DNA of 64,000 bases. It comes from Gemmatimonadaceae bacterium. GTDB lineage: Bacteria > Gemmatimonadota > Gemmatimonadetes > Gemmatimonadales > Gemmatimonadaceae. Below are positions 1-64,000 of this stretch, piece by piece (positions within the stretch are counted from its first letter, which is position 1; each line of letters starts with the position of its first letter). The notes below the pieces were generated by a model, which did no database searches, was not told the DNA's origin, and saw nothing but the letters and a program-made list of their open reading frames with translations. The stretch is from the NCBI GenBank assembly GCA_019186945.1, contig JABAQJ010000003.1, positions 164,531 through 228,530 of the forward strand, written 5' to 3'. Position numbers and translations under genes: made by a program.

Positions 1-906
1 GGGATCGATACTACCGACGAGTGGATCGTACAGCGGACGGGGATTCGCGAGCGCCACATCGCAGATGCGACCGAGACGAATACGAGCATGTCCGAGCGCG
101 CGGCGCGCATTGCCATGGAGCGCGCTGGCGTTCAAGCTGGCGAGATCGACGTGATCGTGCTCGGCACGGCCTCACCGGATCGGCTGCTCCCAGCCACTGC
201 GGTCGAACTTCAGGCGGCCCTTGGCGCGAAGCGCGCGGCTGCGTTCGACGTGATGGCCGCATGTTCCAGCTTCCTGTACGGCCTGATCGTCGCCGAGGGG
301 CTCATGCAGAGCGGCGCTGCCGAAACCTGCCTTGTCGTAGGCACGGAGAAACTCAGTTCCATAGTCGACTGGAAGGATCGGTCGACCTGCGTGCTGTTCG
401 GCGATGGTGCGGGCGCGGCGATACTCAAGCGTTCGCGTGGCGGGCGAGGAATCCTCTCCACGTTCTTTCGGAGCGACGGAACGCTGGCAGAGTTGCTCTG
501 GCGGCCCGGCGGTGGCGCGGCGCTACCGTTCGACGAACAGGTGCTGCAGGATCGCTCGTTCTACATCAAGATGGAGGGCCGCGAGGTCTTTCGGCACGCT
601 GTTCGATCGATGACCGAGGCAACCGATCGTGCGCTGGACGGCGCCAAGCTTACAGGAGCGGACATCGACCTCCTGATCCCGCATCAGGCGAACATGCGCA
701 TCATCGAAGCGACCGCCAAACATGCGGCTATTCCAATGGAGAAGGTCTTCGTCAACGTGGACCGATACGGGAATACGTCGTCCGCATCCGTTGCCATTGC
801 CCTCGAAGAAGCGCAGGCCAGCGGGCGCATTACCGATGGCATGAACGTGCTCCTCGTCGCATTCGGCGCGGGATTCACCTGGGCATCTTTGGTGATTCGT
901 TTCTGA
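1..906 (+). CDS. fabH: Beta-ketoacyl-ACP synthase III (FabH), 5' end cut by window
   Basis: KAS III condenses a short acyl-CoA with malonyl-ACP to start each fatty acid in the cytoplasm. The frame is open from base 1 and begins inside the conserved N-terminal stretch (GIDTTDEWIVQRTGIRER), so only some 30 residues and the start codon are missing. The catalytic triad is visible: Cys in MAACSSF (codon 262-264), His in LIPHQANMR, and Asn in YGNTSSAS. The stop overlaps the fabD start by one base (TGATG), so it heads a fab operon (fabD, fabG, acpP and fabF follow). A plsX-like gene may lie upstream, as is common, but that is outside the window. Confidence 0.96.
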   Translation, partial: GIDTTDEWIVQRTGIRERHIADATETNTSMSERAARIAMERAGVQAGEIDVIVLGTASPDRLLPATAVELQAALGAKRAAAFDVMAACSSFLYGLIVAEGLMQSGAAETCLVVGTEKLSSIVDWKDRSTCVLFGDGAGAAILKRSRGGRGILSTFFRSDGTLAELLWRPGGGAALPFDEQVLQDRSFYIKMEGREVFRHAVRSMTEATDRALDGAKLTGADIDLLIPHQANMRIIEATAKHAAIPMEKVFVNVDRYGNTSSASVAIALEEAQASGRITDGMNVLLVAFGAGFTWASLVIRF

Positions 907-1850
907 TGGATCTCGTCCTGCTGTTCCCCGGTCAGGGTTCGCAGAAAGTCGGCATGGGCAGCGATCTCGCTGCCGATTTTCCTGCGGCGCGGGATACGTT
1001 CGCCCGAGCCGACGCAGCACTGAACGAGCCGCTGTCATCGCTCTGTTTCAGCGGGCCGCTGGACACGCTGACCCTGACTAGAAATGCGCAGCCGGCGCTC
1101 CTCGTGCATGGCGCCGCGGTCTGGTCTGTCGTCGCGGAACGCGTGCGGCCGTTCGTGCGTGCCGCCGCGGGTCACTCGTTAGGCGAGTTTACGGCTTGGC
1201 ATGCCGCCGGCGGCTTGACGCTCGACGACGCTGTGCGACTGGTGCGCAGGCGCGGCCAACTGATGTTCGATACCGGTGGCGAACGGCCCGGGACGATGGC
1301 CGCCATCCTTGGCGACCCACCGGAACCTGTCGACGTCTACTGCGAGCGGGCTTCGGCTGCGACCGACGGCGGTCTGGTCGTACCCGCCAACTACAACTCG
1401 CCGGGGCAGGTCGTCATTTCCGGGGAAGTGAACGGAGTCGACAAGGCCATCGGGCTCATGAAGGAAGCCGGCTTCAAGCGCGCGATGAAGCTGAACGTCT
1501 CCGGAGCCTTCCATTCGCCTCTGATGGCTCCCGCCCGGGACGGACTCGCTGAGGCCCTTCAAGCGACGGACCTCCGTACTCCGCTTGTTCCTGTCTACGC
1601 CAATGTGACCGCGCGCCCCGTCACCGACCCAGACGAAGGCAAGCGCCTCCTCATAGAGCAGTTGACGTCGCCTGTGCGGTGGTCCGAGGTCGTTGAACGT
1701 CTCGGAACGGATTTCCCCGATGCAACATTCGTCGAAATGGGACCCGGGAACGTTCTCTGCGGATTGGTGCGGCGCATCCTGCCAGCCGCGCAGACATTCG
1801 CCTGCGGTACTTCGCAAGACGTGACTAACTTGCTCTCCTTGATCCCATGA
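906..1850 (+). CDS. fabD: Malonyl-CoA:ACP transacylase
   Basis: Transfers malonyl from CoA to ACP to supply the chain extender for fatty-acid synthesis. The 314-residue length is typical. The N-terminus LLFPGQGSQ, the nucleophile elbow GHSLGE (Ser91) and the later GAFHSPLM with the catalytic His are all present. The frame is open further upstream, but that part is an out-of-frame shadow of fabH. The ATG at 906 overlaps the fabH stop by one base and starts exactly at the family's usual N-terminus. It overlaps fabG by four bases (ATGA), which suggests translational coupling. Confidence 0.97.
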
Positions 1851-2584
1851 AGATCGACCTGACCGGAAAGTCGGCCATTGTCACCGGCAGCACGCGCGGC
1901 ATCGGACGCTCGATCGCCGGACAGCTGGCCATGGCCGGTGCCCGCGTAGCCATTGTTGGACGCGAGCAGGCCCGGGCGGACGAAGCGGCTGCCGCGGTCG
2001 GGAACGGCGCCGTGGGCTTCGCCTGCGACTTGAGCGATCCAGCGTCCGCCGCAGCCTTGGTCGATCGTGCGACCCAGCAACTCGGGGCGATTGACATCCT
2101 CGTCAACAACGCAGGGTTGACGCGCGACAACCTGATGTTGAGGATGACGGACGACGACTGGGATGCGGTACTGGACGCGAACCTCAAGGCAGCCTTCCTC
2201 ACCATGAGGTCGGCCACACGAAGCATGATGAAGCGCAAGTGGGGCCGCATAGTCAACGTAGCAAGCGTCGTCGGTCTCGTTGGAAACAAGGGCCAGGCCA
2301 ACTACGCTGCCAGCAAGGCCGGCCTGATCGGCCTGAGCAAGTCGGTCGCCAAGGAATTCGCCAGTCGAAACATCCTCGTCAACGTGATCGCCCCGGGCTA
2401 TATCGCCACCGATATGACGGCTGCCATGACCCCGGAAGCCCAGACGGCGCTGAGTGCCCAGATTCCACTGGCGCGGCTTGGCACGCCGGATGACGTTGCG
2501 GCGCTCGTGGTCTTCCTGTGCTCGGAAGGCGCCTCGTACATCACTGGCCAGGTGTTCGTCGTAGACGGCGGCATGGTCATGTGA
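1847..2584 (+). CDS. fabG: 3-oxoacyl-ACP reductase
   Basis: An NADPH-dependent short-chain dehydrogenase that performs the first reduction of the elongation cycle. The 245 residues show the Rossmann motif TGSTRGIG (13-20), NNAG (87-90), and the catalytic Ser140, Tyr153 and Lys157 in the YAASK context. The C-terminus, VVDGGMVM, is typical of FabG rather than of other SDR enzymes. The start overlaps the fabD stop as ATGA. The gene ends 64 bases before acpP, a short gap in which I see no clear promoter. Confidence 0.97.
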
Positions 2585-2636
2585 CGTAGCGACTCTCCAC
2601 CGCTTAGTTTACACCCTCTTCAAACCCAACCCGTCC

Positions 2637-2643
2637 AGAGGAA
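2637..2643 (+). promoter_or_regulatory. Strong ribosome binding site of acpP
   Basis: AGAGGAA lies five bases before the acpP ATG. It is a better Shine-Dalgarno match than most starts in this window, many of which rely on overlapping stop and start codons. This fits the high expression expected of acyl carrier protein. Confidence 0.7.
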
Positions 2644-2648
2644 TTGTC

Positions 2649-2888
2649 ATGGCTGACCATACCGCGAAGGTGAAGGACATCATCGAGAAGGAACTCGGGG
2701 TCGAGCGCGAAAAACTGACGGATGATGCCAGCTTCATCGAGGACCTGGGTGCCGACAGCCTCGACATCGTGGAACTCGTCATGGAGTTCGAGAAGGAGTT
2801 CAACATCGACATCCCGGACGAAGACGCGGAAAAACTCAAGACTGTCGGTGACGCGCTGAAGTACCTCTCAGAGAAGGTCGCTGGTTGA
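2649..2888 (+). CDS. acpP: Acyl carrier protein
   Basis: A small acidic carrier (79 residues) that holds growing acyl chains on a phosphopantetheine arm. The attachment site GADSLD is present with Ser37, followed by the conserved helix [10 protein letters not shown] and the acidic segment [15 protein letters not shown]. These match AcpP over the whole length. It lies between fabG and fabF as in many bacteria. The stop TGA overlaps the fabF ATG by one base. Confidence 0.98.
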
Positions 2889-4129
2889 TGAGCCGCCGGG
2901 TCGTCATCACTGGGCTGGGAGCTGTCACGCCGCTGGGAGGCGATGTGCCGACGACCTGGCAGGCGCTGCTCGAGGGGCGATCGGGTGCGGGACCGATCAC
3001 GCGCTTTGACTCGACTGCTTTCACCGTCCATTTCGCATGCGAGGTGAAGGCGTTCGATCCTCTCCAGTACATGGATCGAAAGGACGCGAAGCGGCTCGAC
3101 GCCTACTCGCGATACGCCATGGCGGCGTCCGTGCAAGCGATGCGCGACGCCGGCCTGGAGCACGGCGGATTCGACGAGAACAGGTTCGGCGTGATCATCG
3201 GCAGCGGGATTGGCGGGCTGCAGGCGTTCGAGGACCAGCACAGCCAGTATCTGCAGCGGGGACCGGGCAAGATCTCGCCGTTCTTCATCCCCATGTTCAT
3301 CCTGGACATGGCGGCGGGGCACGTGTCGATGAAGTACGGCTTGAAAGGGCCGAACTACGCAGTGGTTTCCGCATGCGCGACCAGTGGCCACGCCATCGGC
3401 GACGCCATGCGTATCATCCAGTACGGCGACGCCGACCTGATGATTGCGGGCGGGGCCGAGGCCGCCGTCACACCCATGTCTGTCGGTGGATTCGCCAGCA
3501 TGCAGGCCCTCTCGACTCGCAACGAATCTCCGGAAACGGCGTCACGTCCGTTCGACGCGGCTCGCGACGGGTTTGTCATTGGCGAGGGGTCCGGTTCGGT
3601 TGTCCTCGAGGAACGGGAGCACGCCCTTCGGCGTGGCGCGCGTATCTATGCGGAAATCGTCGGCTACGGCGCCACGGCGGATGCGTATCACATGACACAG
3701 CCTGCACCCGAGGGAGCAGGAGCCCAACGCTCCATGCGTCGTGCGCTGGAAGACGCCGGCGTCAGACCGGAGGACGTGGATTACATCAACGCCCATGGTA
3801 CATCGACACCGTACAACGACCGGAACGAGTCGACCGCGATCAAGGCGGTGTTCGGCGACCATGCGTACAAGCTGAACGTGAGCAGCACGAAGTCCGCGAC
3901 CGGGCATACGTTAGGCGCATCCGGGGCGATCGAGTTCATCATCTCCACCCTCGCCGTCAACAACGGGATCGTCCCGCCGACGATCAACTACAGCACGCCG
4001 GATCCAGAGTGCGACCTGAACTACACGCCGAACACGCCTGCCCACCGCGAGGTGAACCTGGCGATAAGCAATTCCTTCGGGTTCGGGGGACATAACGTCA
4101 CACTCGCCGTGCGGAAGCACAGCGCCTGA
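2888..4129 (+). CDS. fabF: Beta-ketoacyl-ACP synthase II
   Basis: Condensing enzyme that elongates acyl-ACP with malonyl-ACP. The 413 residues show the KAS II layout: RRVVITGLGAVTPLG at the N-terminus, nucleophile Cys163 in VSACATSGH, and the two His motifs NAHGTSTPYND and SATGHTLGASGA. The ATG at 2888 overlaps the acpP stop. A TTG immediately before it is in frame but unlikely to be used. The gene closes the fab block, with mqnE only five bases downstream. Confidence 0.97.
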   Translation: MSRRVVITGLGAVTPLGGDVPTTWQALLEGRSGAGPITRFDSTAFTVHFACEVKAFDPLQYMDRKDAKRLDAYSRYAMAASVQAMRDAGLEHGGFDENRFGVIIGSGIGGLQAFEDQHSQYLQRGPGKISPFFIPMFILDMAAGHVSMKYGLKGPNYAVVSACATSGHAIGDAMRIIQYGDADLMIAGGAEAAVTPMSVGGFASMQALSTRNESPETASRPFDAARDGFVIGEGSGSVVLEEREHALRRGARIYAEIVGYGATADAYHMTQPAPEGAGAQRSMRRALEDAGVRPEDVDYINAHGTSTPYNDRNESTAIKAVFGDHAYKLNVSSTKSATGHTLGASGAIEFIISTLAVNNGIVPPTINYSTPDPECDLNYTPNTPAHREVNLAISNSFGFGGHNVTLAVRKHSA

Positions 4130-4134
4130 CGGCA

Positions 4135-5289
4135 ATGGCTGTCGCCGTTTCCGTGCCTCGCGATCGCTTGCGGGATCCCGCTCTCCACGCAATCGCCGAC
4201 AAACTCGCGCAAGGCGAGCGGTTGAGCACCCAGGATGGCGTTAGCCTCTTCCGATCTCCGGACCTGCTGGGCGTCGGCGCGCTCGCCGATGCGGCCAATC
4301 GGGCTCGCCACGGGGACGTCGTCACATTCGCGGCAAACCAGCACATCAACCCGACCAACATCTGCGTCCTGCGAAAGACGTGCGTCTTCTGTGGCTATGC
4401 CAGACTACCCAAGGAAGAGGGCGCGTATCGGTATTCCCTGGACCAGGTGCTCGCGGAAGCGGAGCCGGCTCGTAACGGCATGACGCGTGAGTTCCACATC
4501 GTCGGCGGACTCGACATGCAGGCCGGACTCGAGTACTACGCCACGATGTTTCGCGCACTCAAGCGCGAGCATCCGCAGGTGCACATCAAGGCGCTGACGG
4601 CCGTCGAGATCGCGCACCTGGCGCGAATCGAAAAACTGTCCTGGTCGGATGTCCTGACCTCCCTGAAGGAAGCCGGCCTCGATACGCTCCCGGGTGGCGG
4701 CGCGGAAACGTTCAGCGCCGCCGTACGTGAACAAATCGCCGACAAGAAGCTCGGTGGCGCAGACTATATCGGTGTGCACCGCACGGCGCATGCGCTGGGG
4801 ATCAGGTCGAACTGCACGTTGCTCTACGGCCACGTCGAATCGTTCGAGGATCGGGTCGCACACATGGAAATGCTGCGCGACCTGCAGGACGAAACAGGCG
4901 GGTTCCTCGCCTTCATCCCGCTCGCATACCATCCGGACGACAACGAACTCGGGAGGCGTCTGGGCCGCGAGGGAAGTGCGTCGACTGGCTTCGACGATCT
5001 GCGCACTCTCGCCGTCGGCCGGCTGTTCCTCGACAACTTCGCCCACATCAAGTCCCATTGGATCATGGTGACCCAGGGACTGTCCCAGGCATCACTCCAT
5101 TTCGGTGTCAACGACCTCGAAGGGACGGTGGTCCGCGAAAAGGTCTACCATGCCGTAGGCGCACACACGCCACAGGCGATGTCGCTCGATGCGCTCCTCC
5201 GGCTCATTCGTGGCGCCGCGAAGATCCCGGCCGAACGCGACAGCTTCTATCGGATACTGCGCCGCTTCGACAAGGCAGAGGCTGCCTGA
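4135..5289 (+). CDS. mqnE: Aminodeoxyfutalosine synthase (radical SAM), unusual Cys spacing
   Basis: Catalyses the radical-SAM addition of adenosyl to the enolpyruvyl product of MqnA in futalosine-route menaquinone synthesis. Length (384 residues) and motifs (HINPTNIC, FHIVGGLD, KALTAVEIAHLARI, LPGGGAETF, TLLYGHVES, DETGGFLAFIPL) fit MqnE and separate it from MqnC. The [4Fe-4S] cysteines are C77, C83 and C86, that is CX5CX2C, where the family normally has CX3CX2C. The sequence reads clearly over this stretch with no frameshift. It is followed one base later by mqnA. Confidence 0.9.
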   Translation: MAVAVSVPRDRLRDPALHAIADKLAQGERLSTQDGVSLFRSPDLLGVGALADAANRARHGDVVTFAANQHINPTNICVLRKTCVFCGYARLPKEEGAYRYSLDQVLAEAEPARNGMTREFHIVGGLDMQAGLEYYATMFRALKREHPQVHIKALTAVEIAHLARIEKLSWSDVLTSLKEAGLDTLPGGGAETFSAAVREQIADKKLGGADYIGVHRTAHALGIRSNCTLLYGHVESFEDRVAHMEMLRDLQDETGGFLAFIPLAYHPDDNELGRRLGREGSASTGFDDLRTLAVGRLFLDNFAHIKSHWIMVTQGLSQASLHFGVNDLEGTVVREKVYHAVGAHTPQAMSLDALLRLIRGAAKIPAERDSFYRILRRFDKAEAA

Positions 5290-5290
5290 G

Positions 5291-6127
5291 GTGCGCGTTG
5301 GCCGCATTCCCTACATCAACTGCTATCCGGTCTACGGTGCGATCGATCGTGGACTGGTACCGTTTGACGGAACGCTGATCGACGGCGTACCGAGTGACCT
5401 CAACGCCCGGATGGCTGCCGGAACACTCGATGTAAGTGTCGTCTCGGCCATCGAGTACGCGCGCGACTCTAGACGTTACGTTCTGCTCCCCGACCTCGCC
5501 ATCTCCTGCGACGGTCCCGTGCACAGCGTGATGTTGTTCTCGCATCGGCAGGCGTCTGAATTGGGCGGTCGCCGCGTCATCGTCAGCCGAAGCTCCATGA
5601 CGAGCGTGGCGCTTCTCGAACTTCTCTTCGAGCACGTCTGGAGGGTCCGACCCGAGTTCGTTCCGGGCGACGCGGAACTCGGCGACATCGCGCGGTTCTC
5701 CGACGAACGACACGACGCGCGGCTGGTCATCGGCGACGCGGCCCTCTGTATCGCAAGCCAGGCGGCCAGACCAACGCCGCTCTACCGCCATTGCTACGAT
5801 CTTGGCGCGGAATGGAAAACATGGACCGGCCTCCCATTCGTTTTCGCGGTGTGGGTTGCGCAGCGCACGGCCCCGGTGGGCGATGCGCTCCTCGCGCACG
5901 CGGCGCTCATGGCCTCCCGAGACTGGGGCCTTGTACATCTTCCGGAATTGGCGCACCAGGCCAGCCGCGCAACAGGCGTTCAGGAGCAGACGTGTCTCGA
6001 ATACCTTTCAGGCCTGGATTACGGTCTCTCCTATCCGCATCTGGCTGGGCTCACCGAATTCTACCGGCGTTTGGTGGAGGCCGGTCGGGTGCCGAACGGG
6101 ACGCTCACCTTCCTGCCAGCTGCCTGA
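5291..6127 (+). CDS. mqnA: Chorismate dehydratase
   Basis: First committed step of futalosine-route menaquinone synthesis: dehydrates chorismate to 3-[(1-carboxyvinyl)oxy]benzoate. The family has a periplasmic-binding-protein fold. The N-terminus VRVGRIPYINCYPVYGAIDRG is characteristic, and VSVVSAIEYARD and SSMTSVALLELL also fit. I chose the GTG at 5291, one base after the mqnE stop, giving 278 residues. The frame is open upstream inside mqnE, but that extension has no family match. Confidence 0.92.
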   Translation: MRVGRIPYINCYPVYGAIDRGLVPFDGTLIDGVPSDLNARMAAGTLDVSVVSAIEYARDSRRYVLLPDLAISCDGPVHSVMLFSHRQASELGGRRVIVSRSSMTSVALLELLFEHVWRVRPEFVPGDAELGDIARFSDERHDARLVIGDAALCIASQAARPTPLYRHCYDLGAEWKTWTGLPFVFAVWVAQRTAPVGDALLAHAALMASRDWGLVHLPELAHQASRATGVQEQTCLEYLSGLDYGLSYPHLAGLTEFYRRLVEAGRVPNGTLTFLPAA

Positions 6128-6160
6128 GTCCTTCGTGATCGCGCTTCAGCGGGGTTCCTC

Positions 6161-7210
6161 ATGACCAGCGACCTGCTCGATTTCTATACGCACGCCCCAC
6201 TCCTCGATTTGGGAATCGAGGCCGACCGCGTGCGCGCTGAGAAACACCCACAGCGCGTCGTCACCTACATCGTCGACCGGAACATCAATTACACCAACGT
6301 CTGCGTGGCCGATTGCGGTTTCTGCGCGTTCTATCGTCGCCCCAAGCATGGCGAAGGCTACACCTTGTCGTTCGAACAGATCGGCGAGAAGATCGAGGAG
6401 ACGAAGGCGTTAGGCGGAGTCCAGATCCTGATTCAAGGCGGACACAACCCGTACATCCCGTTCGACTGGTACCTGGATCTCCTGCGCTATATCAAGAAGT
6501 ACCACCCGATTCATGTCCACGGTTTCAGTCCCAGCGAAGTCGACTTCTTCGCGAAAGTGTTTCGCATGGAGGCGCGCGACGTCATTCGCGAACTGCACGG
6601 CGCCGGACTCGATTCGATTCCTGGCGGTGGTGGGGAGATCCTGGTCCAGCGGGTGAGAGACATCGTAGCGCCGAAGAAGGCCGGCGCAGATCGCTGGCTC
6701 GAAATCATGGAACTCGCGCATGACGAGGGCATGAAAACATCGTGTACGATGATGTTCGGGATAGGTGAAACCCTCGCCGAACGCCTCGAACACCTCCAGC
6801 GGTTGCGCGATGTCCAGAGTCGCACGGGCGGGTTCACGGCGTTCATCTGCTGGCCGTTGCAGCCGGAGAACACTCCTGCGATGTCGCACATGACGAAGAC
6901 GGACGCCATCGCATATCTCCGGACCGTAGCCATCGCTCGCGTCGTCCTGGACAACATTCCCAACCTGCAGGCGAGTTGGGTCACGATGGGAATGAAGATC
7001 GGGCAGCTGGCTCTGAGCTTCGGGTGTAACGATTTCGGATCGCTGATGATCGAAGAGAATGTCGTTTCCGCGGCGAATACGACCTACCGGACCACGACTG
7101 AGGAGTTGGAACGCTTGATCGTGGACGCAGGGTTCACACCGGCGCGTCGCCGACAGGACTACACGATCATCTCCACACCGCCCGCTTCGCCCGCCCACGT
7201 CGCCGCGTAG
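6161..7210 (+). CDS. mqnC: Cyclic dehypoxanthine futalosine synthase (radical SAM)
   Basis: Cyclises dehypoxanthine futalosine to a spiro product, the third recognisable futalosine enzyme here. The 349 residues carry the canonical radical-SAM cluster motif C48-X3-C52-X2-C55 within NINYTNVCVADCGFCAF. Further hallmarks are QILIQGGHNP, HGFSPSEVDFFAK, SIPGGGGEIL and SCTMMFGIGE. MqnB (hydrolase) and MqnD are not in the window and must be encoded elsewhere. The stop is two bases before ispF. Confidence 0.95.
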   Translation: MTSDLLDFYTHAPLLDLGIEADRVRAEKHPQRVVTYIVDRNINYTNVCVADCGFCAFYRRPKHGEGYTLSFEQIGEKIEETKALGGVQILIQGGHNPYIPFDWYLDLLRYIKKYHPIHVHGFSPSEVDFFAKVFRMEARDVIRELHGAGLDSIPGGGGEILVQRVRDIVAPKKAGADRWLEIMELAHDEGMKTSCTMMFGIGETLAERLEHLQRLRDVQSRTGGFTAFICWPLQPENTPAMSHMTKTDAIAYLRTVAIARVVLDNIPNLQASWVTMGMKIGQLALSFGCNDFGSLMIEENVVSAANTTYRTTTEELERLIVDAGFTPARRRQDYTIISTPPASPAHVAA

Positions 7211-7212
7211 CC

Positions 7213-7698
7213 ATGCGGATCGGCGTCGGTTACGACTCGCACCGCTTCGGTCCCGGTGGACCGCTCGTCCTGGGTGGAGTACCAATCCCCGTCGACTTTC
7301 GCCTCGTCGGACACTCGGATGGCGATGCGATCGCCCACGCCGTCACGGATGCCGTCCTTGGCGCTGCTGGGGAAAGTGATATCGGCTCCCTGTTCCCGGA
7401 TTCGGACGACGCCAACGCCGGGCGGGACTCGATCGAGATGCTGGCACTGGCGATGGAGAAGGTGCGAAGCATGGGATTCCACGTCATCAACGTTGACGTC
7501 ACCGTCATTTCTGAGACGCCGCGGATCGCCGCTCATCGCCAGGAGATGCGCGAACGCATTGCCGAAGCGCTTGGCGTTGCAGCAGATCAGGTGGGCCTAA
7601 AGGGCAAAACGAATGAGCGGATGGGATGGATCGGACGCGGGGAAGGCATGGCCTGCATCGCCGTAGCGCTGCTCGCGCCGTCCGGGGCCGATGGGTAG
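7213..7698 (+). CDS. ispF: 2-C-methyl-D-erythritol 2,4-cyclodiphosphate synthase
   Basis: MEP-pathway isoprenoid enzyme that forms a cyclodiphosphate with release of CMP. The 161 residues match IspF end to end: GVGYDSHRF with the metal-binding Asp-x-His, VGHSDGDAIAHAVTDAVLGA, GDIG-like ESDIGSLFPDSD, and the C-terminal KGKTNERMGWIGRGEGM. Isoprenoids feed the menaquinone side chain and the lipid carriers, a plausible link with the mqn genes next to it. It overlaps the DedA gene by eight bases. Confidence 0.97.
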   Translation: MRIGVGYDSHRFGPGGPLVLGGVPIPVDFRLVGHSDGDAIAHAVTDAVLGAAGESDIGSLFPDSDDANAGRDSIEMLALAMEKVRSMGFHVINVDVTVISETPRIAAHRQEMRERIAEALGVAADQVGLKGKTNERMGWIGRGEGMACIAVALLAPSGADG

Positions 7699-8299
7699 CC
7701 TTCAGGCCTTTCTCGAACGGCTGAGCGCGCTCCCCCCGGAAACGCTTTTCGGCGCCATGGCCGTACTGGCTGCCCTGGAGAACGTGTTCCCGCCAATCCC
7801 AGCAGACGTGCTCGTTGCCTTCGGTGGGTTCATGGCCGCTCGCAACGGAGCCTCGCCCTGGTCAGCGTTTCTTGCGGTGTGGATCGGCAATGTTCTTGGA
7901 GCTATCGCGATGTACGTGGTTGGCCGGCGCCTTGGCGCCGACCTTGTGACCAGGCGGCTTCACCTGCATCCGGGCAGCAACGCGGAATCGCGAATACGAC
8001 GCTGGCACGACCGGTATGGCATCGGCGCACTATTCATGAGTCGTTTCGTTCCCGGCATCAGGGCTGTCATGCCTCCTATCGCCGGTAGCCTCCGGATACC
8101 GTTGCCGGTTGTAGCGACGGCGATCGCCAGCGCATCGGCGCTTTTCTATGGCCTCGTGACGTGGCTCGCATTCAACGCGGGGGCCAACTGGGAGGTGCTC
8201 GTTGAGCAAGTGAGACAGTTGGGCATCTGGTCGGCGTTTGGGGCTGGGGGTATCCTGGCAATAGCCCTCGCGATCGCGTGGCGCCGCCGACATCGGTGA
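7691..8299 (+). CDS. DedA family integral membrane protein
   Basis: The 202-residue membrane protein has the DedA signature: ENVFPPIPADVLVAFGGFMAAR near the N-terminus and FMSRFVPGIRAVMPPIAG with the conserved FXXXR and proline. About four or five hydrophobic segments are visible. DedA proteins are implicated in undecaprenyl-phosphate or phospholipid recycling and membrane homeostasis. Which one applies here cannot be told from sequence. It overlaps ispF at its start and the recombinase gene (GTGA) at its end. Confidence 0.88.
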   Translation: MGSLQAFLERLSALPPETLFGAMAVLAALENVFPPIPADVLVAFGGFMAARNGASPWSAFLAVWIGNVLGAIAMYVVGRRLGADLVTRRLHLHPGSNAESRIRRWHDRYGIGALFMSRFVPGIRAVMPPIAGSLRIPLPVVATAIASASALFYGLVTWLAFNAGANWEVLVEQVRQLGIWSAFGAGGILAIALAIAWRRRHR

Positions 8300-9216
8300 A
8301 CGGCAATCGCCTGCCGTCGGCGGCCGCGCGGGATTTCTTCCTCGAACGGTTCGACGATTTCCTCGCGCTCGAACAAGGCGCCTCCCCGCGGACGCGCGAA
8401 GCCTACGGCCGGGACATCGCTCGATTGGCGCGCTATCTCGCTGAAGCTGGGGTCGCTCATCCGCGAGACGTTCAGGTCAAGGATCTCCGTCGCTTCGTCT
8501 TCGCCTTGAAAGATGCTGGCCTCTCCCCCGAGTCGATCCGTCGGTCGGTTTCGGCCATCCGGACCTACTTCCGTTTCCTCCTCTCAGAAGCGGTGGTGCA
8601 GGCGGATCCGAGCGAGCAGCTCGAACTCCCGAAACGCTGGCGAACGCTTCCCGATGTCCTGACCGTTGCCGAGGTGGAGCGGCTGCTGGACGCGCCAACC
8701 CTCGATGACGATCTGGCATTTCGTGATCGCGCCATGCTGGAAGTTGGCTATGGCGCCGGACTTCGGGTTTCCGAGTGGATTGCCCTCGAATCGAAGGATG
8801 TGTCGGTCGAGGACGGCGTGGTGCGCGTCTTCGGCAAGGGAGGAAAGGAGCGGCTCGTCCCGCTGGGGCGAAAGGCCATGGCAGCAGTGGCTATCTACCA
8901 GCGAGAACTTCGCCCACGGCTCGAGCGCGGACAGGGAAGGGGAGTGCTCTTTCTCAATGCGCGCGGGACTCCCCTTTCGCGCATGGGTGCCTGGAATATT
9001 CTGAGAAAATACGTCGACCGGGCCGGGATCGCGAAACACGTCTCTCCGCACACGCTCCGTCATTCGTTCGCAACGCATTTGCTGGAGGGCGGGGCTGACC
9101 TTCGTGCCGTCCAGGACATGCTCGGCCATGCCGACATCTCGACCACGCAGATCTACACCCACATTGACCGCGAGCATTTGCGCTACGTGCACCGCCAGTT
9201 CCATCCGCGTGGCTGA
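8296..9216 (+). CDS. Tyrosine recombinase XerC/XerD
   Basis: Site-specific recombinase of the XerCD type, acting with its partner and FtsK at dif to resolve chromosome dimers. The N-terminal SAM-like DNA-binding domain (FFLERFDDFLALEQGASPRTREAY) is followed by a catalytic domain with Arg (GAGLRVSE), Lys (GKGGKER), HTLRHSFATHLLEGGADLR, LGHADISTTQIYTH and the nucleophilic Tyr. I chose GTG 8296, which makes a GTGA overlap with the DedA stop and gives 306 residues. A GTG at 8278 is also in frame. A dif-like site lies about 20 kb downstream. XerC and XerD cannot be told apart safely by eye. Confidence 0.93.
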   Translation: MNGNRLPSAAARDFFLERFDDFLALEQGASPRTREAYGRDIARLARYLAEAGVAHPRDVQVKDLRRFVFALKDAGLSPESIRRSVSAIRTYFRFLLSEAVVQADPSEQLELPKRWRTLPDVLTVAEVERLLDAPTLDDDLAFRDRAMLEVGYGAGLRVSEWIALESKDVSVEDGVVRVFGKGGKERLVPLGRKAMAAVAIYQRELRPRLERGQGRGVLFLNARGTPLSRMGAWNILRKYVDRAGIAKHVSPHTLRHSFATHLLEGGADLRAVQDMLGHADISTTQIYTHIDREHLRYVHRQFHPRG

Positions 9217-9267
9217 AGCGCGCCGATTACGTTTCGCCGGACACCCGATCGTTCCTCCTGTACGCGC

Positions 9268-9858
9268 ATGCTGGTCATCGATAATTACGACTCCTTCACC
9301 TACAACCTCGTCCAGTATCTCGGTGAGCTGGGCGAGAACCCACTCGTCAGGCGCAACGATGCCATTACGGTCGCGGAAGTCGAGCACATGGCGCCGTCGG
9401 CGATCGTTATTTCCCCCGGTCCGTGTACTCCGGCCGAGGCTGGGGTGTCCGTACCGCTGATCCGGCATCTCGGCGCGCGTGTCCCCATTCTTGGTGTGTG
9501 CCTGGGGCACCAGTCCATCGGAGCAGCTTACGGCGCACGTGTGGTTCCGGCGTCCCATGTTATGCATGGCAAGACGTCGCAGGTCTCCCATGACGGGTCG
9601 GGGATCTTCCGCTCGCTGCCATCGCCATTGACTGTGATGCGGTATCACTCCCTCATCGTGGAGCGGGACTCGCTCCCGCAGTGCCTTCGCGTGACCGCGA
9701 TAAGCGACGACGAAGTCCACGCCTTGGAGCACATGGAGCATCCGGTCTGGGGCGTGCAGTTCCACCCTGAGTCGATCATGACGCAGCACGGGCGAGATAT
9801 CCTCGCGAACTTTCTCTCGCTGGCGGACGATTTCAGGCATCGCCAGAGGGCGGTTTGA
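9268..9858 (+). CDS. Anthranilate / aminodeoxychorismate synthase glutamine amidotransferase subunit
   Basis: Class I glutamine amidotransferase that delivers ammonia to a chorismate-using partner (TrpE or PabB). The 196 residues carry the N-terminus [18 protein letters not shown], the oxyanion segment [11 protein letters not shown], nucleophile Cys78 in VCLGHQSIG, and the His-x-Glu pair in [10 protein letters not shown]. No trpE or pabB lies next to it, so whether it serves tryptophan, folate or both is open. It starts 51 bases after the recombinase gene and ends four bases before the dipeptidase gene. Confidence 0.93.
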
Positions 9859-9862
9859 CGAC

Positions 9863-11035
9863 GTGTCCCGTGCGCGTCACGTGATCCTCGGCATCGCGAT
9901 CGTATTGGTTGTCGGGCTTGTCGCGTTGTTCACGACCGTAGCCCCGCTTGTCGATCGCCAGCTCAATCGCGTCGTTCCGGACACGTCGATCGTGCCGGGC
10001 CCTGAAGCCGAATCGCTGCACCACACGCTACGCGTCGCCGATCTCCACGCCGATGCCCTCCTCTGGCCGCGGGATCTGCTGGCACGCGCGACGCACGGTC
10101 ACGTCGATCTGCCACGACTGCAGGAAGGCGGAGTCGCTCTCCAGGTGTTCTCCGCTGTGACCAAGACGCCCAAGGGCATCAACTACGACAGGAATAGCGA
10201 CCGAACGGACAATATCACGCTCCTTGCCGTGGCCGAGCGGTATCCGCCGCGCGCGTGGGGCTCGCTTTACGAGCGGGCGATCCATCAGGCGAAGAAGTTG
10301 AACGACGCGTCGGCACGCTCGCGAGGATCCCTCGTGGTGGTGACGTCACGTCGGACTCTGGAAGCCTTCCTTCGGCGCAGAGGCGAATCCCGAGCAGTCG
10401 GAGCAATCCTTGCGACGGAGGGACTGCACCCGTTGGAAGGCCAACTGGACCACATCGATTCGCTCGCGCAAGCCGGCTACCGGATTTTCGGTCTTACGCA
10501 CTTCTTCGATAACGATGTCGGAGGGTCGGCACACGGGGAAGCAAAGGGAGGACTCACACCATTCGGGCGAGAAGTCATTCGCCGGCTCGATACCCTGTCC
10601 CTGATCATCGATCTTGCTCATGCCTCACCGGCCCTGATCGACGACGTGTTGAACCTGTCGTCGCGTCCCGTCATCGTGTCCCACACCGGTGTTCAGGCGA
10701 CTTGTCCGGGGCCGCGAAACCTTTCGGACGAACAGATCCGGCGCATCGCCGCAAAGGGCGGCGTGATTGGGATCGGTTTCTGGGACGGCGCCATCTGTCA
10801 GCCAACGCTTGCCAACGTGACGAAGGCCATCCTCCACGCTGTTGCCGTGGCCGGAGAGGACCATGTGGCTCTGGGTTCGGACTTCGATGGAAGCACCACA
10901 GTCCCCTTCGACGCTGCCGGTTACGTACGGCTTACGCAGGCGCTCCTCGATGCCGGAATGGGCCCGGAGCAGGTTGCGAAGGTCATGGGAGAGAATGCGA
11001 TTCGCGTCATGGCGAGCCTGTTGCCCGAACGCTGA
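9863..11035 (+). CDS. Membrane-anchored M19 (renal) dipeptidase
   Basis: Zn-dependent dipeptidase of family M19. A single N-terminal hydrophobic segment (about residues 6-28) probably anchors the enzyme facing the periplasm. The metal ligands are visible: LHAD (first His-x-Asp), the Glu in ATEGLHPL, DLAHAS and VSHTG with His, and the late Asp in GSDFDGS. The GTG start at 9863 is four bases after the preceding stop. Length of 390 residues fits the family. The substrate (L,D- or D-amino dipeptides, or beta-lactams) cannot be predicted. A 79-base gap to kdsB follows. Confidence 0.9.
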   Translation: MSRARHVILGIAIVLVVGLVALFTTVAPLVDRQLNRVVPDTSIVPGPEAESLHHTLRVADLHADALLWPRDLLARATHGHVDLPRLQEGGVALQVFSAVTKTPKGINYDRNSDRTDNITLLAVAERYPPRAWGSLYERAIHQAKKLNDASARSRGSLVVVTSRRTLEAFLRRRGESRAVGAILATEGLHPLEGQLDHIDSLAQAGYRIFGLTHFFDNDVGGSAHGEAKGGLTPFGREVIRRLDTLSLIIDLAHASPALIDDVLNLSSRPVIVSHTGVQATCPGPRNLSDEQIRRIAAKGGVIGIGFWDGAICQPTLANVTKAILHAVAVAGEDHVALGSDFDGSTTVPFDAAGYVRLTQALLDAGMGPEQVAKVMGENAIRVMASLLPER

Positions 11036-11043
11036 CTCGCCGT

Positions 11044-11070
11044 TTGAAAACGGACTGACGCCGGTATAAC
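11044..11070 (+). promoter_or_regulatory. Candidate sigma70-type promoter for the kds/lpt operon
   Basis: TTGAAA at 11044-11049 and TATAAC at 11065-11070 lie in the 79-base gap before kdsB. The hexamers are good but the 15-base spacer is short, so this is tentative. It is the only gap of any size upstream of the nine-gene overlapping chain that starts with kdsB. Confidence 0.35.
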
Positions 11071-11114
11071 TTGCGAAGCGTGCCTTTTCTCTCCTTTCGG
11101 GCGCGTTCCGGTAC

Positions 11115-14381
<3,267 letters not shown>

Positions 14382-14385
<4 letters not shown>

Positions 14386-14966
14386 CACCGGCACGCCGCA
14401 GCGCCGCAGCGACCATTTCCAGGGCTGTTGCACGGCAGATCCAGCTGGTCGGCCTCGACGTCGACGGCGTCATGACCGACGGCGGAATCTATCTAGGCGA
14501 CGCGGGCGGGCAACGCGTTGAACTCAAGCGCTACGAAATTCAGGACGGACTCGGCATCAGGATGTTGCAGCAGGCGGGTATAGCGGTTGCCATCATCACT
14601 GGCCGCGTTTCCCACAGCGTCGAGCTGCGTGCACGCGAACTGAAGGCCGACGAATTGGTTCAGGATGTGAACGCACGGAAGCTTCCCGCCCTTCGTGCCA
14701 TTGTCGCCCGCCGTGGGATCACGATGAAACAGGTTGCTTTCGTTGGCGACGACCTGCCGGACCTCGGCGTCCTGCGAGAAGTCGGGCTGCCGGTCGCCGT
14801 CGCCAATGCCTCCCGCGAGGCCGCCCAGGCCGCAAAGGTGAAGCTCACCCGAAATGGAGGCTACGGCGCAGTACGCGAGTTCGCCGAAATGTTGCTTCGC
14901 TCCCGCGGCGTATGGAACGCGCTGGTTGAAGCGTACGTCGCCAGTCGCGACACGGAGTACCCGTGA
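14382..14966 (+). CDS. kdsC: Kdo-8-phosphate phosphatase (HAD family)
   Basis: Removes phosphate from Kdo 8-phosphate. A small HAD phosphatase of 194 residues without a large cap domain, as in KdsC. It has the DxD nucleophile motif LDVDGVMTDG, the Thr/Ser motif IITGRVS and the distal acidic motif GDDLPDLGVL. About 20 residues precede the first strand. It sits between kdsA and kdsD with four-base GTGA overlaps on both sides. Confidence 0.94.
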
Positions 14967-15928
14967 CATCGGAAGAAATCATCGAACATGGGCGCCGCGT
15001 ACTCCAGCTCGAACGGGACGCCCTCGGCGAGATCGAGCGTCGCCTCGATGGAGAGTTCGCGCGCGCTGTTGACCTGGTCGCTTCGTCCAGGGGAAGAGTG
15101 ATCGTCTCCGGCGTCGGGAAGTCCGGTATCGTTGCCCGGAAGATCGCTGCCACGCTGACGTCTACTGGGACGCCGGCGACCTTTCTGCATCCAGTGGAGG
15201 GCCTGCACGGGGATCTGGGCATCGTCAGTCGCGACGACGTCGCCATCCTCCTGTCGAAAAGCGGCGAGTCTGAAGAACTCCTCGTCCTGCTGCAGCACCT
15301 CAAGCGGTTCGGCGCACGATGCATTGCCATCACCGGAAACAGACGATCCTCTCTTGCACTTGCCTGCGACGTCGCTCTGGATTCCTGGGTTCGCGAAGAG
15401 GCATGTCCCCATGACTTGGCGCCGACAACATCCACGACGACGGCCCTCGGGTTGGGTGACGCGCTCGCCGTGGTCGTCCTCGAACACAAGGGATTTCAGC
15501 GAGAGGACTTCGCTCGACTTCACCCTGGGGGATCGCTTGGGCGCCGCCTCCTCCTCCGCGTGCAGGATCTCATGGAGCGCGATAGGCTGCCAGCGCTGTC
15601 GCCACAGGCGACGATGCGCGAGGCTATTGTTCTACTCGCCGAGCGACGCGGCATTGTCATCGTTCGAGACGATGACTGGCGCCTCCTCGGCGTGTTCACG
15701 GCGGGTGACCTCACACGCCTCATTGACAAGGAACGGGACTTCCTTGACATCCCGGTTGCTCGAGTCATGACAGCCCAGCCAAAGCTAGCCCATGCAGAGG
15801 AACTCGCCAGCGCGGTGGTGTACCGGATGGAACAGGCCGGCATCATGGCCATGCCCGTCCTGGACACCCAACAATCCGTGGTCGGCGTGATCCACCTGCA
15901 TGATCTGATGCGGGCCGGGGTCGCATGA
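14963..15928 (+). CDS. kdsD: Arabinose-5-phosphate isomerase (SIS + CBS pair)
   Basis: Interconverts ribulose 5-phosphate and arabinose 5-phosphate, the entry to Kdo. The 321 residues consist of an N-terminal SIS domain (VSGVGKSGIVARKIAATLTSTGTPA, HPVEGLHGDLGI, LSKSGESEELL) and a C-terminal pair of CBS domains (about 205-320), the usual KdsD plan. With kdsA, kdsB and kdsC it completes CMP-Kdo synthesis within one operon. ATGA overlaps the lptC gene. Confidence 0.96.
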   Translation: MTSEEIIEHGRRVLQLERDALGEIERRLDGEFARAVDLVASSRGRVIVSGVGKSGIVARKIAATLTSTGTPATFLHPVEGLHGDLGIVSRDDVAILLSKSGESEELLVLLQHLKRFGARCIAITGNRRSSLALACDVALDSWVREEACPHDLAPTTSTTTALGLGDALAVVVLEHKGFQREDFARLHPGGSLGRRLLLRVQDLMERDRLPALSPQATMREAIVLLAERRGIVIVRDDDWRLLGVFTAGDLTRLIDKERDFLDIPVARVMTAQPKLAHAEELASAVVYRMEQAGIMAMPVLDTQQSVVGVIHLHDLMRAGVA

Positions 15929-16479
15929 GGCGCATTTCGCTCGCGATTCCCCTGCTGTCGTCCGCACTTCTGGCTGCCTGTCAGGAGACGACGCAAACGC
16001 CGCCCGTTGCCAAGAGCGCCGCGATTCCAGACTCCGCGGATCAACTGATGTTTGGCGTGTGGTTCCTGCTCACGGATGCCGGTGTGAAGCGAGCGGAGGT
16101 GCGAGGCGACACCGCATATCTGTACGACGAAAGCACGCGCAGCGATCTGCGACGGGTGAAGACCGATTTCTACAAGACCACCGGCGAGAAGGACGCCACC
16201 CTGACTTCTCTCCAAGGGAGCTACAGCTCGCGGTTGGGCACGATGGAAGCACGTGGTCAGGTAGTGGTGGTCACGACCGACGGCCGAAAGCTGGAGTCGC
16301 CGCATCTTCGGTACGACCCGGCACGAAACGAGATCTCCAGCGATAGCGCTTTTGTGCTGACGGAGTCCGACAGACGTCTTGAAGGCATCGGATTCGTTTC
16401 CGATCCTGACCTGAATAACATCAAAGTCCTCCGCAACATGAAGGCGTTTGGACAGCAGGTCACGATCCCCAGGAAATGA
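15925..16479 (+). CDS. lptC: LptC-like LPS export protein, predicted lipoprotein
   Basis: Probable inner-membrane-side partner in LPS transport. It has 184 residues with a lipoprotein signal peptide (LLAAC, Cys19) instead of the transmembrane anchor of E. coli LptC. The rest (MFGVWFLLTDAGVKRAEVRGDTAYLYDE, RLGTMEARGQVVV, LESPHLRYDPARNEISSDS) has the repeating beta-strand character of the OstA/LptC fold. Identity rests on this and on position between kdsD and an lptA-like gene, upstream of lptB. ATGA overlaps occur at both ends. Confidence 0.82.
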   Translation: MRRISLAIPLLSSALLAACQETTQTPPVAKSAAIPDSADQLMFGVWFLLTDAGVKRAEVRGDTAYLYDESTRSDLRRVKTDFYKTTGEKDATLTSLQGSYSSRLGTMEARGQVVVVTTDGRKLESPHLRYDPARNEISSDSAFVLTESDRRLEGIGFVSDPDLNNIKVLRNMKAFGQQVTIPRK

Positions 16480-18059
16480 GAGCCCAATCGTCAGGGATAG
16501 CCTGTAGCCTCATGCTCGCCCTTGCCGGTTGCCACCGTCAGGCTCGCACGTCAGTTCCCTCGCCGGCCGCCCGGGCACCCGCGCCAGTCGTCGCGCCGGG
16601 AGACTCCGCCATAACCGCAGCGGCGGCCGACTCTATTCGAGCTATCGAACTCGCCCGGCAACGGGCCGCCAGGGATTCAGCCGCGAGAGATTCGGTCAAC
16701 CGTTCGGGACCGGTCGCGAAGCCGGTCACGGACAAACCCGCCGAGCGTTGCGTGATGGACATGCTTAATACGCCGGAGACCCGCTCGCAGTCAGTGCGAG
16801 ATCCAGCCACGGGCAAGTACTTCACGTACATCGGCGGCGGTGTCCACGGAAAATGTCGGAATCAGGATATTACCGTGAAAGGCGACAGCCTCGAGAGCTA
16901 TGACCAGACGCAGCTCTATATCCTGATTGGAAACACCGAGTACAAGGAGCCGCGAGTGACTATCAGCGCTCAACGCGCTACGTACTTCCGCGCCGAGGAA
17001 CGTCTTCTGATGGAGGGCAACGTGAGAGCGGTGATGCAGAACGGCGCCGTGATGATCGCCCCACGTGCGGAATATTTCCGGGCCGTCCGTGGCATTCGCC
17101 AGCAATCGAAGCTCGTTGCCACTCAACGCCCTGCGCTTTCCTATACGGAAAAGGATTCGCTCGGGAGACCACAGCCTCCTACGAACCTGAACGCCAACGA
17201 AATCACGGCTGATGGGGATTCCGTTTTCATCGCCCGCGGCGAAGTCGTGCTGAATCGCTCGGACATCGTGGCGACCGGCGATTCCGCTTACATGGACAAC
17301 GGCAAGCAGTGGTCGCGACTCATGAAGGGGCCGATAATCCAGAGCAAGGGAGAGCAGCCGTACACCCTCAGGGGGCACGCTATCGACCTGTACGGTGCCA
17401 ACCGCCAGATCCATCGCGTCGTTGCGCTTGACTCGGCTCATGCGACGAGCAAGGACGTCGAACTCCGTAGCGACACGCTCGATCTGCGCGTCACAGCGAA
17501 CAGACTCGATCGCGCATTCGCCTTCGGCCCAGGTGGCGCTCGTGCGACCACGCCGGAGCGGGACATCGTTGCGGATTCGCTGGACGTCATCATGCCGGGG
17601 CAACGAATCCGTGAGTTGCGGGCGATTCGCCGTGCCTACGCCGAGTCTGATCCGGATACCACCAGAATCGTATCCGACGAGCGGGACTGGTTGCGCGGCG
17701 ATACGATCGTTGCCCGGTTCGACTCGATCCCACCTAACGACACGACATCCGCGCCGCGTATCGCGGGCATCGTCGCGTCGGGCAGCGCCAGTTCCTTCTA
17801 TCAGGTGCCATCGAATTCCGGGGATCGCAACAAGCCCGGGATCAACTACGTACGGGGCAACCGGATCAGCCTCGACTTCGTCGCCGGTAACGTCGAAACC
17901 GTCACGGTGACCGATCAGGTATCCGGGGTATACCTCGAAGCCGCGTCGGACACAGCCGCGAAGAGGAACAAGAATCGACCGATCAGGGGCCGGACACCCG
18001 TCCGACCGCCCACCGGACAGCGCCCCACTGCCATTCGGAGACCTGGAGGCGACCAGTGA
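16476..18059 (+). CDS. Large LptA/OstA-like lipoprotein
   Basis: Probable periplasmic bridge or related LPS-transport protein. It is 527 residues long, roughly three times E. coli LptA, with a lipobox LAGC (Cys19) and a low-complexity Ala/Pro/Ser/Asp linker to about residue 90. The remainder shows OstA-type beta repeats, for example [39 protein letters not shown] and [20 protein letters not shown]. The C-terminal 30 residues are basic and proline-rich. It sits where lptA is expected, between lptC and lptB. Lipidation and size are unusual for LptA. An N-terminal LptD-like role is an alternative. Confidence 0.75.
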
Positions 18060-19276
18060 CAGTGACCGAACCGGCGGGTTCGTCACCGCTCGCCGAACTG
18101 GTTGACCATGTCGCCGGTGGTGACCGCAGCGTGGCATTCGCTCTGCACGCGCTCGTTTCGGAAGCAGACGAGGCGGGAGCCGCACCGCTCGATGCCGTCG
18201 CCATGCGATTCCGGGAAGACTACCTGGAGTCTCTGCGGCATCGTGGGCTGGACGCCGATCGCGAAGCCGGCCGGTTGGCACAGGACGAGGTCAGGTCGTT
18301 CCTCGTTACGTCGGTATTTCCGCGGCTCGCCGGTGCCGGGCACATTCTCTTCCCGATCCGTGCTCCGAAAGACGAGCAGCTCCGGGTGGGATTCGCATCC
18401 CCTTTGTGGGAGCGCATCGCCCCCCACCGAGGTGACGTTGCCAACGCGTTACGACTCACGGGGGAGCATGCCAGCATCCCGGCCCGTGCCGCCGTGGAGC
18501 CATCGGCGATTGCGGGTAGCGTCCTCGAGGCGCACGACCTGGCCAAGGCCTACAAGAAGCGGCGGGTCGTGCATGACGTCAATGTGCAACTTCGACAGGG
18601 GGAAATCGTCGGCCTCCTTGGTCCGAACGGAGCAGGGAAGACCACCACGTTTTACATGATCGTGGGCCTGATCAAGCCGTTGGCCGGCAAGATCCTGCTC
18701 GACAAGCAGGACATCACCAAGATGCCCATGTACCGGCGCGCGCGCCGCGGAATCGGCTATCTTTCGCAGGAGCCATCGATCTTTCGCAAGCTCACTGTCG
18801 AAGAGAACATCCTTGCGATCCTCGAAACGTTGCCTCTGAACAAAGAGACGCGTCGGAAACGATTAGAAGGCCTGCTGGACGAACTGAATATCAAGCACCT
18901 GCGGAACAACAAGGCGTACTCGCTATCCGGGGGCGAACGACGCCGGCTGGAGATCACCCGCGCGCTGGTCACCGAGCCCAAGTTCATGATGCTGGACGAG
19001 CCCTTCGCTGGTGTCGACCCGATCGCCGTGCACGACATCCAGTCGATCGTTGCCAATCTGCGGCACCGCGGAATCGGTGTGCTGATCTCCGACCATAACG
19101 TGGAGCAGACGCTGGACATCGTTGACCGTGCGTACATCATGTTCGATGGGCAGGTGAAGGTCTCCGGCTCCGTAAGGGATCTCGTCTACGATGAGGAGGT
19201 CTCTCGGCACTATCTCGGTCCGACTCTGACTGCGCGACTGCGTGCGCGGTTCGCCGAGGAGGAAGTCACGCAATGA
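18056..19276 (+). CDS. lptB: LPS export ABC ATPase LptB with a ~155-residue N-terminal extension
   Basis: ATPase that powers LPS extraction from the inner membrane. Residues from about 156 onward are a normal LptB: Walker [10 protein letters not shown] (189-197), a Q-loop in [16 protein letters not shown], signature LSGGERRR, Walker [12 protein letters not shown] and the switch SDHNVEQTL. Residues 1-155 are extra: mainly helical and charged, unrecognised, with no signal or membrane segment. The GTG at 18056 makes a GTGA overlap with the previous stop. An in-frame GTG at 18494 (codon 147) could give a standard-length protein, but the upstream frame is continuous. ATGA overlaps rpoN. Confidence 0.93.
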
Positions 19277-20769
19277 GGCCGGGGCTCAGCCAGAGCGCAT
19301 CGCTGCGGCAGGAGCTCAAGATCAATCCACGCCTCTACCAGGCGATGGACTTGCTGTACATGCCCATGCTCGATCTGCAGCAGCACCTGAAGCAGGAGCT
19401 GCTGACAAACCCCTTCCTCGAGATGCTCGAGCCGGAGGAGGAGGAGGCGGAACAGGAGCAGGCCGCCGAGGAAGAAGGCGAAGCACCAGCTGACCTGACC
19501 GAGTCGACTGCTGCTACCGAAGAGCCGACCAAGGACAGGAACGACGAGATCGACTGGGAGGAGATCCTCCTGGACGGGTTCGAAACGGGCAGCGTGCGCG
19601 AGGAGCACGAAGAGCGCGAGTACTACGAGCCGGTCACGGTTGCGACACGCGACCTCGATGACCACCTGCGAGACCAGATCAGCCTGCTGGACCTGACGCC
19701 ACGCCAGCGAGTGCTCGCCGAGGAGTTCATCGGGAACATCAACGAGGATGGCTACCTCGAATGCTCCCTGGACGAAATCGTCGCCAGTATCAACGAGGAA
19801 ATCGTCAGAGCCATCGACCGATCAGGCCGATCCGGTGACGTCCCGCTATACCAGATGGCGGACGCCGAAGCTATGCTGGCCGTCGTCCAATCGCTCGATC
19901 CGCCCGGGGTGGGAGCGCGCAACCTCCGCGAATGTCTGTTGTTGCAGCTGAAGGACGAACGGACGGAAGACACCTTGCAGGGGCGACTCGTTCGCGATGC
20001 GTTCGACGAGCTGATCGCACACCGCTGGAGCGAAATCTCGAAGCGGTTCGGCGTGACGCCGGCCGAAGTACAGGCCGCCGCCGACGAAGTGGCCAAGCTC
20101 GATCCGAAGCCCGGTCTTCGCTTCAGCCTCGCCAGCGACGCGTACATCATTCCCGATCTGGTGGTCGAGAAAATCGATGGACGCTATCATGTCTACAGCA
20201 ACGATTCCAACCTGCCGCGTCTGCGGCTGAGTCGCGCTTACCAGGAAATCGCGCGTGACAAGAAGAAGTTCGACTCCGAGAACAAGGAGTTCATCTCCAA
20301 CAAGCTCAATTCCGCCAACTGGATGATTCAGGCCATCGAGCAGCGGCGCCAGACGATGCTCAAGGTCATGAACTACATCGTCGAACGCCAACGCGACTAC
20401 TTCGAGAAAGGCGTGCAGTACCTCAAGCCACTCACCCTGCGCGAAGTCGCCGAACATATCGGTATGCACGAGAGCACGGTCAGCCGGGTTACCAACGAAA
20501 AGTTCGTGCAGACACCGCGCGGCGTGCTGCCGCTCAAGTTTTTCTTTTCGTCCGGACTGAGCACCACTGGCGGCGAGGACGTTTCCGCGCGCGGCATCAA
20601 GGATCAGATCGAAAAACTCGTAACCAACGAGGACCCGCGGAATCCCCTCACGGATCAGGCCATAGTAAACATCCTTCGCGACAGCGGCGTGAACATCGCC
20701 CGTCGCACGGTCGCCAAGTACCGTGACCAACTCGGCGTGCTCTCGGCGCGCATGCGGAAGCGAGTCTGA
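19273..20769 (+). CDS. rpoN: RNA polymerase sigma-54 factor
   Basis: Alternative sigma factor that needs enhancer-binding ATPases. The 498 residues include the glutamine- and leucine-rich region I ([33 protein letters not shown]), a long acidic region II (about 55-110), the core-binding and HTH regions ([23 protein letters not shown]), and the RpoN box [11 protein letters not shown] near the C-terminus. The lptC-lptA-lptB-rpoN order is also seen in Proteobacteria. ATGA overlap with lptB suggests cotranslation. Confidence 0.97.
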
Positions 20770-20771
20770 CG

Positions 20772-21770
20772 GTGGCTATCGAGGTGCGGTCGCCCGCTCC
20801 GACTCAGCTGCCACGGGTTCCTGACGCGCCTCCTTCCACCCGCCACGTCGACGTTTCGATCCTCGTCCCCGCGAAGGACGAGAGCCTGAATCTGCCGTTG
20901 TTCATGGAACTGACGGATGCTGTCGTGCGCGCGACGCCGGTGGCCTATGAAGTCATCGTGATCGACGACGGCTCGGAAGACGAGACATGGGCTGTGCTCA
21001 AGACACTGTGCGAGCGCTACCCATTTCTACGGGCCGTCAGGCACCGCAGTCGACGCGGGATCGCCGACGCACTGCGCACGGGATATCTGCATGCTTCGGG
21101 CGACATCCTCGTGTTCTATCCAGCCGATCTCCAGTTCAAGCCCGAGGACATTCCGCGCCTCGTCGCCCCCATCCTGGCGAACGAGGCCGATATGGTCACC
21201 GGCTACAAGGAAGGGAAGTACGAAAAGGCGTTCGTGTCGCGCGTCTACAATTTCTTGTCGCGCATTCTGTTTCACGTGCGGGTCAGAGATCTCAACAGCG
21301 TGAAAGCCTACCGGCGGGCGATCATGGAGACGCTCCCGGTACGACCCGACTGGCACCGGTACATGATCGTGCTCGCAGCTGCAGAAGGGTTCAGCGTCGC
21401 CGAGGTTCCCGTCCCGCTGTATCCGCGGCATGCCGGTAAGTCCAAGTTCGGACTGGCCCGGATCCCGGTCGGTGTGCTCGACATGCTCTCGGTGTGGTTC
21501 GAGCTGAGGTTCGCCAGAAAACCGCTACTCCTCTTCGGCATGCTGGGCGCGATGTTGTTCGCGCTGGGCGTTGTGGCCGGCATGTCGGCACTCGTCGTTC
21601 TGGTGGCCTCTGGCATCGGACTTCGCTGGGTATGGACGCTGATCCAGACCTGCCTGATACTCGGTTCGGTCTTCTTCGCCACCGGACTGCTGGGAGAACA
21701 GGTCGCGGGAGTGCGTGCACAGCTCCGCGAGGTACAACGCTCGATCGCGGACCGGCAGAACGGACGCTGA
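20772..21770 (+). CDS. Family 2 glycosyltransferase with two C-terminal membrane segments (CsbB/GtrB-like)
   Basis: Likely transfers a sugar from a nucleotide sugar to a polyprenyl phosphate at the inner face of the membrane. The GT2 domain shows SILVPAKDES, VIDDGSEDET and the acidic motif FYPADLQFKPED, with HAGKSKFG as in polyprenyl-phosphate GTs. Two hydrophobic helices follow at about residues 245-315, the layout of CsbB, GtrB and ArnC-type enzymes. Start GTG 20772 is two bases after rpoN. A YfhO-like gene lies 2 kb downstream, the usual partner of CsbB. The sugar is unknown. Confidence 0.86.
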   Translation: MAIEVRSPAPTQLPRVPDAPPSTRHVDVSILVPAKDESLNLPLFMELTDAVVRATPVAYEVIVIDDGSEDETWAVLKTLCERYPFLRAVRHRSRRGIADALRTGYLHASGDILVFYPADLQFKPEDIPRLVAPILANEADMVTGYKEGKYEKAFVSRVYNFLSRILFHVRVRDLNSVKAYRRAIMETLPVRPDWHRYMIVLAAAEGFSVAEVPVPLYPRHAGKSKFGLARIPVGVLDMLSVWFELRFARKPLLLFGMLGAMLFALGVVAGMSALVVLVASGIGLRWVWTLIQTCLILGSVFFATGLLGEQVAGVRAQLREVQRSIADRQNGR

Positions 21771-21784
21771 ACGCGCACCGGCGC

Positions 21785-22945
21785 ATGCGCGTCCTCTTTC
21801 TCACGCACTCCTACCCGCGGTGGCCGGGCGACGCCGCCGGCTCGTTCCTCCTCCGCCTGGCCAGCGCCCTCGCTCCCTGCGGCGTCCAGGTCGCCATCGT
21901 CGCACCGGCCGGCCCAGGCCTCCCGCTGCGCGAGACCATCGGTGGTATCGCCGTCACCCGCTATCGCTACGCCCCCGCCACGTGGGAACGCCTGGCATAC
22001 ACGGGCACGATGGTAGAGGAAGTCCGCGATACGTGGTCAGGACGCCTCGCGCTGCTCGGGCTTCTCGCCGCAGGAACCGCGTGCGCTCTGCGCTTACAGC
22101 GCGAGTACGACGCCGACCTGCTGCATGCGCACTGGTGGTTCCCCGGTGGAATCATGGCGTCGGCAGTATCGGCCGTGTCGAGCATCCCGTACATGGTGAC
22201 GTCGCACGGAAGCGACGTCCGGCTCGTCACCAGGATCGCTGCGGCACAGCCATTCTTCAGAGGCGTCATGCGGCAGGCCGCCGCCGTAACCGTCGTCTCC
22301 AGATGGTTGGCGCAACAGGTACTTCATACCGATCCGCGACTTGCCGTGCGCGTAGAGCCGATGCCGGTTGCCACCGAGCTGTTCGCCGTGCACGACGATC
22401 GACCTCGAACGAAGCGCATCCTCTTCGTCGGACGTCTCAACGAACAAAAGGGACTCGGCCGGCTGTTCGACGCAATGGCCCATATGACCGAAACGCCTAC
22501 CGTGGATGTCGTGGGCGACGGTCCGGAGTCAGCAGCCTTGCGTTCGCACGCAGCCGCGTTGGGGCTGGCGGATCGCGTCAGGTGGCATGGCATGCGTCCA
22601 CAGCACGAACTCCCCGACTTCTACCGGCGGGCAACCCTCCTTGCGGTACCGTCTTCAGAGGAAGGGCTTGGCCTTGCAGCCATCGAAGCGCAGTTGTGCG
22701 GAACGCCGGTCGTCGCGTTCGACTCCGGTGGCATAGCCGATACCATGAACGCGGGCGAGACCGGGATCCTCGTTCCTGCGCGGGATACTCGCCGGTTCGC
22801 CCAGGCTCTCGACTCGCTGGTCTCCAGTCCGGACGTCGCGCGACGCATGGGTGCCGCCGGAATCTCCTGGGCGACTGAGCGTTTCGCTCCCGAAGCGGTC
22901 GCCGCCAGGTACGCTGCCATCTACCGCGACGCCCTTGCCACATAA
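21785..22945 (+). CDS. Family 4 (GT-B) glycosyltransferase
   Basis: Retaining glycosyltransferase of 386 residues, probably cytoplasmic or peripheral. The N-terminal Rossmann half includes LFLTHSYPRWPGDAAGSFLL and LHAHWWFPGG. The C-terminal half contains ILFVGRLNEQKGL, VVGDGPE and the donor-binding motif PSSEEGLGLAAIEAQLCGTPVVAFDSGG with the E-x7-E pattern of GT4. The ATG at 21785 is chosen; the long open frame upstream is a shadow of the previous gene. Substrate cannot be assigned. It overlaps the next gene by 11 bases. Confidence 0.88.
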   Translation: MRVLFLTHSYPRWPGDAAGSFLLRLASALAPCGVQVAIVAPAGPGLPLRETIGGIAVTRYRYAPATWERLAYTGTMVEEVRDTWSGRLALLGLLAAGTACALRLQREYDADLLHAHWWFPGGIMASAVSAVSSIPYMVTSHGSDVRLVTRIAAAQPFFRGVMRQAAAVTVVSRWLAQQVLHTDPRLAVRVEPMPVATELFAVHDDRPRTKRILFVGRLNEQKGLGRLFDAMAHMTETPTVDVVGDGPESAALRSHAAALGLADRVRWHGMRPQHELPDFYRRATLLAVPSSEEGLGLAAIEAQLCGTPVVAFDSGGIADTMNAGETGILVPARDTRRFAQALDSLVSSPDVARRMGAAGISWATERFAPEAVAARYAAIYRDALAT

Positions 22946-23879
22946 CCGCTGGCTGCGCCTGATCTTCATTGCCCTCGCCGTCGCTGCCGTGTGGCTCGCC
23001 GCGCGCGACATCCTTGCCCAATGGCGGGAGTTCGCGGCCTCAGGGTACGCTCTGCACGTCGAGCCCGGCCTGATTGCCCTCTCGGGCGGCCTCGTAATGG
23101 TCAGCTACGTCGTTCTCATCGAAACATGGCGGCGAACCGTGATGGCATGGGGCGAGCACCTCTCCTGGACGACGGCTGCTCGCATCTGGTTCATCTCGAA
23201 TCTCGGACGGTACCTGCCCGGCAAGGTGTGGCAGCTCGGCGCGATGAGCGCCATGGCGCTCAAAGCCGGCGTGAGCGCCGTCGCAGCGGCGGGTTCGGCG
23301 CTGGTAGTCAACGTCGTGAACGTGTTCGCTGGATTCGGCGTTGCCGCCGTGACCGGCGCGGAGCACTTCGAAAACCGTGGAACCGCGGTCGCAATCGCGA
23401 TCCTGCTACTCGCCGGTCTGCTCGCCGCACCGCTGTTCCTGCCGAAGCTCGCCCAGGCAGCAAGCGTCGTGCTCCGACGACCCGTCATCGTCCCGAAGCT
23501 TCCCGCGCTCGCACTCTGGAGCGCAGCCGCCGGCTGCATCGTCGCCTGGTGCCTGTACGGGATCGCATTCAAGCTCCTTGTCGCTGGCATTCTGGGGTCC
23601 GCGCCGGGCGACACGGCTTCGTACATCGCCGTCTTCACGGGATCGTATCTGGTCGGCTACATTGCGCTCTTTGCGCCAGGTGGAATCGGCGTTCGTGAGA
23701 CGAGCCTCGTGGTCTCGCTGGGCCGCTTCGCGCTGCCCGTGGGAGCGCCAGGCATAGTGGCGCTCTCCTCCAGGCTCTGGTTGACGGTGCTGGAGATCGT
23801 TCCCGGGGTTATTTGGCTGGCTGTGAGCACGATCAGTAGCGCACGACCTTCTGCGAGGACCGATGGCCCGACTTCCTGA
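22935..23879 (+). CDS. UPF0104 / LPG-synthase-type multi-pass membrane protein
   Basis: A 314-residue protein with about eight hydrophobic segments and the hallmark FISNLGRYLPGKVWQLGAMSAMALKAG of the lysylphosphatidylglycerol synthase transmembrane family, plus FAPGGIGVRETSLV. Without the C-terminal aminoacyltransferase domain, members are thought to act as lipid or lipid-sugar flippases; this is inference. TTG at 22935 is the best start near the preceding stop. In context it is a candidate flippase for the polyprenyl-linked sugar made by the neighbouring GT2. Confidence 0.78.
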   Translation: MPHNRWLRLIFIALAVAAVWLAARDILAQWREFAASGYALHVEPGLIALSGGLVMVSYVVLIETWRRTVMAWGEHLSWTTAARIWFISNLGRYLPGKVWQLGAMSAMALKAGVSAVAAAGSALVVNVVNVFAGFGVAAVTGAEHFENRGTAVAIAILLLAGLLAAPLFLPKLAQAASVVLRRPVIVPKLPALALWSAAAGCIVAWCLYGIAFKLLVAGILGSAPGDTASYIAVFTGSYLVGYIALFAPGGIGVRETSLVVSLGRFALPVGAPGIVALSSRLWLTVLEIVPGVIWLAVSTISSARPSARTDGPTS

Positions 23880-26268
23880 CCTGAACGGCGGTGTGCACAC
23901 CGGCTCGACCGGGACGGACGCCGCACCGCGACGTTCGGGTCTCATTGCTTCAGCCGTATTTGCGCTCTGCACGCTCGCGCTTGGTTTTCCGGCGCTGGCA
24001 GGGAAGTTCCTCGTCAATCCGTACAGCGACCAGTACATCGCAGGCTACGCGTTTCGTGAGTTCGCTGCGGCGACGTTGAAGGCTACCGGCGGATTCCCGC
24101 AGTGGAATCCCTATCTGTTCGGTGGCATGCCGTATGTCGCGGCCATGCACGGCGACATCTTCTACCCGACATTCCTCCTGCGACTGGTCATGCCGACGGA
24201 CATGGCCATGACGTGGGGCTTTATGATCCATCTCTTTCTCGCTGGAATCTGCACCTACGCCTTCCTCCGAGCGTTAGGCATCGGCTTCTTCGCGTCTATG
24301 GTGGGTGGAGTGGCGTACATGCTGAGTGGAAACGTCGCGGCTCTCGTTTCGCCAGGCCACGACGGCAAGCTGTTTATCAGCGCACTGCTCCCCATCATCC
24401 TCCTTGTCGTAACGCGACTGGTCCGCGATGGAAAACCGTGGGCGTTCGGCGCACTCGCATTCGCGGTAGGAATGGCAGTGCTGACCCCGCATCCGCAATT
24501 GCTTCAGTACCTCCTGCTTGCTGCGGGTGCATTCGGACTGCTTCTCGGTTTCGCCGATGTTGGGGAAGGGAAGCTGACGCGGCGAGTCGCAATGCGGCGT
24601 CTCGGACTCGCCGCCGCCGCAGTCGTCACCGGAGGGCTGATCGGTGCCATCCAGTTCCTTCCCGTGCGCGAATATGTCGCCTGGTCGCCACGAGCGACCG
24701 GAAAAGGATGGGAGGATGCCACGTCGTTCTCGATGCCGCCAGAAGAAATGATCAACTTCCTGCTGCCGCAGTTCAGCGGAATACTCGATCGCTACTGGGG
24801 CAGGAATGGCATCCACCTCCACAGCGAGTATCTCGGCGTCACCGTGATCCCGTTGGTGGCGCTCGCGTTCGGTCGCGATTCGTCACGCAGGACGCTCCTG
24901 TGGTTCTGGGCGGGAACGCTGGCCGTCACGCTGCTCTGGGCACTCGGTGGCAACACGCCCTTCTACCGTCTCGTTTATGCCGTCGTGCCTGGGACCAGGT
25001 TCTTTCGGGCGCCGAGTACGATCCTGTATCTCGTCTCGTTTTCGATAGCTGTACTGGCGGCACTGGGAGCGGAGCGCGCCCTCCGCGGGGAAATCACGCG
25101 GCGGTTCATGATGGGCTGGCTCGTTGTACTCGCCGGCATTGCCCTCACGGGAATTGCTGGGGGACTGACCAACCTCGGAGTTGCCATCGCGGGACCGGAC
25201 AGAACCGACGCCATCGTGGCGAACACGGGAGCCCTCCAGGCCGGAGCCTTTCGGATGTTCGTTTTCGCGGCGTTCCTCTTCGTGACGCTGTTCATGGTCC
25301 AAACCAGGCGCCTGTCACGGGACATGCGAGGGGTGCTCCTGATCGGCGTGATTGCCATAGACCTGTGGAGTGTCGCTCGGCTCTATTGGTCCTTCTCCGA
25401 ACCCGCGTCGAAGCTGTACGCCAGCGATTCGATCCTCGACGAGATCGTCAAGTCCACAAAGAATGAACCGGGTCGAGTCCTTTCACTCCAACTCGCCCCG
25501 TCTCAGGCCGTACACGACCCCTACCTCTGGGGCGATGGCCTCATGGTCCACAGGATTCGGTCCGTCCTCGGTTACCATGGGAACGAACTCGGGCGCTTTC
25601 AGCAACTCGGTGAGAAGCAGAATCAGTGGCGCCAGATCGCCAACCCGAACTTCTGGCGACTGCTCAACGTGCGGTATTTCCTTACCAACGTAGATGATGT
25701 GGGCATTCCTTCACTGAAGCGCCTTCAGGGGCCGATCAGGAACGCCGCCGGTACCGAGACATACCTTTTTGAACTGCCAGAGAGGCATCCTCTGGCGTGG
25801 GTGGCGCCGGTGATCGTGAAGGCTGGTGACGAAGCAGTACTTGCAACCGTACTTGACCCGCGCTTCGACGTTCGTGCGGCGGCGCTGTTCGACTCCGCGT
25901 CAGCGGTGATCGGCAAGACCATTGACCAACTCCCGGCGCCACTAACCACCACGGTGAAAACTCTCGCCTACGCGCCCGGGCAAATCTCACTCGAGCTTTC
26001 GGACGCCGCCCCGGAGGGTTCTGCGCTCGTCGTTTCCGAGAACTACTATCCGGGCTGGCGCGCGACCGTGGATGGCAAGCCCGCTGCAGTCAGTCGAGCC
26101 GACGTGACCCTGATGGGCGTGCCGTTGCCGAGCGGGGCGAAACGCATCGACTTGGTGTTCTCGAGCGACGCCTATCACACCGGCAAGTGGATCACGCTGG
26201 TCGCCCTGGGCGGCTCTCTCTTGGCATGTCTGGCGGGCGTCATCCAGGGGCGGACTCGAGGTGAGTGA
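23863..26268 (+). CDS. YfhO-family membrane glycosyltransferase-like protein
   Basis: An 801-residue multi-pass membrane protein of the YfhO type. About a dozen hydrophobic segments follow a short cytoplasmic N-terminus. The first outer loop holds an acidic motif YSDQ (Asp56) and FPQWNPYLFGGMPYV, as in GT-C enzymes. The C-terminal soluble domain ends in a beta-rich part (ENYYPGWRATVDGKPA) before a last helix. In Bacillus, YfhO moves a sugar from a polyprenyl carrier to lipoteichoic acid with CsbB making the carrier sugar. A diderm acceptor would differ. It overlaps both neighbours. Confidence 0.83.
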   Translation: MARLPDLNGGVHTGSTGTDAAPRRSGLIASAVFALCTLALGFPALAGKFLVNPYSDQYIAGYAFREFAAATLKATGGFPQWNPYLFGGMPYVAAMHGDIFYPTFLLRLVMPTDMAMTWGFMIHLFLAGICTYAFLRALGIGFFASMVGGVAYMLSGNVAALVSPGHDGKLFISALLPIILLVVTRLVRDGKPWAFGALAFAVGMAVLTPHPQLLQYLLLAAGAFGLLLGFADVGEGKLTRRVAMRRLGLAAAAVVTGGLIGAIQFLPVREYVAWSPRATGKGWEDATSFSMPPEEMINFLLPQFSGILDRYWGRNGIHLHSEYLGVTVIPLVALAFGRDSSRRTLLWFWAGTLAVTLLWALGGNTPFYRLVYAVVPGTRFFRAPSTILYLVSFSIAVLAALGAERALRGEITRRFMMGWLVVLAGIALTGIAGGLTNLGVAIAGPDRTDAIVANTGALQAGAFRMFVFAAFLFVTLFMVQTRRLSRDMRGVLLIGVIAIDLWSVARLYWSFSEPASKLYASDSILDEIVKSTKNEPGRVLSLQLAPSQAVHDPYLWGDGLMVHRIRSVLGYHGNELGRFQQLGEKQNQWRQIANPNFWRLLNVRYFLTNVDDVGIPSLKRLQGPIRNAAGTETYLFELPERHPLAWVAPVIVKAGDEAVLATVLDPRFDVRAAALFDSASAVIGKTIDQLPAPLTTTVKTLAYAPGQISLELSDAAPEGSALVVSENYYPGWRATVDGKPAAVSRADVTLMGVPLPSGAKRIDLVFSSDAYHTGKWITLVALGGSLLACLAGVIQGRTRGE

Positions 26269-26983
26269 ACGCGCTCTCGTCATTGTTCCGACGTTCAACG
26301 AACGCGATAACATCGTTCGTCTCATCGACGCTGCGCTCGCCCAGGATGAGCGGGTCGAAGTGCTCGTCGTCGACGACGGTTCACCGGACGGAACAGGCGC
26401 TTTGGTGGATGACCGTGCCGCGAATGACCCTCGAGTCCACATTATACATCGGCCAGCAAAATTAGGATTGGGAACGGCTTATCTCGCAGGCTTCAAGTGG
26501 GCACTGGAGCGCGAGTACGAGTTCGTCATGGAGATGGACGCCGACTTCTCGCACGATCCCGCCCACATCCCGCAGTTCCTGGAAAATGCGGCAGATGCCG
26601 ACCTCGTCCTCGGTTCCCGATACCGTGACGGGAAGGTCACCGTCGTCAACTGGCCTATCGGCCGACTGATGCTCTCATACGCCGCCAATATCTACGCCCG
26701 CTTCGCGACTGGCCTGCCGCTTTACGATGCCACTGGCGGCTTCAAGTGCTTTCGAAGACGTGTCCTCGAAGCCATCGACCTGGACGACGTACGAAGCAAT
26801 GGCTACGCCTTTCAGATCGAGATGTCGTTCAGAGCATGGAAGAAGGGCTTCCGTATCGTAGAGATACCGATCGTCTTCGTCGACCGAACCGAAGGCGAAA
26901 GCAAGATGTCGAAAAAGATCGTGCGCGAAGCCATTTGGATGGTTTGGCGACTAAGATGGTGGTCCATGACGGGCAGGGTGTGA
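26261..26983 (+). CDS. Polyprenol-phosphate mannosyltransferase-like GT2 (DPM1-type)
   Basis: Soluble GT2 enzyme of 240 residues without membrane helices. VIVPTFNERDNIVRLI, LVVDDGSPDGTG, the DxD-type motif EMDADFSHDPAHIPQF, and a C-terminal half with GYAFQIEMSFRAW and VDRTEGESKMSKKIV match dolichol/polyprenol-phosphate mannose synthases. It probably forms polyprenyl-phosphate-linked mannose or a related sugar for use by a GT-C enzyme such as the preceding YfhO-like protein. GTG 26261 overlaps the preceding gene by eight bases. Confidence 0.9.
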   Translation: MSERALVIVPTFNERDNIVRLIDAALAQDERVEVLVVDDGSPDGTGALVDDRAANDPRVHIIHRPAKLGLGTAYLAGFKWALEREYEFVMEMDADFSHDPAHIPQFLENAADADLVLGSRYRDGKVTVVNWPIGRLMLSYAANIYARFATGLPLYDATGGFKCFRRRVLEAIDLDDVRSNGYAFQIEMSFRAWKKGFRIVEIPIVFVDRTEGESKMSKKIVREAIWMVWRLRWWSMTGRV

Positions 26984-26984
26984 C

Positions 26985-27821
26985 GTGAGTCTGGCAGGTC
27001 GTCGCTTCTACAAGATGACGGGGTCGGGAAACGACTTCGTCTTCTTCGATGTACGTGACGTCCCAGCACCGGACCTCGAAGCCGCGTCGGTCATTGGCGC
27101 GATCTGCGAACGTCGCACGGGCATCGGGGCTGACGGTGTCGTTCTCTTGGAGAGCGACCCACGGCACCCATTCGGCATCCGATACTTCAATCGCGATGGC
27201 TCCCTCGCTGAACTCTGCGGAAACGCCTCGCTGTGCAGCGTCAACCTGGCCCGACACCTGAACATCGTTGGGGACGATGAGTGGTTCACATTCATGTCGT
27301 CCTCGGGCTCGCTTTTCGGTCGGCACACTCATGGATCGCCCGAAATCGGACTGGCGACCGTAACCGACATCGAGGCAGACTCCGCGATACCGCTCGGCAA
27401 ACACGAAAACCGCATCGGCTTCTCACGCGTCGGCGTACCCCATCTCGTCATCCTCGTCGACGACGTCGCGGACATCGATGTCGTTTCGCGTGGCAGGGAA
27501 CTTCGCCACTGGCCCTCACTCCGCGACGGTGCCAACGCCAACTTTGTCTCACCCCGCGGTTCCGGATGGGCAATTCGCACTTACGAGCGAGGTGTCGAAG
27601 ACGAAACCCTGGCTTGCGGGACTGGAGCGGTAGCGACTTGCGCCTTGCTTTCGGCGTGGCGATTGGCACCAAACGAGGTCCGCTTGCTGACGCGCTCTGA
27701 CTCGCCACTGCTTGCGCACACTCCCGACGCCCCCGGCGAAAGGCCAACGCTTCGTGGCGAGGGAAGGCTTCTGTTCACTGGCACTATCAATCAGATCGCC
27801 CCGGTAGCAGCAGACAAGTAG
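26985..27821 (+). CDS. dapF: Diaminopimelate epimerase, slightly divergent
   Basis: Converts LL- to meso-diaminopimelate for lysine and peptidoglycan. The 278 residues have both catalytic cysteines (ELCGNAS and LACGTGA), the N-terminal GSGNDF, and YERGVEDET with the substrate-binding Glu-Arg pair. Departures from the E. coli pattern are CGNASLC in place of CGNGARC, and GVPH in place of GNPH. Both catalytic residues remain, so activity is likely. Start GTG 26985. It is the last + strand gene before the terminus gap and runs straight towards the dif-like site. Confidence 0.9.
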   Translation: MSLAGRRFYKMTGSGNDFVFFDVRDVPAPDLEAASVIGAICERRTGIGADGVVLLESDPRHPFGIRYFNRDGSLAELCGNASLCSVNLARHLNIVGDDEWFTFMSSSGSLFGRHTHGSPEIGLATVTDIEADSAIPLGKHENRIGFSRVGVPHLVILVDDVADIDVVSRGRELRHWPSLRDGANANFVSPRGSGWAIRTYERGVEDETLACGTGAVATCALLSAWRLAPNEVRLLTRSDSPLLAHTPDAPGERPTLRGEGRLLFTGTINQIAPVAADK

Positions 27822-28055
27822 GACTGGCGCGTCGCTGGCGCCTCGCACCATTGCGACACCTGGACCGCCGACTGGACCCAAGCACCGAAGCACGTGGCGG
27901 CGGAAATACAGCTGACCCAAGCTCCTTCGCCAACCGCCCTCAACCTCGATCACAGCATCATGGGCTACCAGCAGACGCTGGCGCCACCCGCTCGAGCCAA
28001 AGCGCTTTCCGCGTCCAGGAAGTCAAGCCGGCCGAGACGCCTGTAGAAGCACGCG

Positions 28056-28082
28056 TGTGGGAGAAGCCGCCTGTTCTCCACA
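28056..28082. other. Imperfect hairpin next to the dif-like site
   Basis: TGTGGGAGAA at 28056-28065 can pair with TTCTCCACA at 28074-28082, with one bulged G and an eight-base loop. No T-run follows in either direction. It ends five bases before the dif-like site. It may be part of the dapF 3' end or an accessory protein-binding site; the sequence does not decide. Confidence 0.4.
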
Positions 28083-28087
28083 GTGTG

Positions 28088-28115
28088 AGTTTACATAACA
28101 TTTATTATGCGGCCT
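28088..28115 (-). other. dif: Chromosomal dif site (XerC/XerD recombination site)
   Basis: A 28-bp site made of 11-bp arm, 6-bp centre, 11-bp arm. On the + strand it reads AGTTTACATAA, centre CATTTA, then TTATGCGGCCT. Read on the - strand, its right arm is TTATGTAAACT, identical to the XerD-side arm of B. subtilis dif as I recall it, and the whole site matches E. coli dif at about 20 of 28 positions, with the inner CATAA / TTATG palindrome intact. It sits in the convergent gap where gene orientation flips, as expected for the terminus. A Xer recombinase gene is on the same contig. Confidence 0.85.
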
Positions 28116-28132
28116 ACAGACGCCTGGGCAGA

Positions 28133-28166
28133 ACAAAGGGCGATGCCCATTGGCATCGCCCTTTGT
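28133..28166. terminator. Perfect 15-bp hairpin, bidirectional terminator
   Basis: ACAAAGGGCGATGCC (28133-28147) pairs perfectly with 28152-28166 across a CATT loop. It lies 22 bases after the stop of the leftward TPR gene and also downstream of dapF. Both ends of the stem are A/T-rich, so each strand ends in a short U-containing tail. It probably stops transcription from both sides near the terminus. Confidence 0.8.
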
Positions 28167-28188
28167 CACTCCATCCGGACTTGTAGAA

Positions 28189-28851
28189 CTACCCCTTTGC
28201 CGGGACAGCGCTCAACTCACCAACCCGGAGCTTCGCCTCGGCACTGAACGGATTCGTCTCATCGTCCGCCATGGCCTTCCAAATCTTCAGGGCCTCATCC
28301 CGTTTGCCTGCTGCCGCAAGAGTCCGGGCTGCATCGGACCGGTACTGGCCGCGGTCGGAGTCAGTCGCTGCCGCGTCCGCAGCCTTTAGGTACTCCGCGC
28401 TCGCCTCCGCAAGCTTGCCGCCCTGCTCGAGTCCCGCAGCACGAATCGCGTGCAGCGACGCCTTGAACGGCCCGGAAGCGCTCACGCCCTCCAAGGCCTT
28501 CAGGCCCTCGTCCACCTTGTTCTCGTCAAAGAAGACCTGCGCGAGCAGCAGTCTGCCTTGGTCACCGGCCATCGTTCCGCCATACCGCTGCACGAGCTTC
28601 TGCAGATCGGACTGTGCCAATGCCAGATTTCCGGCCATGAACGATCGCTGAGCTTCTGCCAGCGACCGGCCAGCGTTGGCTTCCTTCTTCTGCGCGGAGG
28701 ATCGCCACAAGAGACCAGCAGCAACCAGTACCGCGACCCCGATGGTCGCCAGTGAGACCTGGCGGGTATGCGCCTTGAGCCACTCGGCGAGATTCTCCGC
28801 ATGCTCATCAAAGTCCAACGGCGGCTTCGCCGCTTCGCCCGTCTTCGTCAT
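28189..28851 (-). CDS. YfgM-like membrane-anchored TPR protein
   Basis: A 220-residue protein with a cytoplasmic N-terminal helix (DFDEHAENLAEWLKAHTRQV), one transmembrane segment (about residues 34-50) and a periplasmic TPR-type region. Helical repeats run from AEAQRSFMAGNLALAQSDLQKLV to DEALKIWKAMAD. This is the plan of YfgM, an ancillary SecYEG/BamB-associated protein. The gene is last in the right-arm gene series that includes der, which neighbours yfgM in E. coli. An upstream AAAGGG serves as ribosome binding site. The function is inferred from architecture only. Confidence 0.7.
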   Translation of the reverse strand: MTKTGEAAKPPLDFDEHAENLAEWLKAHTRQVSLATIGVAVLVAAGLLWRSSAQKKEANAGRSLAEAQRSFMAGNLALAQSDLQKLVQRYGGTMAGDQGRLLLAQVFFDENKVDEGLKALEGVSASGPFKASLHAIRAAGLEQGGKLAEASAEYLKAADAAATDSDRGQYRSDAARTLAAAGKRDEALKIWKAMADDETNPFSAEAKLRVGELSAVPAKG

Positions 28852-28894
28852 GCCTGCCCTTTGAAAAGGTCGTTATCCTGCCGCTACCAGACGA

Positions 28895-28968
28895 TGCCCC
28901 TGGCGTGACTCGAACACGCGGCCAACGGTTTAGGAAACCGCTGCTCTATCCATCTGAGCTACAGGGGC
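28895..28968 (-). tRNA. tRNA-Arg (anticodon CCU)
   Basis: Read on the - strand, the 74-base gene folds as a full cloverleaf. The acceptor stem GCCCCTG pairs with CAGGGGC, the D-arm is GCTCAGATGGATAGAGC, and the anticodon stem-loop contains TTCCTAA with anticodon CCT at 28932-28934. The T-arm includes GTTCGAGTC. The terminal CCA is not encoded. It reads AGG codons. Confidence 0.96.
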
Positions 28969-29040
28969 GAATTCGATCGACACCGGTGCACCTCACATCG
29001 GAGCATCCGCCGATCTTGCGGTCAGCCCCGAAGACGAGGG

Positions 29041-29069
29041 AATGTAGCCCGGCACGGAATACGGGTAAA
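29041..29069 (-). promoter_or_regulatory. Promoter of tRNA-Arg
   Basis: On the - strand, TTTACC (29069-29064) and TACATT (29046-29041) are separated by 17 bases, about 70 bases upstream of the tRNA. The same TACATT -10 hexamer with a 17-base spacer recurs at 36690-36718. The -35 matches consensus in four of six positions. Confidence 0.5.
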
Positions 29070-29076
29070 GCGAGCC

Positions 29077-29613
29077 TCAGTCCTCGAAGACTATCAATGA
29101 CTCCGTTCTTACGTCCCCGATCTTCTGCAATCCGCTCAGAAATCCCAGTCGAATCAGAAAACTGCATCCGATGACATCCGCACCCATTTGTCGAGCGAGG
29201 CTGATCGTCGCTGCCGCCGTACCACCTGTGGCCAGAAGGTCGTCGACCACTAGGGCTCGGCTCCCCGCACCGAGTGCGTCAATGTGCATTTCGAGAACGT
29301 CGCTGCCGTACTCGAGAGCATACTCTACTCGCTCCGTCTTGTACGGAAGTCTCCCAACCTTGCGAACAGGCACGAAACCCGCCCCCAGACGCTCCGCGAT
29401 CACTCCACCAAAAATGAATCCGCGACTTTCTATTGCGATCACATGGGTCACCCCGTAACTCCGGAACGCATCGGCCATGGCCTCGCACGCCCGTCGAAAT
29501 AGTACGGCGTCTCCCAAGAGCGGCGTGATGTCCCTGAATACGATCCCAGGTTTCGGGTAGTCCGGGACATCACGTATCGCGGCCCGCAGCCGGCCCACGA
29601 AATCGCTGGCCAC
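29077..29613 (-). CDS. apt: Adenine phosphoribosyltransferase
   Basis: Salvages adenine to AMP using PRPP. The 178 residues show the N-terminal RAAIRDVPDYPKPGIVFRDITPLL, the specificity segment IESRGFIFGGVIAERLGAGFVPVRK and the PRPP-binding motif VVDDLLATGGTAAA. All are diagnostic of Apt. It lies 13 bases downstream of the acylphosphatase gene, at the end of the der-led operon, before the tRNA. Confidence 0.97.
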   Translation of the reverse strand: MASDFVGRLRAAIRDVPDYPKPGIVFRDITPLLGDAVLFRRACEAMADAFRSYGVTHVIAIESRGFIFGGVIAERLGAGFVPVRKVGRLPYKTERVEYALEYGSDVLEMHIDALGAGSRALVVDDLLATGGTAAATISLARQMGADVIGCSFLIRLGFLSGLQKIGDVRTESLIVFED

Positions 29614-29626
29614 TTGATCTCAGACG

Positions 29627-29902
29627 CTACCTGATGGCAGTAAACGGAACTCTCATGGGTTCAATTGTTTCCGCTGGTAGCGCAACGACGTTTCTCACGT
29701 CCGAAGCAGGCGGTCCATCTCGAACCGCATCCATGAGAGACGCAAGCGCATCCTGGGTTCCTTCAGCCTGAAGCTCGACGCTCCCGTCGGACAGGTTCTT
29801 CACCCACCCAGCCAACCCGAGAGCGCGGGCCTGCTCGCGCACGAACCAGCGAAATCCAACGCCTTGGACGCGCCCTTCGACTCTTACATGAACGATGGGC
29901 AA
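29627..29902 (-). CDS. acyP: Acylphosphatase
   Basis: Hydrolyses acyl phosphates. The small 91-residue protein carries the signature GRVQGVGFRWFVREQA with the catalytic Arg, and GWVKNLSDGSVELQAEG with the catalytic Asn. Length and both motifs are typical. The gene follows the orphan gene by eight bases and precedes apt by 13, so the three are likely cotranscribed. Confidence 0.95.
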   Translation of the reverse strand: MPIVHVRVEGRVQGVGFRWFVREQARALGLAGWVKNLSDGSVELQAEGTQDALASLMDAVRDGPPASDVRNVVALPAETIEPMRVPFTAIR

Positions 29903-29910
29903 TCAGGTCT

Positions 29911-30579
29911 TCAGGTGGTCTTCGAGAGTAGCGTGGTCAGCACAGAGGCAAGCACCACGGCGTCGCCGTCGCCCCTTGCCGCAGAATCGACCGCAATCTC
30001 GCCGTTTCTCACGCGCCTCGCCAGACACTCGAGGGTCTCGGCGACTCGATCGACGCTGAGTTGTGTCCTGGTTCCCGACGAAGCGTCGGCGCCTCCTTCG
30101 CTCACGTTCGCCACGTCGAAGCCGATCACCGGATTGATCGTGGCTACATCGTCGAACCAGGCGTCAGGGACCGAAGTTGTGGCGCTGTCAAATGTGGTTT
30201 CTGGTTTCTCATCGCACGGCTGATCCAGAAGCGCCGGCAGAGCATCTCCAGCTTCGCGTGCGGCGACTGACTCCGGCTCGTCATGTGCCGCCGACTCGTT
30301 TGAGCAAGTCGACGCCATTTCGGTTGAGCGACGCTTTTCCGGTGAGTCTACGCTTTCACCTGGGGTGACGTCGACATCCTGAGCGCCAATCGTGTCGGGC
30401 ACTCGGGCGGTTGCCTTCACCGATGGACCGCCTGGAACAAAAGGCCGCGGAGCGCGGAAGGCACTTGGCACCCTGGACTGCTGCGCTCCACCGTTCGCAC
30501 GGACGAAAGGTCTGGCTGGCGCCGTCTGTGTTGCCGGGCGGTCGAGGAGGGGTTGTGGCATCTTCTTGGCTCCAGGCAT
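29911..30579 (-). CDS. Unrecognised Pro/Ala-rich acidic protein
   Basis: I do not recognise this 222-residue protein. The first 60 residues are Pro-, Arg- and Ala-rich (RPFVRANGG, AFRAPRPFVPGG); the middle (about 65-165) is acidic and looks disordered. The last 50 residues form a plausible folded helical region (SVDRVAETLECLARRVRNGEIAV, GDGDAVVLASVLTTLLS). There is no signal peptide or membrane segment. Close spacing in the operon (26 bases after pcm, 8 before acyP) supports it being real. The C-terminal helix motif may be a small interaction domain. Confidence 0.65.
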   Translation of the reverse strand: MPGAKKMPQPLLDRPATQTAPARPFVRANGGAQQSRVPSAFRAPRPFVPGGPSVKATARVPDTIGAQDVDVTPGESVDSPEKRRSTEMASTCSNESAAHDEPESVAAREAGDALPALLDQPCDEKPETTFDSATTSVPDAWFDDVATINPVIGFDVANVSEGGADASSGTRTQLSVDRVAETLECLARRVRNGEIAVDSAARGDGDAVVLASVLTTLLSKTT

Positions 30580-30605
30580 GAGTCACGGGAGCGCCAGCCC
30601 GTCCC

Positions 30606-31265
30606 TCAGGAGGTGGACCAGCCGTGCGTGCCCAAGAGCGGGACGAATCTGACCGGCACGATGTCACGCCGCTTGTAGTCGTCACCTGACCGCGTAATCA
30701 GGGTCAGAGTCTGTTCAGTACGACCGCCGAGCGGGATGATCAGCCGGCCGCCGTCAGCCAGCTGCTCCAACAGGGGCCGCGGCACGTCCGGTGCCGCCGC
30801 GCTCACCAGGATGGCGTCAAATGGGGCGTACTCTCGCCAGCCGATTGTCCCATCGCCAAGCAGGAGGGAGACGTTGCGACATCCACAGGATCGAATGGCT
30901 TCTCTGGCGGTAGCGAGAAGTCCCGGTATTCGCTCGATTGAAAAGACCTGCGCGGCGAGGTGCGAGAGCAGCACCGTCTGATATCCCGATCCCGTCCCGA
31001 CTTCGAGCACACGCTCGTGCCCGGTCAAACCAAGCAGCTCCAGGTAGCGCGCGTGGACACTGGGTTGCGAAATCGTTTGTCCTTCCGAGATGGGGAGCGG
31101 ACTGTCCTCATAGGCGCGATGGAGCGACCCGGACTGCACGAAAAGGTGTCGCGGAGTCAGCTCAAACGCTCGCAGGACGCTCAAGTCCTTGATCCCCTTG
31201 GACTGGAGCGTCTCGATCAGGCGCCTGCGGGCGCCACGATATTCGGGGACTACGGGGTCCGCCAC
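30606..31265 (-). CDS. pcm: Protein-L-isoaspartate O-methyltransferase
   Basis: Repairs isoaspartyl residues by SAM-dependent methylation. The 219 residues have the N-terminal PRHLFVQSGSLHRAYEDSPLPISEGQTISQP, which is diagnostic, then the SAM motif VLEVGTGSGYQTVLL and the later DGTIGWREYAPFDAILV. It overlaps surE by 16 bases. The surE-pcm pairing is conserved in many bacteria and links stress survival functions. It is preceded in the operon by surE and followed by the orphan gene. Confidence 0.96.
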   Translation of the reverse strand: MADPVVPEYRGARRRLIETLQSKGIKDLSVLRAFELTPRHLFVQSGSLHRAYEDSPLPISEGQTISQPSVHARYLELLGLTGHERVLEVGTGSGYQTVLLSHLAAQVFSIERIPGLLATAREAIRSCGCRNVSLLLGDGTIGWREYAPFDAILVSAAAPDVPRPLLEQLADGGRLIIPLGGRTEQTLTLITRSGDDYKRRDIVPVRFVPLLGTHGWSTS

Positions 31266-32011
31266 CAGGTCTCCGCGGTGTCAAGCACGTCTCGATGAGT
31301 CAGGTCGAGATGCAGAGGCGTAACGGAAATGAAGCCGTCCTGGATAGCCTGGAAGTCGGAGTCGGTGGAACCGTGCCAGGAGATCGCACCGCCACCGATC
31401 CAGTAGATGTGCCGTCCCCACGGATCTCTCATGGGCTGGATGGAGTTCGAGTAGACTCTCCGGCCGAGTCTCGTCAGCTTCACCCCCTTTATCTCCTCCC
31501 GACGGCGCGGTGGCAAGTTGACGTTCAGGAGCGTTTCCCGCGGGAATCGATCCAGGCTGGTCAGGTGTCGCAGCAGCGGAGCGAGAACGTCGATCTGCTC
31601 GTTGAGTTTGGCGATGTCGGCTCGCAGGTCACCGCCAGCGAACGAGATGGCTATCGAAGGGATGCCCAGTGCGAGTCCTTCCATTGCGGCGGCGACGGTG
31701 CCGGAATAGAGCACGTCCTCGCCCATGTTGGGTCCGTGGTTGATCCCGCTGACAACGAAGTCGGGACGCTCGGACATCAGTGCCTCGACGGCGAGCATGA
31801 CGCAATCGGTGGGCGTTCCGTCGACCTGAAATCGGCGCTCGCCTCTTCGCACAGGGCGCAACGGGTGGTGAAGCGTCAGCGAATGGCTCGTGGCGCTCTG
31901 TTCGCGATCCGGCGCCACGACAGTGACGTCGCCGATCTGCTCCGCGGCACGGATGAGGCACTCGAGACCGTGCGCGAGGATGCCGTCGTCGTTCGTACAA
32001 AGAATCTGCAT
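31250..32011 (-). CDS. surE: 5'-nucleotidase SurE
   Basis: Metal-dependent nucleoside monophosphatase. The 253 residues start with the metal-binding motif LCTNDDGILA, followed by APDREQSATSHSLTLHHPLR, GTPTDCV, SGINHGPNMGEDVLYSGTVAAAMEG and LNVNLP, all SurE hallmarks. Three bases separate it from the upstream MerR-type gene, and its end overlaps pcm. Confidence 0.96.
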   Translation of the reverse strand: MQILCTNDDGILAHGLECLIRAAEQIGDVTVVAPDREQSATSHSLTLHHPLRPVRRGERRFQVDGTPTDCVMLAVEALMSERPDFVVSGINHGPNMGEDVLYSGTVAAAMEGLALGIPSIAISFAGGDLRADIAKLNEQIDVLAPLLRHLTSLDRFPRETLLNVNLPPRRREEIKGVKLTRLGRRVYSNSIQPMRDPWGRHIYWIGGGAISWHGSTDSDFQAIQDGFISVTPLHLDLTHRDVLDTAETWWRTP

Positions 32012-32014
32012 CGT

Positions 32015-32395
32015 TCAGTTGGATGGGTTCATCGGCGGAATCGGCTCTTTGCCGCTGATCACGCGCTGCAGCTGCGCGAGCTGGCGCTCCAGGTCCACCA
32101 ACGATTCCGTCTTCAATGCCTGACGAGCCTCGGTTCGCAACAGCCCGCTCTTGCGATGGGCGTCGACTTTCTGTCTGGCACCGTCGATAGTGTACTTCTC
32201 CGTGTACAGCAGGTGCTTCACTAGTTGGATCAATTCGACTTCGCGGCGCTGGTAGACCCGATTCCCCGACCGGTTCTTGGCGGGGTTGAGGAATCGAAAC
32301 TGGCTCTCCCAGTACCTGAGGACATGCGGCTTGAGGTCGGTCAGCTGGCACACCTCGCCAATCGAAAAGAACTCCTGGACGGGGTCGTCGTTCAT
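32015..32395 (-). CDS. MerR-family transcriptional regulator
   Basis: A 126-residue DNA-binding protein. The N-terminal winged helix (FFSIGEVCQLTDLKPHVLRYWESQFRFLNP, NRVYQRREVELI) is of the MerR type. The short C-terminal part (about 85-126) is helical, with LVDLERQLAQLQRVI suited to dimerisation. It has no effector domain or metal-binding cysteines. It resembles the short MerR proteins found beside metabolic and ribosome genes. Target unknown; the two 9-bp direct repeats in the operon leader (36622-36647) are one place to look. Start overlaps the gpsA stop (ATGA). Confidence 0.88.
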   Translation of the reverse strand: MNDDPVQEFFSIGEVCQLTDLKPHVLRYWESQFRFLNPAKNRSGNRVYQRREVELIQLVKHLLYTEKYTIDGARQKVDAHRKSGLLRTEARQALKTESLVDLERQLAQLQRVISGKEPIPPMNPSN

Positions 32396-33387
32396 TGATC
32401 GTGCTCAGCTCGAAGTTCGCGGCTCATGAGTTCGCTCATCGCCTGACGAGGCGTCTGGTTCTCAAACAGGATCCGGTGCACAGCCTCGACGATCGGCATA
32501 TCCACCCGCTCGCGTCGTGCAAGAGCCCACGCGCTCTCGGTGTTTATGACGCCTTCAGCTACGCTGTCACGGCCAGCAAGGATATCGCGAAGCGGGATGC
32601 CCTTCCCCACGTCCAGACCCACCGCACGGTTGCGGCTGAGCGAGCCGGTACAGGTCAGCACCAGGTCGCCCATACCCGCCAAGCCGGCGAACGTCGCCGC
32701 GCGGGCACCTAACGCCACGCCCAGTCGAGTCATCTCGGCCAGGCCGCGCGTGATCAGGGCAGCTCGCGAGTTGAGACCGAGGTCCAGGCCCTCGGCGATT
32801 CCCGTGGCGACCGCCATCACGTTCTTCAATGCCCCCCCAAGTTCAACGCCGCGCACATCGTCGTTTGTGTAGATGCGCAGTGTGGAACCCGACAGAATCC
32901 GCTGCACAGCTTCGGCGGCTTTCGGCGACTCTGATGCAGCGACAATCGCCGTCGGATGGCCGCGCGCCACTTCCATCGCGAAACTCGGCCCGGATAGCGC
33001 AACCACCCCGCGACCGTGACACTCGGCGCTCACCACTTCGGTCATCAAGGCCAGGGATTGTCGTTCGATCCCCTTGGTGGCGACGACGAGCAGCGCGTCG
33101 GCGCCGACCTCTGTCGTTCCGGCACGGACGACTTCGCGGAGCACATGAGATGGCGCCACGTACACGATGATTTCGGCTCCATGCAACGCCAAGCCCATCT
33201 CGTTAGTGGCTTGAACGGACGGATGGATTTGTATGCTCGGCAGGAAGCGCGGGTTCTGACGATCCCTGTTGATGGCCAAGGCGACGTCCGGCTCGCGGGC
33301 CCAGAGCATCACACCGTGCCCGTTTCCTGCCAGCTGATGAGCCAGGGCTGTTCCCCATGCACCTGCTCCTGCCACTGCCACACGCAT
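32392..33387 (-). CDS. gpsA: NAD(P)-dependent glycerol-3-phosphate dehydrogenase
   Basis: Reduces dihydroxyacetone phosphate to sn-glycerol 3-phosphate for phospholipids. The 331 residues show the dinucleotide motif VAVAGAGAWGTALA, VVATKGIE, SGPSFAMEVARG and the catalytic-Lys segment ELGGALKNVMAVATGI. The open frame extends upstream, but the ATG at 33387 overlaps the plsY stop (TGATG) and matches the family N-terminus. It makes the substrate used by PlsY, encoded just upstream. Confidence 0.97.
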   Translation of the reverse strand: MRVAVAGAGAWGTALAHQLAGNGHGVMLWAREPDVALAINRDRQNPRFLPSIQIHPSVQATNEMGLALHGAEIIVYVAPSHVLREVVRAGTTEVGADALLVVATKGIERQSLALMTEVVSAECHGRGVVALSGPSFAMEVARGHPTAIVAASESPKAAEAVQRILSGSTLRIYTNDDVRGVELGGALKNVMAVATGIAEGLDLGLNSRAALITRGLAEMTRLGVALGARAATFAGLAGMGDLVLTCTGSLSRNRAVGLDVGKGIPLRDILAGRDSVAEGVINTESAWALARRERVDMPIVEAVHRILFENQTPRQAMSELMSRELRAEHDQ

Positions 33388-34004
33388 CAGGTGCCCCCGG
33401 TTCGGTGGCCGAGGCGCGACTCCTCTCCGCGAACGAGCCGCGCGATGTTCGACCGGTGAGTCCAGATGACGAACCCGGCGATGAATACTCCGAATGCTAT
33501 CAACACCGGACTTGCCGGACGCCGCAGCAACAGGACGAACGGCAACGTGGCAGCGGCCACGATCGATGCCAGCGAGACGTACCGCGTCACCGCCACCACG
33601 ATCGCGAAGATCGCAAAGGCGATCACGAACTGCACCGGCGCGAGAGCCGCCATCACGCCGGCGGTTGTCGCAACCCCCTTTCCTCCACCTCTGCCTAACA
33701 AGAAGATCGGCCGAACGTGTCCAACGATGGCGGCAATCCCATAGGTGATCGCCCATACATCGGGCCGCGACGACGGAATCGCCAGGGGCAGGACAAATGC
33801 CGGCAGAAATCCCTTCATCGCATCGAACGCCAGGACCGGTGCGGCAACCGCTGGGCCCAGCGTGCGCAGAACGTTCGTCGCCCCAAGGTTGCCAGACCCG
33901 TGTTCCCGAAGGTCGATGCCGCGAAGAAGCTTCCCGGCAATCAGCGCGGCCGGAATCGATCCGACAAGGTAGGAGATCGGCAGGCCAAGCGCCGGATGCA
34001 TCAC
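33387..34004 (-). CDS. plsY: Glycerol-3-phosphate acyltransferase
   Basis: Membrane enzyme that transfers acyl from acyl phosphate to glycerol 3-phosphate, the first step of phospholipid synthesis. The 205-residue protein has several hydrophobic segments and the three PlsY motifs: GSIPAALIAGKLL, GSGNLGATNVLRTLG and GRGGGKGVATTAG. It overlaps der by four bases and gpsA by one. Its acyl-phosphate donor requires PlsX, which is not in the window. Confidence 0.95.
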   Translation of the reverse strand: MMHPALGLPISYLVGSIPAALIAGKLLRGIDLREHGSGNLGATNVLRTLGPAVAAPVLAFDAMKGFLPAFVLPLAIPSSRPDVWAITYGIAAIVGHVRPIFLLGRGGGKGVATTAGVMAALAPVQFVIAFAIFAIVVAVTRYVSLASIVAAATLPFVLLLRRPASPVLIAFGVFIAGFVIWTHRSNIARLVRGEESRLGHRTGGT

Positions 34005-35308
34005 GCGGACTTGCGCCTCAGGAGAATCTGCAGAGGGTTGCCACGAAATCCCCAGAACTCTCGGAACCCGTTGTGCAGGTAACGGACGTAGTGCTCCTCG
34101 ACGAGATCCGGGTGGTTGCCGAAGACGGCGATCGTCGGTGGCGCGACATCCACCTGAGTCGCGTACATCAGCTTCACTTCACGGCCAGCTGCCTGGGGCG
34201 GTTGTCGACGTGCCAGCAACGACGTCAGTGCTTCGTTGACCCGAGCGGTCGGAATTCGCTTCAGCCGCTCCTCTGCCACCTCCAGCAGCAGCTCCAGGAT
34301 CCGGTTGACTCGCTGCCCCGTAATGGCCGATGTGAAGACAAACGGCACGAACTGCAGGAACGGTGCCTTCTCCCGGCACTCGCGCTCGAATCGCGCCGCG
34401 GTCTTCTCGTCTTTCACCGCCAGATCCCACTTGTTCACGACGACGATGAGACCTCGCCCGCTCTCCCAGGCGAGCGCGGCGATCTTCAGATCCTGGTTGT
34501 GCAGTCCCTCAGCGCCATCGATCACCAGTATGCAGATCGCTGCTCGATCGATTGCCCTCCTGCTCCGAAGCGTGGAGTAGAACTCCACGCCATCCTCGAT
34601 CCTCGATTGACGCCGGAGGCCGGCCGTATCGATGAATACCAGGTCGCGACCATGATACCGCATGGCGGAGTCGACCGCATCGCGCGTAGTACCTGCCGTG
34701 TCGGATACGACCAGGCGCTCCTCTCCGAGCAGCCGATTCACCAGCGACGACTTGCCAACGTTCGGCCGACCGATGACCGCCACTTCGAGCGCCTCCGGGA
34801 CCGTTTCGCTCACGGCCGGAATCCGCTCCACGAGGGCATCCAGCAAGTCGCCTGACTGCCGCCCATTCGCCGCCGACACCGGAATCGGATCGCCGACGCC
34901 TAACGCGTAGAACTCGTAGTAGTCCGATGTCGATGGATCGTCGACCTTGTTGGCCACGAGGAGGAACGGCTTCCCGCTGTTGCGCAGAATCTCGGCCACA
35001 CGCCAATCCATTGGGTGCAAGCCGACGCGTGCGTCCACGACCATCAACAGGAGATCCGCCTCGTCGATCGCCTGGGCAACCTGCCGGGAGATCTCGGCAT
35101 CCATCGGCACCCGAGTGTCGTCGGTTATCCCCCCCGTGTCGACCAGCCAGAACGCCGCTCCACTCCAATCGGCGCGCGCAAAGTGGCGATCGCGCGTGGT
35201 GCCCGCCTCGTCACTGACGATGGCCGCGTTTTCGCCGACGATCCGATTGAACAGCGCCGATTTTCCCACGTTGGGTCGGCCAACCAGTGCCACCACGGGG
35301 ATGCTCAT
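34001..35308 (-). CDS. der: Ribosome biogenesis GTPase Der (EngA)
   Basis: Double GTPase for 50S subunit assembly. The 435 residues contain two G domains: GRPNVGKSALFN (N-terminal) and GRPNVGKSSLVN (about residue 185). Each has DTAG/DTGG (VDTGGI, IDTAGLR) and NKxD (NKVDDP, NKWDLA). A C-terminal KH-like domain ends in FRGNPLQILLRRK. Length and order are typical. Start overlaps the DUF512 gene by ATGA. Confidence 0.97.
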   Translation of the reverse strand: MSIPVVALVGRPNVGKSALFNRIVGENAAIVSDEAGTTRDRHFARADWSGAAFWLVDTGGITDDTRVPMDAEISRQVAQAIDEADLLLMVVDARVGLHPMDWRVAEILRNSGKPFLLVANKVDDPSTSDYYEFYALGVGDPIPVSAANGRQSGDLLDALVERIPAVSETVPEALEVAVIGRPNVGKSSLVNRLLGEERLVVSDTAGTTRDAVDSAMRYHGRDLVFIDTAGLRRQSRIEDGVEFYSTLRSRRAIDRAAICILVIDGAEGLHNQDLKIAALAWESGRGLIVVVNKWDLAVKDEKTAARFERECREKAPFLQFVPFVFTSAITGQRVNRILELLLEVAEERLKRIPTARVNEALTSLLARRQPPQAAGREVKLMYATQVDVAPPTIAVFGNHPDLVEEHYVRYLHNGFREFWGFRGNPLQILLRRKSA

Positions 35309-36612
35309 TCCTGCCTCGTGTTCCCGACCGACGCGGCGACACGGGTCAACCGCGGTAATGCATCGACGAAGTCATATGACGCGAGCACCGGGAGCGGCAG
35401 TGACGCACGCAATTCATCGAACCGAACGTCATCGAGGAAGACACCCTGTTCGTTGATCGTCTCGGCGGGAATGAGGGCAACATCGAGGTCGGTCCGCCCT
35501 TCAAGCGATCGGACGATGTCCGCACCCACCAGCAAGCCGGCAGTCGTGACGGTTTTTCCGAACAGCGAGTTGACTGCCGGTATCAGCTCAAAGCGCGCTC
35601 CGCACGCACTGTGCAACCGGTCAAGGATATCCGGCATGATCGCCGTCATCGCCTTCCCTGTCACGACGCCAACGCGGCGTCCGTGTAGCGACGGCAACTC
35701 CCCGAGCCCGGCGTCGACGCGCGCGAAGAGTGCTGCAACCGCACCGACACCGTTCTCGATCTGGGCAAACTCCTCGTAGAACACGGCCTCGGGGAGCGCC
35801 CGATCCGCCAGGATGTACAGCTCGTCAGATGCAAATACCCAGCGTGTCCCGCGCTCGCGAACTCCGCGTTCACCCCATTGCGTCACCACATCGAGGAGCG
35901 CCCGCGCGTGCTCCCGCCCCATCGACTCGCCCGTATACAGATGGTTGAACTGCGTCAGTCCAACCGGCACGACCGCAACCGAAAGCATCGCGTCGCCTAA
36001 CGCCCAAAGATCGATCAGGCTCTGTTCCAGGACCTTGCCGTCATTCAACCCCGGCACAATCACCATCTGCCCATGGAACTGGATCCCGCCCGCGGCCAAG
36101 CGCGTCAACTGGTCGACAACATTGGGAACGCGCGGATTGTTCAACAGGATCTTGCGCGCTTCCCACGGTGTCGCGTGTACGGACACGTAGAGCGGCGAGA
36201 GGCGGTACTCGAGAATCCTCCGCTCGTCGTGCTCCTTCAGGTTGGAGAGGGTAGCGAAGTTTCCGTACGCAAAGGAAAGGCGGTAGTCGTCATCACGAAT
36301 GTACAGGTTCTTTCGGAGGCCCTTCGGAAGGCTTTCAATGAAGCAGAACTCGCAACGATTCGCGCAGCGCCGCACAGTCGGTGGTTCGAGTTCAATGCCG
36401 AGCGGTTCGCCATCGGGCCGCTCGATGTCGAACTCGACTTCGTCACCCTGGGGAAGACGTGCAGCCACGACGATGGAGTCATCGGCAGACAGGAACTCCC
36501 AGTCCAGGAAGTCGGATACCTGACGGCCGTTCACCGAGAGTAGTTCGGTACCGGTTGTGAGTCCCAATTCTTCGGCGATAGACCCTGCAAGGACTTTCGA
36601 GACTCGAACCAT
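35305..36612 (-). CDS. DUF512 radical-SAM protein with N-terminal PDZ-like domain
   Basis: Member of the DUF512 / putative FeS-oxidoreductase family, function unknown. The 435 residues start with a PDZ-like segment (VSKVLAGSIAEELGLTTGTELLSVNGRQVSD), then a radical-SAM core with a canonical CX3CX2C motif in RRCANRCEFCFI, SVHATPWEARK, and a C-terminal region with VGVVTGKAM and the DUF512 ending. No signal peptide. It leads the operon with der, plsY and gpsA, and a promoter lies upstream. A role in translation or lipid metabolism is possible but is pure inference. Confidence 0.85.
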   Translation of the reverse strand: MVRVSKVLAGSIAEELGLTTGTELLSVNGRQVSDFLDWEFLSADDSIVVAARLPQGDEVEFDIERPDGEPLGIELEPPTVRRCANRCEFCFIESLPKGLRKNLYIRDDDYRLSFAYGNFATLSNLKEHDERRILEYRLSPLYVSVHATPWEARKILLNNPRVPNVVDQLTRLAAGGIQFHGQMVIVPGLNDGKVLEQSLIDLWALGDAMLSVAVVPVGLTQFNHLYTGESMGREHARALLDVVTQWGERGVRERGTRWVFASDELYILADRALPEAVFYEEFAQIENGVGAVAALFARVDAGLGELPSLHGRRVGVVTGKAMTAIMPDILDRLHSACGARFELIPAVNSLFGKTVTTAGLLVGADIVRSLEGRTDLDVALIPAETINEQGVFLDDVRFDELRASLPLPVLASYDFVDALPRLTRVAASVGNTRQE

Positions 36613-36689
36613 CGCGTCCGTTCAATGCGCATTCATGGTCAATGCGCGTAAGTGCGCCCTCACAGGCGCATGTTGTATTCGGCTCACGG

Positions 36690-36718
36690 AATGTAGATGA
36701 CACCGACAGCGATATCAA
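36690..36718 (-). promoter_or_regulatory. Promoter of the DUF512-der-plsY-gpsA operon
   Basis: On the - strand, TTGATA (36718-36713) and TACATT (36695-36690) are 17 bases apart, giving a start near 36683 and a leader of about 70 bases. The leader contains a 9-bp direct repeat, TCAATGCGC, at 36622-36630 and 36639-36647, 17 bases centre to centre, which could bind a regulator. Confidence 0.6.
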
Positions 36719-36769
36719 TGCGAGGAAAGCACTTCGGTTCGCTCACCTCACGTTTGGCAGCAAGTGAAA

Positions 36770-36796
36770 GCGGCGTCACTCGATGAGCGACGCCGC
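36770..36796 (-). terminator. Hairpin terminator after the exported TPR gene
   Basis: GCGGCGTC (36770-36777) pairs with GACGCCGC (36789-36796); an inner CTC/GAG pair shortens the loop to three bases. On the - strand it is followed by TTTCACTT. It lies about 24 bases after the TPR gene stop and separates that gene from the DUF512 operon promoter. Confidence 0.65.
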
Positions 36797-36819
36797 CTTC
36801 GTCAGTCCAGTGTGAGAGA

Positions 36820-38355
36820 TCAGTTGGCGATCGGAGCGTACTTGAAGGCAACGATTCCAGCGCCCTCCACTTCGAGGCGGAAGGACTTGCTCCCCTTCGC
36901 TCCGACCTCGGCAACAGCGACTTCCTTCGAGGTAACCACGTTCCCCGCCGAATCGAGGAAATCGAACTTCAGGTTGTACGCCTTGGCGGCATCGCTCATG
37001 TTCTCGACCATACCCGAGAGGGTATGCTTGGCACCGTCATGCGAGAAAAGCGAGAACTGCACCTTGACGGGTGCCTCCTGGAATCGCTTGAAGTACTTGA
37101 GGAGGGAGTCATTGACCGCCGTGTACGCCTTCACGTTCGGATCGGTGTCGGGCTTCTTCTCGGCCAGGGGCTTGAGCGTCTTCGCTTTACCTTGGTAGTA
37201 AAGCGCCCAGAGCCGATAGTTATCCGGGTTCTCTGGATCGACCTCGATCAGCCGCGTCAGAACTGGCGGCAGCTTGTCCCAAGTCTCACCCTGCGCGAGC
37301 GTTGCGCCAAGATTGAACAGGCCGTCACGCGAATACGGATTCTTCTTCAGACCGGCTTCGAAAAGACTCGCGGCCTGCGGGATCTGGTCGGCACGTGCCG
37401 CCCCAACGCCAGCCTCGAAGAGCTGCGTGTCCGTGTAGCGATCGGGACTGTTCGCCATGTCCGTGAACAGCTTGGTCGCCGATTCCTTGTCGCCCGAGAG
37501 GATCTGGGCACGAGCGATGGCGGCTTGGGCCTTGACGTCGCCTGGGTACTCCTGAAGCATCTCATTGAGATAGGCAACGACATCCTTCATCGCTGCCATC
37601 TTCTTGTCCGCTTCGAGGTTCTCTCCCTCCTGCGTCATGAGCTGGGCGACCATCACCATGGTGTTCTTGCGATCTTCGGTGAGCGATGTATCGCCCTTCA
37701 TGAGCGTGGACATCTTCTTGAATGCCGCGATCGCGCCAGGCATGTCGTTCTTGCTCTGCAGGATGCTGCCAAGGATGTTGTACGCGATGTAGGCGAGCTT
37801 GTAGTCGTCGTACAGCGAGAGCGAGCGCCGCGTCAAGACTTCCGCAGAATCGGTCTGACGATCGTTGTACAGGTTCACCGCCGTGTTGATCATGCCCGCA
37901 TACAATCGACGCCGGTTCTCCTCCAGATCGGCATGGCAGTCTGGCGATGCCGCTTCCACGGCATCGAAAGCACTGTCGGCCGCGGCGATGATGTCGATCA
38001 TCCCCTCGGGATTGCTCTTGTAGCCGATCGATCCGCGGGTGACGACCGGGAGCTGGTTTGGCATCGAAGCGATGTTGGCCAGCGCGCGTCCCAGCACCAT
38101 CTGCCGCCCGAGCGCATTGGCGGCAATGATCTTGGCTTCGTCCTTGGGGTTCGTGAGTTTCGAGATGGCCTCGGAGAACGCCTTCATCTTGTCCTCTGGC
38201 TTCCCGAGCAGCTCGGCCTTGACGATGGCGTTTCGGGCATCCTTTACCTGGCCCGGCTTGCCGTCATCAACGGCGCACGCCGCCTGCGCAGCCAGTCGCG
38301 GCGCTGACGACACGACAAGCAGGGCAGCGAGAGCATAGATTCGCGTAACGGTCAT
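36820..38355 (-). CDS. Exported TPR protein
   Basis: A 511-residue secreted protein. The ATG at 38355 begins a clear signal peptide (MTVTRIYALAALLVVSSAP, cleavage after AAQA) and is preceded by CCAGGAGA. An open frame continues upstream but has no codon support. Residues 90-410 are helical repeats of TPR type, for example YKLAYIAYNILGSILQSKNDMPGAIAAFKK and PQAASLFEAGLKKNPYSRDGLFNLG. The last 130 residues are a beta-rich domain (VKVQFSLFSHDGAKHTLSGMVENMSDAAK). Location is probably periplasm or outer membrane. Function unknown. Confidence 0.82.
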   Translation of the reverse strand: MTVTRIYALAALLVVSSAPRLAAQAACAVDDGKPGQVKDARNAIVKAELLGKPEDKMKAFSEAISKLTNPKDEAKIIAANALGRQMVLGRALANIASMPNQLPVVTRGSIGYKSNPEGMIDIIAAADSAFDAVEAASPDCHADLEENRRRLYAGMINTAVNLYNDRQTDSAEVLTRRSLSLYDDYKLAYIAYNILGSILQSKNDMPGAIAAFKKMSTLMKGDTSLTEDRKNTMVMVAQLMTQEGENLEADKKMAAMKDVVAYLNEMLQEYPGDVKAQAAIARAQILSGDKESATKLFTDMANSPDRYTDTQLFEAGVGAARADQIPQAASLFEAGLKKNPYSRDGLFNLGATLAQGETWDKLPPVLTRLIEVDPENPDNYRLWALYYQGKAKTLKPLAEKKPDTDPNVKAYTAVNDSLLKYFKRFQEAPVKVQFSLFSHDGAKHTLSGMVENMSDAAKAYNLKFDFLDSAGNVVTSKEVAVAEVGAKGSKSFRLEVEGAGIVAFKYAPIAN

Positions 38356-38378
38356 TCCACTGTCTCCTGGTGATTTCG

Positions 38379-38396
38379 GCGCGTCGAAAAACGCGC
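38379..38396. other. Short hairpin between larC and the TPR gene
   Basis: GCGCGT (38379-38384) pairs with ACGCGC (38391-38396) across a CGAAAA loop. On the - strand the loop reads TTTTCG. No T-run follows, so termination after larC is only a possibility; it could also lie in the TPR gene leader. Confidence 0.35.
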
Positions 38397-38416
38397 GGTG
38401 ATGATACCGGTAACTC

Positions 38417-39589
38417 TCAGGCGCGTTCCGCAGCCGCCAGCGCCAACGACGTAACCTCCTTCGGCGATCGGCCAGTCGCTGTCGAGACTGCCCAGACATC
38501 GTCGAATTCCGGTTTGGCGCGCCGAGACCCATCCGGCAGCGCCGCAACCTTCATGCGTACATCGTGCCCAAGGACCTGCACCTTGGTCGACGCGCGAGAG
38601 AGCGCCCGGCGCTCGACGCGCATACGCCTAACGCCCAAGGTGGAAGTGTGCGTGAACAGCAGGACCTCCAGTCGCTCGACGTCCGCTGGTCGCGCCAACA
38701 CCTCCAGTCTCGTACCCACGCGTCCCTTCTTCATTTGCGTCGACAGCAGCACGACGTCCAGCGCACCCGCCTGCCGCAGCGTGTCCGCGGCACCAGCCAG
38801 CAGTTCCGCGGACATGTCATCGACATCTGTCGCCAGCTGCACCAACGGCTCCGACGCCACAGACGCGACCGAAACCTCGTCGGCGAGGACAATCCGCAGC
38901 ACATTGGGACGCCCAACGAAGTCCTTTGTCCCCGCACCATAGCCGCTGGCGCGCGGGATGAACTCGGCGGGGGGCGGACCCGAGGACAGCACCTGTACCA
39001 AGGCGGCACCGGTTGGCGTCACCAGTTCCCCGGATCCATCCGGACCCGGGCGAACCAAGTGACCTTCCAGGAGCCGCAGAGTGGCAGGTGCCGGGACCGG
39101 GAGGCGTCCATGCGCCGCGTTCACAAATCCATCGCCGAGCGAAATCGTAGAACAGTAAACGCGCGAGACCCCCAGTTCGCTCAATCCCCAGATCGAACCG
39201 ACGACATCGAGAATAGCGTCCACAGCGCCAACCTCATGAAGATGGACGCGCTCGATGGCAATTCCGTGAATCCCGGCTTCGACGCTCGCAATGGCTGTGA
39301 ACGCACGATCGGCCAGTTCACGGACCTGCTCCGGTGCCGGCGAGCGCGAGACAACCTCACGGATTTGTCGCAGATGTCGGCCGTGCGGCTGGGGAGGAAT
39401 ATCGAAGTCGACCTTGAACGCCGAGATGTCCGATCGACGAGTTCGCGCGATCCGGACGCCCACGCCCTCCAACCCCAACTCCGCGGGAAGTTGCTTCAGC
39501 CACTCGGGGTCGAGACCGACGTCTAGCAGCGCCCCAAGGGTCATGTCGCCGGATATGCCACTGAACGGATCGAGGATAGCTACGCGCAT
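38417..39589 (-). CDS. larC: LarC-type nickel insertion protein
   Basis: LarC inserts nickel into the pincer nucleotide cofactor of lactate racemase and related enzymes. The 390 residues show DPFSGISGDMTLGALLDVGLD, HLHEVGAVDAILDVVGSIWGL, LPVPAPATLRLLEG, and a C-terminal domain (LATDVDDMSAELLAGAADTL). It is a single uninterrupted frame, whereas Lactobacillus LarC is read through a programmed frameshift. No larA, larB or larE is nearby, so the client enzyme is unknown. Start ATG 39589. Confidence 0.9.
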   Translation of the reverse strand: MRVAILDPFSGISGDMTLGALLDVGLDPEWLKQLPAELGLEGVGVRIARTRRSDISAFKVDFDIPPQPHGRHLRQIREVVSRSPAPEQVRELADRAFTAIASVEAGIHGIAIERVHLHEVGAVDAILDVVGSIWGLSELGVSRVYCSTISLGDGFVNAAHGRLPVPAPATLRLLEGHLVRPGPDGSGELVTPTGAALVQVLSSGPPPAEFIPRASGYGAGTKDFVGRPNVLRIVLADEVSVASVASEPLVQLATDVDDMSAELLAGAADTLRQAGALDVVLLSTQMKKGRVGTRLEVLARPADVERLEVLLFTHTSTLGVRRMRVERRALSRASTKVQVLGHDVRMKVAALPDGSRRAKPEFDDVWAVSTATGRSPKEVTSLALAAAERA

Positions 39590-39641
39590 GGCAGAGAAAC
39601 GTAGTCACTCCCAAGGCCCTAAGGCTAGGTGCGCAGTCCGC

Positions 39642-40832
39642 TTACGTGCGGTACGACGCACCGGAGCCTGTGTTGAAAACGACGACTTCCCCGGCCGCTG
39701 ATATCCGTTTCGCTCGCACAAGCTCCCTGGCAGCGGCGAGGGCGCAGCCTCCTTCGGGCGCAGCATCGATTCCTGTGCCGGAGGCCAGCAAGAGTGTCGC
39801 GGCCGAGATGCTCTCTTCGTCAATTGCGGCGGCACTGCCACGAGACTCACGCAGTGCTCGCAGGACTAGCCGGTCACCGAGTGGACTGGGAACGCGAAGT
39901 CCAGCCGCGTGTGTGACCGGGTTTTCCCACGGAGTCGCCCGATCCAGGCCATCGATCCACGCACGCACCAGCGGCGCACAGCCGGTTGCCTGAGCGACCG
40001 CCAGGGACGGCAACTGTGCGTCCGCGGAAACCCAGCCCCATTCCTTCATTTCGCAAAACGCCTTCCAGATCCCGATGACCCCTTCACCTCCACCAGTGGG
40101 GTAAACCACCGCGTCCGGGAACCGCCAGCCGAGTTGCTCCACCAGTTCCAGTCCCAGGGTTTTGTTGCCCTCGACACGAAACGGCTCGCGCAACGTTGCG
40201 ACGTTGAAGTAGCCGCTCGCTGCCGCAAAGGCCATCGCGAGCCTCCCGGCATCCCCGATATGCCCCGGGACGGTCACGAGCTCAACGCCCATCGCACGTA
40301 CGGTTCCCAGAATCGGAGCAGGGGTCGTATCTGGCGCGTACACGCGAACGGGCACACCGGCGGCCGCACCGTAAGCTGCAAGCGCGGCGCCGGCGTTCCC
40401 CGCCGTCGGAACCACGAGCCCGGACACGCCGCGAGCCTTGGCACGCATTACCGACATGGCCAACCCTCGCGACTTGAAGGAAGCCGTTGGGTTGACGCCT
40501 TCATCCTTGATCCACAGGCGTCGGACGCCCACCCACTCGGCAAGCGACGACGATTCGATGAGCGGCGTGCAGCCCTCACCGAGCGTCAACACGTCATCGG
40601 GGCTGTCTACTGGGAGGGCCGGTCCATACCGCCACATGTCCCAGCGGGATCCGATCTTGCCTCGATCGGGAACAGGACCGTCAAGGTGCGCGAGATACGG
40701 CGCCTGACAGTCGGGACAAAGACCGACGCCGGCGTCGGCTGGCTCGCGACGGTTACAAACTGAGCAGGCCAGGTACCACTGAGAGAGCGTCATGGAAGCA
40801 GCGTGGGGAGTTGTTGTCAAAGTGTCGCGCAT
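39642..40832 (-). CDS. thrC: Threonine synthase-type PLP enzyme with zinc ribbon
   Basis: Probable threonine synthase, fold type II. Residues about 20-45 form a zinc ribbon (CSVCNRRE, LCPDCQAPY), as in class II threonine synthases. The PLP Lys is in NPTASFKSRGLA, followed by PTAGNAGAALAAYGAAAG and the phosphate-binding YPTGGGEGVIGIWKAF. Length is 396 residues from ATG 40832. An ATG at 40793 would drop the first 13 residues and still keep the ribbon. Other beta-eliminating enzymes of this group are an alternative. It follows uvrC by 12 bases. Confidence 0.85.
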   Translation of the reverse strand: MRDTLTTTPHAASMTLSQWYLACSVCNRREPADAGVGLCPDCQAPYLAHLDGPVPDRGKIGSRWDMWRYGPALPVDSPDDVLTLGEGCTPLIESSSLAEWVGVRRLWIKDEGVNPTASFKSRGLAMSVMRAKARGVSGLVVPTAGNAGAALAAYGAAAGVPVRVYAPDTTPAPILGTVRAMGVELVTVPGHIGDAGRLAMAFAAASGYFNVATLREPFRVEGNKTLGLELVEQLGWRFPDAVVYPTGGGEGVIGIWKAFCEMKEWGWVSADAQLPSLAVAQATGCAPLVRAWIDGLDRATPWENPVTHAAGLRVPSPLGDRLVLRALRESRGSAAAIDEESISAATLLLASGTGIDAAPEGGCALAAARELVRAKRISAAGEVVVFNTGSGASYRT

Positions 40833-40844
40833 TGGTGTGAACCC

Positions 40845-42713
40845 TCAGGCTCCGCTCTGAGCTCCTGGCGGCGCGGTCACAACCGACTCGCTTGCAGCCT
40901 CGGAGGCCGTCAGCGCCAGTGCGTGAAGGAGGTGGGTCGCTGAGGTCAGAGAAAACCCGGGCAACACTGCGATGTCTTCGACCGATGCCGTCCGTACGCC
41001 GTGCAGGCTGCCAAACCGCCTCAGCAAGATCGCACGCTTCTTCGGTCCGATACCGGGGATCCTGAGCAGCTCGGAAGTGATCGTGCGGAGTGTCCTGCGT
41101 GCGCGATTGTAGGTCACGGCGAAGCGGTGTGCCTCGTCGCGCGCCTGTTGCAGTAGCCTCAGCGCCGGCGACCGGCGTGACAGGTGAAGCGACTCGGAAC
41201 GACCGATCATGAAGACGGCTTCTTCCCGCTTGGCGAGACTGATCGCGGCGATGTCCGAGAGCCCTATCGCGCCGAGGGCATCGTGCGCCGCATGCAGTTG
41301 CCCCTTCCCTCCGTCGATCACGACAAGATCCGGCAGCGGTTTTCCCTCGTCCATGCGTCGGGTGAAGTAGCGGGTGACGACTTCATGCAAAGACGCGAAG
41401 TCGTTCGTTCCTTCCACTGTCTTCACGCGGAACTTCCGATACTCGGCGCGACGAGGACGTGCATTCTCGAACCAGACGCAGGAGCCGACAGTATCCGTTC
41501 CCTGAGTGGTGGAGATATCGAAGCAGACCAGGCTTCGCGGCAACCGTGCCATCCCGAGTTCGCGCTGCAACTCGTACACCGGACTGACCGCACGCTCCTC
41601 CGATTCGAGCGACGCCAGCTTGAACTCCTCGAGCAAGTGCCGCGCATTCTGCTCCGCCAGAGCAATCAGATCGCGCCGCGGGCCGCGTTGTGGCACACGG
41701 ATGCGCCGACGCCCGGATGACTCTTCCACGAGTGCGCGATCCTCGAACTCGATCGGTACCAGTAGCTCCGTTGAGCGCTCGCCGGTGGAAAGATACGTGC
41801 TCCCGACATAGGCGGCGAGAATTGCGGCGTCCGATTCTCCCTCCACGTGTTCGAGAAAACGCTGCTCACGGCCCAGCAACTTTCCGTCACGAATGCGGAG
41901 TATGGCTACGCAGGCGTCGTCGCCGTCGCGTGCGAACCCTACTACATCCTGGTTCCCGCCCTCCACCCGCAAGACGACGGTCGGTTCCTCCATCTTCTCC
42001 AGGTGCACCAGCGCATCCCGCAGTTCGGCAGCGCGCTCGAACTCCAACGAATCGGACGCCGCTTGCATGCGCTCGCGCACTCGGCGAACGACTTCATCGG
42101 GATGTCCGTCGAGGAACAGCACGACTTCGTCGATCATGGCGCGATACTCCGCCTGCGTCTGCAGCAGAACGCACGGCGCCTTGCATCGGCCGATATGGTA
42201 GTCCAGACACGGGCGTTCCGGAGCCTCGTTGAGGAGGTCGTAGCGGCAGGATCGGACCGTGAAGATCCGCTTCACCACATTCAGCGCCCGTCGCATCGCG
42301 CCCACATCGGTGTATGGCCCGAAGTAGCGGGCTCCATCGTTGAGCAGGCGCCGCGTCACGACGATTCGCGGGAACGGCTCGTGAATCGTCACCTTCACGT
42401 ACGGATAGGACTTGTCGTCGCGAAGCGTGATGTTGAATCGCGGCCTGTGTTCCTTGATCAGGTTGTGCTCGAGAACCAGTGCCATGGCCTCCGTAGGAAC
42501 GACGATCGTGTCGATCTCGTGGATCTGACGAAGCAGGGCGAGCGTCTTGGGATGCGCCTGGTCGCTACTGAAGTAGCTGCGCACACGCGACCGCAGGCGT
42601 TTCGCCTTGCCGACGTAAAGCACGCCGCCGTCGGCGTCCTTCCAGAGATAGACGCCTGGAGACTCGGGCAGGTGCGGGAGCTTCGCTGCGACGCGAACGG
42701 GAACCGGGATCAC
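40845..42713 (-). CDS. uvrC: Excinuclease ABC subunit C
   Basis: Makes the dual incisions in nucleotide excision repair. The 622 residues start with the GIY-YIG nuclease (GVYLWKDADGGVLYVGKAKRLRSRVRSYF), contain a UVR segment (EFERAAELRDALVHLEKM), the RNase H-like nuclease (PRSLVCFDISTTQGTDTVGSCVWF, LVVIDGGKGQLHAA) and C-terminal helix-hairpin-helix motifs (IPGIGPKKRAILLRRFGS). It is followed by thrC and preceded by murJ in the - strand order. Confidence 0.97.
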   Translation of the reverse strand: MIPVPVRVAAKLPHLPESPGVYLWKDADGGVLYVGKAKRLRSRVRSYFSSDQAHPKTLALLRQIHEIDTIVVPTEAMALVLEHNLIKEHRPRFNITLRDDKSYPYVKVTIHEPFPRIVVTRRLLNDGARYFGPYTDVGAMRRALNVVKRIFTVRSCRYDLLNEAPERPCLDYHIGRCKAPCVLLQTQAEYRAMIDEVVLFLDGHPDEVVRRVRERMQAASDSLEFERAAELRDALVHLEKMEEPTVVLRVEGGNQDVVGFARDGDDACVAILRIRDGKLLGREQRFLEHVEGESDAAILAAYVGSTYLSTGERSTELLVPIEFEDRALVEESSGRRRIRVPQRGPRRDLIALAEQNARHLLEEFKLASLESEERAVSPVYELQRELGMARLPRSLVCFDISTTQGTDTVGSCVWFENARPRRAEYRKFRVKTVEGTNDFASLHEVVTRYFTRRMDEGKPLPDLVVIDGGKGQLHAAHDALGAIGLSDIAAISLAKREEAVFMIGRSESLHLSRRSPALRLLQQARDEAHRFAVTYNRARRTLRTITSELLRIPGIGPKKRAILLRRFGSLHGVRTASVEDIAVLPGFSLTSATHLLHALALTASEAASESVVTAPPGAQSGA

Positions 42714-42756
42714 ACCGGAAGTCTATCGTCGGTGTCCAGTCGACTGCACCGGTCGA

Positions 42757-44370
42757 TCAGGCACTCTGGCGTCGTCGCAGACGATCCCAGACGGATCGCG
42801 CGAACGCGAAACCAGCCAGATGGGTAAGCGTCAGGTAACTGCTCCCGAAGATGACGATCGCGACGGCGGCTTGCCCGATCGGAGACGCGCCTACCGTTAG
42901 GCGTGGGATCCATGCAAGTCCCGCGGCGAGCGCGGCGCAGGCCCAGAGCGCCGGCAGGCGCGCAGCGTCCAACGACACAGCGCCGATTCGCGACTGGAGG
43001 GCGCGCCGCAGCAATGCGAACTCCACCCATGCCGCTGCTCCCGCCGATGCCGTGAGCCCGGCCACGCCCCACCGTGGATCGAGCCTCAGCACACCAGGCA
43101 GCCACAACGCTGACACGAGGCCGAGTGACACCGTCAGTGTCACCCGAACGATCGCGTATCGCAGCGGAGTTCGGGTATCGTGCAGCGCGTAGAACGTCGA
43201 GGAGAGCAGGCGACCGAACGTGGCAGCAACCAGGCCAACCGCGCTCCCGCCGAGACATACCCATACCCACCGTGCATCCTCGGCATCGAAACGTCCGGTC
43301 TGGTACACGATGCGCGCCAGCAGATCGCCCAGCCCGACGAATGCCGCCGCGGATGGCACGACGAAGTACGCCATCCGCGACAGGTTCACGCGCAACCGTT
43401 CCCGCAGGATACCGGCTGCATCGTCGCTCACTGCCCGAACGCTCGACATCGCGGGCAATTCCGCCGCCGAAATGGACATGCCGAACAGGCTGATCGGCAG
43501 CAGATAGAGCAATTGGGCGTAGTTCAACGTCGCCACGGCGCCGTCCACGAGGAGGGAGGCAATCATCGCGTCGACGAACGCGCTGAACTGCGCGACGCCA
43601 CGCCCGATGAACGCGGGACCGAAGTTACGCAGGATCGTGCGGACGTGCGGCGATCCGCGTGCCAGGGTCACACGAAAAGTGCCGAGCAGCGCGAGCACCA
43701 CGGGGAGCTGCGCGATCAACTGTAATGCAGCCCCCACAACCGATCCCCACGCCAGCCAGACGGCCAGTTCAGGTAGCTGGACACGCGGGCCGGCAAGCAC
43801 CAGTGTCCCGATCATCGCCACGTTCCAGACGATGGCCGACGCGTAGGACAGAAAGAAGCGACCGTGGCTGTTCTGGATGCCAAGGCTCCAGGCCGACAAC
43901 ACGAGGAGCGCCGAACCCGGGAACAATATCCTCACCAGTTGTGTCGTCAGTTGCAACTTGTAGCCGGTGAATCCCGGTGCGATCGCACGCGTGAGCCACG
44001 GTGCGGCGCCGATGCCGATTGCCACGACGACGCCACAAGCCATGGCGAGAAGCCAGAAAACGGCTGAGGCCACGCGCTCGCGCTCGAGGTCGTCGCCGCG
44101 CGCCCGCAAACCAGAATAAACGGGAATGAACGACGCGGACAGCACGCCTTCGCCAAACAGGTTCTGCAGGAGGTTGGGAATCCTGAAGGCCTGGCTGAAA
44201 GCGTCAGCGACGAACGTCGTTCCGAAGTAATGAGCGAAAACACGTTGCCTGATCAGGCCAGCGATTCGACTTGCGAGGATGCCGGCTGCCACCAGCACGG
44301 CTCCCCGCCCGCTTGCTCTACCAGCCTCGCGAGTCATGCGATCGCCAGCCGGCAGACGCTCCAGACTCAC
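42757..44370 (-). CDS. murJ: Lipid II flippase MurJ
   Basis: Flips lipid-linked peptidoglycan precursors across the inner membrane. The 537-residue protein has about 14 hydrophobic segments and the MurJ/MviN hallmarks ASRIAGLIRQRVFAHYFG, AFSQAFRIPNLLQNLFGEGVLSASFIPVY and GMSISAAELPAMS. The N-terminal 20 residues are a soluble extension. Start overlaps the bshC stop by ATGA. Gap of 43 bases to uvrC. Confidence 0.95.
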   Translation of the reverse strand: MSLERLPAGDRMTREAGRASGRGAVLVAAGILASRIAGLIRQRVFAHYFGTTFVADAFSQAFRIPNLLQNLFGEGVLSASFIPVYSGLRARGDDLERERVASAVFWLLAMACGVVVAIGIGAAPWLTRAIAPGFTGYKLQLTTQLVRILFPGSALLVLSAWSLGIQNSHGRFFLSYASAIVWNVAMIGTLVLAGPRVQLPELAVWLAWGSVVGAALQLIAQLPVVLALLGTFRVTLARGSPHVRTILRNFGPAFIGRGVAQFSAFVDAMIASLLVDGAVATLNYAQLLYLLPISLFGMSISAAELPAMSSVRAVSDDAAGILRERLRVNLSRMAYFVVPSAAAFVGLGDLLARIVYQTGRFDAEDARWVWVCLGGSAVGLVAATFGRLLSSTFYALHDTRTPLRYAIVRVTLTVSLGLVSALWLPGVLRLDPRWGVAGLTASAGAAAWVEFALLRRALQSRIGAVSLDAARLPALWACAALAAGLAWIPRLTVGASPIGQAAVAIVIFGSSYLTLTHLAGFAFARSVWDRLRRRQSA

Positions 44371-45956
44371 TGACTCGAACCGACCAGGGCGCGCGCGTGT
44401 TTACCAGCTTCGTCGGCCATTCTGTCCAGCACCGAACATCCGTACTTCACCAGGAACGGAATGACGTTCAGCATTCGCTCCTGTCGCACGCCACCGGGGA
44501 ACAGGGCGCCGCTGAGCGACCCGATATCGGCGGCAAGCGCGGTGTCCCGCCTGCGCACCGCGGCCCGCACTCGGCGCTGGAAGCGCTCAAGTCGCAGCCG
44601 CGCCACATGCTCGATCGCATCCACGGAACGCTCTGGCATCAAGTCCCCTTCGGCGCGCACCGCAAGTCGCAATGCGTCCGTGTGGCGCCGCAATGCCGAT
44701 TCCATCGCGGCAAGCTGTTCCGAAATCCCCTTCGGCATGGCCTGCTGCAACAGTCGTTTGCTCAAGGCGTCAGGAGACGCAACGTCGGCAATGGACAATC
44801 GGTACGCATCGAGAAGCGTATCGATCTGCGGCTCGACGAGCGTCACGCTCCAGCGCGGCACGGCGAGCGGTCGAGGCGCCCCGATCTCGTCCGCAACCGC
44901 TGAGACCTGCGCGAAATAGGCGAACTCGCCAGGCCCAGCCGCATAGGCGGCCGTGGGAAGAATGGCCCGCTCGACGATCGGCCGAAGCAACACGTTCGGC
45001 GACAGGATGGCGTCGGACGAAGCGATTTTCTCCGCACCAGCGATGGCGATGCGCGTCCGGCGTCCCGCTGCGCTACTGAAGACGAGCGATCGATCCTCGA
45101 CATCGACGACCTGCGGCTCGAGCCCGGCCCCCCGAATCTCCCGCGTACGCTGCGCGAGGGCACTGGAAAGCTCCGGCGCGTTGCGCAGTGCCCGAAGCAG
45201 GATGGGACGGGCGGTGGAGCGAACGCAGGCGTGCGACGCATCGAGCACGGCAACGCCTAACGGGTGGAGGATCTCGCGCAACAACGAGACGTACGCCGAA
45301 CCCATCGTCGCTCCCGGCACGTACGACCTCCGCAACGCAGCAAGCGCCCGCTGGTCAGTTCCAGATCCGCAGGCCCGTTCGAGGGCTCGGAGAGCCGGCG
45401 CCACATCCGGCAGCGGCATCGCGCTCATGCTCATCAGGTCGGCGTCGCCTGGCGCTTCGACCTCGAGCCGTTCGTACCCACCTCGAACGCCCACGCTGGT
45501 CCATGACGCTTCCGCGAAATCGGAGTCGTCCGTTGCCGCCCAGAAGACAGCTGCGACTGGAACTCCGGTGGCAGCCTCCAGTGCATCGGCCAGTGCCCTG
45601 ATCGTCATGGCCTTGCTCCATGTGTAGATCGGACCCCCAAAGAGTCCCGGCTGCTGGCCACTGGTCACGACCACTCCGCTACAGCGTGCGACTCGCGTCA
45701 AGCGTTCGGCGGCTGGCCCGCTCGGTTCCATCGCCGGCCACAATCGATCCAGCCAGCCGGAATCGATGCTCGATTTCACCTCCGTGGCACGCTGTCGCCA
45801 TGCCTCGGGAGTGACCGGAGGCGGGACATACCATCCCGGCGGCACCGCACCGGCAAGGCCCGCTCTCGCGAGCGGTCCACCGCCTAACGCTTCCGTCACG
45901 ATGCGAAGCGCGCTCACGCTGTCGGACGCTTCAGCAACCGCCGATGCGGGTGTCAT
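44367..45956 (-). CDS. bshC: Bacillithiol synthase BshC (cysteine-adding enzyme)
   Basis: Last step of bacillithiol synthesis, joining cysteine to GlcN-malate. From the ATG at 45956 the protein is 529 residues, the usual length. The N-terminal VVTSGQQPGLFGGPIYTWSKA is diagnostic, and ATDDSDFAEASW, GEFAYFAQVS and a long helical C-terminal region also fit. The open frame extends to 46049 but that adds Pro/Ser-rich residues not seen in the family. No bshA or bshB lies in the window. ATGA overlap with murJ. Confidence 0.92.
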   Translation of the reverse strand: MTPASAVAEASDSVSALRIVTEALGGGPLARAGLAGAVPPGWYVPPPVTPEAWRQRATEVKSSIDSGWLDRLWPAMEPSGPAAERLTRVARCSGVVVTSGQQPGLFGGPIYTWSKAMTIRALADALEAATGVPVAAVFWAATDDSDFAEASWTSVGVRGGYERLEVEAPGDADLMSMSAMPLPDVAPALRALERACGSGTDQRALAALRRSYVPGATMGSAYVSLLREILHPLGVAVLDASHACVRSTARPILLRALRNAPELSSALAQRTREIRGAGLEPQVVDVEDRSLVFSSAAGRRTRIAIAGAEKIASSDAILSPNVLLRPIVERAILPTAAYAAGPGEFAYFAQVSAVADEIGAPRPLAVPRWSVTLVEPQIDTLLDAYRLSIADVASPDALSKRLLQQAMPKGISEQLAAMESALRRHTDALRLAVRAEGDLMPERSVDAIEHVARLRLERFQRRVRAAVRRRDTALAADIGSLSGALFPGGVRQERMLNVIPFLVKYGCSVLDRMADEAGKHARALVGSSQ

Positions 45957-46101
45957 CTCGCGGCTGCGCGATGGGCTGGCATCGTCCGGCTGGATCGGAA
46001 TGGAAGCATGTGCGCGAAAGAAAGGACGGGGAGAATGGCGGTGCCGCACAATCTCGCGAGGCGTGCCCTCCTTGCGGGAGTGGGATCGTATTCGCTTCCC
46101 G

Positions 46102-46563
46102 TCACTTGTGGTAGGGTTCGCCCCGGACGATGGTTCCGGCGCGGTAGAATTGCTCCATCAGGACGAGGCGCGCGAGCTCGTGCGGGAGCGTCCACGGCGC
46201 CAGCGAAATGCGACGACTGGCGCAGCGCAGCACCTCTGGCGCCAGCCCATTCGCGCCACCCAGCAGAAAGGCAACGTCCCGTCCTTCTTCGCGCCATCGC
46301 TGCAGGAGTGCGGCGAACGTCCGCGAGTCCATTCGTTCTCCGCTCTCGTCACAGGCAATTACCAGAGCCTCACCGGCGCGACGTAGCAGGGCCTCGCCTT
46401 CGCGCCGCCGCGTTTCATCGGATGGCCTGGCCCCACCGCCGCCATCACGCACTTCGACGGTATCCAGCGGCCAGTAGCGCGACGCCCGGTGCGCATAGTC
46501 CGCCACGACCTCAGCCACTGCTGGATCGCGAAGTCTGCCGACAGCTACAATTGTGAAACGCAT
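46102..46563 (-). CDS. rlmH: 23S rRNA pseudouridine-1915 N3-methyltransferase
   Basis: Methylates pseudouridine 1915 of 23S rRNA in the assembled 70S ribosome (SPOUT family). The 153 residues show IVAVGRLRDPAVAEVVADYAHR, the knot motif FLLGGANGLAPEV, SLAPWTLPHELARLVLMEQFYRA and the conserved C-terminal PYHK. The start codon lies at the end of a 12-bp hairpin that holds the Shine-Dalgarno sequence (46562-46601). A 145-base gap to the bshC start contains no clear element. Confidence 0.96.
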   Translation of the reverse strand: MRFTIVAVGRLRDPAVAEVVADYAHRASRYWPLDTVEVRDGGGGARPSDETRRREGEALLRRAGEALVIACDESGERMDSRTFAALLQRWREEGRDVAFLLGGANGLAPEVLRCASRRISLAPWTLPHELARLVLMEQFYRAGTIVRGEPYHK

Positions 46564-46601
46564 GGAGCGCGCCTCCTTCTCCCTCGCGCGGCGCGCTCCA
46601 T
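46562..46601 (-). promoter_or_regulatory. 12-bp hairpin enclosing the rlmH Shine-Dalgarno and start codon
   Basis: ATGGAGCGCGCC and GGCGCGCTCCAT form a perfect 12-bp stem with a 16-base loop. Read on the - strand, the 3' arm ends with the first two bases of the rlmH ATG, and the loop plus the start of the 3' arm contain GGGAGAAGGAGG, a strong ribosome binding site. Folding would hide the start codon, so this could regulate translation. It also lies 17 bases after gdh and might act as a weak terminator, but it has no T-run. Confidence 0.55.
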
Positions 46602-46617
46602 TCCACGTCCGCTACGA

Positions 46618-47925
46618 TCAGGCGTAGATACCGCGCAGGCGGTGCACGGTAGCCACGCGGCTGATCGACAGCATGTACGCCGCCGTGCGCATGTTGACCT
46701 TGTGCAATTTCGAAAGCTCCAACACGTCGCGGAACGAGCGTACCATCAGGTCACGCAGACGCTCATTCACCGAGTCCTCGCTCCAAAAGTACCCGCCGCG
46801 GTCCTGTACCCACTCGAAGTACGACACCGTCACGCCACCGGCGTTCGCAAGGATGTCCGGGATAACGAAAATCCCCTTCTCGTCGAGAATGGCGTCAGCG
46901 GCCGCGGTCGTTGGGCCGTTCGCTCCCTCGCAGATGATCCGGGCGCGGATCTTCGACGCATTCTTGGTCGTGATCACGTTCTCGAGTGCGGCGGGCACAA
47001 GGACATCCACGTCGAGCGTCAGGACATCGTCATTGGACACGTGCTCGCCCTTGTCGTACCCCTCCAGCGTCTTGTGCTTCTTCACATATGCCAGCGCGTC
47101 GTCGACGTCGACCCCATTCGCATTGTAGATACCCCCGGTGCGATCGCTGATGGCGACGATCTTGCATCCCTCGCGGGCGAGCAGGAGTGCGCTCACCGAT
47201 CCCACGTTGCCGAAGCCCTGTACGGCGACGGTCGTTCCCTTCACTGTCATGCCCTTGTGCGCCAGCGCTTCCTTGGTCACGATCATGCACCCACGACCCG
47301 TTGCCTCGCGCCGACCTAACGACCCGCCGAGTTCGATCGGCTTGCCAGTCACGACGGCTGTCACCGTGTGTCGCATCTGCATCGAGTAGGTGTCCATGAT
47401 CCATGCCATCACCCGCTCGTTGGTATTCACGTCAGGTGCAGGCACATCGGAATCCGGGCCCAATGTGGCAATGATCCCGGACGTGTATCGCCTCGTCAGG
47501 CGTTCGAGCTCGCCTGCACTCATCTTGAGAGGATCGCAAATCACTCCACCCTTCGCTCCGCCAAACGGTACGTTGACCACGGCGCATTTCCATGTCATCC
47601 ACGCCGCCAGGGCCGTCACCTCATCGAGCGTGACGTTCATGTCGAATCTGATTCCGCCCTTTGCCGGCCCGCGCGACGTATTGTACAGGACCCTAATGCC
47701 GGTGTAGACCTCGATCTCCCCATTGTCCATCATCACCGGGCAGGCCACGATAATCTGCTTTTCCGCTTTCCGGAGCACCTTGTAGAGTCCTGGCTCCAGA
47801 TCCAACAGTTCCGCTGCGCGATCGAACCGCGACATCATCGCCTCGAACGGGTTCTCCTCGTTGAGGAAACGATCCTTGTCGGGCTGGACAATGGCGTTGG
47901 TGGGAAGACGAAGGTCGGTGGGCAT
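46618..47925 (-). CDS. gdhA: Glutamate dehydrogenase (Glu/Leu/Phe/Val family)
   Basis: Interconverts glutamate and 2-oxoglutarate. The 435 residues include [38 protein letters not shown] with the catalytic Lys, [21 protein letters not shown], and the Rossmann motif [15 protein letters not shown], with [14 protein letters not shown] start at ATG 47925; a second ATG at 47961 adds 12 residues encoded partly by an 8-bp tandem repeat (GCAGGCCG twice, 47943-47958) and seems less likely. It separates lpxK from rlmH, 44 bases after the lpxK stop. Confidence 0.92.
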
Positions 47926-47969
47926 ACGATCAGGAAGGTTTGCAGGCCGGCAGGCCGGCATCGGTTGAT

Positions 47970-48983
47970 TCAGGTTCGAGCGCTGACCACGCGTGCCAGC
48001 GCCGAGTCCAGGTGTTCAGCATTCTGCTCCGGAACGATTCGCTGGGAAACATACCACAACGGCGGTGCGGAGCGAGGCCACAGCCGATCCAGCTTCACGA
48101 CGTCCTTCAGCGTGCAGACTACGGCGTCAGCCGTTGACGCATCGCGCACTAAACCCGGGATGTCACCAGCGGAATATGCATAGTGATCTCGAAACGCTCG
48201 CAATTCGACGCGCAAGCCGGCCTGCTGCAACTGCGATGCTAGCGCCCATGGATTCCCGACGGCGGCCACGAGGAGTACACGCCGGTCGGCGAGGGCAGAA
48301 ATCGGCTGCGTCGATCGATCGAAACGTCGAATGAGCTCGGCTGGCTCCAGGGCAGCCGTGGCCACCGGGACACCGGCAATGCCAGCGACCACGTGCGCCA
48401 CATCTTCAGCTCGTGCAGCGCTCGACGACTTGCGCGTTACGATGACCATCGACGCCCGACGAAGCGCGCTCAAACCTTCGCGCCACGGTCCCGACGGGAG
48501 AAGCCGCGGCGATACAGTGAAGCGCTCCGCGGAGATCAGCACGACGTCCAGCAACCGTCCCGCACGACGGTGCTGGAATGCGTCGTCCATCACTACCACA
48601 TCCGCGCCAGCAGCGCGCGCCTGCCGTGCGCCCTGGACGCGATCCGGCTGGACGATGACGTCGACCCCAGGGTTCAGCTCAGCATGCACGCTGGCTTCGT
48701 CGTCACCGTAGCCCCGAAGGACTATTGCCGGCTTCGCACCCATCGCCATCAGCCGTTGTGCGAAGTACGCGGCAACGGGAGTCTTCCCGGTTCCGCCGAC
48801 GGTGAGGTTCCCGACGCTGATAGCGGGCACGGGCGCTGGCATGACCGCAAGCATGCCCCAGTCGTACATTCGGTTCCGAAGCACGACAATGCCCCGGTAT
48901 GACAATTCGAGCGGGTGCAGCGCCACACGGCTCAACCGCGCGCCGACAGAGTCCGAGAACCAGAGGCGGTCGACGACGTTCAC
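47970..48983 (-). CDS. lpxK: Tetraacyldisaccharide 4'-kinase
   Basis: Adds the 4'-phosphate of lipid A at the inner membrane. The 337 residues have the P-loop-containing motif [35 protein letters not shown], and an N-terminal amphipathic region for membrane association. Start overlaps the DUF374 stop (ATGA). It is the last gene of the bamA-to-lpxK operon. Confidence 0.96.
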
Positions 48984-49627
48984 GACGATGTGTCGGGCGC
49001 CAGAGCCGTCAGCATGTCGGCGAACCTCCTTGCCTGAGCGTCGGCATCGAAGTCAGCTGCGTCGACGAACAGTGGCGGAGTGTGAAAAAGCTCGATCCGA
49101 GCGAACGGTTTCGGGACGATGAAACGGTCCCAGGACCGGAGAACCCACGCGCGATCGACGACGGCGCGTCCCAGAACTATCGGTGCGCCGGTGCGTCGAG
49201 CGGCCAGTAGCACGCCCGCGGCAAAGACGTGACGTGGCCCGCGTGGACCGTCGGGCGTGACGGCGATCGTCTTGCCGTCGCGAAGCGCGCCCATGAGATC
49301 GCGCAGCGCGCGGGCGCCGTCGCGCGTCGTCGATCCACGCGACGTTTCGTAGCCGATCCTTGCGACTATCCGAGCGATGATCTCGCCGTCGGCGTGTGTG
49401 CTTATCAGGGCGCGTACGCCACGCCCGCGCCAGAACCAGATGAGCGGCAGCATCTCCCCGTGCCAGAGGGCGAACGCGGCTGCCCTCCCGTCCCGAACGC
49501 ACGCCTCGAAAGATTCGGCGCCATGAACGCGGTACCGCCAGCTCCAACCGAGGAGTCGGAACGCCAAGCCGCCAATCGTGGTAGCGGCATCCACGCGCAG
49601 TCGACGCTTCCAGTTCGAATCACTCAC
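48980..49627 (-). CDS. DUF374 lysophospholipid-acyltransferase-like protein
   Basis: Member of the DUF374 group of acyltransferase-like proteins related to LpxL/MsbB. Motifs are the HX4-type FALWHGEMLPLIWFW, GSTTRDGARALRDLM and AVTPDGPRGPRH, with an N-terminal hydrophobic segment. The GTG at 49627, one base after the lpxB stop, gives 215 residues, fitting the family; an open frame to 49708 is a shadow. Position between lpxB and lpxK suggests a late acyl transfer to lipid A, replacing LpxL, but this is inference. Confidence 0.82.
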   Translation of the reverse strand: MSDSNWKRRLRVDAATTIGGLAFRLLGWSWRYRVHGAESFEACVRDGRAAAFALWHGEMLPLIWFWRGRGVRALISTHADGEIIARIVARIGYETSRGSTTRDGARALRDLMGALRDGKTIAVTPDGPRGPRHVFAAGVLLAARRTGAPIVLGRAVVDRAWVLRSWDRFIVPKPFARIELFHTPPLFVDAADFDADAQARRFADMLTALAPDTSS

Positions 49628-49628
49628 C

Positions 49629-50741
49629 TCAGGAAACCAGCGCGCTGGCCATCGCTGCAACCCGCCTGGCCGCGCCGGGCTGCCCCAGGCGCGCGCGAAC
49701 CTCGGCAAGTCCGGCGAGCATCGAACGACGTGTCACATCATTCGGATCCAGCAGTGGCAAGAGGGCCTCGGCCATCGAGGCAGGCTGAACGGCATCCTGC
49801 ACGAACTCGCGTGCGATCTCGCGGCCAGCCACTATGTTCACCAGCCCGATGCGCGGGATCCGAACGAGGCGGCGGGCGAGCGCATGGGTCCATTGCGATG
49901 TGCGGTACGCCACGATCAGCGGACATCCGGCCACCGCCGCCTCCAGCGTAGTTGTCCCGCTCTTGCACAACGCGGCATCTGCGGCACGGAGCACCGCGAA
50001 GGAGGCATCGCGCACCTGCCGAAACACACACGCGGCAGGATCGAGCGACATTCCAGGAGCGGTGCTGACGACGACCTGGAGGCCGGGAACGCGGGCGCTG
50101 AGCAGACTGGCAGCAGCAGCAAACGGTTGCAGGTGACGACTAACCTCCTGTTCGCGACTCCCCGGAAATAGCGCCAATACCGGTCGCACCGGGTCGAGCC
50201 CGAGGAGACGGCGTGCATCCGACGGATCGGGGATACCGGGCAGACGATCCAGCAGCGGATGCCCGACAAACGTCGCGTCTATACCATGTTGCCGCAGCAG
50301 TTCCTCCTCGAACGGAAGGATCACGGCGGCACGAGTGATCAACTCGCGGAGCTTCGACAAGCGGCCCGCGCCCCACGCCCAGACCTGCGGCGTGATGTAG
50401 TAAAGCACCGGAACCCCCGCGCGCCGAGCGAGGGCGGCGGCCCGCATGTTGAACCCGGGATAGTCGATTACGATAACGAGGCCCACAGATCCGGAGCGCA
50501 GCCTTCGGTCGATTGCCCTGAGCAGCGTGAAATGATGCGGAATCTGGCGGATAACCTCTACGAAACCCATGACGCCTAACGTGTCGATCCGCTCGATGAG
50601 CTTGACACCGGCGCGCTGCATCGCGGCTCCACCGAGTCCCGCCAGAGCAAGATCCGGACGCAGCGCCGACAACTCGCTCGCCAGACCGGCCCCGTGCAGA
50701 TCACCCGAGGCTTCTCCGGCGAGAATGAGAACATCACGCAC
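49629..50741 (-). CDS. lpxB: Lipid-A-disaccharide synthase
   Basis: Condenses UDP-diacyl-glucosamine with lipid X to the lipid A disaccharide. The 370-residue GT19 enzyme shows ILAGEASGDLHGAGL, GVMGFVEVIRQIPH, VIVIDYPGFNMRAA, YYITPQVWAWGAGRL and KSGTTTLEAAVAGCPLIVAYRTS. Start is GTG 50741, overlapping the oxidoreductase gene by eight bases. Confidence 0.96.
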   Translation of the reverse strand: MRDVLILAGEASGDLHGAGLASELSALRPDLALAGLGGAAMQRAGVKLIERIDTLGVMGFVEVIRQIPHHFTLLRAIDRRLRSGSVGLVIVIDYPGFNMRAAALARRAGVPVLYYITPQVWAWGAGRLSKLRELITRAAVILPFEEELLRQHGIDATFVGHPLLDRLPGIPDPSDARRLLGLDPVRPVLALFPGSREQEVSRHLQPFAAAASLLSARVPGLQVVVSTAPGMSLDPAACVFRQVRDASFAVLRAADAALCKSGTTTLEAAVAGCPLIVAYRTSQWTHALARRLVRIPRIGLVNIVAGREIAREFVQDAVQPASMAEALLPLLDPNDVTRRSMLAGLAEVRARLGQPGAARRVAAMASALVS

Positions 50742-51747
50742 GACGCGACCCCGACCGGCCGCCGCCCTCGGCTGCCGGCAGCGTGCGTTCGATCTCCCTC
50801 ACGATCCGCAAGGCAACTGCCAGCGCTTCGCGACCAGCCCGCCCGTCGACGACCACCGGAGTTTCGCCGAGCAGTGCCGAGCGGAATGCTTCGAACTCGA
50901 GGCGGAGCGGCTCGCCTTCCGGCGCAGACAAGGCGATTCGCTCCACGAACGCCTCCAACTGCTGCGGCGACCGCATCAGTTCGGCAAGGTTAAGATCTCC
51001 CATCAGTCGATAGAACTCGCCATCCCCAGAGCCGAGGTCGAGCGACAGGTATCCACTCCTCTGAAAGATGCGCAGTTTGCGAAGCCGCTCGCGTGACACG
51101 CGAGACGAGGTGATGTTCGCGACGGCACCAGAGTCGAATGTCAGGCGGGCATTGGCGATGTCCACGAATGGCGTGAGCACAGGAACCCCGACAGCTGCCA
51201 CGGACTCGACGGCACTGCTGACAAGCGTCAGGATCAGGTCGATGTCATGGATCATCAGGTCCAGAACGACCGCGACGTCGGAGCCACGAGGGTTGAACGG
51301 CGCCAAGCGATCGCTCTCGATGAACAACGGGCGGTCGACGTACGGAAGCGCCGCCCGGATCGCCCGGTTGAAACGCTCGACATGCCCCGTCTGGATGAGG
51401 GCACCCTTGGAGGTCGCCAGGTGCAGCAGCTCGTCTGCCTCTTCCAGCGTGGTCGCCAGTGGCTTCTCGATCAGCAGGTGACGGCCGTGACTGAGCGCGC
51501 GGCGCGACACCGCGAAATGGTCCGGTGTCGGTACGACGATCGTCAACGCATCGGACGCGACGATCAGGTCATCCAGGTTTCCGAAGGACCGTACTCCCAG
51601 CTCACGCACCACCTCGTCGGCCCGCGAAGCGCGCGCGTCGAAGAACCCGGTGAACTCGATTCCCGGCAGGTCGCGCAGCAGACGCACGTGATGGAACCCG
51701 AGGGCTCCGGCGCCCACGACACCAACACGTGGAGGCGCCGGGCTCAG
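50734..51747 (-). CDS. Gfo/Idh/MocA oxidoreductase in the lpx operon, GnnA-like; probable CTG start
   Basis: NAD-dependent sugar oxidoreductase between lpxA and lpxB. The Rossmann motif RVGVVGAGALG, the EKP motif LLIEKPLATT, GHVERFN and HDIDLIL are present. In Acidithiobacillus GnnA, a Gfo/Idh/MocA enzyme, sits between lpxA and lpxB and oxidises UDP-GlcNAc for 3-amino lipid A, so the same role is likely here; no GnnB aminotransferase is adjacent. A GTG at 51717 would cut off the first strand, and the only in-frame start upstream is CTG 51747, which forms a CTGA overlap with the lpxA stop. This gives 337 residues. Confidence 0.82.
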   Translation of the reverse strand: MSPAPPRVGVVGAGALGFHHVRLLRDLPGIEFTGFFDARASRADEVVRELGVRSFGNLDDLIVASDALTIVVPTPDHFAVSRRALSHGRHLLIEKPLATTLEEADELLHLATSKGALIQTGHVERFNRAIRAALPYVDRPLFIESDRLAPFNPRGSDVAVVLDLMIHDIDLILTLVSSAVESVAAVGVPVLTPFVDIANARLTFDSGAVANITSSRVSRERLRKLRIFQRSGYLSLDLGSGDGEFYRLMGDLNLAELMRSPQQLEAFVERIALSAPEGEPLRLEFEAFRSALLGETPVVVDGRAGREALAVALRIVREIERTLPAAEGGGRSGSRRA

Positions 51748-52520
51748 ATGACGACCCCCCGACCGCTTTCCTCGAGAAAGTGCAACAGGTGCTCAACCTC
51801 GGGATATGGGTGCAGTTCCTTGCGCGCGCGCTCGATGGCTTGCGACACATTCAACTCGGAACGAAAGAAGAGACGATAGCCCCGTTTGAGCTCGCGGATA
51901 ACGGCCTCGTCGAATCCGCTCCGTTGCAAACCGACGCTGTTGAGTCCGTACAGCTTCACCGGGTTCCCGACTGCCTTGAGAAACGGCGGAACGTCCTTGG
52001 CTACACGAGAGCAGCCGCCCGTGAAGCTGTGGCGCCCGATCCTCACAAACTGGTGAACGGCGACCAGTCCGGACAGAATCGCCCGATCCTCGATCGTGAC
52101 GTGTCCGGCGAGCTGTGTCGCATTGGAGATGATGACGCCGTCACCGATGTGGCAGTCGTGAGCCAGATGGACGTAGGACATGATGAAGCACTGCCGGCCG
52201 ACAGCGGTCTTCCCGGATTGGGCCGTCCCGCGATTGATCGTCGCATACTCGCGGATTCTCGTCCCATCTCCGATCTCCACCCACGTCTCCTCTCCCTTGA
52301 ACTTGAGATCCTGCGGATCGCCACCCAGCACGGAGCCAATCCCGACCGTGACGTTAGCGCCCAAGCGCACGTTCCGTTCGAGTGTCGCGCGCGCTTCGAT
52401 CACGCACCCGTCGCCTAACGTGCAACCCGCACCGATCATGGCGAACGGGCCGATGCGAACGTCCGCGCCAATTCGGACGTCGGCCGAAACGATGGCCGTG
52501 GGATGAATCGCGCTCGTCAT
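51744..52520 (-). CDS. lpxA: UDP-N-acetylglucosamine acyltransferase
   Basis: First step of lipid A synthesis, adding the 3-hydroxyacyl chain to UDP-GlcNAc. The 258 residues consist of hexapeptide beta-helix repeats (IHPTAIVSADVRIGADVRIGPFAMIG and more) with the catalytic His in VHLAHDCHIGDGVII, then a C-terminal helical part (KRGYRLFFRSELN). The ATG at 52520 matches the family start; an open frame to 52610 is not supported. A gap of 25 bases to the lpxC-fabZ stop precedes it. Confidence 0.96.
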   Translation of the reverse strand: MTSAIHPTAIVSADVRIGADVRIGPFAMIGAGCTLGDGCVIEARATLERNVRLGANVTVGIGSVLGGDPQDLKFKGEETWVEIGDGTRIREYATINRGTAQSGKTAVGRQCFIMSYVHLAHDCHIGDGVIISNATQLAGHVTIEDRAILSGLVAVHQFVRIGRHSFTGGCSRVAKDVPPFLKAVGNPVKLYGLNSVGLQRSGFDEAVIRELKRGYRLFFRSELNVSQAIERARKELHPYPEVEHLLHFLEESGRGVVI

Positions 52521-52545
52521 GGCTGAGGCGGTATGGTTCTGGTCG

Positions 52546-53823
52546 TCACTTGTTGCGAAGCGTGGCGGCCATGGTCGCTTCGCAGGCAAGCTTTCCATCG
52601 ACCTTGGCAACTCCGTGCATATGCACGTACGGCCCGCGCATATGGAGAACCTTCAGTTCCATGATGAGCTGGTCACCCGGACGGACAGACCTCCGGAACT
52701 TCACGCCATCGAGTGTGGTGAAAAGCACGACCTTCTGTTCCCGTTTCGACAAGCCCATGAACAGCAGGATGCCACCGGCTTGCGCCATCGCCTCCACGAT
52801 CAACACGCCCGGCATGACGGGCAGTCCGGGAAAGTGGCCCTGGAAGAACTGCTCGTTGAAAGTGACGTTCTTCAGTCCGACGATGCGCTTTCCCTCTTCA
52901 TATTCGAGGACGCGATCCACCAGCAGCATCGGATAGCGATGCGGAAGCAATTCCATGATCTGCTGGATGTCGATCTGCCGGATCGCCTCGGCGCGGGCGC
53001 GCCTGACCAGTTCGCGCACGAGTGCGATCGTCGCGCGATGGCTCGGGCGACAGGCAGTGATGTGCGCATGTACGCGCGCACCGGCAAGCATCAAGTCGCC
53101 CACGCAGTCGAGCGTCTTGTGTCGGACTGGCTCGTCGGGCCATCGCAACTCGTTGTCCACGACGCCGACGGAATCGAATACTACCGCATTCTGCGTCGAG
53201 CCGCCCTTGATCATGTTCCGCGCTCGTAACGCCTCTGCCTCCGATGCGAAGCCGAACGTTCGGGCGTCCGCCAGTTCGCGCGCGAAGGAGTCATCCGTCA
53301 GATCGAACCGGAAGTGCTGCGACCCGATCAACGGGTGCGCGAAGTCGATCTGAACGTCGAGCCGCAGGTTGTCGGCCGGTGCGACTTCGTATCGCGACTC
53401 CCCGAATTCGAAGACGAACGGCTCGCGAATACGCAGCAAGTCGGTCTTCCCCCCGTGAGAAACCGGCTCGGCTTCGGACAGCGCACGCGTGAATGGACCT
53501 GCGCTGCCGTCCATGATCGGCGGTTCCGGTCCGTCCAGCAAGATCGTCAAGTCGTCGATCCGGTGGCCCGCGACAGCGGCGAGGACATGTTCGACCGTGT
53601 GAATCGCCTCGGGGCCGTCCCCGAGTTGCGTGCGGCGCTCGCTCTCCACCGCAGAATCAACCAGCGCGCGGCAGCGAGGATGCCCTGGCCGATCACTGCG
53701 AACGAACACAATACCTTCGCCGAGTCGGCCCGGCCGGAATATCAGGTGACAGCGCTGTCCCAGATGCAACCCGACACCGTCCAGGGAAACCTCGCGCGAG
53801 ATGGTTCGCCGCGATTGCGTCAC
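52546..53823 (-). CDS. LpxC-FabZ fusion: UDP-3-O-acyl-GlcNAc deacetylase / 3-hydroxyacyl-ACP dehydratase
   Basis: Bifunctional enzyme. Residues 1-280 are LpxC: zinc ligands His79 (TVEHVLAA), His235 and Asp239 (RHKTLDCVGD), and a catalytic His262. Residues 283-425 are FabZ: LLPHRYPMLLVDRV, active-site His330 in FFQGHFPG and Glu344 in IVEAMAQAG. GTG 53823 forms a GTGA overlap with lpxD; the frame is open to 53862 but the family start fits 53823. Such fusions are known from Bacteroidetes/Chlorobi. It joins the committed step of lipid A to fatty-acid synthesis. Confidence 0.95.
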   Translation of the reverse strand: MTQSRRTISREVSLDGVGLHLGQRCHLIFRPGRLGEGIVFVRSDRPGHPRCRALVDSAVESERRTQLGDGPEAIHTVEHVLAAVAGHRIDDLTILLDGPEPPIMDGSAGPFTRALSEAEPVSHGGKTDLLRIREPFVFEFGESRYEVAPADNLRLDVQIDFAHPLIGSQHFRFDLTDDSFARELADARTFGFASEAEALRARNMIKGGSTQNAVVFDSVGVVDNELRWPDEPVRHKTLDCVGDLMLAGARVHAHITACRPSHRATIALVRELVRRARAEAIRQIDIQQIMELLPHRYPMLLVDRVLEYEEGKRIVGLKNVTFNEQFFQGHFPGLPVMPGVLIVEAMAQAGGILLFMGLSKREQKVVLFTTLDGVKFRRSVRPGDQLIMELKVLHMRGPYVHMHGVAKVDGKLACEATMAATLRNK

Positions 53824-54893
53824 GTCGATTTTCCCTCCAGAAGTCGTTCGACCCGCCTCCACAGCCCCGCTAGCTTGAACAACGCGGCTTGCGAGCGCAA
53901 TGCCTCACGATGCGGGCGCGCCGGATACCCGGACCACGTCTCTCCCGCAGGAACGTTGCCCGTCACACCAGCTTGCGCCGCCACGCGCGCGCCCTGCCCG
54001 ATCGTGATGTGGCCAGCAACTCCAACCTGGCCGGCAAGAATGCATCCGTCACCGATGTGCGTGGAGCCCGAAATCCCCACCTGCGCCATGAGGAGGCAGA
54101 GCCGCCCCACACGGACATTGTGCCCGATTTGGACGAGGTTGTCGATTTTCGTCCCGTCGCCCACCACCGTGTCGTCGATGCTGCCGCGATCGATCGTCGT
54201 GTTAGCGCCCACCTCGACATCGTTGCCGATCAGACAACGGCCTACATGCGGAATCTTGTCGTGAAGCCCATCACGAAACACATACCCAAATCCGTCACTC
54301 CCCACCCGCACTCCGGCGTGGAGCGTGACCCGGTCACCGAGTTGCGACCCACTGTACACCGTCACCTGTGGATACAGATGGCATGCGTTACCCATCTGCA
54401 CACCATCGGCAACGACGACATGCGCATCGAGCTGGCAGTCGGCGCCGATCGTCACTCCATCTCCCAGCACCACGTACGGTCCGATCGAGACATTTCTGCC
54501 GATGATAGCGCCACGACCGATCTGCGCCGTCTCATGTATCCCTGCCGTCCGCATCGGCAGCCGATACAGGACAGGAAGCAGCGCCAGTACGGCTTCGTGC
54601 GGTCGCGTCACCACTATGCGCGCCGGTCCCAGACGTGGCCCCAGTGATCTTGCCAGTTCTGGCGATATCAGGACGAGGGAAGCTCGACTCGTTTCAAGCA
54701 GGCGCCCATACCGGGCAGTGGCCACGAACGTGACATCCCCCGGACCGGCACGGTCTATCGGCGCAATGCGCCGTACGTGCACGCCTGGATCTCCGTCGAG
54801 CGTCCCACCCACAAGCGCCACAACGTCCGAAGCGGTGAGAGTGCGAACACCCTCACCGCTTGCCTGCCGTTCGGCCGTTTCGGCAACGCTCAC
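53820..54893 (-). CDS. lpxD: UDP-3-O-acyl-glucosamine N-acyltransferase
   Basis: Third lipid A step, adding the N-linked 3-hydroxyacyl chain. The 357 residues have the N-terminal uridine-binding domain (TASDVVALVGGTLDGDPGVHVRRIAPIDRAGPGDVTFVA), hexapeptide repeats from about residue 105, and the segment VQIGHNVRVGRLCLLMAQVGISGSTHIG with the catalytic His. GTG 54893 overlaps the skp stop (GTGA). Confidence 0.96.
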   Translation of the reverse strand: MSVAETAERQASGEGVRTLTASDVVALVGGTLDGDPGVHVRRIAPIDRAGPGDVTFVATARYGRLLETSRASLVLISPELARSLGPRLGPARIVVTRPHEAVLALLPVLYRLPMRTAGIHETAQIGRGAIIGRNVSIGPYVVLGDGVTIGADCQLDAHVVVADGVQMGNACHLYPQVTVYSGSQLGDRVTLHAGVRVGSDGFGYVFRDGLHDKIPHVGRCLIGNDVEVGANTTIDRGSIDDTVVGDGTKIDNLVQIGHNVRVGRLCLLMAQVGISGSTHIGDGCILAGQVGVAGHITIGQGARVAAQAGVTGNVPAGETWSGYPARPHREALRSQAALFKLAGLWRRVERLLEGKST

Positions 54894-55534
54894 TCGTCCG
54901 ACGGCTTTATCGGCTTCGTGATGCCTGCCGGCGCTGGCTTCACTCCTGCCGGCGACTTCGTGCTGTCCGGGCGCGCTGCCGTAACCGGGACCGGCTTCAG
55001 ACGCCCGATGACCTTTTCCGTAATGTTGAGCGAACTGTCGGCCGCCACGATAACGCCAACCTGGGTTCCGACATCGAAAATCATCGTGTAGTTCTCTTCT
55101 GTCCGGATCGCGTCGAGCACTTGCCGCACCTGCGCCATGATCGGCTGCACCAGATCCTGCTGTCGCTTCTGCATCTGCTGGTCAAGGATATTGGCGCGGG
55201 TCTCGAAGAGGTTTTGCTTGTCCTGAATCTCCTTCTCCTTGAGCTCCTTGTTGACAGCGGTCATGGTCGCCTGCGTCTTCTGGTACGCGGAGATCATGGC
55301 CTGCAACGTGTCCTGCATGCGCTGGATCTGTACACGCGCGGCCTCGTACTCCTTCTGAAAGGTGCTCGCCGCGGCGGCACGACCGGGAGCGCGATCGATT
55401 ACCACGCGCGAGTCAATGAACGCGAACTTCGGGGAGGGGGGGCCGGCCGGGGGGGCGGATTGTGCGATCGCCGATCCCACGGCGCCGCTGCAAAGCGTGA
55501 AAGCCAACCCGACGGCGAACATTCGAAGACTCAT
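54890..55534 (-). CDS. skp: Skp/OmpH-like periplasmic chaperone
   Basis: Periplasmic chaperone for outer-membrane proteins. From ATG 55534, preceded by GGAGAG, the 214 residues show a signal peptide (cleavage after AIAQ), the OmpH start KFAFIDSRVVIDRAPGRAAAASTFQKE, a long coiled-coil region (about 60-135), then the Skp ending with YTMIFDVGTQVGVIVAADSSLNITEKVIG. A Pro/Lys-rich tail of about 30 residues follows. The open frame to 55654 is not supported. Located between bamA and lpxD as in many diderms. Confidence 0.9.
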   Translation of the reverse strand: MSLRMFAVGLAFTLCSGAVGSAIAQSAPPAGPPSPKFAFIDSRVVIDRAPGRAAAASTFQKEYEAARVQIQRMQDTLQAMISAYQKTQATMTAVNKELKEKEIQDKQNLFETRANILDQQMQKRQQDLVQPIMAQVRQVLDAIRTEENYTMIFDVGTQVGVIVAADSSLNITEKVIGRLKPVPVTAARPDSTKSPAGVKPAPAGITKPIKPSDE

Positions 55535-55547
55535 GGTCTCTCCGGTG

Positions 55548-57971
55548 TTAGAACAGCTGGCCAAGCCTGAAATGTAACTGCCATTTCGGTTTCGGGCGCC
55601 CCGCCTGATCCAGGCGGTCGAACCCATACGCATAATCGATTCCGAGCGGCCCAAGGGGCGTCACTGTGGAGGCGCCGAATCCCGCACCCCGGAAGAGTCG
55701 CGTTGGGTCGATCTGTCGCGGATGCTTCCAGACATTGCCCGCGTCATAGAAAACGTTCAAATAGAGAGCTTGGCTGAGTCGCATTCCGATCTCGGCAGTC
55801 GTGGTGAAGAACGCCTTGCCGAACGAGCCGCGCTGGGCATTGAACGTGCTCGTCCCGGTAACGTACCCGTTAGGCGAGATCGAGAACTCCTCGTACCCGC
55901 GAAGTCGCTCGCCGAACTGTACGCCACCGAGCGCAAACTCCTGCGAGAAGAAGAAGGGCCCGGCATTGCCGAACAACGCGCCCGCCTTGGACGTCAGCCC
56001 GGCCACGAAGACGATCGCCTGCTGGCCCGGCTTCTTGCCACCCACACTCCCCAATGGAGCGTACACCGAGGTCTCGGTCGTATACCGCTGGAACGCAGAC
56101 GAACCGCCGAGTGGCCCACCGTTGAACGAAGCGGAGAAACTCTGTGATGCGCCAGCAGTGGGGAACGGTAGGTCGATACGGGTATCGCGCTGGAAGGTCA
56201 GGCCGAGCGTCGACCGGAATTGCCCGTTCCCGAACTCGGATCGTGCATCCCCAAGCAGTCCGCTCGTCCCGAACGCTACCGATTCACCGCCGTATGACAG
56301 GAAGACTCGCGAAAATCGTGACGCCGGAACTGGAAGTCCAACCTGCAGCGACGCGCCTGTCCGCAGCGATCGTCCGAAGTCCGCGATCACGTACCGGGTC
56401 TGTGTTCGGTATGCGGTGATGCTGCCGGAGACTTGCGACTGCCGGATCCGAGGGTCCGAGTACGTCAGATTGAAGTCGTTGAAGTATCGGCCGAACTGCC
56501 ACTGCAACGAACCGCGCTTGCACTGCCCGAACAGGTTCGGCTGGTCCAATCCGATAAACCCACCGACGCCGGTACCCTGGCCCATGGACGCACCGAAATT
56601 GACGTTCCCCGTCCGCTTCTCCTTCACCCGAAACACGATGTCCACGTCCCCATTCTCGTTCGCATTTCGCGTATCCGGCGGCGTCAACGGCGTCTCGAAA
56701 AACCCCATGTTACCGATGCTCTGCCAACTGCGAATCAGGCGGTCCTGGTTGAACACGTCGCCGGGAAGAATCACCAGATTGTCGCGTATGCAGGTCTCGC
56801 TCGTGTAGTCGTTGCCGACGATTTCGATGCGATTGATGATCGCCGGAGACCGCTCGTCGACCTCCCAGCGCAAATCAACGTAAGGCGTCGAGTCCGCTGA
56901 CACGCGTCGTTCGATGACTGGGCGTACGTTTGCGTAGATGTAGCCGTCGTTGCTGTACGCCGTCCTCACCTTGCTGGTCGCATCATCCCATCGACCCTGG
57001 TCGAACACATTCATGGGAACGGGTGAGCGACGCCTGATGAAATCGGTGATCCTGGAGGTGAAAGTGCGAGATTGATCGTCGAAGGGATAGAACAGCCGGA
57101 TGTCCTCGGACGAGAAATGCTTATTGCCGGCGGTTTCGAAATCGCCGATCCGATACTGCGCCCCTTCCACCACCGTCAGGTCGATCAGGGCTTTTCCTCG
57201 GTCTCGATCGATAATCAACGTGTCATGCCCCACGCGAAAATCGATGAAACCGCGCTGGGCATACAGTTGTGGAATGCGCTCGGAGAGATCCCCGGCGTAG
57301 TTGTCCTCATCGAACTCCCCGCGGCGCCACCACCAGAAGCCTTCCCGCTTGGTCTTCATCGCTCCGGCGATGTCGTCGGCCTTCAGGTGGGTGTTCCCGC
57401 CGATGCGAATGCCGGAAATCGCCAGCCGCCGTCCCTCGTCGACCCGGAAAACCAAACGGACCGCGTCATCACCGACAACGGTCGTTTCGGCCTGCACGCG
57501 AGCAAGGAAGTAGCCGTTTTTCTCGTAAGTCGAGTCGATTCGCTGTATTGCGCGGGCGACGCTCGCGGGATCCAGTGGACGAGTTAGCGGAAGCTCCGCC
57601 TTGTCGTGAATCCCTGCGGAGCGTAACCGGTCGACGCCTTCGACCGCGGATTCCACGAGCACCGGTCGTTCCTTCACGTTTACCCAAATGAGGGCTGTGT
57701 CCTGGTTTGCGGTGACGTCGCAAGTCAGAGCGACATCGTCGAACTCGCCCGTGGCATAGAGGGCTCGCAGGGCATTCTGCACGATTCGGAAGTTCAGCTG
57801 CGTTCCGGCCGTCAGCCCGATGCTGCTGCGAATCGTTCCCGCATCTACTCGACGATTCCCGCGAACCGCGATCGAATCCGGCCTGGCACAGCGCCCCTCA
57901 CCCGGAGTTTGCCCGGACGCGGTCGCGGCTACGAGGATCATCAACAATGCAAGGCAAATCGGTCGCTTCAT
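55548..57971 (-). CDS. bamA: Outer membrane assembly factor BamA
   Basis: Core of the BAM complex that inserts beta-barrel proteins. The 807 residues comprise a signal peptide (MKRPICLALLMILVAATASG), POTRA domains (about 30-410, e.g. IAVRGNRRVDAGTIRSSIGL, ISGIRIGGNTHLKADDI, YRIGDFETAGNKHFS), and a C-terminal barrel with the Bac_surface_Ag motifs (GTGVGGFIGLDQPNLFGQCKRGSL, FGASTVTPLGPLGIDYAYGFD). It ends in a C-terminal Phe, typical of outer-membrane proteins. I use ATG 57971; an open frame reaches 58034 but the signal peptide starts at 57971. Confidence 0.95.
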   Translation of the reverse strand: MKRPICLALLMILVAATASGQTPGEGRCARPDSIAVRGNRRVDAGTIRSSIGLTAGTQLNFRIVQNALRALYATGEFDDVALTCDVTANQDTALIWVNVKERPVLVESAVEGVDRLRSAGIHDKAELPLTRPLDPASVARAIQRIDSTYEKNGYFLARVQAETTVVGDDAVRLVFRVDEGRRLAISGIRIGGNTHLKADDIAGAMKTKREGFWWWRRGEFDEDNYAGDLSERIPQLYAQRGFIDFRVGHDTLIIDRDRGKALIDLTVVEGAQYRIGDFETAGNKHFSSEDIRLFYPFDDQSRTFTSRITDFIRRRSPVPMNVFDQGRWDDATSKVRTAYSNDGYIYANVRPVIERRVSADSTPYVDLRWEVDERSPAIINRIEIVGNDYTSETCIRDNLVILPGDVFNQDRLIRSWQSIGNMGFFETPLTPPDTRNANENGDVDIVFRVKEKRTGNVNFGASMGQGTGVGGFIGLDQPNLFGQCKRGSLQWQFGRYFNDFNLTYSDPRIRQSQVSGSITAYRTQTRYVIADFGRSLRTGASLQVGLPVPASRFSRVFLSYGGESVAFGTSGLLGDARSEFGNGQFRSTLGLTFQRDTRIDLPFPTAGASQSFSASFNGGPLGGSSAFQRYTTETSVYAPLGSVGGKKPGQQAIVFVAGLTSKAGALFGNAGPFFFSQEFALGGVQFGERLRGYEEFSISPNGYVTGTSTFNAQRGSFGKAFFTTTAEIGMRLSQALYLNVFYDAGNVWKHPRQIDPTRLFRGAGFGASTVTPLGPLGIDYAYGFDRLDQAGRPKPKWQLHFRLGQLF

Positions 57972-57980
57972 AAGCGGGCA

Positions 57981-57986
57981 AATATA
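57981..57986 (-). promoter_or_regulatory. Possible -10 / TAnnTTTG element before bamA
   Basis: On the - strand, TATATTTG lies ten bases before the bamA ATG. It matches a -10 TATATT, and also the TAnnTTTG element known from Bacteroidetes promoters. No good -35 lies 17 bases upstream, since the position falls in the clpC terminator. If used, the transcript would be nearly leaderless. Low confidence. Confidence 0.3.
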
Positions 57987-57996
57987 CACAAAGACA

Positions 57997-58024
57997 ACCG
58001 GCCGGGTTCGGAAACCCGGCCGGT
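57997..58024 (-). terminator. Perfect 12-bp hairpin terminator after clpC
   Basis: ACCGGCCGGGTT (57997-58008) pairs perfectly with AACCCGGCCGGT (58013-58024) across a CGGA loop. On the - strand it is followed by a T-rich stretch (TGTCTTTGTG). It separates clpC from bamA and marks the end of the lolE-lolD-mcsA-mcsB-clpC transcript. Confidence 0.85.
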
Positions 58025-58052
58025 CATTCGACACCCCACGCCATGAAATCGC

Positions 58053-60554
58053 TTACGCCTTGGGCGTCCCCGTTGGCACGCGAAACTCGAGCCGGTCCCC
58101 TTCGGGAGCGACGTCCACCTCAATCTCTTCGCCTTTCGCAAACTCGCCCAGGAGGATCTTCTCGCTCAATGGATCTTCGATGTATCTCTGGATCGCCCGC
58201 TTCAACGGTCGCGCCCCGTACTGCTCGTCAAACCCGTGGGATACCAGGAAATCGGATGCGGCCTCCGACAACCGAAGTGTCAGCTCTTCGTCGGCCAGAC
58301 GCTTCTGCACCTCCTTGAGGAGGATCCCCACGATCTCCCGGATGTGCTCCTTGCTGAGCGGGTGGAACACGATCACGTCGTCGAGCCGATTGAGGAACTC
58401 CGGATTGAATGTGTGGTTCATCTCCTCCTTCACCTTTTCCGCCATCCGCTCGAAGCTCGCGCGAGAATCCGGCGATGCAAAGCCAAGGGATCGATTCTTC
58501 GTGATATCCTTGGCGCCCACGTTCGAGGTCATGATCACCACCGTGTTCTTGAAATCGATCACACGGCCGTAATTGTCCGTCAGGTGCCCTTCATCGAGTA
58601 CCTGGAGCAGGATGTTGAAAACATCCGGGTGGGCCTTTTCGATCTCGTCGAGCAGCACGACGCTGTATGGTTTGCGCCGCACGGCCTTGGTGAGCGTTCC
58701 CGAGTCCTCGTAGCCGACGTAACCCGGTGGTGCACCGATAAGGCGGGACACCGAGAACTTCTCCATGTACTCGCTCATGTCGACGCGAATCAGCGCCGAG
58801 GCGTCGGCGAACAGGAACCGGGCCAGGGCACGAGCGAGCTCCGTCTTTCCAACGCCCGTCGGCCCGGAAAAGATGAACGATCCGATCGGGCGCTTGGGAT
58901 CCTTCAAGCCAGCGCGGCTCCGGCGAATCGACCGTGCGATGGCCTTGATCGCGTCATCCTGCGCCACGACCGACGCGTGCAATTCCTCTTCCATGCGGAG
59001 GAGTCGAGAGCTCTCGGCTTCCTGCAGTCGGGTAACCGGAATGCCCGTCCACCGGCTGACAATGAACGCAATTTCCTCTTCGCGCAGAACCGGCCGGTGC
59101 GATTGACGTCGCAGTTCCCATTCTTCCTGCTTCTTGCGGATATCGCCCTGGAGCTCGCGCTCCCGGTCGCGTAGGGCAGCCGCACGCTCGAAGTTTTGGT
59201 CGCGTACCGACGTCTCCTTCTCCAAGTTGACCTGTTCGAGCTGTTCCTTGAGTAACGAGACTTCCTGCGGCGGTACCTGGGCGGCCAAGCGGGCTCTGGC
59301 ACCGGCCTCGTCGATGACGTCGATGGCCTTGTCCGGCAGGAATCGGTCGGTGATGTAGCGCTCCGACAGCTTGGCGGCGGCCACCAATGCGTCGTCAGGG
59401 ATGTCCACGCGGTGATGGTCCTCGTACTTCTTCCGAAGTCCCTTGAGGATCTCGATGGTCTCCTCGATCGAGGGCGGGTCGACGATCACCGTCTGAAAGC
59501 GGCGTTCGAGCGCACCGTCCTTTTCGATGTACTTCCGGTATTCGTTCAACGTCGAGGCACCGACGCACTGCAGTTCACCGCGCGCCAGCGCCGGTTTCAA
59601 CATGTTGCTCGCGTCGATTGCGCCTTCGGCTGCTCCCGCTCCAACCAGAGTGTGCAATTCATCGATGAACAGGATCACGTTACGGTTCTGCGCGATCTCG
59701 TTCATTACCGCCTTGAGACGTTCCTCGAACTGGCCGCGGTACTTGGTTCCGGCGATCACTGCAGCCATGTCGAGCGACAGCACGCGATGCTCGCGCAGCG
59801 CATCGGGGCACTCGCCCGTGGCAATCAGCTGCGCCAGTCCTTCGACGATCGCGGTCTTCCCGACGCCTGGCTCGCCGATGAGCACGGGATTGTTCTTCTT
59901 GCGTCTGGTAAGGATCTCCATCACGCGCTGGATTTCCTTCGCGCGCCCGATAGTGGGATCCAGTTGTCCCTCCGATGCCAGTTGCGTCAGGTCGCGACAG
60001 AAATGGTCGAGCGCCGGAGTCTTGGACTTTTTCTCTCCCTTGGGAGCCGCTTGGGGAGCCTGACCGGTGCCCTGCTGGGCGGAAGGCGCCGTGCCTCCCT
60101 GTTGCGGCATCTCAGTGCCTAACAAGCGCAGCGTTTCGGCGCGTGCTGCGTCGAGGTTCACGCCCGCGTCCGTCAGAACCTGAGCCGCAATACCCTTCTC
60201 TTCGCGCAACAGCCCGAGCAGCAGATGCTCCGTGCCGACGTAGGAGTGATTCAGTTCGCGAGCCTCGCTCATCGCGAGTTCCAGCACCTTCTTGGCACGC
60301 GACGTATACGGCAGATCCGGCCCCGCCGCCTGGGCCGCTTTCCCCTTCTTGACGGTCTCTTCGATCTTCTGCTGGACCTCTTCGAGGTCGACACTGAGGT
60401 TCTGCAGCACGGTGGCTGCGACGCCCTCCCCTTCCCGAATGAGCCCCAGAAGAATGTGCTCTGTGCCGACGTACTCGTGATGCAGCCGTTGCGCCTCTTC
60501 GCGCGCCATCTGCAGGACTTTCCGAACTCGTTCGGTGAAGTTGTAACCGTTCAT
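58053..60554 (-). CDS. clpC: ATP-dependent Clp protease ATPase subunit ClpC
   Basis: AAA+ unfoldase that feeds ClpP. From ATG 60554 it has 833 residues: two Clp_N repeats ([38 protein letters not shown]), AAA1 with Walker A GEPGVGKT, a UVR coiled-coil insert ([25 protein letters not shown]), AAA2 with [11 protein letters not shown], and the C-terminal D2-small domain. The UVR insert and McsA/McsB neighbours identify ClpC rather than ClpA/B. ClpC recognises phospho-arginine-tagged proteins in Bacillus. An open frame to 60623 is not the start. Confidence 0.97.
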
Positions 60555-60579
60555 GACTCTCAATTCGGATCGCGTCGCG

Positions 60580-61662
60580 TTACACGCGCGGACCCGCCTC
60601 TGCAGCAAGCGCCTGACGGACATAGCGCGCTCGCGCCACGTTCGCCTCGCTCTCGGTCAGTGCGTGCCCCTCGGCGGTCGCCAAATGGGCGGACTGGCAG
60701 TAGATCAGGAGCTTGTTGAGCGTATAGACACTGAGTCCCGTAATCAGTTTCAACCCCACTGCAAGCCGTACGCCGCTCAGGAAGTTCATCGCCTCGTCAA
60801 ACGTCAGACTCCTCGCGAACCGCAGCGTTCCGTAGGCTCTCCAGAGCTTGTCCTCAATAATATAACCGGCGTCTCTCCACAGCACGCGCCGCGCCTCATG
60901 CTCCCGCTGGATCACGTGACGGACAATCCGCGACAGATCTTCGGCAAGCTCCGCTTCGCTGCGTCCAAGGGTCGTCTGGTTGGAGATCTGGAAGAAGTTG
61001 CCGATCACTTCGCTCCCCTCGCCATACAGACCGCGGTACGTAAGACCCATCTGGTGCAGGCCGTTCAGCACCTTGCCGATTTCCTTGGTGAGCACTAATC
61101 CCGGGAGGTGTATCAGGACGGAGGCGCGCATCCCGGTCCCCGTATTGGTGGGACAGGCCGTGAGAAACCCGAACTCCCGGTGATACGCGTAGGGGATACG
61201 CGCCCCGAGTTCGCGATCCAGACGTGACACCGCATCGAGTGCCGCGGCGACGTCGAAACCGGGGCACATGACCTGCAAGCGGAGATGGTCCTCCTCGTTG
61301 ATCATGACGCCCACGCCAGCGCCTAACGCCACGGCTGCGCCAGTTCGGCCAGTGGGCGCGTCCAAGCCGGCGAGTTCCCGGCTTACCAGATGCCGTTCGT
61401 GCAGAAGCGCCCGCTCGGCAAGCCCTAGCTGATCCAGCCGGAGGAGCGTGCTGCCCTCGAGGCTTGGCACCATGGGGAGCGCTTCGCGTACCTGCGAGAA
61501 AATGCGGAGACGCTCGCCTTCACGCGCCCTGCTCGCGAAGGCGTACCCCTCCACGTTTCGCGCGAGTCGGATCCGGGTTGACAGCACGACGTCAGAGTGC
61601 TCCCCCGAAGCGTCCAGCCATCCGGCACCACCATCAGGAAGGAGCGAGAGGTCGAGCGTCAT
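60580..61662 (-). CDS. mcsB: Protein arginine kinase McsB
   Basis: Phosphorylates arginine residues to mark proteins for ClpC. The 360 residues have the phosphagen-kinase fold motifs VVLSTRIRLARNVEG (27-40), INEEDHLRLQ (121-130) and the active-site Cys170 in GFLTACPTNTGTGMRASV. Start overlaps the mcsA stop (ATGA). The gene is 25 bases before clpC. Confidence 0.95.
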   Translation of the reverse strand: MTLDLSLLPDGGAGWLDASGEHSDVVLSTRIRLARNVEGYAFASRAREGERLRIFSQVREALPMVPSLEGSTLLRLDQLGLAERALLHERHLVSRELAGLDAPTGRTGAAVALGAGVGVMINEEDHLRLQVMCPGFDVAAALDAVSRLDRELGARIPYAYHREFGFLTACPTNTGTGMRASVLIHLPGLVLTKEIGKVLNGLHQMGLTYRGLYGEGSEVIGNFFQISNQTTLGRSEAELAEDLSRIVRHVIQREHEARRVLWRDAGYIIEDKLWRAYGTLRFARSLTFDEAMNFLSGVRLAVGLKLITGLSVYTLNKLLIYCQSAHLATAEGHALTESEANVARARYVRQALAAEAGPRV

Positions 61663-62147
61663 TCGAGTACCCGCAGCTGGTCGCGGAGGCTTGCTGCCAG
61701 CTCAAACTCCTCGTTCGCTATTGCCCGCCGCAGCCGGTCCCGCAGATCCCCCACCGAGGCCGGGCCTTCGACTGTGTCCGGTGCCGGTGGCGCGTACGTC
61801 CGCCCGACATGCTTGGCGCTGTGGTGCACGCGGCGCAGCAGCTCTCGCAGTGGCGTCTCGAACGTTTCGTAGCAGTGTGCGCATCCCAGACGACCGGTCG
61901 CGCGAAAGTCCTTGAGTGTCATCCGGCAGAACCCACAAGCCATCGCGTCGATCTGTTCCGCCGTTGCCTGCTGCTGAACGGAATGAAGGAACTCCCCAAG
62001 GAGGTTCTTGGGCGGCGTCGTCACCGTCGTCTCCACGCCGCGCTCCGCCGCACACCGCGGACACAAGTGCAGCATCGTCACGTCGCCCTTGACGACGTGC
62101 GTCAGTTGAACGGTGGCTTCCTGCTCGCGGCACACGTCGCAGATCAT
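61659..62147 (-). CDS. mcsA: McsA, zinc-binding activator of McsB
   Basis: Activator of McsB and ClpC. The 162 residues contain four CxxC motifs (CDVC, CPRC, CGFC, CAHC) for zinc binding, a linker, and a C-terminal UVR domain (LRDRLRRAIANEEFELAASLRDQLRVLE). All parts of McsA are present. ATG 62147 overlaps the lolD stop by TGATG. No ctsR repressor gene lies in front, unlike in Firmicutes. Confidence 0.92.
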   Translation of the reverse strand: MICDVCREQEATVQLTHVVKGDVTMLHLCPRCAAERGVETTVTTPPKNLLGEFLHSVQQQATAEQIDAMACGFCRMTLKDFRATGRLGCAHCYETFETPLRELLRRVHHSAKHVGRTYAPPAPDTVEGPASVGDLRDRLRRAIANEEFELAASLRDQLRVLE

Positions 62148-62845
62148 CAGGTCACGGCTCCTCGAACATCAGTTTCGGCGAGTCTACCCTCTTCCAACAG
62201 GAGTGTACGATCCGCGCGGGCCGCAAGCGAGCGATTGTGCGTTACGACGACCATGCCGATCTCCAGGTCTCGCGCCAACTGAGCCAGCAGATCATGCAGC
62301 ATTTCCGCATTCTGGTGATCGAGGTTTCCCGATGGCTCGTCGGCCAGGAGAAGGACCGGATCCATCGCCAGGGCACGAGCGACCGCCGTCCGTTGCTGTT
62401 CGCCGCCGGACAGCTCCGCCGGCCGATGGTGCATGCGCCCCGTGAGCCCCACTCTGCCCAAGAGCAGCTCGGCGCGGCTTCGCGCATCCCTCTCGTCCGT
62501 CCCCGCAATACGAAGAGGCATCATGACGTTTTCCAGCGCCGTAAACTCGCGGAGCAAGTGATGGAACTGGAAGATGAAACCGATCTTCCGATTGCGAATC
62601 GTCGCCAACTCATCGTCGTTCGCGTGCGACAGCGACACGCCGTCCACCAGGACTTCGCCACGCGTGGGTCGATCGAGCGCACCGCAAACATGGAGAAGAG
62701 TGCTCTTCCCGGCACCGCTCGCGCCAACGATCGCCACCATCTCGCCTCGCAACAACGTCAGGTTGACCCCGTTGAGAACATGGATCACCCCACCATCTCC
62801 ACCCCGGAACGAACGGACGATATCGCGAGCATGCAGGACTGCCAT
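62147..62845 (-). CDS. lolD: Lipoprotein-releasing ABC transporter ATPase LolD
   Basis: ATPase of the LolCDE/LolFD lipoprotein sorting system. From ATG 62845 the protein has 232 residues: Walker A GASGAGKST, Q-loop FIFQFHHLL, signature ELSGGEQQR, Walker B LLLADEPSGNLDH, and the switch VVTHNRSLA. The open frame extends upstream within the permease gene but is a shadow. Gap of 14 bases to the permease stop. It precedes mcsA. Confidence 0.93.
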   Translation of the reverse strand: MAVLHARDIVRSFRGGDGGVIHVLNGVNLTLLRGEMVAIVGASGAGKSTLLHVCGALDRPTRGEVLVDGVSLSHANDDELATIRNRKIGFIFQFHHLLREFTALENVMMPLRIAGTDERDARSRAELLLGRVGLTGRMHHRPAELSGGEQQRTAVARALAMDPVLLLADEPSGNLDHQNAEMLHDLLAQLARDLEIGMVVVTHNRSLAARADRTLLLEEGRLAETDVRGAVT

Positions 62846-62859
62846 CCCGTTCTTGCCTC

Positions 62860-64000
62860 CTACTCGTGTCGGATTGCCTCGATCGGGTACAACTTCGCAG
62901 CCTGCTGCGCCGGATACAGCGTCGCCAGAGACGCAATGACGATACTGGCCAGAATGGTCAGTCCCACATCCAGCGGCTGAAGCGTCACCGGCAGGTGATC
63001 GATCATGTAGATCTCCGGATTCAACTTGATCAACTTGTACGTTCCCACCAGCACGGCAACGACGAGGCCAACGGCCACACCTAACGCCGTCCCGAACATC
63101 CCGATCACCAGTCCCTGGGTAAAGAATACCCGCCGCACCGAGCGAGCGGACATCCCCATGGCCTTCAGGATACCGATCTCCCGCGTCTTGTCCGCGACAA
63201 CCATCGTCAGGTTGCTGACGATGTTGAACGCCGCGACGATCACGATCAGGAGGAGAATCACCCCCATGCCGAGTTTTTCCAGCTTCAGTGCCTGAAAGAG
63301 CGACGAGTTCTGCTCCTGCCAATCCACGGTGCGGAACGGGTAACGCAACAACTCCGCGAGTCGCTCGGACACGGAGCGCGCACTCCAGCGATCGGTCGTC
63401 TTGACCTCGATTCCCGTGACGGCATCTGCGTAGCCGGCCAGGTCCTGCGCGGCCGCCAAGGCGGTATACACGTATGCGTTGTCGTACTCATACATGCCCG
63501 AATCGAAGATGCCGGTAACCTCAAAACGCACCGGTCGAGGGACGAATGAGCCGGTGACTGGGCTCACCTGTGCCGATCCAAGCGTCAACAGGGTGATCGA
63601 ATCACCCGGATATACGTTCAGCCGCTGAGACAACAGCTTCCCGAGTACGACACCGCGCTGCGCCCCGTCAGAACTGGCAAATCGGAAATCCCCTTGGACG
63701 GCCCGGTCGCGAATGGTCGTCACATCGGGAGCGCCGCGACCCTGCGGGTCGATTCCCATGATGTACGTCCCCGTCACGTAGTCGTGGCCCGAACTGATTA
63801 CTCCCTGCGTCAGCACGAACGGAGCGGCCGCAACCACGCCATCGGTGGCCTTGACCCTCTCGAGTGCGCTTCGCCAATCCGCCATCTTCATGTCCTCGCC
63901 GTAGGTGAGGACGCGGACGTCCGGGCTGCCAACCAGGATCTTCTCCCGAAGGTCACGCTGCAGGCCGGTCATGACTCCCATTACGACGATCAGGGCGCTG
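62860..64000 (-). CDS. lolE: LolC/LolE-type lipoprotein-releasing permease, 5' end cut by window
   Basis: Membrane permease of the Lol system that extracts lipoproteins from the inner membrane. The visible 380 residues include the start of the periplasmic MacB-like domain (TGLQRDLREKILVGSPDVRVLTYGED) and, near the C-terminus, three hydrophobic segments of the FtsX domain with LMVV-type motifs (TREIGILKAMGMSARSVRRVFFTQGLVIG, ATLYPAQQAAKLYPIEAIRHE). The frame continues beyond base 64000, where the first membrane segment is expected. LolC, LolE or LolF cannot be told apart on this part. Confidence 0.9.
   Translation of the reverse strand, partial: SALIVVMGVMTGLQRDLREKILVGSPDVRVLTYGEDMKMADWRSALERVKATDGVVAAAPFVLTQGVISSGHDYVTGTYIMGIDPQGRGAPDVTTIRDRAVQGDFRFASSDGAQRGVVLGKLLSQRLNVYPGDSITLLTLGSAQVSPVTGSFVPRPVRFEVTGIFDSGMYEYDNAYVYTALAAAQDLAGYADAVTGIEVKTTDRWSARSVSERLAELLRYPFRTVDWQEQNSSLFQALKLEKLGMGVILLLIVIVAAFNIVSNLTMVVADKTREIGILKAMGMSARSVRRVFFTQGLVIGMFGTALGVAVGLVVAVLVGTYKLIKLNPEIYMIDHLPVTLQPLDVGLTILASIVIASLATLYPAQQAAKLYPIEAIRHE

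Follow-up and report, generated by a model that had tools for sequence, protein, structure and literature searches.

The window analysed here, a stretch of 64,000 nucleotides (G000:C8:164531-228530) from the 3.95-Mb genome of a Gemmatimonadaceae bacterium assembled in 20 contigs, contains a 28-bp dif site at positions 28088..28115 which, read from the XerC arm to the XerD arm, lies on the - strand as AGGCCGCATAATAAATGTTATGTAAACT. The + strand reads AGTTTACATAA CATTTA TTATGCGGCCT and the - strand AGGCCGCATAA TAAATG TTATGTAAACT; sequence, coordinates and arms agree with the original prediction of two arms of 11 bp each, separated by a 6-bp centre. The XerD-side arm, TTATGTAAACT on the - strand (28088..28098), is invariant across 21 aligned sites that had been preselected by the search pattern. 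It is followed by the centre, CATTTA (28099..28104), and by the XerC-side arm, AGGCCGCATAA on the - strand (28105..28115), where relatives vary more. This XerD-side arm had been proposed to be identical to that of B. subtilis dif, and it matches at 11/11 positions the arm in what we take to be the B. subtilis string. Over the whole site the identity is 20/28 to E. coli dif, the level estimated originally and counted here against a string verified by its presence in 3,076 E. coli records, and likewise 20/28 to the B. subtilis string, while elsewhere in the 64 kb no position exceeds 16 and 17, respectively.

The site lies between dapF (26985..27821, + strand, TIGR00652), the final + strand gene ahead of dif, and a gene for a TPR_21 protein (28189..28851, - strand, PF09976), the first - strand gene past it. 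The gap between these two convergent genes is 367 bp and gene direction switches here, as had been noticed from the sequence; by simple gene calls it is also, as claimed, the longest such intergenic gap, in a tie with one gene-calling artefact. A perfect hairpin, ACAAAGGGCGATGCC-CATT-GGCATCGCCCTTTGT (28133..28166), lies between the convergent genes and is probably a bidirectional transcription terminator for both.

The expectation that the 28-mer would occur once was borne out, with a single match at up to 3 mismatches in the whole 3.95-Mb genome and 0 for a reversed-pattern control. A strict pattern found dif-like sites in 43/108 genomes of the family and a wider pattern found them in 77/163 genomes of the order, again with 0 matches for the reversed control in each case. 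Comparison with relatives, which had also been suggested, places the site at a conserved spot: 20/20 family flanks tested have dapF on one side of dif and the TPR gene on the other, and gene order is largely kept from about -28 to +19 kb in the 7 genera compared in detail, with the right side of this block displaced in one genome (G014). A pattern scan of xerD loci in other phyla (L044-L123) found no dif. As a separate observation, a gene of filamentous-phage type with a zonular occludens toxin domain adjoins dif in E. coli EC4 (L290, 1-1106), which fits the integration of a phage at dif.

Recombinases, KOPS and the replication terminus

The xerD gene (8278..9216, + strand, 312 aa) is located in the window 19.8 kb from dif, and its product scores 360.9 bits with NCBIfam model TIGR02225, against a cut-off of 329.6; the closest named XerD relatives share 62-72% identity with it and come from MAGs of Gemmatimonadetes and Gemmatimonadaceae. 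The gene for XerC is on contig C1, directly upstream of hslV and hslU (the hslVU operon). Its best-scoring model is that for XerC, at 322.7 bits, which is below the curated cut-off of 335. FtsK_gamma is also encoded in this genome (6e-25). A single-recombinase system, prompted by the presence of xerD in the window, was considered and rejected because XerC was found in the hslVU operon. An integron integrase (TIGR02249, 394.7 bits), encoded at G000:C13:19853-20455 (L004), accounts for the third recombinase.

As in E. coli, KOPS of the form GGGNAGGG converge on dif in this genome. Their orientation is 18:1 toward dif on the left 188 kb and 1:9 (+:-) on the right 47 kb, a polarity that ranks second when 56 octamers composed of the same letters are compared. 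The switch is bracketed by the last + copy at -1.1 kb and the first - copy at +4.5 kb of dif. In the window, KOPS-like GGGAAGGG (24563..24570, + strand), GGGCAGGG (26971..26978, + strand, the nearest on the left) and GGGAAGGG (32600..32607, - strand, the nearest on the right) are all directed toward dif. In 6/7 relatives dif likewise falls within the interval of the KOPS switch, the exception being G001.

In 27/29 Gemmatimonadaceae genomes searched, xerD and dif are 17-24 kb apart, with xerD toward the XerD arm (the remaining 2 have them on separate contigs), and in a second family xerD and dif share a contig in G202 (~27 kb apart) and G225 (~16 kb). In the window, unlike in E. coli and B. subtilis, xerD belongs to a conserved block and lies 20 kb from dif. 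The XerS/difSL and XerH/difH systems likewise pair a site near the terminus with a linked recombinase gene; here, however, there are two recombinases, and the xerD-dif linkage (17-24 kb) is explicable by conserved synteny. We rejected functional coupling as a reading of this linkage: most of the compared genomes share the gene order of the -28 to +19 kb block, so that linkage by itself is no proof.

Cumulative GC skew had been expected to turn within a few hundred bases of 28.1 kb, but its maximum on contig C8 is at 168.5 kb (about 3.9 kb in the window), 24 kb from dif. The best two-mean skew change point within about 60 kb lies 8 kb from dif. The distance of the skew peak from dif ranges between -45 and +15 kb across 8 genomes, and a systematic offset toward xerD was rejected, since the shift point in these genomes scatters to both sides. 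This scatter agrees with the published view that termination does not occur strictly at dif (PMC3025954). The + genes of the window left of dif have a third-position skew of -0.115, which is lagging-like, and + genes further left one of -0.003. The + genes at 4000-28000, from the skew peak to dif, are lagging-like in coding-strand GC3 skew yet left-replichore-like in KOPS. Right-hand forks may often overrun dif by about 20 kb. KOPS polarity follows dif more closely than GC skew does.

With the own assembly in 20 contigs, the distance from origin to dif was taken from two relatives: dnaA and dif are separated by 41.6% of the replicon in G043 (one contig, 4.64 Mb) and by 48.1% in G073 (a 5.3-Mb contig treated as the whole replicon). 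We conclude that 28088-28115 is the chromosomal dif site, of the XerCD type and near the replication terminus. The terminus assignment made from the sequence is upheld by the KOPS flip at the site, the presence of genes for XerC, XerD and FtsK-gamma, the position conserved throughout the family, and the separation from dnaA in the two relatives. The site is like those of E. coli and B. subtilis in its 28-bp two-arm structure, its XerC/XerD pair, FtsK-gamma and its probable terminus position, and dif itself is an already-known type of site.

A DnaA-box-like element beside the XerD arm

Adjoining dif is an element that formed no part of the original prediction and that first emerged from an alignment of the dif flanks of relatives. 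In the window it is the DnaA-box-like 9-mer TTCTCCACA (28074..28082, + strand), which starts at -14, lies 5 bp outside the XerD arm and is identical to the DnaA-box consensus. It is the sole TTNTCCACA in the window (8/8 match) and one of 2 in 235 kb of contig. Relatives usually carry a doublet, and the one box of the window appears to be a single remaining copy.

Boxes were counted at 77 dif sites that had been found without using the box element. A TTNTCCACA match scoring 7/8 or more stands no farther than 40 bp from dif on the XerD side of 76/77 sites and on the XerC side of 3/77; with one genome taken per genus, the corresponding figures are 27/28 and 2/28 (Fisher 3e-12). Control windows placed 100-400 bp away gave 0-5 box matches each for the 77 sites. 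There are 1 or 2, occasionally 3, TTNTCCACA 9-mers, all oriented alike, and the one closest to dif usually begins 14-15 bp away from the XerD-arm edge. The 9-mer starts cluster on one strand at -25/-24 and -15/-14, a 10-bp period, and the spacing from box to dif is constant within about 1 bp across 28 genera. The doublet is not obligatory, because both boxes are present at 6/8 or better in 46/77 sites. E. coli dif, the sole outgroup tested, is without such boxes at its XerD arm (best match 5/8), whereas the dif of the window has one; with E. coli alone as outgroup, boxes at dif may extend more widely.

A search made without reference to dif, using the doublet query TTMTCCACA-N-TTMTCCAC with up to 1 mismatch in 248 genomes of the phylum, gave 38 matches against 3 for the reversed pattern. 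These 38 doublets fall at dif (25), at origin-type loci (8) and elsewhere (5). At 24 of the 38 the doublet is 6-7 bp outside the XerD arm of dif (23 read in sequence, and G073 by coordinates), and the search gave 9 dif sites that the dif patterns had not listed. In G271 (L282; family f5) the doublet is on the XerC side of dif, opposite to all others, which could mean a flipped arrangement in that clade.

Of the eight origin-type doublets, one lies at dnaA-dnaN (G248), three about 1 kb after parA, one just after parB and three just after a bactofilin gene. The parA/parB and bactofilin doublets of relatives (L263, L264, L267, L268, L269, L276 and L280), which in G073 are 112 kb from dnaA, mark what we infer to be candidate replication origins away from dnaA; L269 and L276 have an extra box about 67 bp upstream of the doublet. 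In the genome of the window, the rpmH-dnaA gap holds two copies of TTTTCCACA, which lie 54 and 17 bp upstream of the dnaA start codon (ATG), and the encoded DnaA is intact and above the TIGR00362 cut-off.

A role for the boxes as 3' regulatory sequence of dapF was considered and rejected: their spacing tracks dif and not the dapF stop, and three genomes of family f6 are without dapF there. In these genomes (G310, G311 and G314) the doublet and dif occur together with dapF not adjacent. The doublet thus stays with dif where other genes adjoin it, which indicates that the element belongs to dif and not to the neighbouring genes.

Possible ligands and function of the element

The reading we favour, and consider reasonably probable from the sequence comparisons, is that this is a standard XerCD-FtsK dif carrying an added TTNTCCACA box element, whose ligand would most likely be DnaA and which would modulate dimer resolution. 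In E. coli, FtsK travelling along KOPS activates XerD at dif. By homology, XerC and XerD would bind their respective arms, and FtsK, guided by converging KOPS, would reach the dif-bound XerCD and activate XerD, leading to dimer resolution. DnaA, or a factor sharing its box, may dock beside XerD via the boxes. The 9-mer itself is the consensus DnaA box, and the doublet is found at probable origins; both make DnaA the likeliest ligand. The spacing held within about 1 bp, together with the period of one turn, suggests a complex of proteins occupying a single face of the DNA, which might touch or flank XerD, or shape the synapse, and so modulate dimer resolution. DnaA binding, contact with XerD and an effect on recombination are all predictions from sequence.

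DnaA sites at E. coli oriC are spaced less tightly than this 10-bp register, so another protein could be the ligand. The doublet might then be bound by a non-DnaA architectural or terminus protein, acting as PepA and ArgR do at cer but on the XerD side. A fixed helical phase by a recombinase arm is indeed the geometry of an accessory nucleoprotein site, and the register is unusual for DnaA; against this, the 9-mer is the DnaA-box consensus and scarce otherwise (2 in 235 kb), and the identical doublet occurs at dnaA-dnaN and parAB-type loci. We regard a ligand of this kind as rather unlikely.

That the site is a plain dif, with the TTNTCCACA motifs a functionless flank inherited by common descent and synteny, would fit the family-wide synteny of the block around dif and the single box left in the window. 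The rest of the flank is nevertheless unconserved (mean information per position is 0.33 bits on the left, boxes included, and 0.15 on the right, compared with 1.6 in dif), the proteins of neighbouring genes are 33-57% identical, box spacing is fixed across 28 genera, and the boxes go with dif in genomes that have no adjoining dapF. It is largely shown that the boxes occur in independent gene contexts and are absent from other flanks at equal divergence, and we hold this explanation to be improbable. We give equally little credence to the boxes being a DnaA-regulatory or titration site at the last-replicated locus that times initiation and has no Xer role. E. coli DnaA boxes outside oriC, at datA and DARS, do regulate DnaA (PMC4585315), but 1-2 boxes are few for titration, and one would not expect them to keep their distance from the XerD arm to within about 1 bp. 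Finally, mobile elements carry Xer sites too, but that the 28-mer is the Xer site of an integrated element or plasmid and not the chromosomal dif is very improbable and already contradicted, as it is unique, lies at a family-wide syntenic spot at the KOPS switch and has no mobile genes beside it.

The favoured arrangement, a recombination core with an adjoining accessory-protein sequence, resembles the plasmid sites cer and psi (PepA, ArgR, ArcA). The accessory sequences of cer are about 180 bp (2017 Xer review, PMC5357621), whereas the element in Gemmatimonadota spans about 20 bp beside the XerD arm of a chromosomal site. The DnaA-box clusters of oriC, datA and DARS likewise contain TTNTCCACA 9-mers in one orientation; in contrast, the Gemmatimonadota boxes are at the terminus beside dif, not at an origin or regulatory locus. 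No description of DnaA-box-like elements at dif was found in literature on DnaA box, DnaA binding or TTATCCACA combined with dif, XerC or XerD, within a scope of titles and abstracts and with subscription papers mostly outside it. The portions covered of a 2026 FEMS review (PMC13220808), the 2017 Xer review and the 2011 dif survey do not mention boxes at dif. This suggests that the box element at dif is undescribed. We regard the combined feature as a variant of the known dif.

A chromosomal dif is customarily described as a 28-bp core plus FtsK. The conserved doublet, set at a constant distance from the XerD arm, points to an accessory site belonging to the chromosomal dif itself and to a possible molecular connection between the initiation of replication and the final step of segregation. 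In practical terms, the doublet search locates divergent dif sites, as with the 9 extra ones. More tentatively, and in our view somewhat doubtfully, DnaA beside XerD might gate dimer resolution or read out completion of the terminus throughout the class Gemmatimonadetes, with one module serving at both origin and terminus.
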